From Curvibacter sp. GWA2_64_110 (GTDB taxonomy: Bacteria > Pseudomonadota > Gammaproteobacteria > Burkholderiales > Burkholderiaceae_C): DNA of 64,000 bases. A program made the translations under genes and the position numbers. Under the pieces are notes generated by a model. It was not told where the DNA came from. It made no database searches and saw nothing but the letters and a program-made list of their open reading frames with translations. Each line of letters begins with the position of its first letter. The stretch's first letter is position 1. The stretch is taken from contig MGPC01000026.1 in the NCBI GenBank assembly GCA_001797315.1, forward strand, positions 1-64,000, read 5' to 3'. This document shows positions 1-64,000 of the stretch, piece by piece.

Positions 1-1
1 C

Positions 2-769
2 AGCGCCGCCAGTTCGGAGCAGAGCCAGGGGGTGGCGCAGGTGGGCGAGGCGGTGACGCAGATGGACCAGGCGACACAGCAGAATGCCGCGCTGGTAGAG
101 GAGATGGCCGCAGCCGCCTCCAGTCTGCGCAGCCAGGCGCAGGATCTGGTGCAGACGGTGGCCGTGTTCAAGCTGTCGACCCAAGAACGTCAGCCGGCCG
201 CTGCTGTGGCACCAGCCGCTGTGCGTTCCCCCGCATCGTCCAGCAAGCCCTATCAGGGCGTGGACCGGCGAGTCCTGGCCAAGCCGGAGGGAAACTCAAC
301 AGGGGCAGGGCAGGAAGAGGGTATCGATCTGGACCACGCCATTCAGGCCCATGCCGACTGGCGCGCCAAACTGCGTACCGCCGCCATGCGCCAGGAGACC
401 ATGGATGCCGACACCATTGGCTGCGATGACTGCTGTGCCCTGGGCAAATGGCTGTATGGCGCGGGCCAGTCGCAATACGGCGGCAGGCCCACGTTTGTCA
501 GCCTGGTGGGGGCGCACCGCGAGTTCCACCAGGAAGCTGGCAAAGTGGCGCGCCTGATCAACCAGGGGGCGTATGACGTGGCCGAGCAACAGCTGGGCAG
601 CAACACCGGTTTCTCGGTGGCCTCCAACAAGGTGGGCGCGGCAGTGGTCCAGTTGAAAAAGGAATTCAAGAGCGCCTCCGTCGGCGCGGCACCGAAAAAG
701 GCGCCGGCAGCCAAATCGGTGGCTCAGCCGGCATCTGTCGGTGCCGATGACGACTGGGAGACGTTTTAA
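2..769 (+). CDS. Methyl-accepting chemotaxis protein, C-terminal part with CZB domain (5' end outside window)
   Basis: The reading frame is open to the left edge, so this is only the end of a chemoreceptor. The first ~35 codons encode the end of the coiled-coil signalling helix; the motif QNAALVEEMAAAA is typical of MCPs of this order. A low-complexity Ala/Pro/Ser linker follows. The last ~150 residues match a chemoreceptor zinc-binding (CZB) domain: an HADWRAKLR segment, a Cys-containing helix ending in ALGKWLYG, then HREFHQEAG, giving the expected three His plus one Cys ligands. CZB domains bind zinc and are reported to respond to zinc or oxidants such as hypochlorite. The ligand-binding domain and membrane segments lie outside the window. 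The gene converges on its right-hand neighbour with about 20 bp between stops. Confidence 0.9.
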   Translation, partial: SAASSEQSQGVAQVGEAVTQMDQATQQNAALVEEMAAAASSLRSQAQDLVQTVAVFKLSTQERQPAAAVAPAAVRSPASSSKPYQGVDRRVLAKPEGNSTGAGQEEGIDLDHAIQAHADWRAKLRTAAMRQETMDADTIGCDDCCALGKWLYGAGQSQYGGRPTFVSLVGAHREFHQEAGKVARLINQGAYDVAEQQLGSNTGFSVASNKVGAAVVQLKKEFKSASVGAAPKKAPAAKSVAQPASVGADDDWETF

Positions 770-790
770 GCGAGTTGACGGCGAGAGCTG

Positions 791-1993
791 TCAATCTTGC
801 TTGAAGGGCGAGCGTCGGACCAGATCGCTCAGGTAGCTCTCCACCCCGGGCCATTCGCGGGCCAGGAACCGTTCCACGGCATCGGCAAAAGCCGGATGAT
901 CCAGCCAGTGCGCGCTGCTGGTCTTGACCGGCAGCAGGGCCCGCGCCAGCTTGTGCTCGCCCTGGGCCCCACCTTCGAAGCGTTGGTAGCCCTGGTCAAT
1001 GCACCATTGCAGCGGCCGGTAGTAGCAGGCTTCGAAGTGCAGGCAGTCCACCCGTTCCAGCGCGCCCCAGTAGCGCCCCCAGGCCACCTTTTCCTTGCCA
1101 TCGTCGGAGATGCCAATCAGGCTGGCGGCCATCGGCCGGCCCCCGCGTTCGGCGATGAATAGCAGCCAATGTTCGGCCAGGGTGGATGCCATGCGGGCGA
1201 AGAAGTCGCGGTTCAGGTAGGGCGCGTTGCCATGTTCCAGGTAGGTGCGCTCGTAGCAGCGGTAGAAAAAGTCCCACTCTTGCGGCGTGATGTCCTGTCC
1301 GCGTGAGCAGCGGAAGCTGATGCCGGCATCCGTGACCTTGCGCCGCTCCTGGCGGATCTTCTTGCGCTTTTCCTGATTGAGCGAGGCGAGGAAAGCGTCG
1401 AAATCGGCATAACCCGGCCTGGTGTTCTGCCAGTGGAACTGTACGCTGTGGCGCCGCATCAGGCCGGCATGCTGGCTGGCCTCAAGGTCGTCGTCACTGC
1501 CAAACAGCAGGTGCAGCGAGGAGAGGTGTTCTGTTCGGCATGTCTTGAGCACGGCTTGTACCAGCGCCTCACGTGTGTGGGCATTGCGGGCCAGCAAGCG
1601 GCTGCCTGGAACCGGTGTGAAAGGTACGGCCACCACGGCCTTGGGGTAATAGGCGAGGCCGTGTTCGGCGTAAGCATTGGCCCATGCCCAATCGAACACA
1701 TATTCGCCGTAAGAATGCTCCTTGAGGTAGAGCGGGCAGGCTGCAAGCAACTGCGCTTGCCGGGATTCGTTGTCCGTCAGGGCTGGAGAGGCTGCGTCTT
1801 CCCATAGCGTGACAAAACGCGGTGTCCAACCGGTGGCCGGCGTGGCGCAGCCGCTCTCGTGCAGAGCCGCCAGGTACTCATGCCGCATGAAGGGCGTGGG
1901 CTGGGCTTGCTGTGCCAGCAGGCGGTTCCACTGTGCGGCATCGACTTGCAGCGGCGAGTCCAGCACCCGGATGACATAATCGGTTTTGCTCAC
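791..1993 (-). CDS. FemAB-like GNAT-fold acyltransferase (PF04339/DUF482 family)
   Basis: A 400-residue protein of the FemAB-like GNAT-fold family (often called peptidoglycan biosynthesis protein or DUF482). The family signature is seen in the basic segment EKRKKIRQERRKV, the middle part LFIAERGGRPMAASL, and the C-terminal FEGGAQGEHKLARALLP. The substrate of this branch is not known. I chose the GTG start at 1993 because GGGAG lies a few bases upstream; the frame stays open to 2131, but that would overlap the divergent nadE start. Only 27 bp separate the two divergent start codons, so the promoters must lie inside or overlap the coding regions. Confidence 0.8.
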   Translation of the reverse strand: MSKTDYVIRVLDSPLQVDAAQWNRLLAQQAQPTPFMRHEYLAALHESGCATPATGWTPRFVTLWEDAASPALTDNESRQAQLLAACPLYLKEHSYGEYVFDWAWANAYAEHGLAYYPKAVVAVPFTPVPGSRLLARNAHTREALVQAVLKTCRTEHLSSLHLLFGSDDDLEASQHAGLMRRHSVQFHWQNTRPGYADFDAFLASLNQEKRKKIRQERRKVTDAGISFRCSRGQDITPQEWDFFYRCYERTYLEHGNAPYLNRDFFARMASTLAEHWLLFIAERGGRPMAASLIGISDDGKEKVAWGRYWGALERVDCLHFEACYYRPLQWCIDQGYQRFEGGAQGEHKLARALLPVKTSSAHWLDHPAFADAVERFLAREWPGVESYLSDLVRRSPFKQD

Positions 1994-2020
1994 ACGGCTC
2001 CCGAACGGTTCTTTCTTTCC

Positions 2021-3706
2021 ATGACACTCAGTATCTGCGTTGCGCAGCTCAACTTTGTCGTCGGCGACATGGCCGGCAATGCGCAAAAAATCATCGAGGC
2101 GGCGCGCAGCGCCCATGCTGCGGGCGCGCACCTGCTGCTGACGCCGGAATTGTCCATTTGCGGTTATGCGGCAGAAGACCTGTTCCTGCGGCCATCTTTC
2201 ATCGCTGCCTGCGATGATGCCGTGAAAACAGTGGCCCGCGAGCTGGCCGGGTTAAAGGACATGACGGTGGTGGTGGGGCATCCCGCCGGTGTCGACCAGG
2301 CCGGGGTTCGTACCCGTTCGGTGTCGGTGCCCAACCGCCTGAACGCTGCCAGCGTCCTGCGCGAAGGCAGCGTGGTGGCCCGTTATGCCAAGCGCGAACT
2401 GCCCAACTACCAGGTGTTCGACGAGCGCCGCTATTTCCTGCCGGGGCAGGAGGTCTGTGTTTTCGAAGCCGGCCCGGCGGACGCACGCGTCAAGGTCGGC
2501 CTGCTGATCTGCGAAGACGCCTGGTTCGAGGCGCCGGCGCGCCTGACGCGCGCGGCCGGGGCCGAACTGCTGGCGGTGATCAACGCCTCGCCCTTCCATG
2601 TGGGCAAGGGGCTGGAGCGTGAGCAGATGATGCGTCAACGGGCCCAGGCCTGCGGCCTGCCGCTGGTCTATGCCCATCTGGTGGGCGGGCAGGACGAGGT
2701 GGTGTTCGAGGGACATTCCTTCGCTGTCAACGCCGACGGCTCGCTCGCGGGTCGTGCCCCGAGTTTTGAGGAAAATCTGTTTAAAGTCCTTGTCAATATT
2801 GCGCCGGGCGCTATTAATTTGGTAGCTAATGTGGCGCCGGAACGTTCGGCTGATGCCGATCTGTGGGATGCCCTGGTGCTGGGCGTGCGCGACTACATCG
2901 GCAAGAACGGCTTTCCCGGCGCGATCATCGGACTGTCGGGCGGCATCGACTCGGCGCTGGTACTGGCGATTGCAGTCGATGCACTGGGGGCCGAGCGGGT
3001 GCGCACCGTCATGATGCCGTCGCCTTATACGGCCGACATCAGCTGGATCGATGCGCGCGACATGGCGACCCGCCTGGGTGTGCGCTACGACGAGATCTCC
3101 ATTACGCCGGAGTTTGAGGCTTTCAAGTCCTCGCTGGCCGAGCAGTTCCGCGGTCTGCCGGAAGACACGACCGAGGAGAACATCCAGGCCCGTATCCGCG
3201 GCACGCTGCTGATGGCCCTGTCCAACAAGAGCGGCCGCATCGTGCTGACCACCGGCAACAAGTCGGAGATGGCCACGGGGTACTGCACGCTCTATGGCGA
3301 CATGGCTGGCGGCTTTGCGGTGATCAAGGACCTGGCCAAGACCACGGTGTTCCGCCTGGCGCACTGGCGCAATGCGCACGATCCCTTCGAGACCGGTCGT
3401 AGCCCGATTCCCGAGCGCATCATCACGCGCCCGCCCAGTGCCGAGCTGCGTCCCGGCCAGGTGGACCAGGACAGCCTGCCCCCTTATGAAGTGCTGGATG
3501 CGATTCTGGAGCGCTACATGGAAAACGACGAGAGCATCGAGGAGATCGTGGCCCAGGGCTATGACCGGGCCGATGTGGAGAAGGTGACCCGCCTCATCAA
3601 GATCAACGAGTACAAGCGCCGCCAGGCGCCGGTCGGTATCCGGGTGACGCACCGCAGCTTCGGCAAGGATTGGCGTTATCCTATTACCAACCGGTTCCGG
3701 GCCTGA
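2021..3706 (+). CDS. nadE: Glutamine-dependent NAD+ synthetase
   Basis: Two-domain enzyme of 561 residues that converts nicotinate adenine dinucleotide to NAD+ with ATP and glutamine-derived ammonia. The N-terminal nitrilase-type glutaminase carries the Glu-Lys-Cys triad at about E43 (TPELSICGY), K124 (RYAKRELPNY) and C164 (LLICEDAWF). The C-terminal synthetase has the ATP pyrophosphatase P-loop SGGIDS at 306-311 and the TTGNKSEMATGY segment. The ATG at 2021 is chosen because the protein then begins with the family's usual MTLSICVAQLNF; the frame runs further upstream without similarity. A GC-poor patch around 2760-2830 inside the linker contains a copy of the dispersed 17-bp repeat. glnB follows after 61 bp. 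Confidence 0.95.
   Translation: MTLSICVAQLNFVVGDMAGNAQKIIEAARSAHAAGAHLLLTPELSICGYAAEDLFLRPSFIAACDDAVKTVARELAGLKDMTVVVGHPAGVDQAGVRTRSVSVPNRLNAASVLREGSVVARYAKRELPNYQVFDERRYFLPGQEVCVFEAGPADARVKVGLLICEDAWFEAPARLTRAAGAELLAVINASPFHVGKGLEREQMMRQRAQACGLPLVYAHLVGGQDEVVFEGHSFAVNADGSLAGRAPSFEENLFKVLVNIAPGAINLVANVAPERSADADLWDALVLGVRDYIGKNGFPGAIIGLSGGIDSALVLAIAVDALGAERVRTVMMPSPYTADISWIDARDMATRLGVRYDEISITPEFEAFKSSLAEQFRGLPEDTTEENIQARIRGTLLMALSNKSGRIVLTTGNKSEMATGYCTLYGDMAGGFAVIKDLAKTTVFRLAHWRNAHDPFETGRSPIPERIITRPPSAELRPGQVDQDSLPPYEVLDAILERYMENDESIEEIVAQGYDRADVEKVTRLIKINEYKRRQAPVGIRVTHRSFGKDWRYPITNRFRA
2810..2826. repeat. Dispersed 17-bp inverted repeat, copy 1 (inside nadE)
   Basis: GCTAT and GTAGC arms separated by seven bases, 17 bp in all, in frame within the nadE interdomain region. 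It belongs to the same family as copies at 54265, 54588 and 63201. It sits in an AT-rich patch unlike the flanking coding DNA. Confidence 0.5.
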
Positions 3707-3719
3707 TAATCGGGCTTGA

Positions 3720-4683
<964 letters not shown>

Positions 4684-4687
<4 letters not shown>

Positions 4688-5085
4688 GAAAAAAACCTTT
4701 GCCATAGGGCGGCAAGCCAAATGCCGATGCACAGGAGCAGGCTCAACAGCACGGCCGCGCTGCCCATGTCCTTGGCGCGCTTGGAGAGGTCGTGCCATTC
4801 GGGGCCGATGCGATCGATGGCGGTCTCGATGCCGGTGTTGAGCAGTTCGACAATCATCACGATGAGGACGGAGCCGGCCAACAGCGCGGTTTCCATCCAG
4901 TTGCGTCCGGCCCAGAGCGATAGCGGCAGCAGCACGATGGCGGCCAGCGCCTCCTGACGGAAGGCGGTTTCCTGCCAGCCGGCGCGCAGCCCCTCCATGG
5001 AATAGCCCAGGGCATGCCACATGCGGTTGACGCCGCTGCGGGATTTTTGGGGGTTGACGTCTGAATTTTCCTGAAAATCTGGCAT
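4684..5085 (-). CDS. dgkA: Diacylglycerol kinase (DgkA type)
   Basis: A 133-residue integral membrane kinase that phosphorylates diacylglycerol (or undecaprenol) using ATP. It shows the DgkA active-site motif ELLNTGIETAIDRI followed by KRAKDMGSAAVL, and three hydrophobic segments at roughly 47-63, 66-82 and 107-128. A 20-residue hydrophilic leader precedes the first amphipathic helix (MWHALGYSMEGLR), typical for this order. Coupled by ATGA overlap to the downstream LOG-family gene. Confidence 0.92.
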
Positions 5086-5115
5086 GCGCAGATTGTCACC
5101 GAGCTTTGTGACGCT

Positions 5116-5667
5116 TCAGCGGCTCAGCGGCTGAGAACTGATCAATCGAGTACCGGCCAGGGCGTCATGCCAGAACTGCCGCTGGGGATGGAAGCGGCTC
5201 AACAAGGCCCAGACGGCAACCCAGCCCAGGACGATGACGGCCGATTCGGCGCCGGTCAGTCCGAACGGGGCCATGGCGGCCAGGGCCGGCAGAAACCAGA
5301 GCCAAGCCAAGACATAACGCAGCAAGGCGCGGGCCTGTGTGAGCGGGCGGCCTTGGGTGTCAACAACACGGATGTGCCAGGTTTTCATGGCCAGCGTCTG
5401 GCCTTTGGCCCAGAACCAGGTGAAGTAGATGCCCAGCACGACAAACAAGAAGGCCTGCTGCACATGCCGGTTCTCCAGTGCGTGCCGTGTTTGCGTCAGG
5501 GTGCTGAAGAGGTAGCCGGCGATGAAGATCACGCCGAACAGAAGCAGCCCCTCATACAGCCAGCACGCCATACGCCGCCATAGGCCGGGGGCCTGCAGAG
5601 AGTGAGACGTAGCGGGGACGTTGCCGGAGGATGCGTGCGGCTGGCTGCTTGCCTGATTCGAAATCAT
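5116..5667 (-). CDS. RDD family membrane protein
   Basis: A 183-residue protein with an RDD domain: an N-terminal Arg (GLWRRMACWLYEGLLLFG) and membrane segments near 40-60, 78-95, 120-140 and 143-160. Function of the family is poorly defined; some members are linked to ion transport. The start codon overlaps the stop of the upstream DUF3106 gene (ATGA), so it is translated as the last gene of the sigma-DUF3619-DUF3106-RDD operon. Confidence 0.82.
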   Translation of the reverse strand: MISNQASSQPHASSGNVPATSHSLQAPGLWRRMACWLYEGLLLFGVIFIAGYLFSTLTQTRHALENRHVQQAFLFVVLGIYFTWFWAKGQTLAMKTWHIRVVDTQGRPLTQARALLRYVLAWLWFLPALAAMAPFGLTGAESAVIVLGWVAVWALLSRFHPQRQFWHDALAGTRLISSQPLSR

Positions 5668-6395
5668 TGATCGGGAGCTGGCTCGGTTGTTTCCGTCGTC
5701 GCGGGCGGTACTGTTGTCTGTGTCGTTGCCGGCGGTGTTGACAAGACGGGCTGCGGCAGCAGGGTGTTGGCCTGAAGCGGTATCGGCTTGGCGGATGGGT
5801 TTTCGGGTTTGGGTGTATGGCGGGTCACCGGTACCTTGGTCAGCTTATCCGTCGCCACGACGGGTTTGACGATGGCGGCACCTGTTGTCGGCTTGGCGGG
5901 CGCCTTGGCGGCCAGCTTTTTCTTCTCTTCCGGGCTGAGTTCCTGATAGGCCTGCCATTGGACGGCCTTTTCCTGCGGAGAGAGTTTCTTGGTTTCGACG
6001 AAGTTCAGGCGTGCCTGCGTTCGCTGCTGCTGGCTGAGTGAAACCCATTCGCTCATGCGGCTGTGCATCATGGCTTGCTCGGCAGGCGGCAGGGTGTGGT
6101 AATTCCTGGAAATTTCCAGCCACTTGCGCTTGCGCTCCGCGGGCAGTTCGTGCCATTTGCCAGCCAGAGGGCGCAATGCCCGTTGTTGAGCGGGCGTCAG
6201 CTTTTGCCAAGTCGGCTGGCTGGACGATCTCGCTGCCGGGGTTTTCCGGGGGGCTGTCGTGGTGGGGGTGGTCTGCGCCCCCTCTACCTGAGGGGGGGGC
6301 GCCGCGGGGGGCGCCGTTTGCGCCTGTGCGAATACCGTCGGACTGCTCAAGACCGCCATCAACACCCATGCAAAATTAGCAAAAACTCTCGCCAT
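5664..6395 (-). CDS. DUF3106 domain protein, exported
   Basis: A 243-residue protein with an N-terminal signal peptide (hydrophobic core FAWVLMAVLSSPTVFA, cleavage predicted after VFAQA). The middle part carries a DUF3106 region built from repeats of the type LTPAQQRALRPLAGKW, SPQEKAVQWQAYQEL and LSPEEKKKLAAKA. The flanks are low-complexity Pro/Thr/Ala, including a C-terminal tail rich in TTQTTVPP units. Likely periplasmic, function unknown. The gene lies between the DUF3619 and RDD genes and overlaps the latter by four bases. Confidence 0.8.
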   Translation of the reverse strand: MARVFANFAWVLMAVLSSPTVFAQAQTAPPAAPPPQVEGAQTTPTTTAPRKTPAARSSSQPTWQKLTPAQQRALRPLAGKWHELPAERKRKWLEISRNYHTLPPAEQAMMHSRMSEWVSLSQQQRTQARLNFVETKKLSPQEKAVQWQAYQELSPEEKKKLAAKAPAKPTTGAAIVKPVVATDKLTKVPVTRHTPKPENPSAKPIPLQANTLLPQPVLSTPPATTQTTVPPATTETTEPAPDQ

Positions 6396-6407
6396 GGCGT
6401 CGACTGT

Positions 6408-6848
6408 TTACTGGGCCTGTTGTTCGAGACGGGATTTGAGGAACTGCACGAAGCCGGCATCGGTATAGGCGGCAGGCGGCAGGTCATCCGTGAGAATGGC
6501 CGCATCGATATCTGCCAGCTCTTTGGCATTGAAATCGTCGTCGAGCATATTCATGGCAATCAGACCCGCAATCAGAAGCAGCAGCGGAATGATCGCCGCC
6601 AGTCGATGCCACAGGCTCCCCTCGCTATCGCCAAAACCGAGCGTGGCTGCGCCGCCATTGTTCAGGACCTGGGGTGCTGTGGCAGTTTGGGGCGCTCTGC
6701 GCTGGCCCAGCGCCTGCATCCGTGCGGCGCGCAGACGCTCCGAAATGTCGTAGGGAAGGGCGGTGGTGGATTCGGATAAACGTGCGGCCACGGACCGGCC
6801 GAAGCGGTCCTGGAGAGACGGGTCTTGCTGATGTGTCGAATGCTTCAT
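6408..6848 (-). CDS. DUF3619 family membrane protein
   Basis: A 146-residue protein with a cytosolic N-terminal half (DRFGRSVAARLSEST, YDISERLRAARMQAL), one membrane segment (LAAIIPLLLLIAGLIAMNML, about 85-104) and an acidic extracytoplasmic tail ending FLKSRLEQQAQ. The position next to an ECF sigma gene and the single-pass topology resemble an anti-sigma factor, but no zinc anti-sigma or RsdA signature is visible, so that role is an inference. Start at 6848 overlaps the sigma factor stop (ATGA). Confidence 0.8.
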   Translation of the reverse strand: MKHSTHQQDPSLQDRFGRSVAARLSESTTALPYDISERLRAARMQALGQRRAPQTATAPQVLNNGGAATLGFGDSEGSLWHRLAAIIPLLLLIAGLIAMNMLDDDFNAKELADIDAAILTDDLPPAAYTDAGFVQFLKSRLEQQAQ

Positions 6849-7468
6849 AGTCGTATTCCCTTGGCTTTTAATGCCTTGCTCAGGGCCTGAACTGCCCTGG
6901 AACAGTGCGTTTTCACGCTGCCCTCGGAACAGCCCATGGCGGCCGCTGTCTCGGCCACGTCCAAATCCTCCCAATAACGCATGAGGAAGGCTTCCCGTTG
7001 ACGGGTGGGCAACTCCTGGATTTTCTTCTCGATTTCAAGCAAGACTTGGGCCCGTTCCGTCTGGCTTTCCGCGCTTTCAGTTCGATTGGAACCATCCGAG
7101 GCGTCCAAAGTTTCCAAAAGGTCGAAATCACCGTCCAGGTCATTCGACTCAAAGTCGCTCATGTTTGAAAACAGGGCGTTGCGGGTTTTTTGCCGTCGAA
7201 ACCAGTCCAGTGTGCAGTTGGACAGGATGCGCTGGAACAGCATGGGCAGTTCCGCGATCGGCTTGTGGCTGTAGTGCTCGACCAGCTTCATCATGCTGTC
7301 TTGGACGATGTCCAGGGCGGCTTCGTCGTTGCGAACGTGATACACCGAACGCTTGAACGCGCGCTTTTCAACGCTTTTCAGGAAATCAGAGAGTTCTTGT
7401 TCGGTGGCCAAGCGCGTGAAACCCGGGCGGGTGTTTGAAGTGTCTCGATGTTCTGGCACGCCCCGCAT
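6845..7468 (-). CDS. ECF-type RNA polymerase sigma factor
   Basis: A 207-residue sigma-70 family protein. Region 2 spans about 25-100 (AALDIVQDSMMKLVEHY and LDWFRRQKTRNALF), an acidic linker follows, and region 4 is at about 145-200 (LPTRQREAFLMRYWEDLDVAETAAAMG, then the recognition helix SEGSVKTHCSRA). It would direct RNA polymerase to a dedicated promoter set. The first 22 codons are weakly conserved; a TTG at 7411 beginning LATEQELSDFLK is an alternative start. It leads the operon with DUF3619, DUF3106 and RDD genes, all linked by 4-nt overlaps or short gaps. Target promoters are not evident. Confidence 0.88.
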   Translation of the reverse strand: MRGVPEHRDTSNTRPGFTRLATEQELSDFLKSVEKRAFKRSVYHVRNDEAALDIVQDSMMKLVEHYSHKPIAELPMLFQRILSNCTLDWFRRQKTRNALFSNMSDFESNDLDGDFDLLETLDASDGSNRTESAESQTERAQVLLEIEKKIQELPTRQREAFLMRYWEDLDVAETAAAMGCSEGSVKTHCSRAVQALSKALKAKGIRL

Positions 7469-7523
7469 TGGGGTGCACTTTGGAGACGATTATGGCACCG
7501 GGGGCCTATTTTCCAGGACTGGA

Positions 7524-7552
7524 TTTCAATTTCATTGGTGCAGTGCGATAAT
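7524..7552 (+). promoter_or_regulatory. Possible ilvI promoter
   Basis: A GATAAT hexamer at 7547-7552 lies 17 bp downstream of a weak -35 (TTTCAA, 7524-7529) in the 234-bp gap between the sigma factor and ilvI. The transcript would have a leader of about 145 nt. I looked for a leader peptide rich in Ile/Val/Leu codons and a terminator there and found neither. Confidence 0.25.
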
Positions 7553-7702
7553 CTGCTTTGCGAATCAAAAAGCAAACGGGTCACAGCACGGTGCTACAAG
7601 CAATGCGCCCATGGCTTTGACCTTAAGTCCCGACGCGACACCACAAGTGTTTGCGAAGGGGCACCCAAGGTTTTTCGTTAGAGAAATTCACAAAGGTTCA
7701 TC

Positions 7703-9481
7703 ATGGAAATTTCAAAAGCTGAAATCGCTTCGGCCGCCGCCGCCAGTCCAGCCGGTCATGCCGAGGAACTGCGTGGCGCAGAAATCCTGGTCAAGGCGCT
7801 GCAGGCCGAAGGCGTCAAGTACATCTGGGGTTATCCTGGCGGCGCGGTCCTGCACATCTACGACGCCTTCTACAAGCAGGACACTATCCAGCACATCCTG
7901 GTGCGGCATGAGCAGGCCGCTGTCCATGCCGCTGACGGCTACGCCCGTGCCACGGGCGATGTGGGCGTGGCGCTGGTGACTTCGGGGCCGGGCGTGACCA
8001 ATGCCATCACCGGCATTGCCACGGCCTATATGGACAGCATTCCGATGGTGATCGTGACCGGCCAAGTTCCGACGGCAGCGATCGGCCTGGATGCCTTCCA
8101 GGAATGCGACACCGTGGGCATCACACGCCCCATTGTCAAGCACAACTTCCTGGTCAAGGATGCACGCGATCTGGCTGCGACCATGAAAAAGGCTTTCCAC
8201 ATTGCCCGCAGTGGCCGTCCTGGCCCGGTGGTGGTGGATATTCCGAAGGACGTCTCGTTCAAGAAGGTGGCCTACGCGGGTTATCCGGAATCGGTGGAAA
8301 TGCGCTCCTACAACCCGGTGCGCAAGGGGCATACGGGGCAGATTCGCAAGGCGCTGCAACTGCTGCTGACGGCCAAGCGTCCCTACATCTACACCGGCGG
8401 CGGGGTGTTGCTGGGCAATGCCACGGCCGAGTTGCGTGCCTTGGTGGACATGCTGGGCTATCCCTGCACCAACACCCTGATGGGCCTGGGTGCCTACCCC
8501 GCATCGGATCCCAAGTTCCTGGGCATGCTGGGCATGCACGGCACGATCGAGGCCAACAACGCCATGCAGAACTGCGATGTGCTGCTGGCCGTAGGCGCGC
8601 GGTTTGACGACCGGGTGATCGGCAATCCCAAACACTTTGCCCAGAACGAGCGCAAGATCATCCACATTGACATCGATCCGTCGAGCATTTCCAAGCGTGT
8701 CAAGGTGGATATTCCGATCGTTGGCGATGTCAAGGACGTGCTGACCGAGATGCTCGCCATGATCAAGGAAAGTGCGATCAAGCCCGACGCCCAGGCGCTG
8801 GGCGGCTGGTGGGAGGCGATCGAGGGCTGGCGCAAGCGCGATTGCCTGAAATACGACCGTGGGAACAAGGACGTCATCAAGCCGCAGTACGTGATCGAGA
8901 CGCTGTGGAACATGACCAAGGATGCAGATACCTACATCACGTCCGATGTGGGTCAGCACCAGATGTGGGCGGCACAGTACTACCGTTTTGACGAGCCGCG
9001 GCGCTGGATCAACTCCGGCGGCCTGGGCACCATGGGCGTGGGCATTCCCTACGCCATGGGCATCAAGCTGGCCAAGCCGGAGAGTGAGGTCTATTGCGTG
9101 ACCGGTGAGGGATCGGTGCAGATGTGCATCCAGGAGCTCTCCACCTGCTTGCAGTACAACACGCCGATCAAGATCCTGTCGCTGAACAACCGCTACCTCG
9201 GCATGGTGCGCCAGTGGCAGGAGATCGAGTACTCGGGCCGCTACAGCCACAGTTACATGGATGCGCTGCCGAACTTCGTCAAGCTGGCCGAGGCCTATGG
9301 CCACGTCGGCATGCTGATCGAGCGGCCGCAGGACGTGGAGCCGGCGTTGCGCGAAGCACGCAAGCTCAAGGACCGCACGGTGTTCATGGACTTCCGTACC
9401 GATCCCACCGAGAACGTGTTCCCGATGGTGCAGGCCGGCAAGGGCATTACCGAGATGCTGCTGGGCAGCGAGGACTTGTAA
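7703..9481 (+). CDS. ilvI: Acetolactate synthase, catalytic (large) subunit
   Basis: A 592-residue thiamine diphosphate enzyme that condenses two pyruvates to 2-acetolactate, or pyruvate and 2-oxobutyrate, in Ile/Val/Leu synthesis. Visible are the catalytic Glu in VRHEQAAVHAADGYARATG (about residue 75), the QVPTAAIGLDAFQE segment, and the ThDP/Mg motif starting at VTGEGSVQMCIQEL and ending SLNNRYLG (about 463-495). The N-terminal ~20 residues are an Ala-rich extension. Its regulatory subunit gene follows after about 120 bp, then ilvC, so the three consecutive pathway steps are probably co-transcribed. Confidence 0.96.
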   Translation: MEISKAEIASAAAASPAGHAEELRGAEILVKALQAEGVKYIWGYPGGAVLHIYDAFYKQDTIQHILVRHEQAAVHAADGYARATGDVGVALVTSGPGVTNAITGIATAYMDSIPMVIVTGQVPTAAIGLDAFQECDTVGITRPIVKHNFLVKDARDLAATMKKAFHIARSGRPGPVVVDIPKDVSFKKVAYAGYPESVEMRSYNPVRKGHTGQIRKALQLLLTAKRPYIYTGGGVLLGNATAELRALVDMLGYPCTNTLMGLGAYPASDPKFLGMLGMHGTIEANNAMQNCDVLLAVGARFDDRVIGNPKHFAQNERKIIHIDIDPSSISKRVKVDIPIVGDVKDVLTEMLAMIKESAIKPDAQALGGWWEAIEGWRKRDCLKYDRGNKDVIKPQYVIETLWNMTKDADTYITSDVGQHQMWAAQYYRFDEPRRWINSGGLGTMGVGIPYAMGIKLAKPESEVYCVTGEGSVQMCIQELSTCLQYNTPIKILSLNNRYLGMVRQWQEIEYSGRYSHSYMDALPNFVKLAEAYGHVGMLIERPQDVEPALREARKLKDRTVFMDFRTDPTENVFPMVQAGKGITEMLLGSEDL

Positions 9482-9603
9482 CGCACCAGGACCGGGTCCT
9501 GTATCGGGCCTGGTTATATTTTTTAATCGTAGACGAATCTATTGCCTGCCAAGCCCTGCCGTTACCGCGGCCGGGGGAGGGCAGCGAAAAGAGGAATCCT
9601 GAC

Positions 9604-10095
9604 ATGAAACACATCATTGCCGTATTGCTGGAGAACGAGCCGGGTGCCCTGTCTCGCGTGGTGGGCCTGTTCTCGGCCCGAGGCTACAACATCGAATCCT
9701 TGACCGTGGCGCCGACCGAAGATGCCAGTCTGTCGCGCATGACGATCCAGACCACCGGTTCGGACGACGTCATCGAGCAGATCACCAAGCACCTTAACCG
9801 TCTCATTGAAGTGGTCAAGGTGGTGGACCTGACCGAAGGTGCCTACATCGAGCGCGAACTCATGATGGTCAAGGTGCGCGCGGTGGGCAAGGAGCGTGAG
9901 GAGATGAAGCGCATGGCCGATATCTTCCGCGGCCGTATCATCGACGTCACCGACAAAAGCTACACCATCGAGCTGACCGGCGATCATTCCAAGAACGATG
10001 CTTTCCTGGAAGCGATCGACCGCAGTGCCATTCTGGAAACCGTGCGCACCGGCAGCAGCGGCGTTGGCCGCGGCGAGCGCATTCTGCGAGTCTGA
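9604..10095 (+). CDS. ilvH: Acetolactate synthase, regulatory (small) subunit
   Basis: A 163-residue protein, full length for IlvH/IlvN of this type. The N-terminal ACT domain starts MKHIIAVLLENEPGALSRVV and contains GLFSARGYNIESLTVAPTE; the C-terminal half (ELTGDHSKNDAFLEA, TGSSGVGRGERIL) is the activation domain. It binds valine and activates and feedback-inhibits the large subunit. The ATG at 9604 is preceded by GAGGAATCCTGAC. About 30 bp separate it from ilvC. Confidence 0.95.
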   Translation: MKHIIAVLLENEPGALSRVVGLFSARGYNIESLTVAPTEDASLSRMTIQTTGSDDVIEQITKHLNRLIEVVKVVDLTEGAYIERELMMVKVRAVGKEREEMKRMADIFRGRIIDVTDKSYTIELTGDHSKNDAFLEAIDRSAILETVRTGSSGVGRGERILRV

Positions 10096-11142
<1,047 letters not shown>

Positions 11143-11161
11143 GCCGCACCATGCGCTTTCA

Positions 11162-11194
11162 ACAAAGGCCACTTCGGTGGCCTTTGTTTTTTTG
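11162..11194 (+). terminator. Rho-independent terminator after ilvC
   Basis: Perfect 11-bp stem (arms 11162-11172 and 11177-11187) closed by a TTCG tetraloop and followed by a run of T residues. Placed 19 bp after the ilvC stop. Confidence 0.93.
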
Positions 11195-11321
11195 TTTGAA
11201 CCGGACGTGAGGGTGGCTTACACTCAAAACTTATGGATTACCTCAACTCTTTCTGTTTTTGTTCAACAGGCATAGGCGCTGCAATTTTTGGCGCCCTGTC
11301 TTTTAAGGCTGGGGTTTGACC

Positions 11322-12134
11322 ATGCATGACGGTGATGATGCATTTGCCGAAGGTGAGGCCGTGATGGTGCGCAAGCGCCGCAAGGGTATCTACATCCTTC
11401 CCAATCTGTTCACGCTGGCCGCCTTGTTTGGCGGTTTCTTTGCCATCGTGATGGCCATGAACGAGCGTTTCGACATGGCTGCTATCGGCGTGTTCTGTGC
11501 CATGGTGCTCGATAGCCTGGATGGCCGTGTGGCGCGCATGACGAATACGCAGAGCGCATTTGGCGAGCAGATGGATTCTCTTTCCGACATGGTGTCCTTT
11601 GGCGCGGCACCAGCCCTGATTGCCTACGAGTGGGCACTCAAGGGGCTGGGGCGCTGGGGCTGGGTTGCCGCCTTCGTCTATTGCGCCTGTGCTGCCCTGC
11701 GGCTGGCGCGTTTCAATGTCAACACGACGGTGGTGGACAAGCGCTATTTCCAGGGCTTGCCGTCGCCGGCGGCAGCGGCTCTGGTGACAGGCTTCATCTG
11801 GATCATGACCGAACTGGATGTGGCCGGCTCGACGGTGGCCTGGCCCATGTTTGTAATGGCTCTGTACGCCGGCCTGACCATGGTGAGCAATGTCCCGTTC
11901 TATAGCTTCAAGGACATCCAGATGAAAAAGAGCGTCCCGTTCGCGGTGATCGTTCTGATTGCTCTGGGCATTGCCGTCATCAACATCCATCCGCCCGTCG
12001 TGCTTTTTGGCGTTTTCGTGATCTATGGCCTGAGCGGCTATGCGGTCTATGGCTGGCGCAAGGCCAAGGGCAAGCCCACCAGCGTCATCAGCACCTCGAC
12101 CGACGAGCCGGATGAGCGGGGGTTGCATCAATAG
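11322..12134 (+). CDS. pssA: CDP-diacylglycerol-serine O-phosphatidyltransferase
   Basis: A 270-residue integral membrane enzyme making phosphatidylserine from CDP-diacylglycerol and serine. The CDP-alcohol phosphotransferase motif DG-x2-AR-x8-G-x3-D-x3-D is intact (from SLDGRVAR to MDSLSD, about residues 68-92). Six or more hydrophobic segments follow the N-terminal basic stretch MVRKRRKGIYILPN. The ATG at 11322 is preferred over an in-frame TTG at 11316. It lies between ilvC and leuA, an order common in this family although it is not an amino acid gene; a terminator upstream and the leuA attenuator downstream make it a separate unit. Confidence 0.93.
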   Translation: MHDGDDAFAEGEAVMVRKRRKGIYILPNLFTLAALFGGFFAIVMAMNERFDMAAIGVFCAMVLDSLDGRVARMTNTQSAFGEQMDSLSDMVSFGAAPALIAYEWALKGLGRWGWVAAFVYCACAALRLARFNVNTTVVDKRYFQGLPSPAAAALVTGFIWIMTELDVAGSTVAWPMFVMALYAGLTMVSNVPFYSFKDIQMKKSVPFAVIVLIALGIAVINIHPPVVLFGVFVIYGLSGYAVYGWRKAKGKPTSVISTSTDEPDERGLHQ

Positions 12135-12190
12135 TCGGCTCCATAGAAGAAGCCAATGCACGCCGCCATATCTTGTGGTACATTGAGTCC

Positions 12191-12247
12191 ATGAAATCTA
12201 TTTCGCTAGCGCTACTGCTGCTACGCCAACACGGGCGGAATTGCTAG
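12191..12247 (+). CDS. leuL: Leucine leader peptide (attenuator)
   Basis: An 18-residue open frame, MKSISLALLLLRQHGRNC, with five Leu codons in a six-codon stretch (12206-12223), ending in TAG at 12245. It precedes a terminator hairpin and leuA. No good Shine-Dalgarno is visible, the main weakness of the call. Stalling of a ribosome at the Leu codons would leave 12231-12236 free to pair with the 5' arm of the terminator. Confidence 0.75.
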   Translation: MKSISLALLLLRQHGRNC

Positions 12248-12303
12248 CGCACGCGCAGATTTCCCACAAGGCCCGTATGCACTCGCAGCGGGCCTTTTGC
12301 TTT
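12204..12303 (+). promoter_or_regulatory. Transcription attenuator upstream of leuA (pause hairpin, antiterminator, terminator)
   Basis: Three mutually exclusive pairings can be drawn. Pause stem: 12204-12210 with 12243-12249 (7 bp), enclosing most of the leader frame. Antiterminator: ACGGGC at 12231-12236 with GCCCGT at 12271-12276. Terminator: 12268-12275 (AAGGCCCG) with 12289-12296 (CGGGCCTT), followed by T-rich sequence. A ribosome that reaches the leader stop codon covers the antiterminator strand, so termination occurs when leucine is plentiful. Confidence 0.75.
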
Positions 12304-12343
12304 GTACTTGTCATTGTTGAATCGAGGAAACCAGGAGAACGAG

Positions 12344-13882
12344 ATGGCCGACAAACTGATCATTTTTGATACCACCTTGCGCGATGGCGAACAGTCGCCC
12401 GGCGCATCCATGACCAAAGATGAAAAGCTGCGTATTGCCCGGCAACTTGAGCGCCTGAAGGTGGATGTGATCGAAGCCGGTTTCGCGGCCAGCTCCAATG
12501 GTGATTTCGAGGCCGTGCAGAACATTGCCAATGCCATCAAGGACTCCACCATCTGCTCGCTGTCACGCGCCAATGACCGCGACATCTCGCGCGCAGCCGA
12601 AGCGCTCAAGGGCGCCAACAGCGCCCGCATCCACACCTTCATCGCCACGTCACCGCTGCACATGGAGAAGAAGTTGCGCATGAGCCCGGAACAGGTGCTG
12701 GAGCAAGCCAAATTGGCGGTTCGCTTCGCCCGCAACCAGGTGGCCGATGTGGAGTTCAGCGCTGAAGATGGCTATCGCAGCGAGATGGATTTCCTGTGCC
12801 GCGTGGTCGAAGCTGTCATCAAGGAGGGTGCCACCACCATCAACATTCCGGATACCGTGGGCTACGCCGTACCGGAGCTGTACGGCAACTTCATCAAGAC
12901 CCTGCGTGAGCGCGTGCCCAATTCGGACAAGGCGATCTGGTCGGTGCATTGTCACAACGACCTCGGCATGGCCGTGGCCAACTCGCTGGCCGGTGTCAAG
13001 ATCGGTGGCGCACGGCAGGTGGAGTGCACCATCAACGGCCTGGGCGAGAGGGCCGGCAACTGCAGTCTGGAAGAGGTGGTGATGGCGGTCAAAACGCGTC
13101 GCGACTACTTCAACCTGGATGTCGGCATCGACACCAGGCACATCGTGGCGGCCAGCCGCATGGTCAGCCAGACCACCGGCTTCGTGGTGCAGCCGAACAA
13201 GGCCGTGGTGGGGGCCAATGCTTTTGCCCATGCCTCCGGCATCCACCAGGATGGTGTGCTCAAGGCGCGCGACACCTACGAGATCATGCGCGCCGAAGAT
13301 GTGGGCTGGTCTGCCAACAAGATCGTGCTGGGCAAGCTCAGTGGCCGCAATGCCTTCAAGCAGCGCCTGCAGGAGTTGGGGGTCTCGCTGGACAGCGAAA
13401 CCGAGATCAATACCGCCTTTGCCAAGTTCAAGGAGCTGGCCGACCGCAAGAGCGAGATCTTCGACGAGGACATCCTGGCCCTGGTCAGCGACGAGAGCGT
13501 GACCAGTGAGAAGGAGCGGTATGGCTTCGTGTCGCTGTCACAGCACAGTGAAACCGGGGAGCGGCCACAGGCGTCGATCGTGATCACGGTGGACGGCAAG
13601 GAGGTCAAGGGAGAGTCCGACGGCAATGGTCCGGTGGACGCCTCGCTCAAGGCCATCGAGTCCCATGTGAAAAGCGGGGCGGAAATGGTGCTTTATTCGG
13701 TGAATGCCATCAGCGGATCGACCGAAAGTCAGGGGGAGGTGACCGTGCGGCTGCAAAACAGCGGCCGGGTGGTCAATGGCGTCGGCGCCGACCCCGATAT
13801 CGTGGTTGCTTCGGCCAAGGCGTACCTGAGTGCGCTCAACAAATTGTCCAGCAAAGCCGACCGGGTGGCCGCTCAAGGCTAG
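12344..13882 (+). CDS. leuA: 2-isopropylmalate synthase
   Basis: A 512-residue enzyme for the first committed step of leucine synthesis, condensing acetyl-CoA with 2-oxoisovalerate. The HMGL-like TIM barrel begins [18 protein letters not shown], has the metal-binding [12 protein letters not shown] at about 202-213, and the signature [14 protein letters not shown]. The C-terminal LeuA allosteric domain (from about 390; includes [11 protein letters not shown]) provides leucine feedback inhibition. The ATG at 12344 follows CAGGAGAACGAG. The upstream attenuator gives a second layer of leucine control; a strong terminator follows. Confidence 0.96.
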
Positions 13883-13915
13883 GGTGATCCCGGATTTGCA
13901 GGAGTTTGTTGAGAT

Positions 13916-13952
13916 AAATCGCGCAAGTACTTGATCTTGCGCGATTTTTTTT
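13916..13952 (+). terminator. Rho-independent terminator after leuA
   Basis: Perfect 12-bp stem with arms 13916-13927 and 13936-13947, an 8-nt loop, and eight T residues overlapping and following the 3' arm. Confidence 0.93.
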
Positions 13953-13991
13953 GTATAAACCGAGTCATCGAATATGTGCGGAGAAGAATGC

Positions 13992-15041
13992 ATGCGGATT
14001 CAAAACAGGGCTGGCTGGGTAAAAGCTTTGAATCGATTGGTTTGGGGCATGTGTGCCATGTCGGTTTTGACGGCTTTTGTCGCCGTTGATGCCAGCGCAG
14101 CCCAAATCCGCGCCTCCGATAGCAAACCTGGCGTCAAACGCAAGGTTTCCAAAACGATCTACGTTGCCAAGCGCAAGTCCGCAGTGCGTATGGCGGCAAT
14201 CCCTGCCAGGCCTTCTTTCGGCCAACTGGCCGGATTGCATCAGGCGCAGGATGCGCTGGATCTCAAGTCCAGTGTGGCTTTGGTGGTGGATCAGGAAACG
14301 CAGGAAGTGCTGTTCAGCAAAAACGAGCAGGCGGTACTGCCGATTGCTTCCCTGACCAAGCTGATGACCGGCCTGATCATCAGCGAAGCCAAGCTGCCCA
14401 TGGACGAGATGCTTACCATCACGCAGGACGATGTCGACACGGAGAAGGGCAGCTCTTCGCGTTTGCGCGTGGGCACTACGCTCAGCCGTGCCGAACTGCT
14501 GCATCTGGCCCTGATGTCGAGCGAGAACCGGGCTGCCAGCGCGCTCGGGCGTACTTATCCCGGCGGCTTGTCCGCCTTTGTCAGTCTGATGAACGCCAAG
14601 GCCCGCATGCTGGGCATGCACGACACCCGCTATGTCGAGCCGACCGGCCTGTCCAGCAAGAACCAGTCAAGCGCCAAGGATCTGGCCATGCTGGTCAACG
14701 TGGCCTCGGCCGACCCCCTGCTGCGTGAATACTCCACTTCGCCAGGTTATCAGGTCGCAGTTGGCCGGCAGGTGCTGCAGTACAACAACACCAACCGCTT
14801 GGTGAAGAATCCGACCTGGGACATCGGCTTGCAAAAAACCGGCTACATCTCCGAAGCCGGACAATGTCTGGTGATGCAGGCGCAGGTCGCGGGCCGCAAG
14901 CTCATCATGGTGTTCCTGGATTCGGCGGGAAAGCTCACGCGCATTGCCGATGCAGAACGTGTGCGTCGCTGGGTCGAGTCGATTCCGCAGGCGCGCCCGG
15001 TGACTGGTCTTGCCGCCAGCGAGACGCTGGCGTTCAACTGA
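13992..15041 (+). CDS. pbpG: D-alanyl-D-alanine endopeptidase (PBP7-like, S11 family)
   Basis: A 349-residue penicillin-binding protein of peptidase family S11, exported to the periplasm. It has an N-terminal hydrophobic signal (LVWGMCAMSVLTAFVAV) and the three active-site motifs SLTK at 120-123, SEN at 177-179 and KTG at 282-284. It would cleave D-Ala-meso-DAP cross-links during wall remodelling. A basic linker (SKPGVKRKVSKTIYVAKRK) separates signal and catalytic domain. Start at 13992 is favoured by GGAGAAGA just upstream; an ATG at 13974 is also in frame. It converges on the iclR-type gene. Confidence 0.9.
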   Translation: MRIQNRAGWVKALNRLVWGMCAMSVLTAFVAVDASAAQIRASDSKPGVKRKVSKTIYVAKRKSAVRMAAIPARPSFGQLAGLHQAQDALDLKSSVALVVDQETQEVLFSKNEQAVLPIASLTKLMTGLIISEAKLPMDEMLTITQDDVDTEKGSSSRLRVGTTLSRAELLHLALMSSENRAASALGRTYPGGLSAFVSLMNAKARMLGMHDTRYVEPTGLSSKNQSSAKDLAMLVNVASADPLLREYSTSPGYQVAVGRQVLQYNNTNRLVKNPTWDIGLQKTGYISEAGQCLVMQAQVAGRKLIMVFLDSAGKLTRIADAERVRRWVESIPQARPVTGLAASETLAFN

Positions 15042-15057
15042 TTTCCACTGATCCCGG

Positions 15058-15088
15058 CAGCGCCCCTTTCGCTTGCTAGGGGGCGCTG
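15058..15088. terminator. Hairpin between convergent pbpG and IclR gene
   Basis: A 9-bp GC-rich stem (CAGCGCCCC at 15058-15066 with GGGGCGCTG at 15080-15088) fills the 53-bp convergent gap. It lacks a T-tract on either strand, so intrinsic termination is uncertain. Confidence 0.4.
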
Positions 15089-15094
15089 GCCGTA

Positions 15095-15886
15095 TCAATG
15101 CGGCTTGGCGCCAGGCTGATAGCCCAAGGTACGGGAAATTTCGTCGGCCACGGCCTGCAACTTCGGCAGCCATTCCTCGTCCAGCCGTCCCGTCGGGGCG
15201 GAGATCGACAAACCCGCCACCAGCTTGCCCTGGTCGTCATAGATGCCGGCGGCCATGCAGCGCACGCCCAGTTCCAGCTCTTCGTCGTCGCGTGCCACGC
15301 CATACTGGCGCACCTTGGACAGTTCGCGCTCCAGCACCGGCAACTGCGTGATGCTGTTCTTGGTGTGTCCGCTCAGGCCCGTACGCGTGGCATAGGCCCG
15401 TACGCGTTGCGGATCTTCTGCCGCCAGAAACAGCTTGCCGACCGAGGTCAGGTGCAGCGGCGCGTGGCCACCAATGGCGCGCACCACCTGCATGCCCGAA
15501 CGCTCGCTGTAGGCGCGTTCGATGTAGACGATTTCGTCGCCCTGGCGCATGCTCAGGTTGACCGGCTGATGGATTTGCTTGTGCAGCTCGCGCATCGGTG
15601 CCATGGCGGCATCGCGCACATTGAGTCGCCCCTTCACCAGGTTGCCGAGTTCGAGCAGCCGCATGCCCAGGCGGTAGGTGCCGGGTTGGGGGCGGTCGAC
15701 GTAGCGGCCGATAGCCAGATCGTTAAGAATGCGGTGCGCCGTGGAGGGGTGCAGGCCGGTTTTTTCGCTGATTTCCTTGAGTGAAACAGCCTCCTCCCGG
15801 GAGGCGAGCACGTCCATCAAGGTGAACATGCGCTCAATCACCTGGACGGTGGGCGTGGCATTGATATCGGGATCTGTTTTTTTCAT
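15095..15886 (-). CDS. IclR family transcriptional regulator
   Basis: A 263-residue regulator. The winged HTH spans about 12-75 (VQVIERMFTLMDVLASRE, SLKEISEKTGLHPSTAHRIL) and the effector domain 85-255 (ERSGMQVVRAIGGHAPLHLTSVGK, GVRCMAAGIYDDQGKLVAGLS). IclR proteins usually sense aromatic or organic acids and control a nearby operon, but here both neighbours are housekeeping genes, so the target is unknown. The gene stands alone. Confidence 0.9.
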   Translation of the reverse strand: MKKTDPDINATPTVQVIERMFTLMDVLASREEAVSLKEISEKTGLHPSTAHRILNDLAIGRYVDRPQPGTYRLGMRLLELGNLVKGRLNVRDAAMAPMRELHKQIHQPVNLSMRQGDEIVYIERAYSERSGMQVVRAIGGHAPLHLTSVGKLFLAAEDPQRVRAYATRTGLSGHTKNSITQLPVLERELSKVRQYGVARDDEELELGVRCMAAGIYDDQGKLVAGLSISAPTGRLDEEWLPKLQAVADEISRTLGYQPGAKPH

Positions 15887-15952
15887 GAACTACTCCTGGG
15901 CCTTGCCAGGATTTTACTTCGTGAAATCCTCTTTCGGGCGCATCCAGTGCTG

Positions 15953-16699
15953 TCAGAGAGCATCGATGGGGGCCACCCAGTGGCCATTCAGCAGTATCTC
16001 ATTGGGCACAAAGCGGGCTTTGTAGTTCATTTTCCGGCTCTCGGCGATCCAGTAGCCGAGGTAGACGTAGCGCAAGCCCATGGATTGCGCTTGTGCGATC
16101 TGCCAGAGGATGTTGTAAGTGCCGTAGCTGGCGTGGGCCTCGGGTTCGTAAAACGTGTAGACCGCCGACAGGCCGTCATCCAAGACGTCGAGGATGGAGA
16201 CCATCTTCAATGTACCGGGGCTGCCGTCGACCTGGGTTTCGCGGAATTCCACCAGCCGGGAGTTGACCCGGCTTTGCAGCAGGAACTGGGTGTACTGGTC
16301 AATGCTGTCCTGGTCCATGCCGCCGCCCGCATGCCGCCCGTTCTGGTAGCGCAGGTAGAGCTGGTAGTGCTCCGGCATGAAGCACAGCTTGAGGACGCGG
16401 GCCTGCAGGGACTGATGCTGCTGACGGGTGCGGCGCTGACTGCGATTCGGCTGAAACTCTTGCGCTAGCACACGCAGTGGGGTGCAGGCCTGGCAGCCGT
16501 CGCAGTAGGGGCGGTAGGTGAACATGCCGCTGCGGCGAAAACCCTTGGCCACCAATTCCGAATAAGTAGCGTTGTTGATCAGATGGCTGGGGGTTGCCAC
16601 TTGCGAGCGTGCCAGGTGGTCGTCCAGATAGCTGCACGGGTAGGGTGCGGTCGCATAGAACTGCAAGGTCTGCAGGGGAAGATCCTTGAGGTGCGTCAC
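15953..16699 (-). CDS. bpt: Aspartate/glutamate leucyltransferase (arginyltransferase homologue)
   Basis: A 248-residue N-end-rule transferase of the Ate1/Bpt family that adds leucine from Leu-tRNA to proteins with N-terminal Asp or Glu, marking them for ClpSAP. The N-terminal half has [12 protein letters not shown] and the Cys motif [16 protein letters not shown]; the C-terminal half has [18 protein letters not shown]. The start is a GTG at 16699 that overlaps the aat stop (GTGA), implying coupled translation. The frame stays open upstream inside aat without similarity. Confidence 0.93.
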
Positions 16700-17460
16700 G
16701 TGGGCTCCGAAAGCGTAGCGGTGAGTTGTTTCCAGTATAGAGGCTCGAAATGCCAGAGAGGGAGAGGCGCCTGGCGTGCCCGGCGAACCTCGGCCAGGAA
16801 GGAGGCGCGTGGTACCTCCTGTGCGCCGAGCGAGCTCAGGTGCCGGGTGTTCTGCTGGCAGTCGATCTGACGGATGCCGTGTTGACGGCAAAAGCAGACC
16901 AGCGCAGCCAGCGCGATCTTGGAGGCATCGGTGGCACGTGCAAACATTGATTCGCCGAAGACGGCCTGACCCAGCGCTACGCAATACAGGCCGCCGACGA
17001 GTCGCCCATCGACCCAGGTCTCCACGCTGTGCGCAAAACCGGCACGGTGCAGCGCACGGTAGGCCTGCACCATGGCCGGCACGATCCAGGTGCCCGACTG
17101 GCCTTCGCGCGGACTGCTCGAGCAGGCCTGGATCACTTGGTCGAAGGCCGTGTCGATACGGACCTCGCAGCCAGGCGTGGCTCGGAATTTTTGTAATGTC
17201 TTTCTGAGTGAGCGATGCAGGCGGAATTTCGCCACATCGAGCACCATGCGTGGGTCCGGACTCCACCAGAGAATCGGCTGGCCCGCGCTGAACCAGGGAA
17301 AGATGCCCTCGGCGTAGGCCTTGCACAGGGTTGGCACGTCGAGCTGTCCGCCGGCCGCCAGCAGCCCGGGGGCTTCAGAGTGTCCCTCCCAGGCCTGCGT
17401 GACCGGGGGGAAGTCGTCGCCTGGCTCTAACCAGGGCAGAGGGGGCGGACTCGTTTGCAT
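16696..17460 (-). CDS. aat: Leucyl/phenylalanyl-tRNA-protein transferase
   Basis: A 254-residue enzyme that transfers Leu or Phe to proteins with N-terminal Lys or Arg. It shows the family signatures [41 protein letters not shown] and [16 protein letters not shown], plus the C-terminal [18 protein letters not shown]. Together with bpt it covers both secondary-destabilising residue classes of the bacterial N-end rule in one operon. Confidence 0.95.
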
Positions 17461-17524
17461 GCAGCAACTTTAGCCGAGTCAGGCCGGGAATCTGGTCGTT
17501 GAGCCGGTAGAATACGCAGCTTGT

Positions 17525-17601
17525 CGGGGCGTAGCGCAGCCTGGTAGCGCATCTGCTTTGGGAGCAGAGGGTCGTACGTTCGAATCGTATCGCCCCGACC
17601 A
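17525..17601 (+). tRNA. tRNA-Pro(UGG)
   Basis: 77-nt cloverleaf with acceptor CGGGGCG/CGCCCCG, D-stem GCGC, anticodon stem TCTGC/GCAGA with loop TTTGGGA (anticodon TGG at 17559-17561), T-arm with TTCGAAT and encoded CCA. All stems pair. Confidence 0.96.
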
Positions 17602-17620
17602 TTTTCTTGTTTCAGGATCT

Positions 17621-17661
17621 CTGCCCGTAGCTCAGGTGGATAGAGCAACAGCGTTCTGAAG
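17621..17661 (+). pseudogene. 5' remnant of tRNA-Arg(UCU)
   Basis: Positions 17621-17652 match the first 32 nt of the intact tRNA-Arg at 41577 with one mismatch (D-loop), and similarity continues through the anticodon TTCT and AAGC with one extra G. After 17661 there is no 3' anticodon stem, T-arm or matching acceptor strand, so it cannot fold. It lies 19 bp after tRNA-Pro, where a tandem tRNA would be expected. It is the candidate left boundary of an inserted segment. Confidence 0.8.
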
Positions 17662-17902
17662 CCCTCAACTTGGATGAGTTGATGTTGGCTAGCAGACCTT
17701 TCCTGCGCTGATACAACACGCAGGGCAACTCACAGCCCTTGGTTCGGGTTCCGAAAAGCCAAAAAACCTTCTGGCATTGGATCGTTCTTGTCCCGCACCG
17801 GTGCATCTGATGGCCCATCGTGTCATAAAAGAACAATCCCTACCATGCCGCAGGTGTACTTGCGGCATGGCAGAGCGGGGTCATGTGCGGACGCGGACCG
17901 TA
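17662..17902. other. Non-coding junction downstream of the tRNA-Arg remnant
   Basis: About 240 bp with no supported gene. It contains small inverted repeats (CAACT..AGTTG near 17668-17684; CCTGCG..CGCAGG near 17701-17723) and no T-arm that could complete the tRNA. I saw no integrase fragment. Confidence 0.5.
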
Positions 17903-18910
17903 TCAGGATTCAGCTGTAAAGCCGACCTTCTTTATCAGCGGTCCCCACTTCTTATATTGTTCATTCAGGCTCTGTCCCAACTCGGCTGGGGTGGAGCCCT
18001 GAGCGATCAGGCCAACAAGCGCGAGTGCGTCGATGACGCTTCGGTCCTTGACGGCGGCATTGATGGCTGAGTTCGCTGCGGCAACCACGCCTGCGGGGGT
18101 CTTGGCTGGCGCAAAAAAAGAGAACCACTCATCGACAACAAGGTCGGAAAATCCTTGTTCAGCAAGAGTAGGGATGTCGGATACAAATGGTGATCGCTTG
18201 GCGCCAGAGGTGGCTAGGATGCGCAACTTGCCAGCTCGGTGATTCGCCAGGAAGTCGCCATGCGGCGTCACCATTGCTGCAATTTGCCCGCCGACAACGT
18301 CCGTAACGCCGGGCACCGAACCCCGATAGGGGATGTGCTTGAGTTCCACGTCGCTGGCAAGCCCAAGAAGGGCGCCAATGAAGTGAGGCGTCGACCCGGC
18401 ACCGGGCGAGCCGTAGCTCGCATCTTTCGGATTGGCTTTCGCCCACGCCAGAAAGTCTTTCACTGTCTTGACACTGGCCGGCACCAGAGGCCCGACAGCA
18501 AGACCATGTTGCATGCTGGCAGCCATACCAACCGGTACGAAGTCCTTGAACGGGTCGTACGAAAGCTTGTTGTAGACATGGGGATACAACGCCAGCATGG
18601 AGAACGGGGTGAGCGCAAGACTGGACCCGTCGGCGGGTGCGGTCCGGAGGACGTCCAAGGCGATCCGACCACCGGCGCCAGGTCGATTGTCCACTACCGC
18701 GGCATTTTTTGTATAGCTGCTGCCGGCCATTTTCTCACCGATCCGGCGTGCAACGATATCGCCCGAGCTCCCCGCGGGGAAGCCATAGAAGACCTTAACC
18801 TGTTCCAATGGAAGCCCGGCTTGCGCGTAGGCATTCTGGCCCAAGACACCCAGGGAACCAGCCACGGCTGAGCCCAGGGCGGCATGCATGAACTGACGAC
18901 GGTTGCTCAT
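17903..18910 (-). CDS. TctC-family (Bug) periplasmic solute-binding protein
   Basis: A 335-residue tripartite tricarboxylate transporter receptor of the Bug family, abundant in Burkholderiales. It has a twin-arginine-like N-terminus (MSNRRQFMHAALG) and cleavage near AYAQA. Family motifs are VFYGFPAGSSGDIVARRIGEKM, DNRPGAGGRIALDVLR and YGSPGAGSTPHFIGALL. The start at 18910 follows GAGGAGAAG. It ends the catabolic operon; no tctA or tctB membrane genes are nearby, so it is an orphan receptor or uses a membrane part encoded elsewhere. Its ligand is probably an aromatic or CoA-pathway substrate, by context only. Confidence 0.88.
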   Translation of the reverse strand: MSNRRQFMHAALGSAVAGSLGVLGQNAYAQAGLPLEQVKVFYGFPAGSSGDIVARRIGEKMAGSSYTKNAAVVDNRPGAGGRIALDVLRTAPADGSSLALTPFSMLALYPHVYNKLSYDPFKDFVPVGMAASMQHGLAVGPLVPASVKTVKDFLAWAKANPKDASYGSPGAGSTPHFIGALLGLASDVELKHIPYRGSVPGVTDVVGGQIAAMVTPHGDFLANHRAGKLRILATSGAKRSPFVSDIPTLAEQGFSDLVVDEWFSFFAPAKTPAGVVAAANSAINAAVKDRSVIDALALVGLIAQGSTPAELGQSLNEQYKKWGPLIKKVGFTAES

Positions 18911-19044
18911 AACACTTCTCCTCTTTAAGTAATGAAACATCTAACAAGACACGGTCGCTAGCAAAAAAACAATCGCAACGGCTGCCATGACCTCGCTCCA
19001 TGGACATCAGGTCGAATCTGCCGCTGATCTCCTGTCACTGGTAC

Positions 19045-20292
19045 TCAATTCCCATCCGGGTTCTCAAGCAAAAGGGCGATGCCTTGCCCCCCGCCGATAC
19101 AAGCCGAAGCAACACCCCAGCGGGCGCCGATCGTCCGAAGCTGACGAGCTACCGTCACGGTTAGCCGAACACCGGTGGCGGCCAAGGGATGACCCAGCGC
19201 AATCGCGCCGCCATGGACGTTCAAACGATCTGAATCTAGACCAAGCTCGCGGGCAACTGCCAGGGTTTGTGCCCCCTGTGCTTCGTTGACCTCGAAGCGT
19301 GCAATGTCATCGATCTTCTTGCCACTGCGGTCGAGCAGAAGTCGGATCGCCGGTGCCGGACCGATACCCATGATTTCAGGCGGGACACCAACAACTGCAG
19401 CAGCGGCCACGCGCGCGAGAGGTGCGCGGCCCCAGGCCCGGGTGACTGCGCTGCCAGCCACCAGGGCGGCGGCGGCAGCGTCGGTCAGGGCCGCGCTGTT
19501 GCCACCCGTCTGCACGCCGCCAGGAAACACCGTGCGCAGTGCGGAGAGCACCTCCACGGATGTCGGACGCGGATGCGTATCTCGCTCAATAACCGCAGTC
19601 TTGCCCGACAGGCGCAATTGACGCGGCCTGTAACCCGTCAACTCGAATGATTCGCCGCTCACTGGAACGATTTCGTCCGCGAGCCACCCGGACTCTTGTG
19701 CTGCGACCGCTCGTTCGAACGAACGCGCAGCGAAGGCATCCACGTCTTCGCGCGTGATGCGGTATCGCTGAGCCAAGTTCTCGGCTGTTTGGATCATCGA
19801 GACGCCTGGAGCCGGATCGTTAAGCGTTTCCCAAAGGTAGTCTTTGAATCCGAGCGGTGCCCCAAGGCGGAACCCGCTTCGGTGATCGAAAGCTGCGATC
19901 GGGTGGCGAGTCATGGACTCTGTACCCACCAACAGCGCCAGTGAAGCGACGCCGGCGGTTATCTGCTCGCCAGCCTGCCGAAAAAGCTCGAAACCAGTTC
20001 CGCATATGCGCTGAGCCATGAGTGCCGGGACTTCAACTGGTACACCGGCATACAGCCCAATGTGGCGAGGCACGTAAAACTGGTCAAATCCGCCAGGTGC
20101 CATGTTTCCGGCCATGACCGAGTCCACCCGAGAGGGGTCCATGCCTGTACGGGAGAGCACGCTACGTGCAGCCTTGATGCCCAGATCAATTGGATTGACA
20201 TCGGCGAATGCGCCTTGGTAGTCAACCATGGGTGTGCGCACACCATCGAGAATGTAGACATCGCCAAATGACTGATACATGCCTGAACTCAT
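19045..20292 (-). CDS. Acetyl-CoA acetyltransferase (thiolase) family protein
   Basis: A 415-residue thiolase-fold enzyme. The nucleophilic Cys is in AQRICGTGFELF (about 96), the catalytic His in NVHGGAIALGHPLAATG (about 360) and the second Cys in ASACIGGGQG (about 390). The usual NEAFA motif reads NEAQGAQ. In context it would remove acetyl-CoA from the beta-ketoacyl-CoA made by the preceding ligase and hydratase. Start at 20292 overlaps the upstream hydratase stop (ATGA). Confidence 0.88.
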   Translation of the reverse strand: MSSGMYQSFGDVYILDGVRTPMVDYQGAFADVNPIDLGIKAARSVLSRTGMDPSRVDSVMAGNMAPGGFDQFYVPRHIGLYAGVPVEVPALMAQRICGTGFELFRQAGEQITAGVASLALLVGTESMTRHPIAAFDHRSGFRLGAPLGFKDYLWETLNDPAPGVSMIQTAENLAQRYRITREDVDAFAARSFERAVAAQESGWLADEIVPVSGESFELTGYRPRQLRLSGKTAVIERDTHPRPTSVEVLSALRTVFPGGVQTGGNSAALTDAAAAALVAGSAVTRAWGRAPLARVAAAAVVGVPPEIMGIGPAPAIRLLLDRSGKKIDDIARFEVNEAQGAQTLAVARELGLDSDRLNVHGGAIALGHPLAATGVRLTVTVARQLRTIGARWGVASACIGGGQGIALLLENPDGN

Positions 20293-21128
20293 GATGATTT
20301 TTCCACTTTGTTCGCTCGCTTTTCAAGAAAGTCGCGGACACGCTGTTTGGCGGCCCCATCTCCCTGGGCGATAGCCGACATCAACGACTCGACGAACAAG
20401 CCCTCTGCGGGGGCCAGGCCGGCAATTCGTGGCAATGCCTGCGTGATCGCGTAATTCGACAACGGTGCGTTGCTGGCGATCTTTGCTGCCAGTTCAAAGG
20501 CCCTGAATAAACCTTCACCTTCTCTGACCAGGTAGTTTGAGAGCCCCATAGATTGCCCTTCGGTCGCATCAAAAACACGGCCGGTCAGCATCATGTCGCT
20601 CATTCGCGAGACGCCGATCAGCCGCGGAATGCGGACTGAACCACTGCCGCCCACGAAAATTCCACGCTGTCCTTCGGGCAGACCGTAGTAGGCAGATGGC
20701 TCGGCGACGCGCAGATGAGTCGTCGCGGCCAGCTCCAGTCCACCGCCGACAACCGCACCATGCAATACCGAAATGACCGGTACCGGACCAAACTGAATAG
20801 CGTCAAAGGCGGCATGCCATAGCCGTGAGTGATGGATTCCGTCGGTCACGGATTGCTCGGAAACTTCTGACAGGTCAAGGCCGGCGCAAAAGTGCGATCC
20901 CTCCCCGCTGATCACGACCACGCGGGCATCCGGCGGCAGGTTGATGAATGCGGTGTGCAGCTGACGGATCATGCTGTCGCTCATCGCATTGCGCTTGCCA
21001 GGCCGGTTGAGCCGCAAATGGACAATCGGTCCTGATTGCTCGATGTAGAGCAAGGACTGTTGAGCCAAAATCCCTTCTGACGGCCGAAATTCTGCAGTTA
21101 TCGAGGCATCAACCTGGATAGATGACAT
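20289..21128 (-). CDS. Enoyl-CoA hydratase/isomerase family protein
   Basis: A 279-residue crotonase-fold protein. The N-terminal oxyanion segment is HFCAGLDLSEV and the second is HGAVVGGGLELAATTHLRVAEP; AYYGLPEGQRGIFVGGSGSVRIPRLIG carries the Glu expected for hydration. The ATG at 21128 has GGGAGGATCC upstream; the frame extends to 21290 only inside the ligase gene. Overlaps the ligase stop by about 20 bp. Likely hydrates the CoA thioester made by the feruloyl-CoA synthase-like protein, either for retro-aldol cleavage or beta-oxidation. Confidence 0.87.
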   Translation of the reverse strand: MSSIQVDASITAEFRPSEGILAQQSLLYIEQSGPIVHLRLNRPGKRNAMSDSMIRQLHTAFINLPPDARVVVISGEGSHFCAGLDLSEVSEQSVTDGIHHSRLWHAAFDAIQFGPVPVISVLHGAVVGGGLELAATTHLRVAEPSAYYGLPEGQRGIFVGGSGSVRIPRLIGVSRMSDMMLTGRVFDATEGQSMGLSNYLVREGEGLFRAFELAAKIASNAPLSNYAITQALPRIAGLAPAEGLFVESLMSAIAQGDGAAKQRVRDFLEKRANKVEKSS

Positions 21129-22912
21129 CGGATCCTCCCGCGTAGAGCGACGCAACATCGCTGGCGCGTCGCTTGAGGACGGCTCCTTGATTGATGTAGC
21201 CTTTGTCTGTGATCTCTCCAGCTTCAATATTCGGCGGTTCGCGCAGCAGAAGAGCCCGTCGCGGTGTCTGGGAGGAGCCGCCGCCTTCACCTCCGATGGC
21301 CTTTAATGCGTTCCCTAAATGTCTTGCCAGTTCCTGGGTGGGCAGCGCGGCGGCCTGAGCTGTCGGGAAGACGAGGACGCCTATCTCGTCGCGGTCATGG
21401 CCAGTGATCACGACGTCTTGGGCATAGGGAGCCATTGCCGAAACCACTCGTACACGCAGGGTCCCGACACTCACCCAGGTTCCCGTTGTCAGCTTGAAAT
21501 CTTCAGCGACGCGGCCATTGAAGACCACACCTTGTTCTGGCTGTGTCTCATCGGCGAGATATCCGGCATCGCCAATGCGGTAATACCCTTCTTCATCATA
21601 GGCTTGGGCCGTGAGTTGAGGTGCATCCCGATAGCCCGGAAAGACGCTTACGCCGCGTACTCTGAGTTCGAGCTTCTCGCCATTGGGTATGAACTTCAGT
21701 TCAAGCCCCGGCAAAACGCCACCGATGACGCCTGCACGCTCTAACTTCCAGTGCGCGCTCGTAATCGCTGGCGAGGTTTCGGTAGATCCCCAGGATGTGG
21801 TTAGCCATACCGGCTCACCCTGGATTTTGATGGCCAGCGCCTGCAATCGATCCCACGTCGCCTGTGGCAAAGCTGCGCCGGCATAAAAGACCGTACGTAA
21901 ACGCGAGAACACACGCCGAGCGAGTTTCTCATCTGCTTCAAGCAGGGGCAATGCCATTTCAAAGCCCCGCGGTACGTTGAACCAGATGGTAGGTTGCATT
22001 TCTGCGAGATTCGCAACCGATTTTTCGATCAAACCTGGCGCAGGGCGACCTTCATCAATGACCAGGGTCCCACCATTGCGCAGCACGAGGTTCAGGTTGT
22101 GGTTGCCGCCAAAGGTATGGCTCCAAGGAAGCCAATCAACGAGAACAGGCTTTTCCTTGTCGAGAAAACGCCATGCCTGGGCGATCATTTGTTGGTTCGC
22201 GCACAGCATGCGGTGCGTATTGATCACCACCTTCGGGTGTCCTGTCGAACCCGAAGTCAGCAAGTATTTTGCATGCGTGTCCGGGGTGATGGCCTCGAAC
22301 GCCTCGCGAACCGCTGGGCCTTCAGCCGTTCTTGTCAGGCTGTCAAAGGAGAGTGCTCCAGGAAAAGTTTCCGCCCCCTGGCTGAATACGGCCACCGCGT
22401 GTAATCCGCTACTTGCCAGCGGCGGACCATAGACTGCAGCATCAGAGGCGTAGACCAATGCCGGCCCCAGCGTATTCAAGATGCCGTGAATCTTTGTGTA
22501 ATCCCTGCTCATCCGGGAGTAGGCGCTGGAGACCGTGCAAACAGCCCGTCCGATATGCATTCCCGCAAGCGCCATCAGGACGTGATCCAACGCGTTGTCT
22601 GACAGGACAACGATCGGCGCATTGGACTTCAGTTTCAAGCCCAATAGGCATTTGTGCAATGCGCCCGACGAGAGCGCGCGTCTCGGCCCAGGTCAATTGA
22701 CGCCAGCGGCCGTCGAGCGAGCGTTCTGAAAACGCCAACGCATGGGGTGTTTCAGCAGCCCATCGATCGAGCCACTCGCCAATGCAGCGCGCGTACGGTT
22801 GCAGGGGCTCCGGAGAGCGGAGCACAAAACTGCCATCATCAAAACCAACGCGTACGGCGCGTGGCTTTGCCAGCATGCCGTGATCGTTTAACCAATCGGA
22901 TTTAATCGACAT
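21109..22912 (-). pseudogene. fcs: Feruloyl-CoA synthase-like acyl-CoA ligase, frameshifted
   Basis: The AMP-forming ligase is split over two frames. Codons from ATG 22912 encode the N-terminus (VGFDDGSFVLRSPEPL, DRWAAETPHALAFSER, LTWAETRALVGRIAQ); the rest, from LLGLKLKSNAPIVVLSDN on, is in another frame and runs to 21109. Deleting one A from the AAA at about 22652-22654 (minus strand CACAAATGCC) restores one ~600-residue protein. Downstream motifs are intact: LLTSGSTGHPKVVINTHRML, WGSTETSPAITSAHW, RVRGVSVFPGYRDAP, RVAEDFKLTTGTWVSVG. These are typical of feruloyl-CoA synthase. It is first in the operon with hydratase, thiolase and TctC protein and divergent from TetR. It may be a true pseudogene or a sequencing error. 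Confidence 0.82.
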
Positions 22913-22913
22913 T

Positions 22914-22930
22914 CCATACACCTCTGTATG
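22914..22930. promoter_or_regulatory. Candidate TetR operator 1
   Basis: CATACA and TGTATG arms with a 4-nt spacer just upstream of the fcs start codon, overlapping its ribosome site. Shares the CCATACA half with the second site at 22992. Confidence 0.45.
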
Positions 22931-22991
22931 TTTGATGCGATCGAATTTTATAGAAATATGTATTGGTTAAAATTAGGGTTTACACCTGATT

Positions 22992-23009
22992 CCATACATA
23001 TATGCATGG
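22992..23009. promoter_or_regulatory. Candidate TetR operator 2
   Basis: An 18-bp near-palindrome, CCATACATATATGCATGG, with 16 of 18 positions symmetric, 33 bp before the tetR start. A further related half-site (ATATGTATTGG) lies near 22957, so the divergent gap holds several copies. Confidence 0.5.
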
Positions 23010-23042
23010 CATCATGATGATGAATTCTCAGTCGACCCGCAT

Positions 23043-23687
23043 ATGAACACACTGCCCCCCAAAGACAAACCGGCCCGCAAAACACGCCGGTCATCCGACA
23101 CAGCGGACGGCGAAGGAACCTTGCGCAATACCCTGACCCCGGAAAGCTGGATTGACGCTGCAACCGAGGTGTTGGCGTATCAGGGTATCGATCGTGTTCG
23201 GGTGGACTTGCTTGCTCAGCAACTGGGCGTCACGCGTGGCAGCTTTTACTGGCACTTCCGTGATCGCGAGGACCTTTTGCGCAGAGTACTGCGCGCGTGG
23301 CATGAACTTGCCACGGAGCAACTGACGGCACGACTGGAGAATGCGCACACGGATGCGCTTGAACAGCTGCGCGATGTTGTTTCGCTGCCGTTTCGGGGGC
23401 GTAGTGCCGAACGTGCTGCACGAATCGAACTCGCCATTCGCGCTTGGGCACGTCGTGATGAAATGGCTCGCCATGCGGTTGACGAAGCTGATGCAAGCCG
23501 CATTGGCTACATCGCTCAAATATTTTCATCGCTGGGGTTCACGGTTGCCGAGGCAAGATTGCGCGCTTTTCTGCTTTACAGCTATGTTGTTGCCGAGTCG
23601 CAAATGTCCAATCAAGGCACAACGGCACATCGAACGGCCCGTAGCCGATTTGTAGAGAAGTTGCTGATCCAACCATTGCCGAGTTGA
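23043..23687 (+). CDS. TetR/AcrR family transcriptional regulator
   Basis: A 214-residue regulator with a 35-residue basic N-terminal arm, the TetR HTH at about 38-85 (AATEVLAYQGIDRVRVDLLAQQLG, TRGSFYWHFRDREDLLRRVL) and a ligand domain to the end. It is divergent from the ligase-hydratase-thiolase-TctC operon across a 130-bp AT-rich gap holding repeated CCATACA half-sites, so it most likely represses that operon until a CoA-ester or free acid binds. Confidence 0.9.
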   Translation: MNTLPPKDKPARKTRRSSDTADGEGTLRNTLTPESWIDAATEVLAYQGIDRVRVDLLAQQLGVTRGSFYWHFRDREDLLRRVLRAWHELATEQLTARLENAHTDALEQLRDVVSLPFRGRSAERAARIELAIRAWARRDEMARHAVDEADASRIGYIAQIFSSLGFTVAEARLRAFLLYSYVVAESQMSNQGTTAHRTARSRFVEKLLIQPLPS

Positions 23688-23809
23688 CTTCAAGTGATGG
23701 AAACGTTTGGAGATGAATCTTCGTTGTGCCTTGGTCCCGTCCACGCATGCGCGATTGGGCGTACCCTCCACTGAGGGCGCAACATAGGCGACATGCCGAG
23801 AGTGCCGTT

Positions 23810-24523
23810 TCAGACCCCGAGATAGCTTGATAGTGCCGGGCTATCACTGATTTCCTCGGCGCTGCCTCGCAGTACGACTTGACCTTTCTGCAGTACAAAG
23901 GCGCGCTTGGAGCGCGCCAGCACTTTTCGGTAATCGCGATCAACGATCAGCGTGGCAATGCCGCTGGCACTGATCTCGCCGATCACGCGCCAGATTTCAT
24001 TCACGATCAGCGGCGCCAGGCCTTCCGTGGCTTCATCCAAGATGATGAGTTCAGGGTGTGTCATCAGCGCCCGTCCGATGGACAGCATCTGCTGCTCGCC
24101 GCCGGAAAGTTGCGAGCCCAGATTGGACTGGCGCTCCTTGAGGCGCGGGAAAGTATCAAGTACTCGCTCGTATGACCATTCAGAACGGCCGTCACGCCCG
24201 TTGCGCGCCGCCATAACGAGGTTCTCGCGTACCGTGAGGTTGGGGAACACGCCGCGCCCCTCGGGGACGTAGGCAACGCCTAGGCGTGCCACCTCGTGCG
24301 GCCGCGCGTGAGAGGTGTCCTGACCGAAGAAGCTGATGAACCCCTCCCGCTGCATCACATGACCCAGCAGCGTGCGAATCAAGGTGCTTTTGCCCATGCC
24401 GTTGCGGCCGAGCAGTCCGACAGTCTCGCCACGGGCAATCTGCAGGTCTATGCCATGCAGCACATGACTGGAGCCGTACCAGGCATGTACGCCGCGAGCA
24501 TCGAGGATCAGATCAGTCGCCAT
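23810..24523 (-). CDS. livF: Branched-chain-type ABC transporter, ATP-binding protein LivF
   Basis: A 237-residue ATPase with Walker A GLLGRNGMGKST, Q-loop region AYVPEGRGVFPNLTVREN, signature QLSGGEQQMLSIGRAL and Walker B LIILDEATEGLAP. The His normally after the D-loop is replaced: LIVDRDYRKVL instead of LIVEQN. Start at 24523 is one base after the livG stop. Last gene of the nine-gene leftward box operon; the transporter probably takes up benzoate or related aromatic acids rather than amino acids. Confidence 0.92.
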   Translation of the reverse strand: MATDLILDARGVHAWYGSSHVLHGIDLQIARGETVGLLGRNGMGKSTLIRTLLGHVMQREGFISFFGQDTSHARPHEVARLGVAYVPEGRGVFPNLTVRENLVMAARNGRDGRSEWSYERVLDTFPRLKERQSNLGSQLSGGEQQMLSIGRALMTHPELIILDEATEGLAPLIVNEIWRVIGEISASGIATLIVDRDYRKVLARSKRAFVLQKGQVVLRGSAEEISDSPALSSYLGV

Positions 24524-24524
24524 G

Positions 24525-25280
24525 TCAGTGGCCTCCGCCGAGATAGGCCGCTTGCACGTCGATATTGCTACGCACGGCCTCGGGTGTTCCTGATGCCAGC
24601 ACACTGCCGTTCACCATGACAGTAATGCGTTCAGCGATACGAAACACGGCGTCCATGTCATGCTCCACCAACAAGATGGCCTGGTCTTTCTTCAGCTCTT
24701 CCAGCAGTGCAAGCATGCGCTCAGTCTCCTCCGCACCCATGCCAGCCAAAGGCTCGTCGAGCAGCAGAACCTGTGGTTGCGTGGCCAGACACATGGCGAT
24801 TTCTAGTTGTCGTTTCTGTCCGTGCGACAGTAGGCCGGCCGGTCGCTCAAGTAGATCGACCAACCCGCTACGGACAGCGGCATCCAGAGCCGCCGCGGTG
24901 CTGACAGGGCAACGCTGGGCATTGCTCCACCAGGCCCAGGGTTTTTGCGCCATGGCCTGTGCCGACAGGCGACAGTTCTCGAACACCGTGAAGCTCGGGT
25001 AAATGGTGTTGCGCTGGTAGCTGCGCCCCAGACCGGCACGCGCGCGTCGGGGCTGTGTCCATGTGGTGACATCCTGCCCCAACAACTCGACCCGACCGTC
25101 CGAGGCATCGATTTCACCGGAGAGGATATTGATCAGCGTGGACTTGCCAGCACCGTTGGTACCGATGACAGCATGCACGGTGCCACGCTCAAGCTCGATC
25201 GATATCCGGTTGACGGCCACCAGGCCGCCCCAGCGGCGGGTGATGTCGGTGCAGCGCAGCAGGATTGCAGACTGACTCAT
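24525..25280 (-). CDS. livG: Branched-chain-type ABC transporter, ATP-binding protein LivG
   Basis: A 251-residue ATPase. Walker A is GTNGAGKST, the LivG-specific LGRSYQRNTIYPSFTVFEN segment follows, the signature reads LLSHGQKRQLEIAM, and Walker B is VLLLDEPLAGMG with switch VEHDMD. Start ATG at 25280 overlaps the livM stop. Pairs with LivF to drive the LivHM permease. Confidence 0.93.
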   Translation of the reverse strand: MSQSAILLRCTDITRRWGGLVAVNRISIELERGTVHAVIGTNGAGKSTLINILSGEIDASDGRVELLGQDVTTWTQPRRARAGLGRSYQRNTIYPSFTVFENCRLSAQAMAQKPWAWWSNAQRCPVSTAAALDAAVRSGLVDLLERPAGLLSHGQKRQLEIAMCLATQPQVLLLDEPLAGMGAEETERMLALLEELKKDQAILLVEHDMDAVFRIAERITVMVNGSVLASGTPEAVRSNIDVQAAYLGGGH

Positions 25281-26278
25281 CGTGATTCCTCTGCTGTCGT
25301 GGCATCGCGTGCGGTGTTGCGACGGCCTGTCAGCCGTTCTCGTACCTGGCTTGGAATGCCCACCAGCCCGTGTGGAAGCAGCGCCACGCTGGCGATGATG
25401 CTTAAGCCCAGACCGAGGTGCCAATGTTTGGCGAAGGCGCCGAACACGGCTTCGGACATGAAGAACTCCTGCAGAAGAACGAAGGCGAAGGCTCCGATCA
25501 GAGCGCCGCGCAGGTGGCCCAGGCCACCAAAGATAATCATGATCAGCACAGCGCCGGACTGGTGCCAGCCCAGCATTTCAGGGTTGACAAATCCATCCTT
25601 GACGGCGAACAGGAAGCCCGCCAGGCCAGCGATGCCGCCGGAGATCACAAAAGCAGCCAGCTTGTATGGGTAGGTCGAGAAGCCGGTTGCGCGCATGCGT
25701 TGCTCGTTAACGCGTATTCCTGCCAAGGCGCGGCCAAAGCGTGAGCGCAACAACAGCGCCAGAAACCCGAACATCGCAACCAGGCTGCCCAGCGTGAAAG
25801 CATAGAGTGCGAGCGACCTGTCCAGATCGAGCAACGTACCGATTGTCGGTTTGGCATTGAGATAGATGCCGTCTGTGCCGCCACCCAGCGGGGTGTCGTG
25901 GATCACATAGAAGGCCATCTGCGCAAAAGCCAGCGTCACCATGATGAAATACACGCCCTTGGTGCGCAGCGACAGTGAACCCATGATGAGTGCGTAGACG
26001 GCAGCCACCACCATGCTGGCAGGCAATAGCCAGAGTACCGAGGGTGCCTCATAGTCTGGCGAGAGGAGCACTGTGGCGTAGGCACCAATACCGAAGAAAG
26101 CCGCTTGGCCGAAGCACACCAGGCCGGTGCTGCCGACCAGCAGTTCTAGACTCAGGGCCAAGATGGCGTAGATCATGATCTTGGTGACCAAGTCGATGCC
26201 GTAACTGCTGGAAGCCAGAGGGAAAAGCGCAAGGGCGGCGAAGCTGATTGCGACAAAGAGAAGTTTGGATCGATTCAT
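25277..26278 (-). CDS. livM: Branched-chain-type ABC transporter, permease LivM
   Basis: A 333-residue membrane protein with about nine hydrophobic segments and the family motifs LVCFGQAAFFGIGAYATVLL (about 63-82) and GGLGHLRGALIGAFAFVLLQEF near the C-terminus. The EAA-like coupling loop is FGRALAGIRVNEQRMRATG. Start at 26278, 7 bp after the livH stop. Confidence 0.92.
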   Translation of the reverse strand: MNRSKLLFVAISFAALALFPLASSSYGIDLVTKIMIYAILALSLELLVGSTGLVCFGQAAFFGIGAYATVLLSPDYEAPSVLWLLPASMVVAAVYALIMGSLSLRTKGVYFIMVTLAFAQMAFYVIHDTPLGGGTDGIYLNAKPTIGTLLDLDRSLALYAFTLGSLVAMFGFLALLLRSRFGRALAGIRVNEQRMRATGFSTYPYKLAAFVISGGIAGLAGFLFAVKDGFVNPEMLGWHQSGAVLIMIIFGGLGHLRGALIGAFAFVLLQEFFMSEAVFGAFAKHWHLGLGLSIIASVALLPHGLVGIPSQVRERLTGRRNTARDATTAEESR

Positions 26279-26285
26279 GCGTATT

Positions 26286-27167
26286 TCAACCTGCCTTGAA
26301 GAGACCATCAGGTTTCCAGAGCAGAACCAGTGCCATCAATACATAGACCAGAACGCCGGCAGCCTCCGGGAAAAGCACCTTGCCGAAGGTATCTACCAAA
26401 CCGATGAGCAAGGCGGCCAGCAGGGCGCCGCGAATCGAACCAATGCCGCCAATGACGACTACGACGAAGCAGATGATGAGCACGTGGTTCCCCATGCCGG
26501 GATAGACCGAAGATACTGGTGCCGCCACCATCCCGGCCAGAGCGGCCAAGGCTACGCCTGCGGCAAAAACCACGCGGTACAAGAATTTGATGTCGATGCC
26601 CAGTGACTGCACCATTTCACGGTTGCTGGCGCCGGCACGGATCATCATGCCCAAGCGCGTCCGGCTGAAGACAAAGTACAGGCCCAGCGCCAGCGCCAGG
26701 CAGACCGCCGAAATAAAGAGCCGGTAGACCGGGTAGGTCATGATGCTCCCCAGGGCAAAGCTTCCGGCCAGCCAGGCCGGTGGATCGACACCATGCACGT
26801 CATCGCCCACCAGCAGGCTACGTGCTTCCTCGAAGATCAGGATCAGACCATAGGTCATCAGCACTTGCTGCAAGTGCTCCCTCTCGTACAGGAAGCTGAA
26901 GAAAGCCCATTCGAGCAGGTACCCCAGCAGCACAGCCAGCACCGTCCCGGCGAGCATGGTCGCGAAAAATCCACCGCCAAACGTGGCAGCCACGATGGGC
27001 GCCAGCGCGAAGGACATATAGGCACCAATCATGTAGAAGCTGCCGTGTGCCAGGTTGATGACACCCATGATGCCGAAGATCAACGTGAGCCCGGAGGCGA
27101 CGAGAAACAGCAGCAGCCCGTATTGCAGGGCGTTCAGGCATTGGATGAGGAAAGTCGTGAGATCCAT
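26286..27167 (-). CDS. livH: Branched-chain-type ABC transporter, permease LivH
   Basis: A 293-residue membrane protein with the LivH signature GVINLAHGSFYMIGAYMSF near residues 35-53, coupling loop TRLGMMIRAGASNREMVQSLG, and the C-terminal GGIGSIRGALLAALLIGLVD. Eight or so membrane spans. Separated from livK by a 98-bp gap that contains a long perfect hairpin. Confidence 0.93.
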   Translation of the reverse strand: MDLTTFLIQCLNALQYGLLLFLVASGLTLIFGIMGVINLAHGSFYMIGAYMSFALAPIVAATFGGGFFATMLAGTVLAVLLGYLLEWAFFSFLYEREHLQQVLMTYGLILIFEEARSLLVGDDVHGVDPPAWLAGSFALGSIMTYPVYRLFISAVCLALALGLYFVFSRTRLGMMIRAGASNREMVQSLGIDIKFLYRVVFAAGVALAALAGMVAAPVSSVYPGMGNHVLIICFVVVVIGGIGSIRGALLAALLIGLVDTFGKVLFPEAAGVLVYVLMALVLLWKPDGLFKAG

Positions 27168-27209
27168 CGTAATTCAGTCGTTCGGTCGCATGCATTACGC
27201 GGTGGACGC

Positions 27210-27238
27210 TCCAATCTCAGGCCAGGCCTGAGATTGGA
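27210..27238. repeat. Long perfect hairpin between livK and livH
   Basis: Inverted repeat with 14-bp perfect arms around a single central base (arms 27210-27223 and 27225-27238). On the minus-strand transcript it lies after the livK stop and 43 nt before the livH start and is not followed by a T-run, so it is more likely an RNA-stabilising or processing element than a terminator. Confidence 0.75.
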
Positions 27239-27265
27239 ACGACTGGCTGGCAATGCGCTGCTCGC

Positions 27266-28432
27266 TTACATCTTGCAGCCGCGACCGGGGTCGGCCAAGG
27301 CCTTGGTGGCTATGCCGGCGAACGTGTTCTCCTTGCCTGTGACTTGACGCAGATAGATATCCTGCACAGGGTTGTGGGACTTGGAGATGGTGAAGGCGCC
27401 ACGTGGGCTGTCGATCCGGGCCTTCTCAAGTGCGGCGGCAAATTCCGTCTTCTTGCTCACGTCACCCTTGACCGCATTCAAGCCGATGCCCAGCATCTGT
27501 GCCGCATCGTAGCCCTGCACGGCGTAGACATCGGGCTGCAGTTTGTAGCTCTTGGCATAGGACAGGCGGAACTCCTTGTCGCGCTTGGTTTCCAGGTTGT
27601 CGGCATAGTGCAGGGTCGTGGTCAGGCCGTCGGCCGCAGCCCCCTGCGCTTCCAGCGTGCCATCGGTCAGGAAGCCGGCGCCATACAGCGGGATGCTCTT
27701 CTTCAGGCCAGAAGCGGCGTAGTCCTTGACGAATTTCACGGCTCCGGCCCCGGCGAAGAAGGTATAGACCGCGTCCGGCTTGCTCGCAGCGATCTCGGTC
27801 AGCAATGCCTGGAATTCCTCATTCGGGAACGGCAGTGTGAGCTGCTTGACGACCTTGCCGCCGCCTTTCTCGAAGGCCTCCTTGAAACCGTTGACCGACT
27901 CCTCGCCGGCAGCGTATTTCCAGGTGATGGTAACGGCGGTCTTGTGACCTTTTTTGGCCGCGACGTCGCCCATGGCGTAGGCGGACTGCCACATCGTGAA
28001 GGAGCTGCGGAAGATGTTGGGCGCGCACATCGTGCCTGTAATCGCACCGGCGCCCGCGTTGGGCACGATCAGGATGGTGCCGCTGTCCTTGGCTGCCTTG
28101 GCCATGGCCATGGCCACGCCGGAATGCACGGTGCCGATCAGGACGTCAACCTGATCTCGCTTGATCAGCTTGTTGACGTTGTCGGTTGCCTTCGGCGGGG
28201 CGGATTCATCATCCACCTTGAAGTACTCGATCTCACGCCCGCCGAGCTTGCCTCCCTGTTCGGCGACATAAAGACGAAAGCCGTTCTCGATGGCATTCCC
28301 CAGCGCCGCATACGTGCCGGTGTAAGGAAGCATGAGCCCCACTTTGAGCTTGGGGGCAGACTGGGCCAGAGCCAACGGAGCGGCCAGGGATGTCGTGGCC
28401 AGGGCCAGGATGGTACGGCGTAGCAGTTTCAT
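27266..28432 (-). CDS. livK: Branched-chain-type ABC transporter, substrate-binding protein
   Basis: A 388-residue periplasmic binding protein of the Leu/Ile/Val type with a signal peptide (MKLLRRTILALATTSLAAP, cleavage after LALA). Lobe motifs: KVGLMLPYTGTYAALGNAIENG and VDVLIGTVHSGVAMAMAKAA. In box clusters this protein is presumed to bind benzoate or a relative; the sequence itself does not prove the ligand. Start overlaps the hydrolase stop (ATGA). Confidence 0.92.
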   Translation of the reverse strand: MKLLRRTILALATTSLAAPLALAQSAPKLKVGLMLPYTGTYAALGNAIENGFRLYVAEQGGKLGGREIEYFKVDDESAPPKATDNVNKLIKRDQVDVLIGTVHSGVAMAMAKAAKDSGTILIVPNAGAGAITGTMCAPNIFRSSFTMWQSAYAMGDVAAKKGHKTAVTITWKYAAGEESVNGFKEAFEKGGGKVVKQLTLPFPNEEFQALLTEIAASKPDAVYTFFAGAGAVKFVKDYAASGLKKSIPLYGAGFLTDGTLEAQGAAADGLTTTLHYADNLETKRDKEFRLSYAKSYKLQPDVYAVQGYDAAQMLGIGLNAVKGDVSKKTEFAAALEKARIDSPRGAFTISKSHNPVQDIYLRQVTGKENTFAGIATKALADPGRGCKM

Positions 28433-29247
28433 GGTTTGTCTCCTTTTGTATGCCGTTTGATGAAATCGGTTACCACTGAGATCAGCGGCCCGGGCTGATC
28501 GCGGTGCGGCGAGTGACCGCACGCGGACAGTTCGAAAAGTTCGGTGGGAGGCAGACGGCGGGCGATCCCGCGAATCTGCTCCATCGTTCCATAGGGGTCA
28601 TCGTGACCTTGCACTGCCAGTACGGGACAGTTGATGGATGCGATGTCGTTTTCGATCGACCAGTGGCGAAAGGCCGGGTTGAGCCATATGTCATTCCAGC
28701 CCCAGAATGCGGAGTCTGGATCATCGTGGTAGCGGGACAGACGTTCGCGCAAGTCGGTACTCTGGTAGGCGTCGCGCGCCTGCTTGATACTTGCAACCGA
28801 GATGTCCTCCACCACAATGTGCGGCGCCAGAACGATGGCGCCGGCGACCTGCTGTGGATGCTGCGCGGCATACAAAAGAGCGATAGAACCGCCGTCGCTA
28901 TGGCCCAAAAGCCAGATCGGCTCTTGCCGTGTGTCGTGGCCCAGCGTTTCAAGCAATGCCGGGAGAACTTCATGCGCCTGGCGATGCATGAAGTCCACAT
29001 CCCACGCTTCACCGGCCAGGCGTGGCGTGGAGCGACCATAGCCAGGACGAGAGTACACCAAGCCGCGGCAGCCGGCTGCATCGCACAGACGCTCCGGAAA
29101 GTCGCGCCACATGGAGAGCGAGCCCAGTCCTTCATGCAGAAAGACGAGCAATGGCGCACTGCTGCGCGCCGGTGCGATCCACTGGTATTCGATGCGTGCA
29201 GGCCGACTTGCCCACACAATCTCCGCGAAGCTCGCCGCGTCGTTCAT
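28429..29247 (-). CDS. Alpha/beta hydrolase in the benzoate operon
   Basis: A 272-residue alpha/beta-hydrolase. The oxyanion segment is LHEGLGSLSMWRDFP, the nucleophile elbow GHSDGGS (Ser about 126), the acid is probably in QGHDDPYG, and the His in ACGHSPHRDQP. The start at 29247 overlaps the bclA stop and the stop overlaps livK, so it is tightly built into the operon. It may hydrolyse an aromatic ester or a stray CoA-ester or lactone; the substrate is not known. Confidence 0.85.
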   Translation of the reverse strand: MNDAASFAEIVWASRPARIEYQWIAPARSSAPLLVFLHEGLGSLSMWRDFPERLCDAAGCRGLVYSRPGYGRSTPRLAGEAWDVDFMHRQAHEVLPALLETLGHDTRQEPIWLLGHSDGGSIALLYAAQHPQQVAGAIVLAPHIVVEDISVASIKQARDAYQSTDLRERLSRYHDDPDSAFWGWNDIWLNPAFRHWSIENDIASINCPVLAVQGHDDPYGTMEQIRGIARRLPPTELFELSACGHSPHRDQPGPLISVVTDFIKRHTKGDKP

Positions 29248-30854
29248 TGCGAGGCAACCTCGCGCTCGCGTAATTTGAAGCGCTGGATCTTGCCAGTGGC
29301 CGTCTTGGGAAGTTCGGCGATGAATTCGATCTGGCGCGGGTACTTGTACGGGGCCAATCTGTCTTTCACAAAGGCCTTGAGGTCCTCCTCGCTTGCTTGC
29401 GCGCCATCCTTGAGCACGACGAAGGCCTTGGTCTTGGTCAGTCCATCGGTATCTACGACACCAATGACGGCAGCCTCCAGCACGGTTGGATGCTGGACCA
29501 GCGTAGCCTCCACCTCGAAGGGCGAGACATATATCCCGCTCACCTTGAGCATGTCGTCGCTGCGGCCGGAGTAGGTGAAAGTGCCATCTGCATTGCGCAC
29601 GTACTTGTCGCCGCTTTTGGTCCACCCGCCCTGGAACGTCTCGCGTGTCTTGGTCCGGTTGCCCCAGTACATCATGGCACTTGACGGGCCGTGAATATAG
29701 AGATCGCCCGGCTCGCCATCGGGCACGGGTTGACCATCCTCGCCACGCAGTTCGATCTCATAGCCTGGCACGGGCCAGCCGGTTGTGCCGTAGCGCACCT
29801 CGTCCGGACGATTGGACATGAAAATATGCAGCATCTCGGTCGAACCAATACCGTCGACGATGTCGACTCCGAAATGCCGTTTGAAGCGCTCGCCCAGCTC
29901 GGCGGGCAGAGCCTCGCCGGCAGAAGAAACCAGCCGTAACGCCACATCGCTGCGGGCCGGCAATTGCGGATGGGCAAGCATGCCGGCAAAGCCTGTGGGG
30001 GCGCCGAAGAAGACCGTCGGTTTGACCGGTGTCGATCCTTTTGCATCCGTTACGCCGCCAGCCTTTCCGAGCCAGCGGCGGAAGGTGGCGTCTGGCGTCG
30101 GCCGCTCGGCCATCAGCAGCACGGTGGCGCCCACACTCATGGGAAAGGTCAGGGCATTGCCCAGGCCATAGGCAAAGAACAGCTTGGCCGCCGAAAAGCA
30201 GATGTCGGACTCTTGCAGTCCCAGCACTGCCTTGCCATAGAGTTCGGCGGTCCAGTAGGGGTTGGCGTGCGAGTGCACGGTGCCCTTGGGCCGGCCCGTG
30301 GAGCCTGAGGAGTAGAGCCAAAAGCCAGGATCATCCGGACTGGTTGCCGCCGGATGAGGTGCCGGTGCCTGGCTCTGCAGGAAAGCTTCGAACTCAACTT
30401 CGGCGGGGTGAAGCGGTGCCACCGGACGCGAGACGATCACTTTCTGAACCTCGTGATCGCATTTCGTCATGGCCGCCGTCAGCGTCGGCAGCAACGCACC
30501 GGATACGAGTACGGCCTGCGCGCGAGAGTGCTCAAGCATGTAGGCATAGTCGTCAGCGGTCAGCAGGGTGTTCACAGCCACCGGGACGATGCCGGCATAC
30601 ATCGCACCGAGAAAGCTCACCGGCCAGTCGCTGCAGTCGTGCATCAGCAGTAATACGCGCTCCTCGCGCTTGACATGCAGCGCACGCAGGCCAGCCGCCA
30701 TACGCCGTACGCGCTCGTCCAACTGACCATAGCTCAGTGAACCTTGATCGTCGATGAACGCGGTCTTGCTGGTACGTTGCGCGTTGCCCGCAAGAAGATG
30801 CTGGGCAAAATTGAAGCGCTCACCGGGGGCGGGAATTTGCATTGTGGTGGTCAT
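29244..30854 (-). CDS. bclA: Benzoate-CoA ligase
   Basis: A 536-residue AMP-forming ligase activating benzoate to benzoyl-CoA. Motifs: YSSGSTGRPKGTVHSHANPY (A3, about 184-203), GSTEMLHIFMSN (A5), YSGRSDDMLKVSGIYVSPFE (A7/A8), and the adenylating Lys in KTATGKIQRFKL. The segment FFAYGLGNALTFPMSVGATV is typical of the benzoate ligase group. First committed step of the box pathway. Its start overlaps the boxD stop. Confidence 0.94.
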   Translation of the reverse strand: MTTTMQIPAPGERFNFAQHLLAGNAQRTSKTAFIDDQGSLSYGQLDERVRRMAAGLRALHVKREERVLLLMHDCSDWPVSFLGAMYAGIVPVAVNTLLTADDYAYMLEHSRAQAVLVSGALLPTLTAAMTKCDHEVQKVIVSRPVAPLHPAEVEFEAFLQSQAPAPHPAATSPDDPGFWLYSSGSTGRPKGTVHSHANPYWTAELYGKAVLGLQESDICFSAAKLFFAYGLGNALTFPMSVGATVLLMAERPTPDATFRRWLGKAGGVTDAKGSTPVKPTVFFGAPTGFAGMLAHPQLPARSDVALRLVSSAGEALPAELGERFKRHFGVDIVDGIGSTEMLHIFMSNRPDEVRYGTTGWPVPGYEIELRGEDGQPVPDGEPGDLYIHGPSSAMMYWGNRTKTRETFQGGWTKSGDKYVRNADGTFTYSGRSDDMLKVSGIYVSPFEVEATLVQHPTVLEAAVIGVVDTDGLTKTKAFVVLKDGAQASEEDLKAFVKDRLAPYKYPRQIEFIAELPKTATGKIQRFKLREREVASQ

Positions 30855-32410
30855 GGCGTGTTTTCCTGCTGCAGCGAGGCGAGAACGGCGGCGCTGGCCT
30901 GTACAGCGCTGCGACGGTGATAGAAATTCAGCGCGCGTGCGCCACCCAGTTCCTCGCCGCCACCGGCGCGGCCGGGCCCGCCGTGCAGCGACTGCGGCAT
31001 AACGTTGCCGTGACCGGTGTGCAACTGCGCCACGTCGGGCGAGACCACGTGCACGCGGCCGTGACTGTCGGCCAGTTCCATTGCGGCGCTGGCCAAGGTG
31101 CTTGCATCGCTGCCATACAACGAGACCACCAGCGAGCCTTCACCACGGCGCACCAGCCTCAGGGCCTGTTCTGCATCTCGGTAGGGCAGCAGGGTTGCGA
31201 CGGGGCCGAAGACCTCGGTTTGGTGCAGTTGAGGCGTCTCGGCTTGACGCGTACCCAGCAAGGTGGGGCCCATGCAGCAGGCGATGGCCGGATCGATGTC
31301 GATCATCGCTGCACTGGCGCCGTCATGGAGGACGTCGGCATGGGATTTCAACAGTTTCAGGCCTTCGCCCACGCTGGCCAGCTGCGCGCGGCTGACCAGT
31401 GCGCCCATGCGCACCGTTTCGTTGCGCGGGTCGCCGACGGTGGTCTTCGCCAGCTTGGCGGCGATGGCCTGGGCGGTGGCGTCGTACAGTGACTCGGGGA
31501 CAAAGATGCGGCGGATGGCCGTACATTTCTGGCCGGACTTGACCGTCATCTCGCGCACGGCCTCGCGCACCAGCAGATCGAAGGCCGGGCTGTCGGCGGC
31601 TTCACCCGGTAGCAGCAGCGCGGAGTTGACGCTGTCAGCTTCGATGTTGACGCGTACCGAGCGCTGGGCAACGGCGGCATGCGAACGGATGCTGGCTGCC
31701 GTATCGGCTGATCCGGTGAAGGACACCACGTCGAAAGGCTGCAAGGCATCAAGCAGACCGGCCGGGCTGCCGCAGACGACCGACAGCGCTCCGGCGGGAA
31801 AGATGCCGGCATCAACCACGTCCTTCACCATGCGCTGGGTCAGCCAAGCCGTGGCGGTGGCGGGCTTCACGATCACGGGCACACCTGAGAGCAGCGCCGG
31901 AGCAGCTTTTTCCCACAGGCCCCAGGCCGGAAAGTTGAAGGCGTTGATGAACAGGGCCACGCCACGGGTGGGCACCAACACGTGCTGCGACTGGAACAAA
32001 GGCTCCTTGCCGAGGCGGGCGGCATCTCCGTCGAGCAGGAAGCGGCGATCCCCCAGTGTCTCACCGAGCTTGGCATAAGTGCCCAGGGTGAAGATGCCGC
32101 CGTCGATGTCGACCGCCGAGTCGTTTTTCACCGTGCCGCTGTTGGCGGTAGCGATTTCGTAGTAGGCGTCGCGATTCGCCTGCAGCACCTTGACGGCCGC
32201 AGCCAGCATGGCGCCGCGCTCGCGGTAGGTCAGGGCACGCAGGGCAGTTCCACCTTGGGCGCGGGCAAATTCAAAGCCGGCGGCCAGGTCGAGTCCACGT
32301 GCATCGACGCGAACGAGTTCGTTGCCCAGTACCGGGTCGAATAACGGTGTTCCAGGGCCGGTGCCGTCTTGCCAGCGGCCACCGAGATGATTGGAGAGAA
32401 GAGGCGTCAT
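30851..32410 (-). CDS. boxD: 3,4-dehydroadipyl-CoA semialdehyde dehydrogenase (NADP+)
   Basis: A 519-residue aldehyde dehydrogenase that oxidises the ring-cleavage product of the box pathway to 3,4-dehydroadipyl-CoA. Catalytic Cys in TVKSGQKCTAIRRIF and general base Glu in VNIEADSVNSALL; the N-terminal FNFPAWGLWEKAAPALLSG is the usual cofactor-binding stretch. BoxD and PaaZ-type semialdehyde dehydrogenases are related; the neighbours and lack of a fused hydratase domain point to BoxD. Confidence 0.93.
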   Translation of the reverse strand: MTPLLSNHLGGRWQDGTGPGTPLFDPVLGNELVRVDARGLDLAAGFEFARAQGGTALRALTYRERGAMLAAAVKVLQANRDAYYEIATANSGTVKNDSAVDIDGGIFTLGTYAKLGETLGDRRFLLDGDAARLGKEPLFQSQHVLVPTRGVALFINAFNFPAWGLWEKAAPALLSGVPVIVKPATATAWLTQRMVKDVVDAGIFPAGALSVVCGSPAGLLDALQPFDVVSFTGSADTAASIRSHAAVAQRSVRVNIEADSVNSALLLPGEAADSPAFDLLVREAVREMTVKSGQKCTAIRRIFVPESLYDATAQAIAAKLAKTTVGDPRNETVRMGALVSRAQLASVGEGLKLLKSHADVLHDGASAAMIDIDPAIACCMGPTLLGTRQAETPQLHQTEVFGPVATLLPYRDAEQALRLVRRGEGSLVVSLYGSDASTLASAAMELADSHGRVHVVSPDVAQLHTGHGNVMPQSLHGGPGRAGGGEELGGARALNFYHRRSAVQASAAVLASLQQENTP

Positions 32411-32440
32411 GTGGATAGAGGTCGGTACAGGGGAAGCGGT

Positions 32441-32908
32441 TCAGAAGCGCGTGAATTCAATGCGGCCTTCGGGCAACAGGTACAAGACGAGGGCGCGGCC
32501 ATCGCTTACGGTCGGGCAGTGGGCGCTGCCGGGTGGGCAGACCAGCCAGCCGGCCGGCTGGCCGTCGAAGCGGGCGTCACCCTCGATGGGCATGATCAGG
32601 TCGATTTCGCCATGGGGGTGCGTGTGGTGCGGGCCGGCGACGTTTTTCATATCGACCACATCCACCGAATAGCCGTGCAGTTCAGGCGTCGGCTTGAAGA
32701 TGCGGCCGTAGCGCAGGCCGCCGCCTTCGCGCTCGCACAGCCAGCCTTCGGTCACACCAGTTTGACAGGCGGTCTTGAGGGTACGATAGAGCGAACTTTG
32801 CGGGCCGAACTCTGCATTCAACCAGCGGCCCAGTTCAGCATCCAGTGGCCGGCCCTGGAGTTGGGCGGTCAGTCCTGTGAGGGTTTCCTTCAATTGCTCA
32901 GGTGTCAC
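32441..32908 (-). CDS. DUF4863/PnbB-like protein (4-hydroxylaminobenzoate lyase family)
   Basis: A 155-residue protein with a cupin-like metal motif GPHHTHPHGEIDLIMP followed by CPPGSAHCPTV. The family (formerly DUF4863) includes PnbB, 4-hydroxylaminobenzoate lyase of nitrobenzoate degraders. Members are often next to boxD. GTG start at 32908. First gene of the leftward box operon and divergent from boxR. Whether it is a true lyase here or a general aromatic-acid protein cannot be told from sequence. Confidence 0.8.
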   Translation of the reverse strand: MTPEQLKETLTGLTAQLQGRPLDAELGRWLNAEFGPQSSLYRTLKTACQTGVTEGWLCEREGGGLRYGRIFKPTPELHGYSVDVVDMKNVAGPHHTHPHGEIDLIMPIEGDARFDGQPAGWLVCPPGSAHCPTVSDGRALVLYLLPEGRIEFTRF

Positions 32909-32956
32909 GTTCTCGGCTCCGTCCTTGCGTTAGGTGCTTGCTTTCGATTTCAATAT

Positions 32957-32968
32957 GAATTATTGTGC
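32957..32968. promoter_or_regulatory. Candidate BoxR operator upstream of boxR and the leftward operon
   Basis: GAATTATTGTGC; its complement matches the perfect repeat at 33972-33983 at 10 of 12 positions. It lies in the 90-bp divergent gap, about 30 bp before boxR. Confidence 0.45.
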
Positions 32969-32998
32969 GTATATGAACAGTAAGGACTCCAGTTCACC

Positions 32999-33961
32999 AT
33001 GTCAAGCACTATATTGCATGATTCAGGGATAACACCTAGCCCGGCGAGTGGCGTGCTGGCAGGGCAAGACAAGCTCGCTGAAGGGGTGGCAGAGGAGCGG
33101 AATCCGTTTTTGATCGCCTTGGGTGAGCGGGTTCGCGGTCTGCGTTCGCGTCAAGGCATGACTCGCAAGGCCCTTGCCACGGCGGCTGATATTTCCGAGC
33201 GGCACTTGGCCAACCTCGAATATGGGGTGGGCAATGTCTCCATCCTGGTGTTGCTCCAGGTGGCGGCCGCCCTGCGTTGTTCGCTGGCCGAGTTGGTCGG
33301 AGACGTGACCACGTCTTCGCCGGAATGGTTGCTGATTCGCGAGTTGCTGGAACAGCGCGACGAGGCGACGCTGCACAAGGTGCGGGTGACGATCGGTGAG
33401 ATGCTGGGTACCGGTGGCGGCAATGCAGGACACAGTCCGCGTGTGGCCTTGATTGGCTTGCGTGGCGCCGGCAAGTCCACGCTTGGTCAGCAGTTGGCTT
33501 CCGATCTGGGTTTCCCTTTTGTCGAACTCAGCCGCGAAATCGAGAAATTTGCGGGCTGCAGCATCTCGGAGATTCAGGCCCTGTACGGTACCAATGCCTA
33601 CCGACGCTATGAATTGCGGGCGCTGGAGGAGGCGATTCAGATCTACCCCGAAGCGGTGATTGCCACGCCCGGCGGGCTGGTGTCCGATCCGGCGGCCTTC
33701 AATCTGCTGCTGGCGCATTGCACCACGGTCTGGCTTCAGGCCAGCCCGGAGGATCACATGCGGCGCGTCACGGCGCAGGGCGACCTGCGTCCGATGGCCG
33801 CCAGCAAGGAGGCCATGGAAGACCTCAAGGGGATTCTGGCGGGGCGAGCTGCCTTCTATTCCAAAGCAGAATTCACACTCAATACCAGTGCCCAGCCGCT
33901 GGAGGCAACCTTTCAGTCTTTGCGGGAGTTGGTGCGCCGTGCACTCGATTTGCCGATGTGA
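32999..33961 (+). CDS. boxR: BoxR/BzdR-type transcriptional regulator (HTH plus shikimate-kinase-like domain)
   Basis: A 320-residue regulator. An XRE-type HTH at about 36-95 (LGERVRGLRSRQGMTRKALATAA, SERHLANLEYGVGN) is joined by a linker to a shikimate-kinase-like domain with P-loop GLRGAGKST (about 152-160). In characterised relatives this domain binds benzoyl-CoA, which releases the repressor from its operators. The gene sits between the two divergent halves of the box cluster; repeated GCATTAT..TGC sites flank it on both sides. Confidence 0.95.
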   Translation: MSSTILHDSGITPSPASGVLAGQDKLAEGVAEERNPFLIALGERVRGLRSRQGMTRKALATAADISERHLANLEYGVGNVSILVLLQVAAALRCSLAELVGDVTTSSPEWLLIRELLEQRDEATLHKVRVTIGEMLGTGGGNAGHSPRVALIGLRGAGKSTLGQQLASDLGFPFVELSREIEKFAGCSISEIQALYGTNAYRRYELRALEEAIQIYPEAVIATPGGLVSDPAAFNLLLAHCTTVWLQASPEDHMRRVTAQGDLRPMAASKEAMEDLKGILAGRAAFYSKAEFTLNTSAQPLEATFQSLRELVRRALDLPM

Positions 33962-33971
33962 ATGAAAATAT

Positions 33972-34044
33972 GCAGAATAATGCTTGACAATCGAGTAATG
34001 TGCATTATGATGCCAATACCGAATTGTTTTAGGCATTATTCTGC
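33972..34044. promoter_or_regulatory. BoxR operator array in front of boxC
   Basis: GCAGAATAATGC at 33972-33983 and its exact complement GCATTATTCTGC at 34033-34044 form a 12-bp perfect inverted repeat 49 bp apart. A third related site, GCATTATGATGC, lies between them at 34002-34013. The first site abuts the -35 box and the second covers the -10 box of the boxC promoter, the arrangement expected for repression. Confidence 0.65.
33984..34011 (+). promoter_or_regulatory. Sigma-70 promoter of boxC
   Basis: Consensus -35 TTGACA at 33984-33989, 16-bp spacer, -10 TATGAT at 34006-34011. Transcription would start near 34018, about 40 nt before the GTG of boxC. Confidence 0.7.
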
Positions 34045-34058
34045 TTATTGGAGATCAC

Positions 34059-35717
34059 GTGAACGCAAACCCCCGTGTTGATTACCAAACAAATCCGTCG
34101 AGCTACAAGCATTGGAAGCTGAGCTTCGACGGTCCTGTTGCCACCTTGGCCGTCGATATCGACGAGAACGCCGGTCTTCGGTCCGGCTACAAGCTCAAGC
34201 TCAACAGCTACGACCTGGGCGTGGACATCGAGCTCAATGACGCGCTCAGCCGGATCCGCTTCGAGCATCCGGAAGTGCGTACGGTGGTGTTGACCAGTGC
34301 GAAAGACAAGGTGTTTTGCTCCGGTGCCAACATCTTCATGCTGGGCGTCAGCAGTCACGCCTGGAAGGTGAACTTCTGCAAGTTCACCAACGAGACGCGC
34401 AACGGCATGGAAGACTCGTCACGTCACAGCGGCCTGAAGTTCCTGGCGGCTGTGAATGGCGCCTGCGCTGGCGGTGGTTACGAACTGGCGCTGGCCTGCG
34501 ACGAGATCATCCTGGTGGATGACCGGTCGAGCGCGGTGAGCCTGCCCGAGGTGCCGCTGCTTGGCGTGCTGCCCGGCACCGGTGGTCTGACCCGTGTGAC
34601 GGACAAGCGCCATGTGCGCCATGATTTGGCTGACATCTTCTGCACGACCAACGAGGGCGTGCGCGGCCAGCGCGCCAAGGACTGGCGCCTGGTGGACGAT
34701 ATCGCCAAGCCTGCCGTGTTTGCCCAGAAAGTCCAGGAGCGTGCGCTGCAACTGGCGGCGCAAAGCGATCGCCCCGCCGCGGCCAAGGGGGTGGCGCTGG
34801 TGCCATTGCAGCGCACCATCGAGGCGGATGCCCTGCGCTACAAGTATGTGACGGTGGAGATTGACCGCGCTCGGCGTACGGCCAGCTTCACGGTGCACAG
34901 TCCATCCGGCCCGCAGCCGGCGGACATCGCAGGCATCGAGGCCGCTGGCGCGGCCTGGTATCCGCTTCAGATGGCGCGGGAACTGGAAGACGCGATCCTT
35001 TCCATGCGTACCAATGAGCTCGATATCGGCGTGTGGCTGATCAAGACCGCTGGCGATGCGGCAGCCGTGCAGTCCATGGATGCGACGTTGCTGGCCAACC
35101 AGAACCACTGGCTGGTGCGCGAGACCATCGGTTTGCTGCGTCGCACGCTGAGCCGCCTGGACGTGTCCTCGCGCAGCCTGTTTGCCCTGATCGAGCCGGG
35201 CTCCTGCTTCGCTGGCACCCTGCTGGAGTTGGCATTGGCCTGCGATCGCAGCTACCACCTTGCCCTGCCTGATGATGAAAAGAAGACGCCGAAGATCACG
35301 GTGGGCGAAACCAACTTTGGCTTGTTCCCCATGGTCACCGAGCAGAGCCGCCTTGTACGCCGTTTCTACGGCGAGCAGCCTGCACTCGAAGCGGTGCGGG
35401 CCAAGGCGGGGCAGGCGCTCGACGCCGATGCCGCCTTTGCCTTGGGTCTGGTGACCTCGAATCCGGACGACATCGACTGGGCTGACGAGGTGCGTATCGC
35501 CATCGAGGAGCGGGTCGCCATGTCTCCCGACGCGCTCACGGGCATGGAGGCCAATCTGCGCTTCAACGGTCCCGAGAACATGTTTACCCGCATCTTCGGC
35601 CGTCTGACGGCCTGGCAGAACTGGATTTTCCAGCGTCCCAACGCCGTGGGTGAAAAAGGGGCCTTGAAAGTCTATGGCAAGGGCGAGAAAGCGGCCTTCG
35701 ACTGGAACCGGGTTTGA
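34059..35717 (+). CDS. boxC: 2,3-epoxybenzoyl-CoA dihydrolase (benzoyl-CoA-dihydrodiol lyase)
   Basis: A 552-residue enzyme with two crotonase-like halves that opens the epoxidised ring of benzoyl-CoA and releases formate. N-terminal half motifs: KVFCSGANIFMLG and AVNGACAGGGYELALACDEI; EVPLLGVLPGTGGLTR follows. Length and order (boxC-boxB) match the family. GTG start at 34059 preceded by TTGGAGATCAC. First gene of the rightward operon. Confidence 0.96.
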   Translation: MNANPRVDYQTNPSSYKHWKLSFDGPVATLAVDIDENAGLRSGYKLKLNSYDLGVDIELNDALSRIRFEHPEVRTVVLTSAKDKVFCSGANIFMLGVSSHAWKVNFCKFTNETRNGMEDSSRHSGLKFLAAVNGACAGGGYELALACDEIILVDDRSSAVSLPEVPLLGVLPGTGGLTRVTDKRHVRHDLADIFCTTNEGVRGQRAKDWRLVDDIAKPAVFAQKVQERALQLAAQSDRPAAAKGVALVPLQRTIEADALRYKYVTVEIDRARRTASFTVHSPSGPQPADIAGIEAAGAAWYPLQMARELEDAILSMRTNELDIGVWLIKTAGDAAAVQSMDATLLANQNHWLVRETIGLLRRTLSRLDVSSRSLFALIEPGSCFAGTLLELALACDRSYHLALPDDEKKTPKITVGETNFGLFPMVTEQSRLVRRFYGEQPALEAVRAKAGQALDADAAFALGLVTSNPDDIDWADEVRIAIEERVAMSPDALTGMEANLRFNGPENMFTRIFGRLTAWQNWIFQRPNAVGEKGALKVYGKGEKAAFDWNRV

Positions 35718-35749
35718 TTCGACTGTGATCCATAAATCAGGAGCATGAA

Positions 35750-37177
<1,428 letters not shown>

Positions 37178-37192
37178 GGCGTAAAAACCTGT

Positions 37193-37231
37193 CGGGCCGC
37201 TGATGCGACCGCTCAGTGGCCCGTTTTTTAT
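37193..37231 (+). terminator. Terminator-like hairpin between boxB and boxA
   Basis: Stem of 11 pairs (arms 37193-37203 and 37213-37223, one G.U) with a 9-nt loop, followed by TTTTTTA at 37224. Located 15 bp after boxB and 13 bp before the boxA start, within what should be one operon. Confidence 0.75.
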
Positions 37232-37244
37232 TGAGGAAGCCGTC

Positions 37245-38516
37245 GTGGAAATGACTGAAACCCAAGTCATCAAGCAGCATCTGATCGATCCGGAAATCTG
37301 CATTCGCTGCAATACCTGCGAGGCCACCTGTCCGGTCGCTGCGATCACGCATGACTCGCGCAACTACGTCGTCGATGCTGCCAAGTGCAATCTGTGCATG
37401 GCCTGCATTCCGCCGTGTCCGACCGGCTCGATCGACAACTGGCGCACCATGCCGTCGGTCCGGGCCTACAGCGTGCAGGAACAGCTGGGATGGGATGAAT
37501 TGCCCGCCGAACTGACCGCCGAGCAACTGGCCGAACAGGGCGTGACAGAGGGGGCCGCGGCACCCGAATCCATCGCCCCCATCGCGTCGGCAACAAGTGA
37601 TGCCGCTTTCAACAGCACCCAGTATGGCGCCACACTGCCGCCGTGGTCGGCCGCGCATCCGTATGTCAATCTTTACGGCCCGAAGGCTGCAGAGAAGTCC
37701 ATCACCGCTACCGTGGTCGGCAACGTCCAGGTGACCGAGGTTGGCAAGGACTATGACACGCACCACATCGTGCTCGATTTCGGCTCCATGCCGTTTCCGG
37801 TGCTCGAAGGCCAGTCGATCGGCGTCGTCCCGCCCGGCACGGATGAGCAGGGACGGCCGCACCATGCACGCCAGTATTCGATTGCCAGCCCGCGCAACGG
37901 CGAGCGGCCCGGCTACAACAATGTGTCACTGACCATCAAGCGCGTGCTGGAGGACCACCAGGGCCAGCCGGTACGTGGCGTGGCGTCCAACTACATGTGC
38001 GACCTGCAGGTGGGGGACAAGGTGCAGGTGATCGGCCCGTTCGGCACCAGCTTCCTGATGCCCAACCACCCGAAGAGCCATATCGTGATGATCTGCACCG
38101 GCACCGGCAGTGCGCCGATGCGTGCGATGACCGAATGGCGCCGCCGACTGCGTCAGTCGGGCAAGTTCGAGGGGGGCAAGTTGCTGCTTTTCTTCGGTGC
38201 CCGCACCAAGGAGGAGTTGCCTTACTTCGGGCCTCTGCAGAATCTGCCCAAGGATTTCATCGACATCAATTTCGCGTTTTCTCGCACAACCGGCCAGCCC
38301 AAGCGCTACGTCCAGGATGTACTCCGCGAGCGCATGGCCGACCTTGCCTTGTTATTGGCCGATCCCAATACCTACTTTTATGTTTGCGGCCTCAAGAGCA
38401 TGGAAGAAGGTGTGGTGCTGGCTCTGCGTGACATCGCGCAGCAGGCCGGGCTGGACTGGGAGCGCCTGGGGGCCGAGCTCAAGCGCGAAGGGCGCCTGCA
38501 TCTGGAAACCTATTGA
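37245..38516 (+). CDS. boxA: Benzoyl-CoA 2,3-epoxidase, reductase subunit
   Basis: A 423-residue iron-sulfur flavoprotein passing electrons from NADPH to BoxB. The N-terminal ferredoxin domain has two 4Fe-4S motifs, [13 protein letters not shown] and [13 protein letters not shown]; an acidic linker follows (about 90-140); the C-terminal FNR-like part shows [18 protein letters not shown] (FAD) and [14 protein letters not shown] plus [11 protein letters not shown] (NADPH). The GTG at 37245 has GAGGAAG at proper distance; ATG at 37251 is the alternative. Confidence 0.94.
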
Positions 38517-38559
38517 CGGCCTGGGTCCCGGGCGCGCTCCCGAATAGAGGAATGAGAAC

Positions 38560-39366
38560 ATGAACACCACGCAGCAGACGCTGCGCATCAATACCCGTGC
38601 CCGCGGTGTGGCGCAGGTGACGATGGCCCGTCCGGACGTCTTCAACGCTTTCGATGAGACCATGATCGGTGAGCTTGACGCTGCCTTTGCCCAACTGGAA
38701 GCGGACGATGGCGTGCGCGTCATCGTGCTCGCTGGTGAGGGCCGGCATTTCAGCGCCGGCGCTGATCTTCAATGGATGCAGCGCGCGAGCCAGGCCAGCC
38801 ACACCTGGAACCTGGATGATGCGCGGCGCTTTGCCGGCATGCTGGCGCGCATTGATGCCTGCGCCAAGCCGACCGTGGCGCGCATACAGGGTGCAGCGCT
38901 GGGCGGTGGTGTCGGCCTGACCTGTGTTTGCGACATCGCAGTCGCCGCCGACAATGCCAGCTTTTCGGTCAGCGAGGCCCGGTTCGGCATCCTGCCCTCG
39001 GTCATCGGCCCCTATGTCACGAATGCGGTTGGCAAGCGCCAGGCCCGGCGCTTGGCACTGTCCACCGCGCGCATCGGTTCTGCCGAGGCCTTGAGCATGG
39101 GCCTTGTGCAGCAGGTGGTTCCCGTCGAGCAACTTGACGGCGCCATCGACGCCGTGGTCAGTGATCTGCTGGCTGGCGGCCCGAATGCACAGCGCGAAAT
39201 CAAGCAGCTGTTCTCGCAACTGCAGGTGGGGCCAGTGACGGCTGAAGTGCGGGAACTCACGGCGCAGACCATCGCCCGTGTGCGCGGGACGGCGGAGGCA
39301 CGTGAGGGGTTTGACGCATTCCTGCAGAAGCGGCTTGCAGGTTGGAATCCCGGCCATGAGTCTTGA
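38560..39366 (+). CDS. Enoyl-CoA hydratase/isomerase family protein
   Basis: A 268-residue crotonase-fold enzyme with oxyanion segments HFSAGADLQWMQRA and QGAALGGGVGLTCVCDIAVAA; the segment SEARFGILPSVIGPYV holds the conserved Glu. Likely acts on 3,4-dehydroadipyl-CoA (isomerisation and hydration) after BoxD. Overlaps the dehydrogenase gene by 11 bases. Confidence 0.88.
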   Translation: MNTTQQTLRINTRARGVAQVTMARPDVFNAFDETMIGELDAAFAQLEADDGVRVIVLAGEGRHFSAGADLQWMQRASQASHTWNLDDARRFAGMLARIDACAKPTVARIQGAALGGGVGLTCVCDIAVAADNASFSVSEARFGILPSVIGPYVTNAVGKRQARRLALSTARIGSAEALSMGLVQQVVPVEQLDGAIDAVVSDLLAGGPNAQREIKQLFSQLQVGPVTAEVRELTAQTIARVRGTAEAREGFDAFLQKRLAGWNPGHES

Positions 39367-40888
39367 TCTGCGCCAGGCCCCGGTGCTGGTGGTCGGGGCA
39401 GGCATCATGGGCGCAGGCATTGCGCAAGTCGCGGCACAAGCCGGACATGCCGTGAAGCTTTTTGATATGCGCCCTGGCGCTGCGGCCGATGCCCTGGACA
39501 AGTTGAAGACTGTGTTTGACGGCCTGGTCGCTCGGGGCAAGCTGTCTGCCATGGAGGGCGAAGCGACGCTTGAGCGCATCACGCCCATTGCGGCGCTGGA
39601 CGAGGCGCGCGGGGTGAAGCTGGTGGTCGAGGCCATCGTGGAGAAACTGGAGGCCAAGCGCTCGCTGTTCCAGCAGCTTCAAGCTCTGCTGGAAGAGGGC
39701 GCGGTGCTCGCCACCAACACGTCATCGATCTCCGTCACCGCGATCGCCAACGGCTTGCGACATCCGGGGCGCCTGGTAGGCATGCATTTCTTCAACCCGG
39801 TGCCCTTGATGAAGCTGGTGGAAGTGGTTTCAGGCCTGCAGACCGACAGCAGCGTCGCCGCAGCAGTCTTCGAACTCGGCAAGGCCTGGGGCAAGGTGCC
39901 GGTGCATGCCAAGAGCACGCCGGGCTTCATTGTCAACCGCATCGCGCGGCCCTATTACGCCGAGACGCTGGCGCTGCTTCTGGAACAGGCGGCCGCGCCG
40001 CAGGTGCTGGATGCGTGCCTCAAGGCCGCAGGCTTTCGCATGGGGCCTTGCGAACTGATGGACCTGATCGGGCACGACACCAATTTTGCGGTGACGAACT
40101 CGGTTTACGACGCCAATTTTTTCGACAAGCGCTTCGTGCCCTCGCTGCTGCAGGCCGAGATGGTGGCGGGAGGCCTGCTCGGCCGCAAGAGCGGGCGTGG
40201 CTTCTATGCTTATCCGCAAGGTGCGCCTGCCTTGCCAGAGGCCGTGCACGAGGCCCCAGCCGCGGCGCATGACGTCACGGTGCATGGCGACGGCCCTCTG
40301 GCCGATCTGCTGGCGGCGGCTGCGGGACAACTGGCCGCACAAGGTTGTGGATTAGCGCGGGATCGCAAGAGCACCTGGACAGGTCTGCGTATCGACGGCG
40401 CGTGTCTCGTGCTCACCGATGGGCGCACGGCCCGGCAAACCGCCTCCGACATGGGGGTGGCCAACGTGACTGTGTTTGACTGGCCTGTTGCGTTATCCGT
40501 TCCATCGGGTGCCGCGTTGGCCTATGCCGTGGCGCCTGGCGCTACAGAAGCCTGGCACGCCCAATCAGCGGCGTGGCTGGCTGCGCTCGGCTTCAGTCCG
40601 CTGCAGCTGGCCGATGCACCCGGCTTGGTGGTGGCGCGCACCATAGCCATGCTCATCAACGAAGGCGCCGACGCCGTGCTGCAAGGCGTGTGCAGTCCTG
40701 ATGCGGCCGATGCCGCCATGAAGCTTGGCGTGAATTACCCGGCCGGTCCCTTCGAATGGCTTGCCCGCTGGGGCACACCCGCCGTCATCGGTGTGCTGGA
40801 ATCACTGGACGGGGTGTATCGCGGCGAACGCTACCGGGTCAGCCCCTGGTTGAGGGCTGCCCGACCGATCGCGGGAGGCCCGGCATGA
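39356..40888 (+). CDS. paaH: 3-hydroxyacyl-CoA dehydrogenase, PaaH type
   Basis: A 510-residue NAD-dependent dehydrogenase. Rossmann motif VVGAGIMGAGIAQVAAQAG at the N-terminus; catalytic region GMHFFNPVPLMKLVEVV; second domain KSTPGFIVNRIARPYYAE. The long C-terminal half with a second 3HCDH C-domain (DAPGLVVARTIAMLINEG) matches PaaH/PaaC of phenylacetate degradation. Expected substrate is 3-hydroxyadipyl-CoA, common to the box and phenylacetate routes. The beta-ketoadipyl-CoA thiolase is not in this operon. Confidence 0.9.
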   Translation: MSLDLRQAPVLVVGAGIMGAGIAQVAAQAGHAVKLFDMRPGAAADALDKLKTVFDGLVARGKLSAMEGEATLERITPIAALDEARGVKLVVEAIVEKLEAKRSLFQQLQALLEEGAVLATNTSSISVTAIANGLRHPGRLVGMHFFNPVPLMKLVEVVSGLQTDSSVAAAVFELGKAWGKVPVHAKSTPGFIVNRIARPYYAETLALLLEQAAAPQVLDACLKAAGFRMGPCELMDLIGHDTNFAVTNSVYDANFFDKRFVPSLLQAEMVAGGLLGRKSGRGFYAYPQGAPALPEAVHEAPAAAHDVTVHGDGPLADLLAAAAGQLAAQGCGLARDRKSTWTGLRIDGACLVLTDGRTARQTASDMGVANVTVFDWPVALSVPSGAALAYAVAPGATEAWHAQSAAWLAALGFSPLQLADAPGLVVARTIAMLINEGADAVLQGVCSPDAADAAMKLGVNYPAGPFEWLARWGTPAVIGVLESLDGVYRGERYRVSPWLRAARPIAGGPA

Positions 40889-41343
40889 AGTTCGCCGATT
40901 TCCGTCACGGGCAGGTCATCGAAGCCGGCCCGCGCGAGGTAAGCCAGGCCGAGATACTGCAGTTTGCCGGCGCCTACGACCCGCAGTGGTTTCACACTGA
41001 CGCGGACGCCGCTGCCGGTGGCCGCTTCGGCGGTCTGATCGCCAGCGGCTGGCATACCTGCGCCATTGCCATGCGGCTGGTGGCCGATGCCGCCTTGAAG
41101 GATTCGGAGTCCTTTGCCTCTCCCGGGCTGGCCTACGTGAAGTGGCCAAGTCCCGTGAGACCGGGGGATGTCTTGAATCTGCGGGCGACTGTCTTGGACA
41201 CCAGACGATCGCGGCAACGGCCTGATCTGGGCATTCTGCGCTGGCGTTGGCAACTCATCAACTCGGCCGATGCTGAAGTACTGGACCTTGAAGCCACCAG
41301 TCTTTTCGACCTCGCGAACAGTCCTGCCGCTGCGATCCGCTGA
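40885..41343 (+). CDS. MaoC family dehydratase
   Basis: A 152-residue hot-dog protein with the hydratase-2 motif YDPQWFHTDADAAAGGRFGG and the downstream ASGWHTCAI. Start overlaps the paaH stop (ATGA). As the last gene of the rightward box operon it probably handles an R-specific hydration of the ring-cleavage products, but it could be accessory. Family identity is clear, substrate is not. Confidence 0.87.
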   Translation: MKFADFRHGQVIEAGPREVSQAEILQFAGAYDPQWFHTDADAAAGGRFGGLIASGWHTCAIAMRLVADAALKDSESFASPGLAYVKWPSPVRPGDVLNLRATVLDTRRSRQRPDLGILRWRWQLINSADAEVLDLEATSLFDLANSPAAAIR

Positions 41344-41528
41344 AATGGATTGTGGCCGGTTTATCGGCTCACGATCTTCTGCGGCGGGGCTCCGTTCTTA
41401 CCGCCGTCGACCAGTCATCTGGAAAGCCGGCATTCCATTTCCATCCCGTGTTTGAAATCGAGGGTCGGCCGAGGTCGCATGCCGACGCTTGATAACGGTA
41501 TGATCACGGCCTGAAGAACGCAGTGCTT

Positions 41529-41565
41529 CGCAGGTTATTTCAAAAACGATAGCGCGAAACCTGCG
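41529..41565. repeat. Inverted repeat just upstream of tRNA-Arg
   Basis: CGCAGGTT (41529-41536) and AACCTGCG (41558-41565) with a 21-nt loop, ending 11 bp before the tRNA. It lies in a 233-bp gap after the MaoC gene that holds no supported gene. If the region is an inserted element this is where its right end would be. Confidence 0.4.
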
Positions 41566-41576
41566 CCCATCAATGT

Positions 41577-41653
41577 CTGCCCGTAGCTCAGTTGGATAGA
41601 GCAACAGCCTTCTAAGCTGTGGGTCGGGGGTTCGATCCCCTCCGGGCAGGCCA
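41577..41653 (+). tRNA. tRNA-Arg(UCU)
   Basis: 77-nt cloverleaf: acceptor CTGCCCG/CGGGCAG, D-stem GCTC/GAGC, anticodon stem ACAGC/GCTGT with loop CTTCTAA (anticodon TCT at 41611-41613), T-arm with TTCGATC, encoded CCA. Its 5' 32 nt recur at 17621. Confidence 0.96.
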
Positions 41654-41770
41654 GCTTTTCCAAGGGAAACGACATCATGCCTGCTCTCTCCGCGTTTCAG
41701 GCGTAGCCGTAGCGTAGCCAGAGACATTCCAACCTGGAAGCCCCAGTCTGCAAGCCTTCCGGTCTGGCTT

Positions 41771-43009
41771 TCACCAAATTCCGATTTCTTTGCGTGGAGA
41801 TTCCGTTTCATGGAATTCTCTACTTCCGGCTGGCTCGAGTTTTCGAGAGGGCTTCACATGATCTGTCTGCGTCGCCAAAACAAGATAGTCGGCCTTCTTC
41901 TGCATGTCGTCATCCGAGTCGGTAAAGTGAGCTGCAATGGCTTTGAATTTCTCGGCGATTGACAAGAAGGCATCCACGATGTCCGGATCGAAATGACGCC
42001 CTTTGCCTTCAGTGATGATCTCCACCGCCTTTTCATGCGGCATGCCTTCTTTGTAAACTCGTCGGCTGATGATGGCGTCATAAACATCAGCCAACGCCAT
42101 AAGCCGCGCCGAAATCGGGATTTCTTCCCCGGCAAGTCCTTGCGGATAGCCGGAGCCATCCCATTTTTCTTGATGGGAGTAGGCAATCTCTTTTGCGATT
42201 GTCAAAAAATCCAATTTGCAGCCCAATTGGCTTTCGGCGTATTCGATCGCCTCGCGCCCCAAGGTTGTATGGGTCTTCATGATTTCCATTTCGGCGGGCG
42301 TGAAGCGGCCAGGTTTGAGCAAGATTCGATCGGGGATACCTATTTTTCCAATGTCATGCAACGGCGCTGATTTGAACAACAGGTCAATCGCGCTGTCTGT
42401 CAGATGATCGGAAAAGCGCGGATGGGATTGCAATTGCTTGCTCAAGGCCTGCACGTAATGCTGTGTGCGGCGGATATGATTTCCAGTTTCCGTATCTCGT
42501 GTCTGAGCCAACGAGGTCATGGCGAGAATGGTGGCGTCTTGCACGGCGGCGATTTCTCCCGTCCGTTTCGCAACAGCCTCTTCCAGCTGCTCGTTGATCA
42601 AGCGGACGAGATCAATGTTTGCACGACGTGCTATCTGGGCTTTTACCCGCGCCGTGAGAATGGCTGGATTGATCGGCAAAGGGATGTAGTCGTCTGCGCC
42701 GCACGCAAACCCCTTCAAGGTCTTTTCATCGGTGGTGGCGTCATCGAAAAGAATGACGGGAATGCTCCAGGTGGATGGATCGTCTTTCAACTGGCGACAG
42801 ATCGCATGCCCTTCGTTGCCGTGCAAATTGATGTCCAGAAAAATCAAATCCGCAGCAGATGCTTGGCTGGCAATTTGCATCAAATCGGCATCATGATCAA
42901 TTGTCTCAATGTCGTAGATTTCACGGAGCAACGAAGCGATTCCGAAGTTGCAGGCCACGGGCGTATTTGTCAGCAGGACAGAAGGCTTGTTGGCAGGGAA
43001 TAGATCCAT
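41771..43009 (-). CDS. Response regulator with HD-GYP phosphodiesterase output
   Basis: A 412-residue protein. Receiver domain at about 8-120, with the phosphoacceptor Asp in LIFLDINLHG and the conserved Lys position replaced (YIPLPINP instead of KP). The HD-GYP domain at about 165-360 is intact: HDIGKIGIPDRIL, then HQEKWDGSGYPQGLAGEEIP and ALADVYDAI. It should hydrolyse cyclic-di-GMP. Start ATG 43009 follows the kinase stop by 2 bp; ATG 43051 is an alternative with a 40-bp overlap. Last gene of the five-gene kinase locus. Confidence 0.88.
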   Translation of the reverse strand: MDLFPANKPSVLLTNTPVACNFGIASLLREIYDIETIDHDADLMQIASQASAADLIFLDINLHGNEGHAICRQLKDDPSTWSIPVILFDDATTDEKTLKGFACGADDYIPLPINPAILTARVKAQIARRANIDLVRLINEQLEEAVAKRTGEIAAVQDATILAMTSLAQTRDTETGNHIRRTQHYVQALSKQLQSHPRFSDHLTDSAIDLLFKSAPLHDIGKIGIPDRILLKPGRFTPAEMEIMKTHTTLGREAIEYAESQLGCKLDFLTIAKEIAYSHQEKWDGSGYPQGLAGEEIPISARLMALADVYDAIISRRVYKEGMPHEKAVEIITEGKGRHFDPDIVDAFLSIAEKFKAIAAHFTDSDDDMQKKADYLVLATQTDHVKPSRKLEPAGSREFHETESPRKEIGIW

Positions 43010-43011
43010 GA

Positions 43012-45945
43012 CTATGCTGTCCGTCGAGTTTCGCGGGAGAGTGATTGCCATGAAGCTTCACCCGCGGAATTTTCCGATCCCGGGTCGTTGGCAGCAGGGA
43101 AAAATAGCGTGACCAATGTGCCTTTGCCCAGAATGCTGCTGATCTCGACCTTGCCACGGTGAATGTCCATGATTTCTTTGGTGATGCTCATGCCTAAGCC
43201 GGTGCCTTGGACCTTGCCGGAAGTGTCGGCCCGGTAGAAGCGCTCAAACACCCGCTCCAGTTGCTCTTCTGTCATGCCGATACCTTGATCCTGGATAGAG
43301 ATGCCAACGAAGGAATGGCTGTTTGTTGCAGGAGGGGGGGAGAGGACAATCCTTACGTCGGTGCCGGGCGGAGAATACTTGTAGGCATTGGAAAGCACAT
43401 TCAAGATGGCTTGCCTTGCTTTTCCCTGATCGGCCATGCAATAAGCGACAGATGATTCAACTTGGGGCGCTGTCCGTCCAGCCGGCGGAATGAATTCAGA
43501 AACAATCTCTTCGACAAGTTGCTGCAGGTTCAGTTTTTCAATGACGAAATCCATGCCTTTGCGTGATTCAATTCGCGCCAGATCCAACAATTCATTCAAA
43601 ATTTCCGTCATCCGGCGCGACTGCGTGAGAATGATGTTCAGGAATTCCTTCTGCTCAGCCTCATTCAGTTTCTGAGAGAGCAGAACTTCGGAAAATCCTA
43701 ATATGCCCGCCATCGGCGTTCGCAACTCATGGGCGGCGGTGGAAAGGAATTCCGTTTTCATCTCTTCCACAAGGGTTTCGTAGGTGACATCACGCAGGTA
43801 AAGGATCTGCGATACCGAATCGGCTTCGCTTGTCATTAGATTGACGTAGAGGACCCGCCGGGACGGCGGCTTGAGTTCGATTCGCGTATGTTCTTCGTCA
43901 GCCTGCGTTCTTGGTTTGCGCAGCGTCGTCATGTCTGGCATGCATCTCGATGTGGTGCACAGTTCGTTTATTTTTTTGACGAACTCATCCTCGGAAAGTC
44001 CAATGACTGCGCCAGAAGACAGCCCGATGAGACGCTCAAATGCCGGATTGACATATTTCACGCGCAATTCACGGTCAAAGGAAATAAAGGCATCCGGACT
44101 CAATGAGAAGATGGCATCCAATTGTTGAGTTCGATCCTCTACCTGCGCCTGAGAAAAACGCTGTTCGGTAATGTCAGAAGCTGAGCCCGTGACTCGGACG
44201 ACCCGACCCTCCTGGTCGCGTGATGCGCGCCCCCTGATCAGCATCCATTTGTAGTGCCCATCTTTGCATCGCAAGCGGATTTCGATACGGTAAAAATCCG
44301 ATTGGCCTTTGAAATGCAATAAAAGCGCCTGATGTGCTTCGTCCATGTCATTGGGATGTACATAGGAAATCCAATCCTGCAAGGTGATATCGGGTTTATC
44401 ACTTTCATATTCCAGCAGAACGAGCAGACGTCCAGAAACGTACATGTTCCCGGTCATGACATTCCAGTCCCAAATACCTTCGTTTGAGCCCGTAATGGCA
44501 CGATTCCAGCGGTCCTCGCTTTCTGTCAGGGCCTGCACGGCGTTCATCTTGGCTGTCACGTCTTGAGCGGTACCTGATAGCCGGACAGCACGGCCGTCGG
44601 CGTCCCGTTCCATCACCTTGCTCATCAGGTTGATCCACACCCAGCCTCCTGATTTGTGGCGAAGACGGAATTCGCTCTGGAAGTATTCGGTTTCCGCCTT
44701 GAGGTGTTGCCGCAGAGCGGCAGTAAATGCAGGCAGATCATCCGAGTGCATGAGAGAAACAAACGCGTCTTTCCCGTAGCTAATTTCACCAGCTTGAAAG
44801 CCGATCAGCTCGGGGAGCTGGACATTGCTGGTGAATTTTTCTTCACGTAAATTCCAGTCCCATGCCCCCAGTGCCCCGCCATTCAGCGCCAGTTCCAGGT
44901 GTTCTTGACTGTCACGTAATTCGGTCGCCATGCGACGCCGTTGAGTCAGTTCCCTGTACAGGCGCAAGGTATAAAACGAGAGGCCTGTTGCTCCGGCCAG
45001 CAGAAGCAGGCAAAGCGCCGTGGTCTGCACGATCAGCGCATTCCTGCTGGGCGTGGACATGGCCAGCAAGGCGTTGGTGGCCATGCCGGTGATGACCACC
45101 AGCGGATAGCCCGCTATTTTTCTGTATGTGTAAACGCGTTCAACCCCGTCTACGGGGGAGCGTCCAGTGTATGACCCATTGACTTTACCCTCGCCAATGA
45201 GCTGCAGGATGGGCGATTGGGACATGAGTCTGCCCAGTGATGCTTGACCGTCTACCTGTCGTGTCCGGATCACGCCATCCAGACCGATAAGAGTCGCCAC
45301 GCTTTGTGGGGGCAAGTTGAGATCGGAATAGAAGCGGGCGAAATAGTCGGTATCGATCGATACCACTGCAACGCCACCAAAGCTTCCGTCGGGCAAGTTG
45401 ATGCGCCGGGTCAGCTGGATTGACCATTTCCCGGACGCTCGCCCCAAAACCGGCTTGGAGACAAACAACTCCCCTGTGTCAGCGGTGATGTGCACCCTGA
45501 AATGCTCGCGATCTGACAGATTCAGCCCTTTTTTGAAAGGGATATTGCTCAGCTGGAAGATGCCGCGTGCGTCGATGATTCCGAGCTGGGCAAACAGGCT
45601 GCTATCAATGACGCCCTGATGGACCATGGCCTTGAGGTCGAGCTTGTTGCCTTCAGCCGCGTAGCGTGCCATCATGAAACGCAGGGACTGATCGGCGGCA
45701 CGAAACGTTCGCAAGGCATGCTCTTCGCTGACCCGGGCCAGGCTGGCCAGCATACCGTTGACCCCAGACCGTTGCTGCGCTTGGATGTTCTTCAGCTGGA
45801 GATAGCTGAAAGCCACCACGGCGCAGATCAACAGCGCGGCAGACACCCAGATGACAGCAATATGAAAATAGTGCCTCGATGCAGATGAGATTTGTTCTGG
45901 ATTGCTTGCGCTATTTGTCGCGTGCCTGGAGACCGTTTCTTTCAT
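43012..45945 (-). CDS. Membrane PAS-domain sensor histidine kinase
   Basis: A 977-residue kinase. Membrane segments near 24-48 and 300-325 bracket an extracytoplasmic sensor of about 250 residues; three PAS domains follow (about 350-710). HisKA has the phosphoacceptor H739 in STAAHELRTPMAGIL; the ATPase domain has the N-box VLSNAYKYSPPGTD, G1 DQGIGMTEEQL and G2 GTGLGMSITKEI. No receiver is fused. Its catalytic core closely resembles the kinase at 51851. Start overlaps the stop of the GGDEF-EAL gene (ATGA). Confidence 0.9.
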   Translation of the reverse strand: MKETVSRHATNSASNPEQISSASRHYFHIAVIWVSAALLICAVVAFSYLQLKNIQAQQRSGVNGMLASLARVSEEHALRTFRAADQSLRFMMARYAAEGNKLDLKAMVHQGVIDSSLFAQLGIIDARGIFQLSNIPFKKGLNLSDREHFRVHITADTGELFVSKPVLGRASGKWSIQLTRRINLPDGSFGGVAVVSIDTDYFARFYSDLNLPPQSVATLIGLDGVIRTRQVDGQASLGRLMSQSPILQLIGEGKVNGSYTGRSPVDGVERVYTYRKIAGYPLVVITGMATNALLAMSTPSRNALIVQTTALCLLLLAGATGLSFYTLRLYRELTQRRRMATELRDSQEHLELALNGGALGAWDWNLREEKFTSNVQLPELIGFQAGEISYGKDAFVSLMHSDDLPAFTAALRQHLKAETEYFQSEFRLRHKSGGWVWINLMSKVMERDADGRAVRLSGTAQDVTAKMNAVQALTESEDRWNRAITGSNEGIWDWNVMTGNMYVSGRLLVLLEYESDKPDITLQDWISYVHPNDMDEAHQALLLHFKGQSDFYRIEIRLRCKDGHYKWMLIRGRASRDQEGRVVRVTGSASDITEQRFSQAQVEDRTQQLDAIFSLSPDAFISFDRELRVKYVNPAFERLIGLSSGAVIGLSEDEFVKKINELCTTSRCMPDMTTLRKPRTQADEEHTRIELKPPSRRVLYVNLMTSEADSVSQILYLRDVTYETLVEEMKTEFLSTAAHELRTPMAGILGFSEVLLSQKLNEAEQKEFLNIILTQSRRMTEILNELLDLARIESRKGMDFVIEKLNLQQLVEEIVSEFIPPAGRTAPQVESSVAYCMADQGKARQAILNVLSNAYKYSPPGTDVRIVLSPPPATNSHSFVGISIQDQGIGMTEEQLERVFERFYRADTSGKVQGTGLGMSITKEIMDIHRGKVEISSILGKGTLVTLFFPAANDPGSENSAGEASWQSLSRETRRTA

Positions 45946-48191
45946 GTCCCATCCTCTATGGCCTCGGTGTCGTTGCGGATCTGATCTTTTCCCAATGCCC
46001 AATCTGAGAATGTGTCGGGCATCATGAGGCAACCCTTGAGATAGCCCTGTGTCAAATACCCTTTGCGACCGGAGAAGAGTTCATGTTGAGGGGGGTCGCT
46101 GATCAAATCCAACTCCATCGTCGAACCTATGCCGACGACCCAATCCAGGCCTGTGTCGCATATTGTTTTGGGGTGTGAACACCGTACAAAACTACGTTCG
46201 ACTCTCATGCCATCAAAGGGACGCGTCGTTATTTGTGCCGGGTTGGCGCGATACGTTCCGAAGTTGCGCAGAATAATCCTTACGCCCATCTTTCTCAATT
46301 TGAGACAGTGTTTCAGGTCGTTTTCCGAGATTATCGAATTTTCCATCTCGGTCAAGGTCAGTTCCAGCCTGCATGGATCGAGCCCGGTTTCTGCAAGGAT
46401 CTTGGCGAGTACCTGGCTCAGTGCTTCGCTCTTGAGCTGCGCGGCAGTGAGGTTGATGACCATGTTCAAGCCATTCAGTCCTAGCGACTGCCATGTCTTG
46501 AGTTGCTGGCAGGCTGTCCGCAGCAACCAGGCGCAACTCAGCATCCGAATGCCAGTCTCCGCACTGGCATCACTTAGTAATGTTTGTGAAGTGTATTCTT
46601 CCCACGATACATCGCCCAATGAGGAATGTCGCCAACGGAGATGTGCCTCACATGCCAACAATTGAGTGTGGCCATTGCTTGCAACATGAGGTTGATAGGC
46701 CAGGTACAGTTCTTTCTGTTCCAGGGCCTTGCGAAAATCCTGCTCAAGAGCACCTGCCGCTATGGCAGAGGGAGCGGGCATCGTGTGGCTGTACATGCGG
46801 TACCGGTTCCCGCCTTCCTTGTGTGCCTGATGCATCGCCGTCTCGGCATGTTCGATCAGCATTGAGATCTCAATGCCATCGTGTGGAAACAAGGCGCAGC
46901 CAATGCTGCCCCCGATAACCAGCCGCTTTTTCCGGACATGGATCGGCGTCGAAAGGGCTTCAATCATCCGTCTCGCAATGCCAGAAAGTTCCGTCTCAGT
47001 GCGCGGTCCAACCAGAAGGATCGCAAACTTATCGGGCCCTGATCTCGTGAGGATGTCGCATCCGCGAATGGCTTCCTGCACTCGTTCGCTGGCAATTTGG
47101 ATCAGAGTTTCGCCTACTTCCTCCCCCTCGATACGGGCAAGCCACTGCAAACGATCCAGCGTGACGGACAGCAGTGCCACCCGTGAAGCACCACGCCAGG
47201 CGGCGGCGATTTTTTGACTGCCTCTTTCCTTGAACAGAGAAAGGGTGGGGAGGTTTGTCAGCGGGTCATGGCAGATCGCATCCAAGATGGCCCGCTCTGC
47301 CGCAATCATCATTTCTTCGTCTGAGAAGACGGCGAGGTATGCGGTTGTTTTCGTGTCGCGGTCTTTGACAGGGGTGATGCAAAGTGACTGGCGAAACGGC
47401 TGGTCAGTTTTTGAAAAGCTGATGATTTCTCCCTGCCAGCCGCCCTTGACCCGGACTTCCTCTAAAAAGGCATCCTGACACAGTGGATCACCGCGGCTCG
47501 ACCGAATCATCTGGGGCGTTTCCCCGCGCAGTTCCTCGCTGGCATAACCTAGGCCACTTGAAAAGGTGGGATCGACAGCCAGGACTTTTCCCTGTGTATC
47601 GATCACCATGGCGCCTCGATAAATCCTTTTGTCGAGTGCAGACAGTCGTTCCATGTCAGCATTGGCCGCCTCATTGGGGGGCAGCTCTCGCATGAACCAG
47701 CCGATGCGACCTTCTTTGCCCTGGCTTAAGTTCAGAAAATGAACGGCAAACATTTGGGATCGCATTGGATCCCCTCCGGGATACAGGACGAAGTCCGTTT
47801 GCTCTGACCAAAAGTCATCGTTTCCGTCGACAACTCCTTTGAGCATCATTTCGACGTGCGGCAGGTGAAATGGCGCAACCAACTGCTGTAGCTGCGATAT
47901 GCTTCCTTCATTCAGCATGAAGGTGAGGCGGGCACTCTCGCTGGCACACTCGATGTTGCCGTGCTGATCCACCACAAGACACAAGCCTTGGTATGAACGT
48001 GTCAATCTTCCCAGGACTTGCTTGGCCTCACTCAATCGGCCATGTGAATCCTTGAGATTTTCGTGACGCTGTACGAGTTGGCTGTAACGCCCCAGGAGTT
48101 CTTGGAAATCGTGGGCGTATTGCGTCAGCTGACGCTGCACCTCCGCCTCGTCATCCGACAATGTCGATCTGTAGATCGGGGTTCCTGTCAT
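45942..48191 (-). CDS. PAS-GGDEF-EAL protein with degenerate GGDEF and EAL motifs
   Basis: A 749-residue protein: N-terminal coiled coil (about 12-70), two PAS-like regions (about 72-190 and 195-300), GGDEF-fold domain (about 300-455) and EAL-fold domain (about 475-735). The diguanylate cyclase signature reads SGPDKF instead of GGDEF; the EAL signature reads EAHLRW and the metal-binding DDFGTG stretch reads RNFGTYRAN. Both domains therefore look enzymatically dead and may act as c-di-GMP or protein-binding modules. Overlaps the receiver gene by four bases. Confidence 0.85.
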   Translation of the reverse strand: MTGTPIYRSTLSDDEAEVQRQLTQYAHDFQELLGRYSQLVQRHENLKDSHGRLSEAKQVLGRLTRSYQGLCLVVDQHGNIECASESARLTFMLNEGSISQLQQLVAPFHLPHVEMMLKGVVDGNDDFWSEQTDFVLYPGGDPMRSQMFAVHFLNLSQGKEGRIGWFMRELPPNEAANADMERLSALDKRIYRGAMVIDTQGKVLAVDPTFSSGLGYASEELRGETPQMIRSSRGDPLCQDAFLEEVRVKGGWQGEIISFSKTDQPFRQSLCITPVKDRDTKTTAYLAVFSDEEMMIAAERAILDAICHDPLTNLPTLSLFKERGSQKIAAAWRGASRVALLSVTLDRLQWLARIEGEEVGETLIQIASERVQEAIRGCDILTRSGPDKFAILLVGPRTETELSGIARRMIEALSTPIHVRKKRLVIGGSIGCALFPHDGIEISMLIEHAETAMHQAHKEGGNRYRMYSHTMPAPSAIAAGALEQDFRKALEQKELYLAYQPHVASNGHTQLLACEAHLRWRHSSLGDVSWEEYTSQTLLSDASAETGIRMLSCAWLLRTACQQLKTWQSLGLNGLNMVINLTAAQLKSEALSQVLAKILAETGLDPCRLELTLTEMENSIISENDLKHCLKLRKMGVRIILRNFGTYRANPAQITTRPFDGMRVERSFVRCSHPKTICDTGLDWVVGIGSTMELDLISDPPQHELFSGRKGYLTQGYLKGCLMMPDTFSDWALGKDQIRNDTEAIEDGT

Positions 48192-48550
48192 GCCAACCTC
48201 TTCTGTAACCAGCCCGCCACCTGGAGCGGGCTGAAGGGCTTGATGAAATAGGCATCCGCGCCATGTTCCTGTCCGGCTCGGTAATCATTGGCCTGCCCCC
48301 TGGCAGTGAGCATCGCGACCAACGTTCCCTTCAACTCGGGATCAGACTTGATGGCGTCCAAAACCTGTAATCCGTCCAGTTCCCCCGGCATCATGATGTC
48401 GAGAAGTACCGCCTTCGGATGATGGGTGTGCACAGCGCGAAGCGCATCGGCACCATCATTGGCTTCAAGGACTTCATATTCTTTGCCCAGAGTGATGGCG
48501 AGCAAACGACGAATATCCGGGTTATCGTCCACGACTAGAATTTTTTCCAT
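48188..48550 (-). CDS. Single-domain response regulator (CheY-like)
   Basis: A 120-residue stand-alone receiver with acidic pocket D8/D9, phosphoacceptor D51 (LLDIMMPG), T82 (MLTARG) and K104 (FIKPFS), all intact. Likely relays phosphate between the locus kinases and the other outputs. Its start lies inside the upstream PAS gene (29-bp overlap). Confidence 0.9.
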   Translation of the reverse strand: MEKILVVDDNPDIRRLLAITLGKEYEVLEANDGADALRAVHTHHPKAVLLDIMMPGELDGLQVLDAIKSDPELKGTLVAMLTARGQANDYRAGQEHGADAYFIKPFSPLQVAGWLQKRLA

Positions 48551-49742
48551 TTGGGGTTCTCGATGTTCTGGTTTCCGAAGGCGCGATGGCCGTCATTTGG
48601 GCAAGAAACTGCACTTCTTCTTCTGAAATTTGGGAGCCAGCAGGCTTCGATGGCAGCAGAACGGCCAGGTCCTGGGCATAAGCCTCTGCTTGCTGGACAA
48701 GCCGGCAGTCGACACATGCTGGATGCTCTCGATCTTTGAAGGGCGCGCCAGTGGGGAGCACCAGGGTGAAGGCATCAATTCCCCTGCGGCCGACATCAGG
48801 GTTGTCGCTGTCCATCTCGAGAATATCCAATTGCCCACCATGGAGCTTGAAAATTCGTCGGCATAGCGAGAGACGGATATCGGCCTCCAGGCGCAAGGTT
48901 GTGCTGCTGGGGGCGGTCGATGTGGGGCGAGTTTTGGGACGCGTCCCGAAGGCGTGTGCAAAACGACTCGTCATCACAATGAAGCTGCCGCTTTGACGGA
49001 CGCGGATCTCAATTTGGCTGCGTGGTGGGGCACTTTCGCCGATTGCCTCAAACAGTCCCTTCAGCCCGCATTTGAGCCATTCGGCGTTTCCGTACAACAC
49101 GCCTTGCGTGGCTGGCGCATCGGAAAACGAGAGATCGATGACATAGTCCCCCCTGCCATTGCCATGCTGAATTTCAGCCAGGACGGCATCAATGAGCGCC
49201 ATTAATGTCAGGCGCTCATCCTGAAACGTCGTATTCAACTGCTGGATCTGGGCGAGTTGGTCTATGGCGACCAACAGCCTGCTCAAACGGTCAGTTTGGT
49301 TGATGACTGAACCGACATCGGACGTGCCAACCAGTGCGACTTCTGTCAACTGCTCATTCAATCGACTTATTTCGTGACGAACTTCTTCGCTGAGCAGAAA
49401 GTAGAAATGACCGGTATTTTCGAGTTGTGTCTGCGTTACAGGTTCCGGTGCCGTGGAGGCAATGAAAATTGCATAACCTTGCGGTTTTTGATGGCACAGG
49501 TATATGTCGGCAAGGTTGCCCCCCAAGCCTGATGGAAATAGCTGACGGATGCCGATGGGCATTTGAACAGCACCGCCGGCGACTTCCGAGATCAGTTTGT
49601 TGAGCTGTGGCTCAATATCCCTGCAGTGCTTGAGCCAAGGACGTGCCGCGCGATTGAAGTCGGTGATCCGCCCTTCCTGATTCAGCACGATGACGCCATC
49701 GGACATCCGCTCCAGCAACTGGCTGTCAAGTTCCAGATTCAT
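48522..49742 (-). CDS. PAS protein with a degenerate histidine-kinase-like region
   Basis: A 406-residue soluble protein. N-terminal PAS domain ([22 protein letters not shown]); a helical part with [14 protein letters not shown] that resembles a dimerisation helix with a possible phospho-His; then an ATPase-like domain in which the N-box is not recognisable ([17 protein letters not shown]) but a G2-like [17 protein letters not shown] remains. A C-terminal [17 protein letters not shown] segment ends the protein. It may be a dead kinase or scaffold; I do not recognise a named family. Confidence 0.7.
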
Positions 49743-50362
49743 GCTGCAACCCGGCCGGTGCTTGTTTGCTTATGGCTCTCGATCGCATGCGCCATCGCCA
49801 GCAGCTGCGCGAACGGAATCGGCTTGGGAAGAACGGCAATCCCAGGAGGAACGCCACCCCTGCTGACGATGTCCGCTTCGCTCATGCCACTGACAACAGC
49901 GATGGACATCTCCGCGTAGGTCGGATCATCCTTCAGGATTCTCAGCATCTGGAATCCATCGATGCCCGGCATTTTTAAGTCGACAAGCATCAAATCTGGG
50001 CGCTCGCGCTCCAGTAGCAGAAGCGCTTCGATTCCGCTATCGACGGCAGTCACCTGCGGCAGCATGGGCCATTGGGCCATGACAACTTGGTACAGCCGGA
50101 GCAAGTTTCGGTCATCGTCGACCACGAGAACCTTCAGCCGCGGTGGGCCGGACTCCTTCGGCAAACTGGTCGCGGCAGTCATTTTCACGTGCAACAACTT
50201 ATCGACTGACTCACGCGTCACACGACGATGCCCGCCGGGTGTTTTCCAGGCTGACAAAAGGCCGTTGTCGACCCATAGCTGAGTCGTTCCTACGGAAACG
50301 CCCAGCAGAGTCGCGGCCTCTCGTGTCGTGCAAAAAGTCTTTTCAACTTTCATGATGTTCAT
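49739..50362 (-). CDS. Response regulator with N-terminal excisionase/MerR-like HTH
   Basis: A 207-residue protein with the DNA-binding domain first: [19 protein letters not shown] and [11 protein letters not shown] (about 12-50) match the excisionase/MerR/BldC-type helix-turn-helix. A receiver follows at about 76-195 with D82-D84, phosphoacceptor D128 (MLVDLKMPG) and K180 (LPKPI). This is the reverse of the usual receiver-output order. Its start overlaps no other gene and faces the binding protein gene across a 290-bp gap with a 34-bp palindrome. ATG 50353 is a second possible start. Confidence 0.87.
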
Positions 50363-50396
50363 CTGGTGAGTGAAATTGGTGTTGGTCGATGAATTC

Positions 50397-50430
50397 TGTT
50401 AAATTCTATCAAATTTGATTAAATTTAACA
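50397..50430. promoter_or_regulatory. 34-bp near-perfect palindrome in the divergent promoter region
   Basis: Outer arms TGTTAAATT (50397-50405) and AATTTAACA (50422-50430) enclose a concentric inner palindrome ATCAAATTTGAT. Only two base pairs per side break symmetry, so 30 of 34 positions match. It is very AT-rich against the local background and sits 35 bp from the HTH-receiver start; a likely operator for that protein. Confidence 0.7.
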
Positions 50431-50435
50431 ATGTT

Positions 50436-50449
50436 TGTCAGATTTGACA
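50436..50449. promoter_or_regulatory. Second palindrome next to the 34-bp site, overlapping a -35-like TTGACA
   Basis: TGTCA-GATT-TGACA, six bases to the right of the large palindrome. Its right arm is part of a TTGACA at 50444-50449 pointing toward the binding protein gene; no convincing -10 was found at 16-18 bp. Confidence 0.45.
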
Positions 50450-50652
50450 TATAAACGTAGTGGTTTCTTTGCCGCCACCTAGCGACAGGACGCGACTATG
50501 GTGTGAAGCACTATCGGTTTTCTTGGTAATTTGGGCTGTGGCGCGCAGGTCGAATTGGCGTGAAGTTCTGGTTTGTCTCGTGTACCGGGAACAGTCCCCG
50601 AGGGTCAACATGAGCCCTGATAACTTTCTTTAAAACCATGAAGGAGTCTGTG

Positions 50653-51843
50653 ATGACCCGCATTAAAAATTTCAGTTCATTCCTGCTTCTGGCGGTCATG
50701 GTTGCCGCAACCGCGACGGCATACGCGGCAGGAAATATCAAGATTGCCATTGATGCAGAATTCGGCATCCCAAATTCCACATCGGCACAGGCGGTCCGCA
50801 ACGGCGCACAAGTAGCCGCCAATGAGATCAATGCCGCCGGAGGGGTTCTCGGGCGTAAGCTGGAAATCATCGAGAGAGACAACCGGGCTGTCCCAGCCCG
50901 TTCATTGAACAATTTACGGGAGCTGGCCGCCGACCCGGACGTGGTTGCGGTCATGTGCGCCCGCTACAGCCCTGTCGTCGTTGAGCTGCTACCCGAAATT
51001 CACCGCCTCAAGATGTTGATGCTTGACCCATGGGCCGCGGCCGACTCGATTGTCGACAATGCTTATTCCCCAAACTATGTTTTTCGTTTATCCCTGAGAG
51101 ACTCATGGGCCCTGCAGGTAATGATGCGCCATGCCCTCAAAGCAGGGATTCGCAAAGTTGGAATTCTTCTGCCCAATACGGAGTGGGGACGCAGCAGCTT
51201 CAAAGCAGCAGAATCAATGGCCGCCAAGGAAACTCATCAAGATATCGTTGCATCCCAGTGGTACAACTGGGGTGATCCAAGCATGATTGAACGCTATCAA
51301 GCTCTCCGTAAGGCTGGCGCCGAGGCGGTGCTCTTTATCGCCAACGACCGGGAGGCCACACTCCTGGTCAAGGAAATGGCCAGCCTGCCCAAAGAGCAGC
51401 GCCTGCCCCTTATTGCGCATTGGGGCCTTACAGGCGGGCAATTCTTCGAGCAATCCGGGGCTGCCTTGAAGGCCGTTGATTTGTCCGTGGTGCAGACTTA
51501 CTCCTTCATCAACAAGACCGACCCGATTGCCCAACGAGTTCTGGCTGGCTTGAAATCGGTCACCGGCAATGACGATCCGCGCAAAGTTGTCTCACCTGTT
51601 GGCGTGGCACATGCTTACGATCTGGTCCACTTATTGGCCAAGGCCATCAAGCAGGCAAAAAGCACCGACCGGCAGGCGGTTCGCAATGCGCTGGAAAATC
51701 TGGGCGCGCACCAAGGACTGGTTCGTCAATTCGACAAGCCGTTCACTGCCAAGCGCCACGAGGCCCTGACGATCAATGAAGTGTTCATGGCCAAGTATGC
51801 GGACGACGGCGCTATCGAGCCCATTTCTCAAATAAGGCATTGA
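50653..51843 (+). CDS. LivK-type periplasmic substrate-binding protein linked to a histidine kinase
   Basis: A 396-residue periplasmic binding protein with a signal peptide (FSSFLLLAVMVAATATAYA). Type I fold motifs: IKIAIDAEFGIPNSTSAQAV, GVLGRKLEIIERDNRAVP and PDVVAVMCARYSPVVVELLP. Start ATG 50653 has AAGGAG six bases upstream. No transporter genes are near; the next gene, 7 bp downstream, is a membrane histidine kinase, so it more likely presents a ligand to that kinase than feeds an importer. Divergent from the HTH-receiver gene. Confidence 0.88.
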   Translation: MTRIKNFSSFLLLAVMVAATATAYAAGNIKIAIDAEFGIPNSTSAQAVRNGAQVAANEINAAGGVLGRKLEIIERDNRAVPARSLNNLRELAADPDVVAVMCARYSPVVVELLPEIHRLKMLMLDPWAAADSIVDNAYSPNYVFRLSLRDSWALQVMMRHALKAGIRKVGILLPNTEWGRSSFKAAESMAAKETHQDIVASQWYNWGDPSMIERYQALRKAGAEAVLFIANDREATLLVKEMASLPKEQRLPLIAHWGLTGGQFFEQSGAALKAVDLSVVQTYSFINKTDPIAQRVLAGLKSVTGNDDPRKVVSPVGVAHAYDLVHLLAKAIKQAKSTDRQAVRNALENLGAHQGLVRQFDKPFTAKRHEALTINEVFMAKYADDGAIEPISQIRH

Positions 51844-51850
51844 GACCTCG

Positions 51851-54037
51851 GTGAGTATCCGTGAGTCCCTCAACGCGCTGCGGCGCTGGAGCCAGTCCAG
51901 TCTGGCGAATACATTTGCCCTGCGGGCTGCGCTGATTGCGATAGTCAGCAGCCTCGTGGTGGCGCTGATATCCTTGACGGTCATTTATTGGGTCGAGCGA
52001 ACCACCAACCATCAGCATCTTCAGGAAAGGGCTGGTCGTTTTGCCGAGCGCTTTGAGAGCTCGATAGATATCGTGGAAAGTACCGCTCTGGCGCTCGCGA
52101 GAAACCCGATGTTCATCACGGCGCTGCTCGATTCAAGGGGCCGAGACTCCTATGTCGCCCCTTTTCTTGATAACTACAAGTTCCCGATCTCGGTCGCAAG
52201 CGGACTGGCCCTCTGCGATATCAATGGGGAGCGACTGGCGGGAATGCGTTCGCCACTATCGCAGTGTCGTGCCAATTCGACGTTGTTCAGGCAGGTTGCC
52301 ACTGGCGGCAAGACCGCGCGGGAACTGGTGACACTTCAGGACGGTCGTATTGCCTGGACGATATATCAAGGGATTGTTTTCGAATATACAGGCACCACTG
52401 AAGGGGTCGTGGTCACGCAGGTGGACCTGCATGACCTCTTGCGTTCGGTGCCAGACGACCTCGACCTGGCATCCGTTGCGCTTGCGCAAGCGGGTAGTGC
52501 GGAAACCCTCGTCAGTGCGAATGCGGCGGGGGCGGCAACGGAATCGCTGCACGAGGCAAAAATGCTTCTTTTCAAAGGCGCCGCGGACAAGGCCCCATTC
52601 CCGCTGGAAGTCGTGGTAAGGGATGATCTTACGGCCTTCGAGAACAAACTGATTCCGCTCGTGTCGGGCTATGGTTTGGGGATCTTTTTATTGGTACTGT
52701 CGGTCCTTTATTGGACACGGAGAGTCTCACGCATTCTGATCGCACCGCTGACCGAGCTGACGCGCATTTCCCATCAGGTTGCCGAGACTGGCGACTTGAC
52801 CATCGCCGTGCCCCAATCAAACGATGGAGAAGTTCAGCAGTTGGCCAAGACGTTTGAAGTCATGATCAATGCGCTGAGAACTTCAAGATCTTCATTGGAA
52901 GAAAAAGTCACATTACGAACGGCGGAGTTGACCCTGTCTGAGGCGACTACTCGCGATCGAACCGAACAACTGAATGCCATCTTTGACTTGAGTCCGGACG
53001 GTTTCGTTTCATTTGATGCCGATCTCCGGGTTGCGTTCGTCAATAAGGCGTTTCTACGCATTACCGGATTTGAGGCCATCGAAATCGATGGTGTTCATGA
53101 AAAAGTTTTTTCCGAACTGCTGGCGAAAAAATGCCTCTCCAATGCAGTGTTTCCGGGTGTCGCCGCGTTGCGCGCCGCACGCAAGGAAGTGACCAATGGC
53201 AGCACCGATGCAGGAAATGGCAAAGTCCGGCACGATCGGATTGAGCTGGCAGGCCCCGGTCATCGTGTGCTGGAGGTTGGCATCCGCCTATCCCGGACTG
53301 AAAATGTTTCGCAAATCTTGTACCTGCGCGACGTCACACATGAGGCCGTAGTTGACCGCATGAAAAGCGAATTCCTGTCGACGGCAGCCCACGAGCTGCG
53401 CACCCCGATGGCCAGTATCTACGGCTACACCGAGTTGCTGCTGCAGCACGATTTCGACGAAGGGGACCGGAAGGATATGCTGTCGAGAGTTTTCGCGCAG
53501 TCCGAACTGATGGTGTCCATCATCAACGAGTTGCTAGACCTTGCGCGCATAGAGGCTCAGCAAGGCAAGGACTTCGTGGTCGAGCGCTTGTCGCTGCAGG
53601 AAATCGTGGCAGAGGCAGTGGCTGGATTCAAACTGCCGCCAGGACGCAATTCACCCCTGATCGATGCAACGGATAGCCCGCTATTCGTCAGAGCCGATCG
53701 AAAGAAAATGCAGCAAGCCATCCTGAATCTTCTCTCCAACGCTTACAAATATTCATCGGACGTCGATGCGGTTTGCATTGCCTATCGTTCGGCCGCGAAC
53801 CGCCAAGATAGGATGGTCGGTATCGAGGTGAGTGACCATGGTATTGGTATGAGCGTCGAAGAAATGGAACGTGTCTACGAGCGCTTTTACCGTGCTGATA
53901 CTTCAGGGAAAATCCCAGGCACTGGACTGGGCATGAGCATCGTCAAGGAGATCGTTGAACTTCACGGCGGAGAAGTGAAACTGGATAGCAAGGTCGGCGC
54001 TGGCACCACGGTGACGCTCTGGCTACCTGCCGTTTGA
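51851..54037 (+). CDS. Membrane sensor histidine kinase (HAMP-PAS)
   Basis: A 728-residue kinase with membrane segments near 25-47 and 272-292, an extracytoplasmic sensor of about 220 residues, HAMP (about 293-345), one PAS domain (about 370-490), HisKA with H514 in STAAHELRTPMASIY, and an ATPase domain with LLSNAYKYSSDVD, DHGIGMSVEEM and GTGLGMSIVKEI. GTG start 7 bp after the binding protein gene. Core sequences are shared with the kinase at 43012, indicating duplication. No receiver domain. Confidence 0.9.
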   Translation: MSIRESLNALRRWSQSSLANTFALRAALIAIVSSLVVALISLTVIYWVERTTNHQHLQERAGRFAERFESSIDIVESTALALARNPMFITALLDSRGRDSYVAPFLDNYKFPISVASGLALCDINGERLAGMRSPLSQCRANSTLFRQVATGGKTARELVTLQDGRIAWTIYQGIVFEYTGTTEGVVVTQVDLHDLLRSVPDDLDLASVALAQAGSAETLVSANAAGAATESLHEAKMLLFKGAADKAPFPLEVVVRDDLTAFENKLIPLVSGYGLGIFLLVLSVLYWTRRVSRILIAPLTELTRISHQVAETGDLTIAVPQSNDGEVQQLAKTFEVMINALRTSRSSLEEKVTLRTAELTLSEATTRDRTEQLNAIFDLSPDGFVSFDADLRVAFVNKAFLRITGFEAIEIDGVHEKVFSELLAKKCLSNAVFPGVAALRAARKEVTNGSTDAGNGKVRHDRIELAGPGHRVLEVGIRLSRTENVSQILYLRDVTHEAVVDRMKSEFLSTAAHELRTPMASIYGYTELLLQHDFDEGDRKDMLSRVFAQSELMVSIINELLDLARIEAQQGKDFVVERLSLQEIVAEAVAGFKLPPGRNSPLIDATDSPLFVRADRKKMQQAILNLLSNAYKYSSDVDAVCIAYRSAANRQDRMVGIEVSDHGIGMSVEEMERVYERFYRADTSGKIPGTGLGMSIVKEIVELHGGEVKLDSKVGAGTTVTLWLPAV

Positions 54038-54264
54038 TTTGGATGAATCTGGATCAGCGGTTCGAATTCCTGAATGATGCCCGCCTTGGGGTCGTTGGCT
54101 CGATGACGACACACGGGCTGGCTGCGGCACGAAGGCTTCCACGGTCTTGAGAAATTGATTGTCCCGAGAGCCATAACTGTGTCGAACCGGGGCGGTCATG
54201 GCTCCCGGGATATCCGGAAATTTCATTGATTTAGCTCTTTGGCGCCGCCGAATATGCGCCAAAA

Positions 54265-54281
54265 GCTATCAGATCGATAGC
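54265..54281. repeat. Dispersed 17-bp inverted repeat, copy 2 (end of murI)
   Basis: GCTATC-AGATC-GATAGC, perfect 6-bp arms. It supplies the last codons and stop of murI. Confidence 0.6.
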
Positions 54282-55078
54282 AAACGAACTGGCTGGGTTA
54301 GCTGCAGCCAGTGGCGCGCGGCGGCCTGCAGGCGCTCGGGATAGCCGGTGGCGTAGAGCTGCAGGCGCGGTGTGGGGCTGATGGACAGCGCGTTGTGGGT
54401 TTTCAGCAGGCGCTGCGTTTGCCGCGCCACCGGTGCGCCGCTGTCGATCAGCTGCACCTGCGGCCCGAGCAGGGCACGCAATTCAGAGGCGGCAAACGGG
54501 TAGTGGGTGCAGCCCAGCACCAGCGTGTCGATCTGTCCGGATTCATGGCCAAATTGGCCGATAGCCCTTGTGTATTCTGCGCAGAGCGCTTCTATTTTGA
54601 TAGCATTCTGGCGCTCGATGGCATCTGCCAGGCCGTCGCAGGGCTGCAGGATGAAGTCAGCCTGGCCCTGCAGGGCATCGAGCAGGACACGGAACTTGGC
54701 GCTTTCCAGCGTGCCGCGCGTGGCCATGACGCCGACGCGCCGGGTCTGGCTCAGCTGCGCGGCCGGCTTGAGCGCCGGTTCGACACCGACGATGGGCAGC
54801 TCCGGGTATTGCTGGCGCAGCAGATGGATGGCGGCGGCCGTCGCCGTGTTGCAGGCCACCACCAGTGCCTTGATGTGGTGTTGCGCCAGCAAGTGGCGTG
54901 TGATGGTTTGCGAACGCCCGATGACGTGGACCGCATCGCGCTCGCCATAGGGCGCATGGCCGCTGTCGGCCACGTAGACGAAGTTCTCGGCCGGCAGCTC
55001 GGCGCGCAGCGCCTGGAGGATGCTGAGTCCTCCAACGCCGCTGTCGAAAACGCCGACGGGATGCGTGGCCTGGGTCAA
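54269..55078 (-). CDS. murI: Glutamate racemase
   Basis: A 269-residue cofactor-independent racemase making D-glutamate for peptidoglycan. Motifs GVFDSGVGGLSIL at the N-terminus, first catalytic Cys in VVACNTATAAA, second in LVLGCTHYPF. The start is probably a TTG at 55078 overlapping the fumarase stop (TTGA); the frame is open to 55132 inside fumarase. Two copies of the 17-bp repeat lie in this gene, one in the middle and one at the stop. A 231-bp gap to the kinase gene holds no convincing gene. Confidence 0.9.
   Translation of the reverse strand: MTQATHPVGVFDSGVGGLSILQALRAELPAENFVYVADSGHAPYGERDAVHVIGRSQTITRHLLAQHHIKALVVACNTATAAAIHLLRQQYPELPIVGVEPALKPAAQLSQTRRVGVMATRGTLESAKFRVLLDALQGQADFILQPCDGLADAIERQNAIKIEALCAEYTRAIGQFGHESGQIDTLVLGCTHYPFAASELRALLGPQVQLIDSGAPVARQTQRLLKTHNALSISPTPRLQLYATGYPERLQAAARHWLQLTQPVRLLSI
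54588..54604. repeat. Dispersed 17-bp inverted repeat, copy 3 (inside murI)
   Basis: GCTTCTATTTTGATAGC, a less symmetric member. It is translated in frame as part of the NAIKIEALC stretch of glutamate racemase. Confidence 0.45.
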
Positions 55079-56631
55079 GCGGTGGCGAGCGAGATGCCTT
55101 TGAACTCGCCGCTGGCAATGCGCTTTTGCCACTCGGCTGGGCCGGTGATGTGGGCGCTGGTGCCGCCGGAATCCACCGCCACGGTGACGGGCATGTCGAC
55201 CACGTCGAACTCGTAGATGGCTTCCATGCCGAGGTCGGCAAAGCCCACCACCTTGGCGGTCTTGATGGCCTTGCTCACTAGGTAGGCGGCGCCGCCGACA
55301 GCCATCAGGTAGGCGCTCTTGTGCTTCTCGATCGCCTTGATGGCCTCCGGGCCGCGCTCGGCCTTGCCGATCATGGCGATCAGGCCGGTCTGGCTGAGCA
55401 TCATGTCGGTGAACTTGTCCATGCGGGTGGCGGTGGTCGGGCCGGCGGGGCCGACGGCTTCGCCCTTGACCGGGTCGACCGGGCCGACGTAGTAGATCAC
55501 GCGGTTGGTGAAGTCCACCGGCAGCTTCTCGCCCTTGGCCAGCATGTCCTGGATGCGCTTGTGCGCGGCATCGCGGCCGGTCAGCATCTTGCCGTTGAGC
55601 AACAGGGTGTCTCCCGGCTTCCAGCTGGCCACTTCTTCCTTGCTCAGGGTGTCGAGGTTGACACGCTTGCTCTTTTTCGTGTCAGGCGTCCAGTCGACGT
55701 TGGGCCAGAGGTCCAGGCTCGGCGCATCGAGGTAGACCGGGCCGGAGCCGTCCATCACGAAGTGCGCATGGCGCGTGGCGGCGCAGTTCGGGATCATGGC
55801 CACCGGCTTGCTGGCGGCGTGCGTCGGGTACATCTTGATCTTGACGTCAAGCACCGTGGTCAAACCACCCAGGCCCTGGGCGCCGATGCCCAGCGCGTTG
55901 ACCTTCTCATGCAGCTCCAGGCGCAGTTCTTCCACCTGCGTGAGCTTCTCGCCCTTGGCCGCCTTGGCCTGCAGTTCGTACATGTCGAGGTCGTCCATCA
56001 GGCTTTCCTTGGCCATCAGCACGGCCTTCTCGGCCGTGCCGCCGATGCCGATGCCCAGCATGCCGGGCGGGCACCAGCCGGCGCCCATGGTCGGCACGGT
56101 CTTGAGCACCCAGTCGACCACGGAGTCGCTCGGGTTGAGCATGACCATCTTGCTCTTGTTCTCGCTGCCGCCACCCTTGGCGGCGACGGTCACGTCGAGC
56201 TTGTTGCCCGGCACGATCTCGGTGAAGATCACCGCCGGCGTGTTGTCCTGCGTGTTCTTGCGTGCGAACTGCGGGTCGGCCACCACCGAGGCGCGCAGCG
56301 TGTTGTCCGGGTGGTTGTAGCCGCGGCGCACGCCTTCATTGATGGCGTCGTCCAGGCTGCCGGTGAAACCCTCCAGCCGCACGTCCATGCCGATCTTCAG
56401 GAACACGTTGACGATGCCGGTGTCCTGGCAGATCGGGCGGTGGCCGGTGGCGCTCATCTTGCTGTTGGTCAGGATCTGCGCAATCGCATCCTTGGCCGCC
56501 GGGCTTTGCTCGCGCTCGTAGGCGCGCGCCAGGTGGGCGATGTAGTCGGCCGGGTGGTAGTAGCTGATGTACTGCAGGGCGGCGGCGACGGACTCGATCA
56601 GATCGGCTTGGCGGATGGTGGTCGTGGACAT
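55075..56631 (-). CDS. fumA: Class I fumarate hydratase (4Fe-4S)
   Basis: A 518-residue iron-sulfur fumarase of the TCA cycle. The cluster cysteines are expected in RPICQDTGIVNVF, GWCPPGMLGIGIGGT and PNCAATRHAHF; the C-terminal beta domain has GPTTATRMDKFTDMML. ATG 56631 is preceded by no similarity upstream though the frame stays open. Oxygen-sensitive class I enzymes are common in this family. Coupled to murI by overlapping stop and start. Confidence 0.93.
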   Translation of the reverse strand: MSTTTIRQADLIESVAAALQYISYYHPADYIAHLARAYEREQSPAAKDAIAQILTNSKMSATGHRPICQDTGIVNVFLKIGMDVRLEGFTGSLDDAINEGVRRGYNHPDNTLRASVVADPQFARKNTQDNTPAVIFTEIVPGNKLDVTVAAKGGGSENKSKMVMLNPSDSVVDWVLKTVPTMGAGWCPPGMLGIGIGGTAEKAVLMAKESLMDDLDMYELQAKAAKGEKLTQVEELRLELHEKVNALGIGAQGLGGLTTVLDVKIKMYPTHAASKPVAMIPNCAATRHAHFVMDGSGPVYLDAPSLDLWPNVDWTPDTKKSKRVNLDTLSKEEVASWKPGDTLLLNGKMLTGRDAAHKRIQDMLAKGEKLPVDFTNRVIYYVGPVDPVKGEAVGPAGPTTATRMDKFTDMMLSQTGLIAMIGKAERGPEAIKAIEKHKSAYLMAVGGAAYLVSKAIKTAKVVGFADLGMEAIYEFDVVDMPVTVAVDSGGTSAHITGPAEWQKRIASGEFKGISLATA

Positions 56632-56666
56632 GTTGGTGATGGTGGTTGAGCGTTGTGGATGCGGTT

Positions 56667-57269
56667 TCAGTGAGCGTTCTGGTGGCTGCTGGTGAGCAGC
56701 TTGTCGGTGTAGGCAATGGCCAGGGCACTGAGCAGGAACGTGATGTGAATGAGGGTCTGCCACATCAGCACCTTGACGTCGTAGTTGGCGGCGTTGATGA
56801 AGGTCTTGAGCAGGTGAATCGAGCTGATGCCGATGATGGCGGTGCCCAGCTTGACCTTGAGTACCGACGCATTCACGTGGCTCAGCCATTCGGGCTGGTC
56901 GGGGTGGCCTTCGAGGTTCATGCGGCTCACGAACGTTTCATAGCCGCCGACGATCACCATGATCAGCAGGTTGGAGATCATCACCACGTCGATCAGCGCC
57001 AGCACCACCAGCATGATGATGGTCTCGTTCAGCGAGGTGATGTTGGCGCTTTCCTTGTAGCCGATGCTGGTGACCAGCGCCTGCAGTGCGGCCTGGCTGC
57101 CGAAGGCGGCTTCCAGCAGGTGCACCAGTTCGACCCAGAAATGGAAGACGTAGACGCCTTGCGCAGCAATCAGGCCCAGGTACAGTGGCAGCTGCAGCCA
57201 GCGGCTGGCAAAAATGAAGGCGGGCAGGGGGCGCAGCGGCGAAGCTTTGGACGGTTCGGGGGTGGACAT
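56667..57269 (-). CDS. UPF0114/YqhA family membrane protein (TIGR00645)
   Basis: A 200-residue membrane protein with about four hydrophobic spans and the family stretches [20 protein letters not shown] and [20 protein letters not shown]. Function unknown. ATG 57269 is chosen; the frame extends 38 codons upstream without similarity. It precedes fumarase by 35 bp and may share its transcript. Confidence 0.87.
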
Positions 57270-57430
57270 CAGGACAAAACTCGGGTTCCCATCTAGGACA
57301 AAGATTTTAGGCTGCATTTCCATACGGAGCCGGGATTGGGTACATTGGGAGGCAGTTGTCCCGTCAGTGACTTGTAAGGGCAAAACCCGACATTCCGGGG
57401 CGATTCAATTTCTACTAGAGGAAACAAGCC

Positions 57431-59425
<1,995 letters not shown>

Positions 59426-59490
59426 TACGGCTGAGAACAGAGCAAGCCACGGACTTCCCGAAAGGGGCCGTGGATTGGCTGGAGCAATAA

Positions 59491-59518
59491 AAAAGCCCGC
59501 AGATGCGGGCTTTTTGTT
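59491..59518. terminator. Bidirectional terminator between acs and cytochrome c
   Basis: Perfect 10-bp stem (59491-59500 with 59505-59514), 4-nt loop; A-run on the left and T-run on the right serve both convergent transcripts. Confidence 0.9.
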
Positions 59519-59534
59519 TCCGAAGAAGTTTGGC

Positions 59535-59843
59535 TTACTTCTGGGACAGCACCCAGGCAACCAGCTTGTGGGCTTCGGCGTCGTTGACCTGGGGGTTGGC
59601 GGGCATGGGCACCGGGCCCCAAACGCCAGCACCACCCTTGATGACCTTGGCGGCCAGCTTGTCGGCGGCGGACTTGTCGCCTTTGTACTTGGCGGCGACA
59701 TCCTTGAAGGCCGGGCCGACCAGCTTCTTGTCGACGGCGTGGCAGGCCATGCAGTTCTTGGAAGTGGCCAGAGCCTGGTCGGCGAAGGCAGGGGCGGTCA
59801 CGGAAACAGCAGCGACCAGGGCAAACAAAGCACGTTTCATCAT
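59535..59843 (-). CDS. Small periplasmic cytochrome c (c-551/c-552 type)
   Basis: A 102-residue class I cytochrome with signal peptide (MMKRALFALVAAVSVTAPAFA), heme motif CMACH right after the mature start, and the axial Met in VPMPAN. Probably an electron carrier to a terminal oxidase. Monocistronic. Confidence 0.93.
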   Translation of the reverse strand: MMKRALFALVAAVSVTAPAFADQALATSKNCMACHAVDKKLVGPAFKDVAAKYKGDKSAADKLAAKVIKGGAGVWGPVPMPANPQVNDAEAHKLVAWVLSQK

Positions 59844-59941
59844 TTCCTCGTGAGGTGAGTTAAATTAAGCAAACAACGATATTGTAATAACTACGGTTGA
59901 CCGCTGCTGGGCAGCAGCCGTACAGAAACTGGGGAATTGAG

Positions 59942-60181
59942 ATGTATTTGCTGGGCTTGGGCGTCATTCTGCTGCTGCTGAAATTCCTGGCCATCGGGCC
60001 GGTCGCCGCCTGGGACTGGTGGGTGGTTCTGGCGCCGTTCGCCTTGGCGGTGGCCTGGTGGGCCTGGGCGGATGCTTCCGGCTACACCCGACGCAAGGCC
60101 ATGGCGCGGGAGGAGCAACGCCGGCAGGCGCGCATCGACCGCAGCCATGCTGCCATGGGCACCAAGCGCAAGCGCCCCTGA
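59942..60181 (+). CDS. TIGR04438 family small Trp-rich protein
   Basis: A 79-residue protein with two hydrophobic segments (YLLGLGVILLLLKFLAIGP and VVLAPFALAVAWWAWADA) joined by WDWWV, then a basic tail (TRRKAMAREEQRRQARIDR). It matches the small Trp-rich family known from Burkholderiales; function unknown. ATG 59942. Confidence 0.85.
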   Translation: MYLLGLGVILLLLKFLAIGPVAAWDWWVVLAPFALAVAWWAWADASGYTRRKAMAREEQRRQARIDRSHAAMGTKRKRP

Positions 60182-60347
60182 GCGGCGCAAAAGCCCCGGC
60201 AAGCCGTCCGTGTGTCGCCGGGGGCCGCAGCAGGGCTCGCGCGGCACGTCGGTATGGCCCTTCAATCCATCGGTCAAGCGGTGGGTGGGACATAATCGCA
60301 AAAGCTTTTCCCCTGTTTCCAGGTAACCACTGACTCGAAGAACCACC

Positions 60348-62180
60348 ATGCCAGCCTATCGTTCCCAAACTTCCACCGCCGGTCGCAACATGGCAGGTGC
60401 GCGTGCACTCTGGCGCGCCACCGGCATGAAGGACGGCGACTTCAGCAAGCCCATCATTGCCATTGCCAACTCCTTCACCCAGTTCGTGCCCGGCCACGTG
60501 CACCTGAAGGATCTGGGCCAGCTGGTGGCGCGCGAGATCGAAGCCGCCGGTGGCGTCGCCAAGGAGTTCAATACCATTGCCGTGGACGATGGCATTGCCA
60601 TGGGCCACGACGGCATGCTGTACTCGCTGCCCAGCCGCGACATCATTGCCGACTCGGTGGAGTACATGGTCAACGCCCACTGCGCCGATGCGCTGGTGTG
60701 CATTTCCAACTGCGACAAGATCACCCCCGGCATGCTGATGGCCGCCATGCGCCTGAACATCCCGGTGGTGTTCGTCTCCGGCGGCCCGATGGAAGCCGGC
60801 AAGACCAAACTGGGCGTGATCAAGCTGGACCTGATCGACGCCATGGTGATGGCCGCCGACGACAAGGTGTCGGACGAGGAGGTGGCCGAGGTGGAGCGTT
60901 CAGCCTGCCCGACCTGTGGTTCCTGCTCCGGCATGTTCACCGCCAATTCCATGAACTGCCTGGCCGAGGCGCTGGGCCTGGCGCTGCCCGGCAATGGCAC
61001 GGTGGTCGCTACGCACGCCGACCGCGAGCAGCTGTTCAAGGGCGCCGGCCGTCTGGTGGTGGAGCTGTGCAAGCGCTACTACGAGCAGGGCGATGAGACC
61101 GTGCTACCGCGCTCGGTGGGCTTCAAGGCCTTCGAGAACGCCATTGCGCTGGACATCGCCATGGGCGGCTCGACCAACACCATCCTGCACCTGCTGGCGA
61201 TCGCGCAGGAAGCCGAGATCGACTTCACCATGCAGGACATCGACCGCATGTCGCGCACGGTGCCGCAACTGTGCAAGGTGGCGCCCAACACGAACAAGTA
61301 CCACGTCGAGGACGTGCACCGCGCCGGCGGCATCATGGCCATCCTGGGTGAGCTCGACCGCGCGGGCAAGCTGCATACCGACGTGCCGACCGTCCACGCC
61401 AAGACGATGAAGGACGCACTGGACCAGTGGGACATCAAACGCAATCCCTCACCCGAGGTGCAGACCTTCTACCGGGCGGGGCCGGCCGGCAAGCCGACCC
61501 AGATCGCCTTCAGCCAGTCCACACGCTGGCCCAGCCTGGACACCGACCGCGCCGAAGGCTGCATCCGCTCCATCGACCACGCTTTCTCGCAAGAGGGCGG
61601 TCTGGCCGTGCTGGTGGGCAATATTGCGCAGAATGGTTGCGTGGTGAAGACCGCCGGCGTGGACGACGCCTTGCTGGTGTTCGAAGGTCCGGCCCATGTG
61701 ACCGAATCGCAGGACGAGGCGGTGGCCAACATCCTGGACGACAAGGTCAAGGCCGGCGACGTGGTGATCGTGCGTTACGAGGGCCCCAAGGGCGGCCCCG
61801 GCATGCAGGAAATGCTTTACCCGACCTCGTACATCAAGTCCAAGGGCCTGGGCAAGGCCTGCGCATTGCTGACCGACGGGCGCTTCTCCGGCGGCACTTC
61901 CGGCCTGTCGATCGGCCACTGCTCGCCGGAGGCGGCGGCCGGCGGTGCGATCGGTCTGGTGCGCAATGGCGACCGCATCCGCATCGACATCCCGAACCGC
62001 CGCATCGATGTGCTGTTGTCCGACGAGGAACTAGCCAAGCGCCGAGCCGAGCAGGACGCCAAGGGCTGGAAGCCGGCGCAGCCGCGCAAGCGCAAGGTGT
62101 CGGCGGCGCTCAAGGCCTACGCCAAGCTGGTGATGTCGGCCGATAAAGGCGCTGTGCGCGATCTGTCGCTGCTCGACTGA
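60348..62180 (+). CDS. ilvD: Dihydroxy-acid dehydratase
   Basis: A 610-residue iron-sulfur dehydratase forming 2-oxoisovalerate and 2-oxo-3-methylvalerate. Motifs [34 protein letters not shown] and the C-terminal [15 protein letters not shown]. It supplies leuA substrate but is unlinked from the ilvIHC block 49 kb away, normal for this group. Confidence 0.96.
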
Positions 62181-62188
62181 CCATTGCC

Positions 62189-62225
62189 CTGTGGCCGGCA
62201 CGCCCGTAGCGGCGGCCGGCCACAG
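62189..62225. repeat. Hairpin after ilvD
   Basis: 11-bp perfect arms (62189-62199 and 62215-62225) eight bases after the ilvD stop, with no T-tract. May be a Rho-type or processing structure. Confidence 0.5.
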
Positions 62226-62279
62226 AGGCAGGCGAGCGCGGGACCGGGCACCATGCAGGCGACACGTCTGATTTGTGCG

Positions 62280-62314
62280 TGTGCCCCGGCACCGGAGGCG
62301 CCAGCCGGGGCACA
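62280..62314. repeat. Hairpin ten bases before lgt
   Basis: 11-bp perfect GC-rich arms (62280-62290 and 62304-62314) with a 13-nt loop. It ends nine bases before the lgt ATG and would occlude its ribosome site when folded. Confidence 0.5.
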
Positions 62315-62323
62315 ATGGCGCCC

Positions 62324-63142
62324 ATGCTGATTCACCCGCACATCAATCCTGTCGCCCTGCAACTCGGACCCTTGGCTGTCCACTGGTACGGCATCACCTA
62401 CCTGGTGGCCTTTGCCTTGTTCATGTTCCTCGGGACGCGGCGGCTGCGACACGAGCCCTATGCCTCACTGACAGGGGCGCAGGCCTGGCGCCGGCGCGAC
62501 GTGGAGGACATCCTGTTTCTCGGTGTCATGGGGGTGGTGATCGGCGGCCGCCTGGGCTACTGCCTGTTCTACAAGCCAGGCTACTACCTGAGTCACCCGC
62601 TGGAGATCTTTTTCGTCTGGCAGGGCGGCATGAGCTTTCACGGCGGCATGCTGGGGGTGGTGGGCGCAATGCTCTGGTTCGCCCACAGCCGCAAGAAACC
62701 GTGGCTGCAGGTGGCCGATTTCGTGGCGCCCTGCGTGCCCACCGGGCTGGCGGCCGGGCGTGTCGGCAATTTCATCAACGGTGAGCTCTGGGGGCGCGTG
62801 GCCGACCCGTCCTTGCCCTGGGCCATGCTGTTCCGCGGGGCCGGCGAGGCGCCGCGCCATCCCTCGCAGGTCTACCAGTTCCTGCTCGAAGGCCTGTTGC
62901 TGTTCGTGCTGCTGTGGTGGTATGCCCACAAACCGCGCCGCACGGGCCAGGTGGCGGCGGCCTTCCTGTTCGGCTACGGCGTGCTGCGCTTCATTGCCGA
63001 GTTCTTCCGCGAACCGGATGATTTTCTCGGCCTGCTGTCGCTGGGCCTGAGCATGGGGCAGTGGCTGTGCCTGCCCATGATCGTCGGCGGCATGGGGTTG
63101 TGGTGGTGGGCCAACAGCCGCTCGCTTGACCGGGGCGCTTGA
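62324..63142 (+). CDS. lgt: Prolipoprotein diacylglyceryl transferase
   Basis: A 272-residue inner-membrane enzyme, first step of lipoprotein maturation. Seven membrane segments; signatures [22 protein letters not shown] and [17 protein letters not shown] 62324 gives the family N-terminus [15 protein letters not shown]. Confidence 0.95.
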
Positions 63143-63200
63143 AACGTGTGCCGTTTTTAGGCGAAATTGGCTTTTTCTCCTGATGGGGAAGGCGCCGATA

Positions 63201-63217
63201 GCTATCGAAATAATAGC
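63201..63217. repeat. Dispersed 17-bp inverted repeat, copy 4 (intergenic)
   Basis: GCTATC-GAAAT-AATAGC in the 226-bp gap after lgt, the only copy wholly outside a gene. Confidence 0.55.
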
Positions 63218-63272
63218 ATTTTTGAGCCGTCCGTGAGTTGGATGGCATTGCTCAGGGTTTTCCTGTATCGAG

Positions 63273-63288
63273 TAATTACGCATAATTA
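63273..63288. promoter_or_regulatory. AT-rich repeat upstream of the GntR gene
   Basis: TAATTA-CGCA-TAATTA, near GAAAATTACG. Possible operator or promoter element of the regulator that follows; weak evidence. Confidence 0.25.
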
Positions 63289-63368
63289 TGGAAAATTACG
63301 AGAACGGCAAAGCACTTTTCCATGCAGCCCAACCCGGTTTCATCCATCAACCAGAAGTGAGCGTCCTG

Positions 63369-64000
63369 ATGCGTTTGGTCCACAACTCTCTGCACGAGCG
63401 TGTTGCCGCCACGCTGCGCGAGGAGATTTTCGGCGGCATGCTGGCGCCGGGCAGCTTCGTCGACGAAGTGGCGCTGTGCGAACGCTTGAAGATTTCGCGC
63501 ACGCCGCTGCGCGAGGCGCTCAAGGTGCTCAGCGCCGAAGGACTGGTGCGCCACGAGCTGCGTCGCGGCTGCTTTGTCAACGAGGTGACCGAGCAGGATC
63601 TGGATGAGATCTTTCCCGTCATCGCCTTGCTCGAAGGGCGCTGCGCCTTCGAGGCAGCACGCAACGCCAGCGATACCGACCTGGCGGTGCTGCAGACGCT
63701 GCACGACAAGTTGCAGTCCCACGCCGAAGCCAGGCGCATCGTCGACTACTACCAGACCAACCACGCCATCCACGAGGCCATCATCACGCTGGCCAACAAC
63801 CGCTGGCTGGCCCAGGTGATCGGCGACCTGCGCAAGATCCTCAAGCTGGCGCGTCTGCAGGGCCTGCATGCGCCGGGCCGTCTGACGCAAAGTCTGAACG
63901 AGCATCTTGCGGTATTTGCCGCGCTCAAGGCGCGCGACTGCGAAGGGGCGGAAGCGGCCATGCGCACGCACCTGACGCGCCAGCGCGAAGCCTTGCGCGA
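63369..64000 (+). CDS. GntR family regulator, FCD subfamily (3' end outside window)
   Basis: The frame is open to the right edge, so the C-terminus is missing. Winged HTH at the start (LHERVAATLREEIFGGMLAPG, RLKISRTPLREALKVLSAEG, LRRGCFVNEV), then the all-helical FCD effector domain (IFPVIALLEGRCAFEAA, YYQTNHAIHEAIITLANNRW). FCD regulators usually sense carboxylic acids. ATG 63369 is preferred; the frame is open further up to ATG 63288, which would add 27 residues. Confidence 0.87.
   Translation, partial: MRLVHNSLHERVAATLREEIFGGMLAPGSFVDEVALCERLKISRTPLREALKVLSAEGLVRHELRRGCFVNEVTEQDLDEIFPVIALLEGRCAFEAARNASDTDLAVLQTLHDKLQSHAEARRIVDYYQTNHAIHEAIITLANNRWLAQVIGDLRKILKLARLQGLHAPGRLTQSLNEHLAVFAALKARDCEGAEAAMRTHLTRQREALR

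Follow-up and report, generated by a model that had tools for sequence, protein, structure and literature searches.

The signalling cluster and its surroundings

The window analysed here is a stretch of 64,000 nucleotides from Curvibacter sp. GWA2_64_110 (contig MGPC01000026.1), and it contains a cluster of eight signalling genes. Six of them lie on the minus strand. HTH-REC (49739..50362) has an N-terminal excisionase/MerR-type HTH and a C-terminal intact receiver (Pfam HTH_17 plus receiver, TIGR01764 excise, alignment). It is followed by PASK (48522..49742), a PAS protein with a pseudo-histidine-kinase part (alignments, HHalign, PDB profile matches, fold), and by REC, a stand-alone receiver (48188..48550; Pfam, receiver alignment). 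These three genes have overlapping frames and form the core. Beyond them are a PAS-GGDEF-EAL pseudoenzyme (45942..48191; Pfam, motif alignment), the membrane histidine kinase HK1 (43012..45945) and an HD-GYP phosphodiesterase with a degenerate (pseudo-)receiver (41771..43009; Pfam, motif alignment). The HK1 ORF extends to 46032, with a likely start at 45945; the HD-GYP ORF could begin at 43051, but homologues favour 43009. With these two starts, successive genes overlap by 4, 29, 4 and 4 bp and a 2-bp gap precedes the HD-GYP gene, in agreement with the short overlaps reported in an earlier note on this DNA. The plus strand carries SBP (50638..51843), a Peripla_BP_6 protein with a hydrophobic N-terminus, and a second membrane histidine kinase, HK2 (51851..54037). 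An ORF check and Pfam found all eight genes open where that note had placed them and with the domains it had assigned.

The segment has a GC content of 0.52-0.55, compared with 0.62-0.64 just outside, and it begins beside a complete tRNA-Arg gene (TCT; 41577..41653, plus strand; ARAGORN) that marks its left edge. Given the GC content and the adjoining tRNA, the cassette looks mobile. These features had escaped the earlier note, as had the degenerate state of the HD-GYP receiver and the recurrence of the gene order elsewhere. A truncated copy of the tRNA-Arg is located at about 17623-17657, after a tRNA-Pro.

The divergent promoter region contains a 34-bp near-perfect palindrome (50397..50430), a candidate operator; the search pattern matched the genome nowhere else. 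No similar palindrome was found upstream of HTH-REC in relatives, two of which (L143 and L080) have other ones. The 8-mer AAATATGA was also considered as an operator motif, and was rejected as too weak: it is present in 11 of 12 upstream stretches, and shuffled sequences reached maxima of 8-10.

Sensors and c-di-GMP proteins

According to Pfam, HK1 consists of a dCache-like periplasmic domain, PAS domains, HisKA and HATPase_c, and HK2 of HAMP, PAS, HisKA and HATPase_c. Both have TM segments, and the catalytic boxes of HisKA and HATPase_c are intact in each. The earlier note had called the kinases related, and they are indeed a paralogous pair, which fits shared targets: their cores are 54% identical, whereas the next kinase in this genome reaches 33%.

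The periplasmic region of HK2 (51986..52660, plus strand) has no confident Pfam family. This domain is present in only 16 of 399 genomes of the order, and the same SBP family is encoded upstream of it in 14 of these 16 (12 of 14 when the two training loci are removed). Given this pairing, SBP is very likely a co-receptor of HK2, and the periplasmic-ligand branch proposed earlier is well supported. The Pfam assignment and PDB relatives of SBP were also considered. The SBP gene adjoins that of a two-TM receptor, HK2, and the cluster has no transporter genes. Peripla_BP_6 members are, in the portion of the source available, described as mostly predicted binders of branched-chain amino acids (PMC9602780). 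In three loci (L173, L174 and L184), related pairs of SBP and domain occur with a GGDEF-type output. One SBP family and one unnamed domain remain partners even where their output inside the cell is a GGDEF-type protein instead of a kinase, which gives a genomic handle on the recruitment of binding proteins as co-receptors. The structural model of the domain is too poor for interpretation (mean pLDDT 42.3, two sequences).

The GGDEF-EAL protein of the window is broken in both motifs, as the earlier note had said. Its GGDEF motif reads GPDKF; in the EAL domain, the first Glu is kept, and the DDFG acids and the Lys are gone, so that most catalytic residues are lost. The c-di-GMP I-site, RGCD, is retained. 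A broken GGDEF with a kept RGCD is found in the window and in L039, L040 and L041 (4/4). Elsewhere the I-site was lost together with GGDEF (L043a, L143a, L144a and L058) or GGDEF is intact (L042, L043b, L144b, L059 and L066), and a role as c-di-GMP receptor is therefore not family-wide.

The HD-GYP protein (Pfam HD_5, 1.7e-30; Response_reg, 4.5e-11) has intact HD and GYP motifs. Its receiver lacks the acidic pair, the Lys and the Thr/Ser; the phospho-Asp itself is kept. Among four relatives that have a receiver, three are degenerate (L040, L164 and L039, in which Ser takes the place of the phospho-Asp) and one is intact (L059). Seven aligned clade-2 HD-GYP proteins have no receiver, and HD-GYP is missing near several clade-1 loci. 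With a degenerate receiver, HD-GYP probably hydrolyses c-di-GMP irrespective of its own phosphorylation state, and the direct phospho-control assumed previously is not supported.

This bears on a classical branched pathway of the kind put forward in the earlier note, in which the kinases would pass phosphate to each of the three receivers, HD-GYP's among them, with PASK and GGDEF-EAL as decaying remnants. Pfam does recognise three receiver domains, and the HD-GYP motifs, the retained phospho-Asp and the intact receiver of L059 are compatible with such a scheme. The degenerate or missing HD-GYP receivers are not, and neither is the state of PASK, whose frame is open and whose tail is conserved in 28 of 34 members; this conservation is unlike decay. 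We consider the branched pathway quite improbable.

The core in other genomes and the PASK family

The PASK family spans several families of one bacterial order, Burkholderiales. The order HTH-REC, PASK, REC, GGDEF(-EAL), HK, HD-GYP is repeated in L039, L040 and L059. REC adjoins PASK on the same strand in 31 of 34 neighbourhoods. In the three exceptions, the receiver is 4 kb away on the other strand, so that no REC adjoins the PASK-like gene (L051), the contig stops at PASK (L080), or the PASK match covers only the first 202 residues (L145). This count extends a smaller set (25/27) with clade-2 queries and later loci, which gave 31 of 35 rows; L053 was then dropped because it duplicates L051. 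The neighbourhood counts include both of the near-copies L043 and L044 and leave out L061 and L062, which are ordinary kinases, as well as L087-L090 and L091-L142. HTH-REC adjoins PASK in 12 of 14 clade-1 neighbourhoods; it does not in L145, nor in L164, where an OmpR-type regulator takes its place. The phosphorylation residues of REC are intact in all 12 receivers aligned, including that of the window.

Within the genus, 13 of 26 genomes carry PASK, and these are exactly the ones that have the HTH-REC homologue. Distances among PASK and REC proteins correlate (r 0.93; none of 2000 permutations as high; 24 loci), a correlation that common descent also leads one to expect of any operon. Neighbour composition differs among genomes, and the kinases near PASK vary in type and position. 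L066 has HTH-REC, REC, GGDEF, SBP and two kinases without PASK, and of the 28 loci L063-L090, which were found via HTH-REC and several of which are short contigs, just 3 contain PASK. Among plasmids, HTH-REC matched 159 records, of which 6 cover 80% of the protein; the best-ranked is 42% identical.

The earlier note's reading of the region as a coherent multi-kinase locus with a link to c-di-GMP is supported; as evidence to the contrary, it had named the occurrence of the genes only as unrelated singles in other genomes. The gene order recurs and, because REC and HTH-REC adjoin PASK so often, the genes are not unrelated singles. One could still imagine a chance neighbourhood of signalling genes on an island, since the low-GC segment lies beside a tRNA and neighbours vary between genomes. 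However, the shared order in three other loci and the co-presence in the same genomes of the genus refute this reading for the core, and for the cluster it is exceedingly improbable. The eight genes are a recurring system rather than a chance cluster.

PASK is 406 aa long. It has no Pfam match at E 1e-3 (a weak match to PAS_8 has 0.0023), and neither Pfam nor NCBIfam has a model of its family. HHalign relates it to active kinases (98.7%, E 3.5e-16), and its PDB profile matches include HK853, RetS and DivL, although DivL (E 0.0031) scores less well than other kinases (6.7e-8). An AlphaFold model (mean pLDDT 55.6), which serves for the order of elements only, predicts PAS-DHp-CA; Foldseek matches of the model have TM-scores of at most 0.30 by query length. 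Membership of the family was defined by a score gap (at least 161 bits versus at most 88.5 bits), as profile tallies at E 1e-8 comprise mostly ordinary kinases and that at E 1e-3 (29/200) mixes them in as well. When the class was searched with the profile, no other protein rose above the active-kinase background; as at most five candidates per genome were scored, this result is not proof of absence.

The window PASK lacks the phospho-accepting His and the N, G1 and G2 boxes, and ends in a CxxC and a QAxxYAxDLAxL tail. The His is missing in 26 of the 27 aligned members, the window among them, and a full DxGxG is present in none of the 27. GxGxG is kept in 2 of the 26 members that cover the site and in none of clade 1. 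These two, L056 and L057 of clade 2, also retain the N-box Asn, and some clade-2 members may therefore still bind ATP.

The lost His weighs against a phosphotransferase of the Spo0B/ChpT type, which would make the system a true phosphorelay (HK to REC to PASK to HTH-REC). This role was suggested by the gene order HTH-REC, PASK, REC and by a shifted His ('RHE', four residues past the normal site), which is found in 5 of 27 members (the window, L039, L040, L041 and L080). It is missing in L042, L043, L058, L059, L063 and L164 of clade 1. Only L058 has a His at the column of the site, which is followed by Gly. The conserved DHp-helix His that characterises Spo0B/ChpT-type proteins is thus absent from the window PASK and nearly all others, and we rejected phosphotransfer by PASK as very unlikely. 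The term phosphorelay, used in the earlier note, does not fit, because PASK would be the sole possible His-phosphotransfer station.

More room is left for a RetS-like action, in which PASK would heterodimerise with HK1 or HK2 via its DHp helices and inhibit them or siphon off phosphate, REC being an ordinary kinase target. Its DHp-like fold would suit pairing with these kinases no less than docking of phosphorylated REC. Homology to DHp and CA is kept, RetS is among the profile matches, and a kinase of this type lies at most 10 kb from PASK in 30 of 35 neighbourhoods (the others being L164 and the short contigs L041, L063, L080 and L145). Nevertheless, the nearest neighbour of PASK is REC, whereas the type and place of the kinase vary, and we regard RetS-like action as unlikely.

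A possible mechanism and related systems

The reading that we tentatively prefer, at somewhat less than an even chance, is a mobile two-component operon that takes in several inputs and is built around a pseudokinase, with PASK reading phosphorylated REC. It starts from the observed gene order, conservation, kept and lost residues and SBP-domain pairing. SBP would bind a periplasmic small molecule, amino-acid-like by its family, and dock on HK2, while HK1 would sense a second input with Cache and PAS domains of its own. The paralogous kinases would then phosphorylate REC and the DNA-binding HTH-REC. PASK, which retains the kinase fold but neither the ATP-site boxes nor the His that would carry phosphate, would dock phosphorylated REC and, once bound, damp or redirect the kinases or HTH-REC, in the way that DivL responds to phosphorylated DivK. 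We infer each phosphotransfer, docking and direction of effect here, including that the signal would pass from the receiver to the kinase-like protein. The dead GGDEF-EAL could read c-di-GMP through its I-site. HD-GYP would degrade c-di-GMP under the control of protein contact via its pseudo-receiver instead of phosphorylation, and HTH-REC would set transcription, perhaps of the operon too, through the palindrome.

A bolder proposal, which we hold to be possible and somewhat doubtful, is that PASK and REC make up a reverse-flow module of Burkholderiales that arose independently of DivL-DivK. Here, a cytosolic pseudokinase family would read phosphorylated REC and write its state onto active kinases and an HTH-first regulator. 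Sensors (SBP and its docking domain), DNA-binding regulators and c-di-GMP parts would be exchangeable, and the module would spread as a cassette, in this genome replacing a lost resident copy.

The earlier note knew of no named system with this gene set. This stands for the set within the literature searched; similar logic, by contrast, is published, in DivK-DivL, HnoK/HnoS-HnoB/HnoC/HnoD and NspS-MbaA, as far as the accessible portions of these papers describe them. An RpfG-type phospho-regulated REC-HD-GYP differs from the HD-GYP of the window, whose receiver is not intact. PopA and CdgG, which we take to be degenerate-GGDEF c-di-GMP receptors with an I-site, resemble the window protein in its broken GGDEF and kept RxxD; the latter is a putative receptor fused to a dead EAL, and its relatives do not all keep the I-site.

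DivK-DivL of Caulobacter, from the part of the study available (PMC5361649), likewise pairs a PAS and HK-fold protein that lacks the phospho-accepting His with an intact single-domain receiver, with kinases upstream and a DNA-binding regulator downstream. The near-constant phosphorylatable stand-alone REC beside PASK matches DivL, a likeness of adjacency only. The window PASK differs from DivL in its further loss of the N, G1 and G2 boxes, in a C-terminal tail of its own (with CxxC in clade 1) and in having no membrane or hydrophobic segment. Furthermore, the window genes form one cluster, in which no CckA or ChpT was seen. The same part of the DivL study poses the question of whether signal flow is also reversed in other two-component systems (PMC5361649). 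The locus is a place to test such backward flow from a regulator to a kinase-like protein: PASK is a family new to Pfam and NCBIfam with a near-constant receiver partner and, as it has no membrane segments in the window, it is open to direct binding tests.

The Hno system of Shewanella oneidensis, as far as its source is accessible (PMC6335343), also combines two kinases, several regulators and a transcription factor with c-di-GMP turnover involving a dead partner enzyme. Its HD-GYP is the degenerate enzyme and its EAL the active one, whereas the window has intact HD-GYP motifs and a dead GGDEF-EAL. Pfam found no H-NOX domain among the eight window proteins, and the window adds a pseudokinase and SBP. 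Finally, NspS-MbaA, in the available part of its description (PMC9993111), is, like SBP and HK2, encoded as a periplasmic binding protein and a membrane receptor side by side, the former acting on the latter. In the window, where the action of the binding protein is predicted, the partner is instead a histidine kinase and the binding protein belongs to Peripla_BP_6.

Gene order of the cassette and its relatives

The cassette comprises eight signalling genes, whose reading frames and domains, as assigned in the earlier note, are borne out by ORF reading and Pfam. Leftwards from a divergent region (50363-50637) run six minus-strand genes, encoding a DNA-binding receiver (HTH-REC, 49739-50362), a PAS pseudo-histidine-kinase (PASK, 48522-49742), a stand-alone receiver (REC, 48188-48550), a GGDEF-EAL protein (45942-48191), a membrane histidine kinase (HK1, 43012-45945) and an HD-GYP protein (41771-43009). 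Rightwards, on the plus strand, a Peripla_BP_6 periplasmic binding protein (SBP, 50638-51843) lies 7 bp before a second membrane kinase (HK2, 51851-54037). The short overlaps previously noted among the minus-strand genes are present at four junctions (4, 29, 4 and 4 bp), but the last, HK1/HD-GYP, is a 2-bp gap. Given these overlaps and this gap, the six genes very likely form one transcript. Among all eight proteins, HK1 and HK2 have two hydrophobic regions each, SBP has one at its N terminus and the other five have none. The divergent promoter region contains a 34-bp palindrome (TGTTAAATT...AATTTAACA, 50397-50430), for which the pattern used gives a single site genome-wide.

The PASK tree splits into two clades (100/100), and the window's PASK belongs to clade 1. 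At 139 bits or more, clade-1 PASKs occur at 10 places in 8 of 399 genomes of the family, including the window; the further members L058 and L059 belong to other families of the order, and L164 comes from a genus relative. In a search of the order, 9 of 399 genomes, including the window's own, scored above the PASK gap; across the class (369 genomes, up to 5 candidates scored in each), the own genome alone did so. Named relatives suggest that the order is Burkholderiales and that the host is a member of the Comamonadaceae.

The co-occurrence in other genomes that had been proposed as a check was found, with the window's order recurring in three neighbourhoods. All six minus-strand genes recur in unchanged order in L039, where the EAL part is missing, and in L040; L059 has the window's gene order plus one extra receiver. 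L042-L044, L143 and L144 combine the core (HTH-REC, PASK and REC) with GGDEF proteins and a kinase, with no HD-GYP gene within the DNA examined; the contig of L041 ends early. In 31 of 34 neighbourhoods, PASK has REC as an immediate same-strand neighbor, and 12 of 14 clade-1 neighbourhoods have HTH-REC adjoining it. Because an OmpR-type regulator replaces HTH-REC in L164, the DNA-binding output of PASK systems seems exchangeable. That locus (L164:6946-10889) otherwise reads clade-1 PASK-REC-HD-GYP. HTH-REC is a wider family than PASK, which is present in 3 of the 28 loci found via HTH-REC (L063-L090). Across 24 loci, the distances of PASK and those of REC show a correlation of 0.93, a value reached by 0 of 2000 permutations; inheritance as a single unit is enough to account for it.

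The tRNA-Arg site and an apparent resident copy

GC content is 0.52-0.55 over 42 to 54 kb, versus 0.62-0.64 in the flanking 2-kb steps on both sides. A complete tRNA-Arg gene lies at 41577-41653. Its 5′ part recurs as a truncated copy (about 17623-17657) directly after tRNA-Pro, 24 kb before the complete gene. The murI and tRNA-Pro regions are 36.7 kb apart in the window, versus about 0.7 kb in the genus relative G1154 (L162). In G1157 (L159; 91% identity there), about 3.7 kb without match to the window separates tRNA-Arg from murI. On this evidence, the signalling cassette looks like an insertion at the tRNA-Arg site, and so does the stretch from 17.6 to 41.6 kb. By our own reading, that stretch carries an aromatic degradation cluster of the benzoyl-CoA (box) type, together with an ABC transporter belonging to it. 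In another family (L057:10631-12216), a murI homologue adjoins a clade-2 HTH-REC/PASK/REC cluster, as one adjoins the window's cassette.

The PASK family occurs in 13 of 26 genus genomes, and the HTH-REC homologue in the identical 13. In the other 12 genomes with both, the two genes share a contig, at most about 7 kb apart, in 11 and lie on two contigs in G1166. A pobA-like gene adjoins the system in all six neighbourhoods examined (L050, L163, L165, L167, L168 and L169); in five of these, the system stands between it and a CaiB-type gene (our own names; Pfam gives FAD_binding_3 and CoA_transf_3). In the window's own genome (G000), HTH-REC stands alone between such genes (L166:6266-9266, contig C7), apparently left over from a resident clade-2 system that genus relatives retain. 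Parsimony favors a loss of the resident PASK, REC and kinase from this genome, which carries the clade-1 cassette elsewhere. The pseudokinase has also expanded, with three PASK genes close together in the genus relative G1152 (L163:6146-12301) and three in G1155.

A degenerate kinase-like protein

The degenerate, kinase-like C terminus ascribed earlier to the PAS protein is confirmed by profile alignment and by the loss of catalytic boxes. PASK (406 residues) has no Pfam match at E 1e-3, its weak PAS matches reaching E 0.0023 and 0.0075, and in NCBIfam it matches only PhoR, below the cut-off. HATPase_c is matched at E ≤0.01 by 6 of the 14 members of the PASK alignment. By HHalign, the family profile can be aligned from PAS through CA with the active kinases encoded at these loci (98.7%, E 3.5e-16). 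AlphaFold predicts the order PAS-DHp-CA (mean pLDDT 55.6), and Foldseek matches this model to histidine kinases and phytochromes (E 3e-11 upwards), with TM-scores by query length of at most 0.30 among the matches listed.

By manual reading of one alignment, the phospho-site His is missing in 26 of 27 PASKs (the exception, L058, has His then Gly), full DxGxG is found in 0 of 27, and GxGxG of the G2 box persists in just 2 of the 26 rows covering it (L056 and L057). In the same reading, the N box is lost in 11 of 11 clade-1 rows and retained in 8 of 16 clade-2 rows. Most PASKs (28 of 34) carry a QAxxYAxDLAxL tail after the CA-like domain. This tail is preceded by CxxC in 13 of 13 clade-1 and 0 of 21 clade-2 proteins; lying beside a conserved helix motif in the C terminus (48522-48740), this CxxC is a possible metal or redox site.

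Inputs, outputs and known systems

HK1 and HK2 have all of the His, N, G1 and G2 boxes. Because their kinase cores are 54% identical, versus 33% for the genome's next kinase, they likely share targets. HK2 has a periplasmic domain in common with the SBP-adjacent kinases of L058 and L066 (E 3.5e-10 and 3.4e-8 against the window's copy). Where no such SBP is present (HK1, L040, L043, L143 and the second kinase of L066), the kinases have no significant match to this domain (best E 0.054, L040); an L066-L143 match (45 residues, E 0.002) lies outside it. A profile search found the domain in 16 of 399 order genomes. In 14 of these 16, a same-strand gene of the SBP family stands immediately upstream, and excluding the two loci from which the profile was built leaves 12 of 14. 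The exceptions, L178 and L182, have no member of the SBP family within 1.5 kb. The downstream outputs are kinase-like, or GGDEF-type in L173, L174 and L184. Pfam does not name the domain with confidence: two of three members match dCache_1, with E values no better than 0.066. Passages of PMC9602780 describe receptors stimulated by SBPs as general and widespread. L066 has several binding-protein families at one locus: beside its Peripla_BP_6-kinase pair, L066:17090-20644 encodes an SBP_bac_3 protein, of another family, 6 bp before the second kinase, and then a Phosphonate-bd protein.

The acidic pair, Asp, Thr and Lys of REC are intact in 12 of 12 aligned receivers, including the window's, and the same residues are intact in HTH-REC. 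The HD-GYP protein has intact HD and GYP motifs; its receiver retains the phospho-Asp, with the acidic pair changed to TN, Lys to Leu and Thr to Asp. The corresponding receiver has Ser for the phospho-Asp in L039, is degenerate as well in L040 and L164, is intact in L059 and is absent from seven HD-GYP homologues near clade-2 PASKs. Switching mechanisms are called a mystery in passages of a pseudo-receiver review (PMC12632262). Both motifs of the GGDEF-EAL protein are broken, as the earlier note had it: GGDEF reads GPDKF, and the EAL domain lacks the DDFG acids and the Lys while retaining the first Glu. The I-site RGCD is retained in the window, L039, L040 and L041, all four with a broken GGDEF; GGDEF is intact in L042, L043b, L144b, L059 and L066, and both are lost in L043a, L143a, L144a and L058. 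A putative c-di-GMP input would act via the I-site that the dead GGDEF retains, with HD-GYP predicted to drain c-di-GMP.

The dead kinase PASK has a near-constant, live single-domain receiver, REC, as its neighbor, which resembles DivK-DivL. There, the pseudokinase both binds DivK~P and acts as an inhibitor of CckA (PMC5361649). A DivK-DivL-like model of PASK-REC is the best one, held with slightly less than even confidence. Its main rival is a RetS-like heterodimerization of PASK; RetS and DivL, with HK853, are all among the matches of the PASK profile to solved chains. Among the papers listed by searches of open-licence PMC text, we recognized none that describes this gene set. The cassette does not show defining features of the Hno system, and its membership in the DivK-DivL and NspS-MbaA kinds would hinge on binding. 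The logic of the cassette resembles that of Hno, DivK-DivL and NspS-MbaA.
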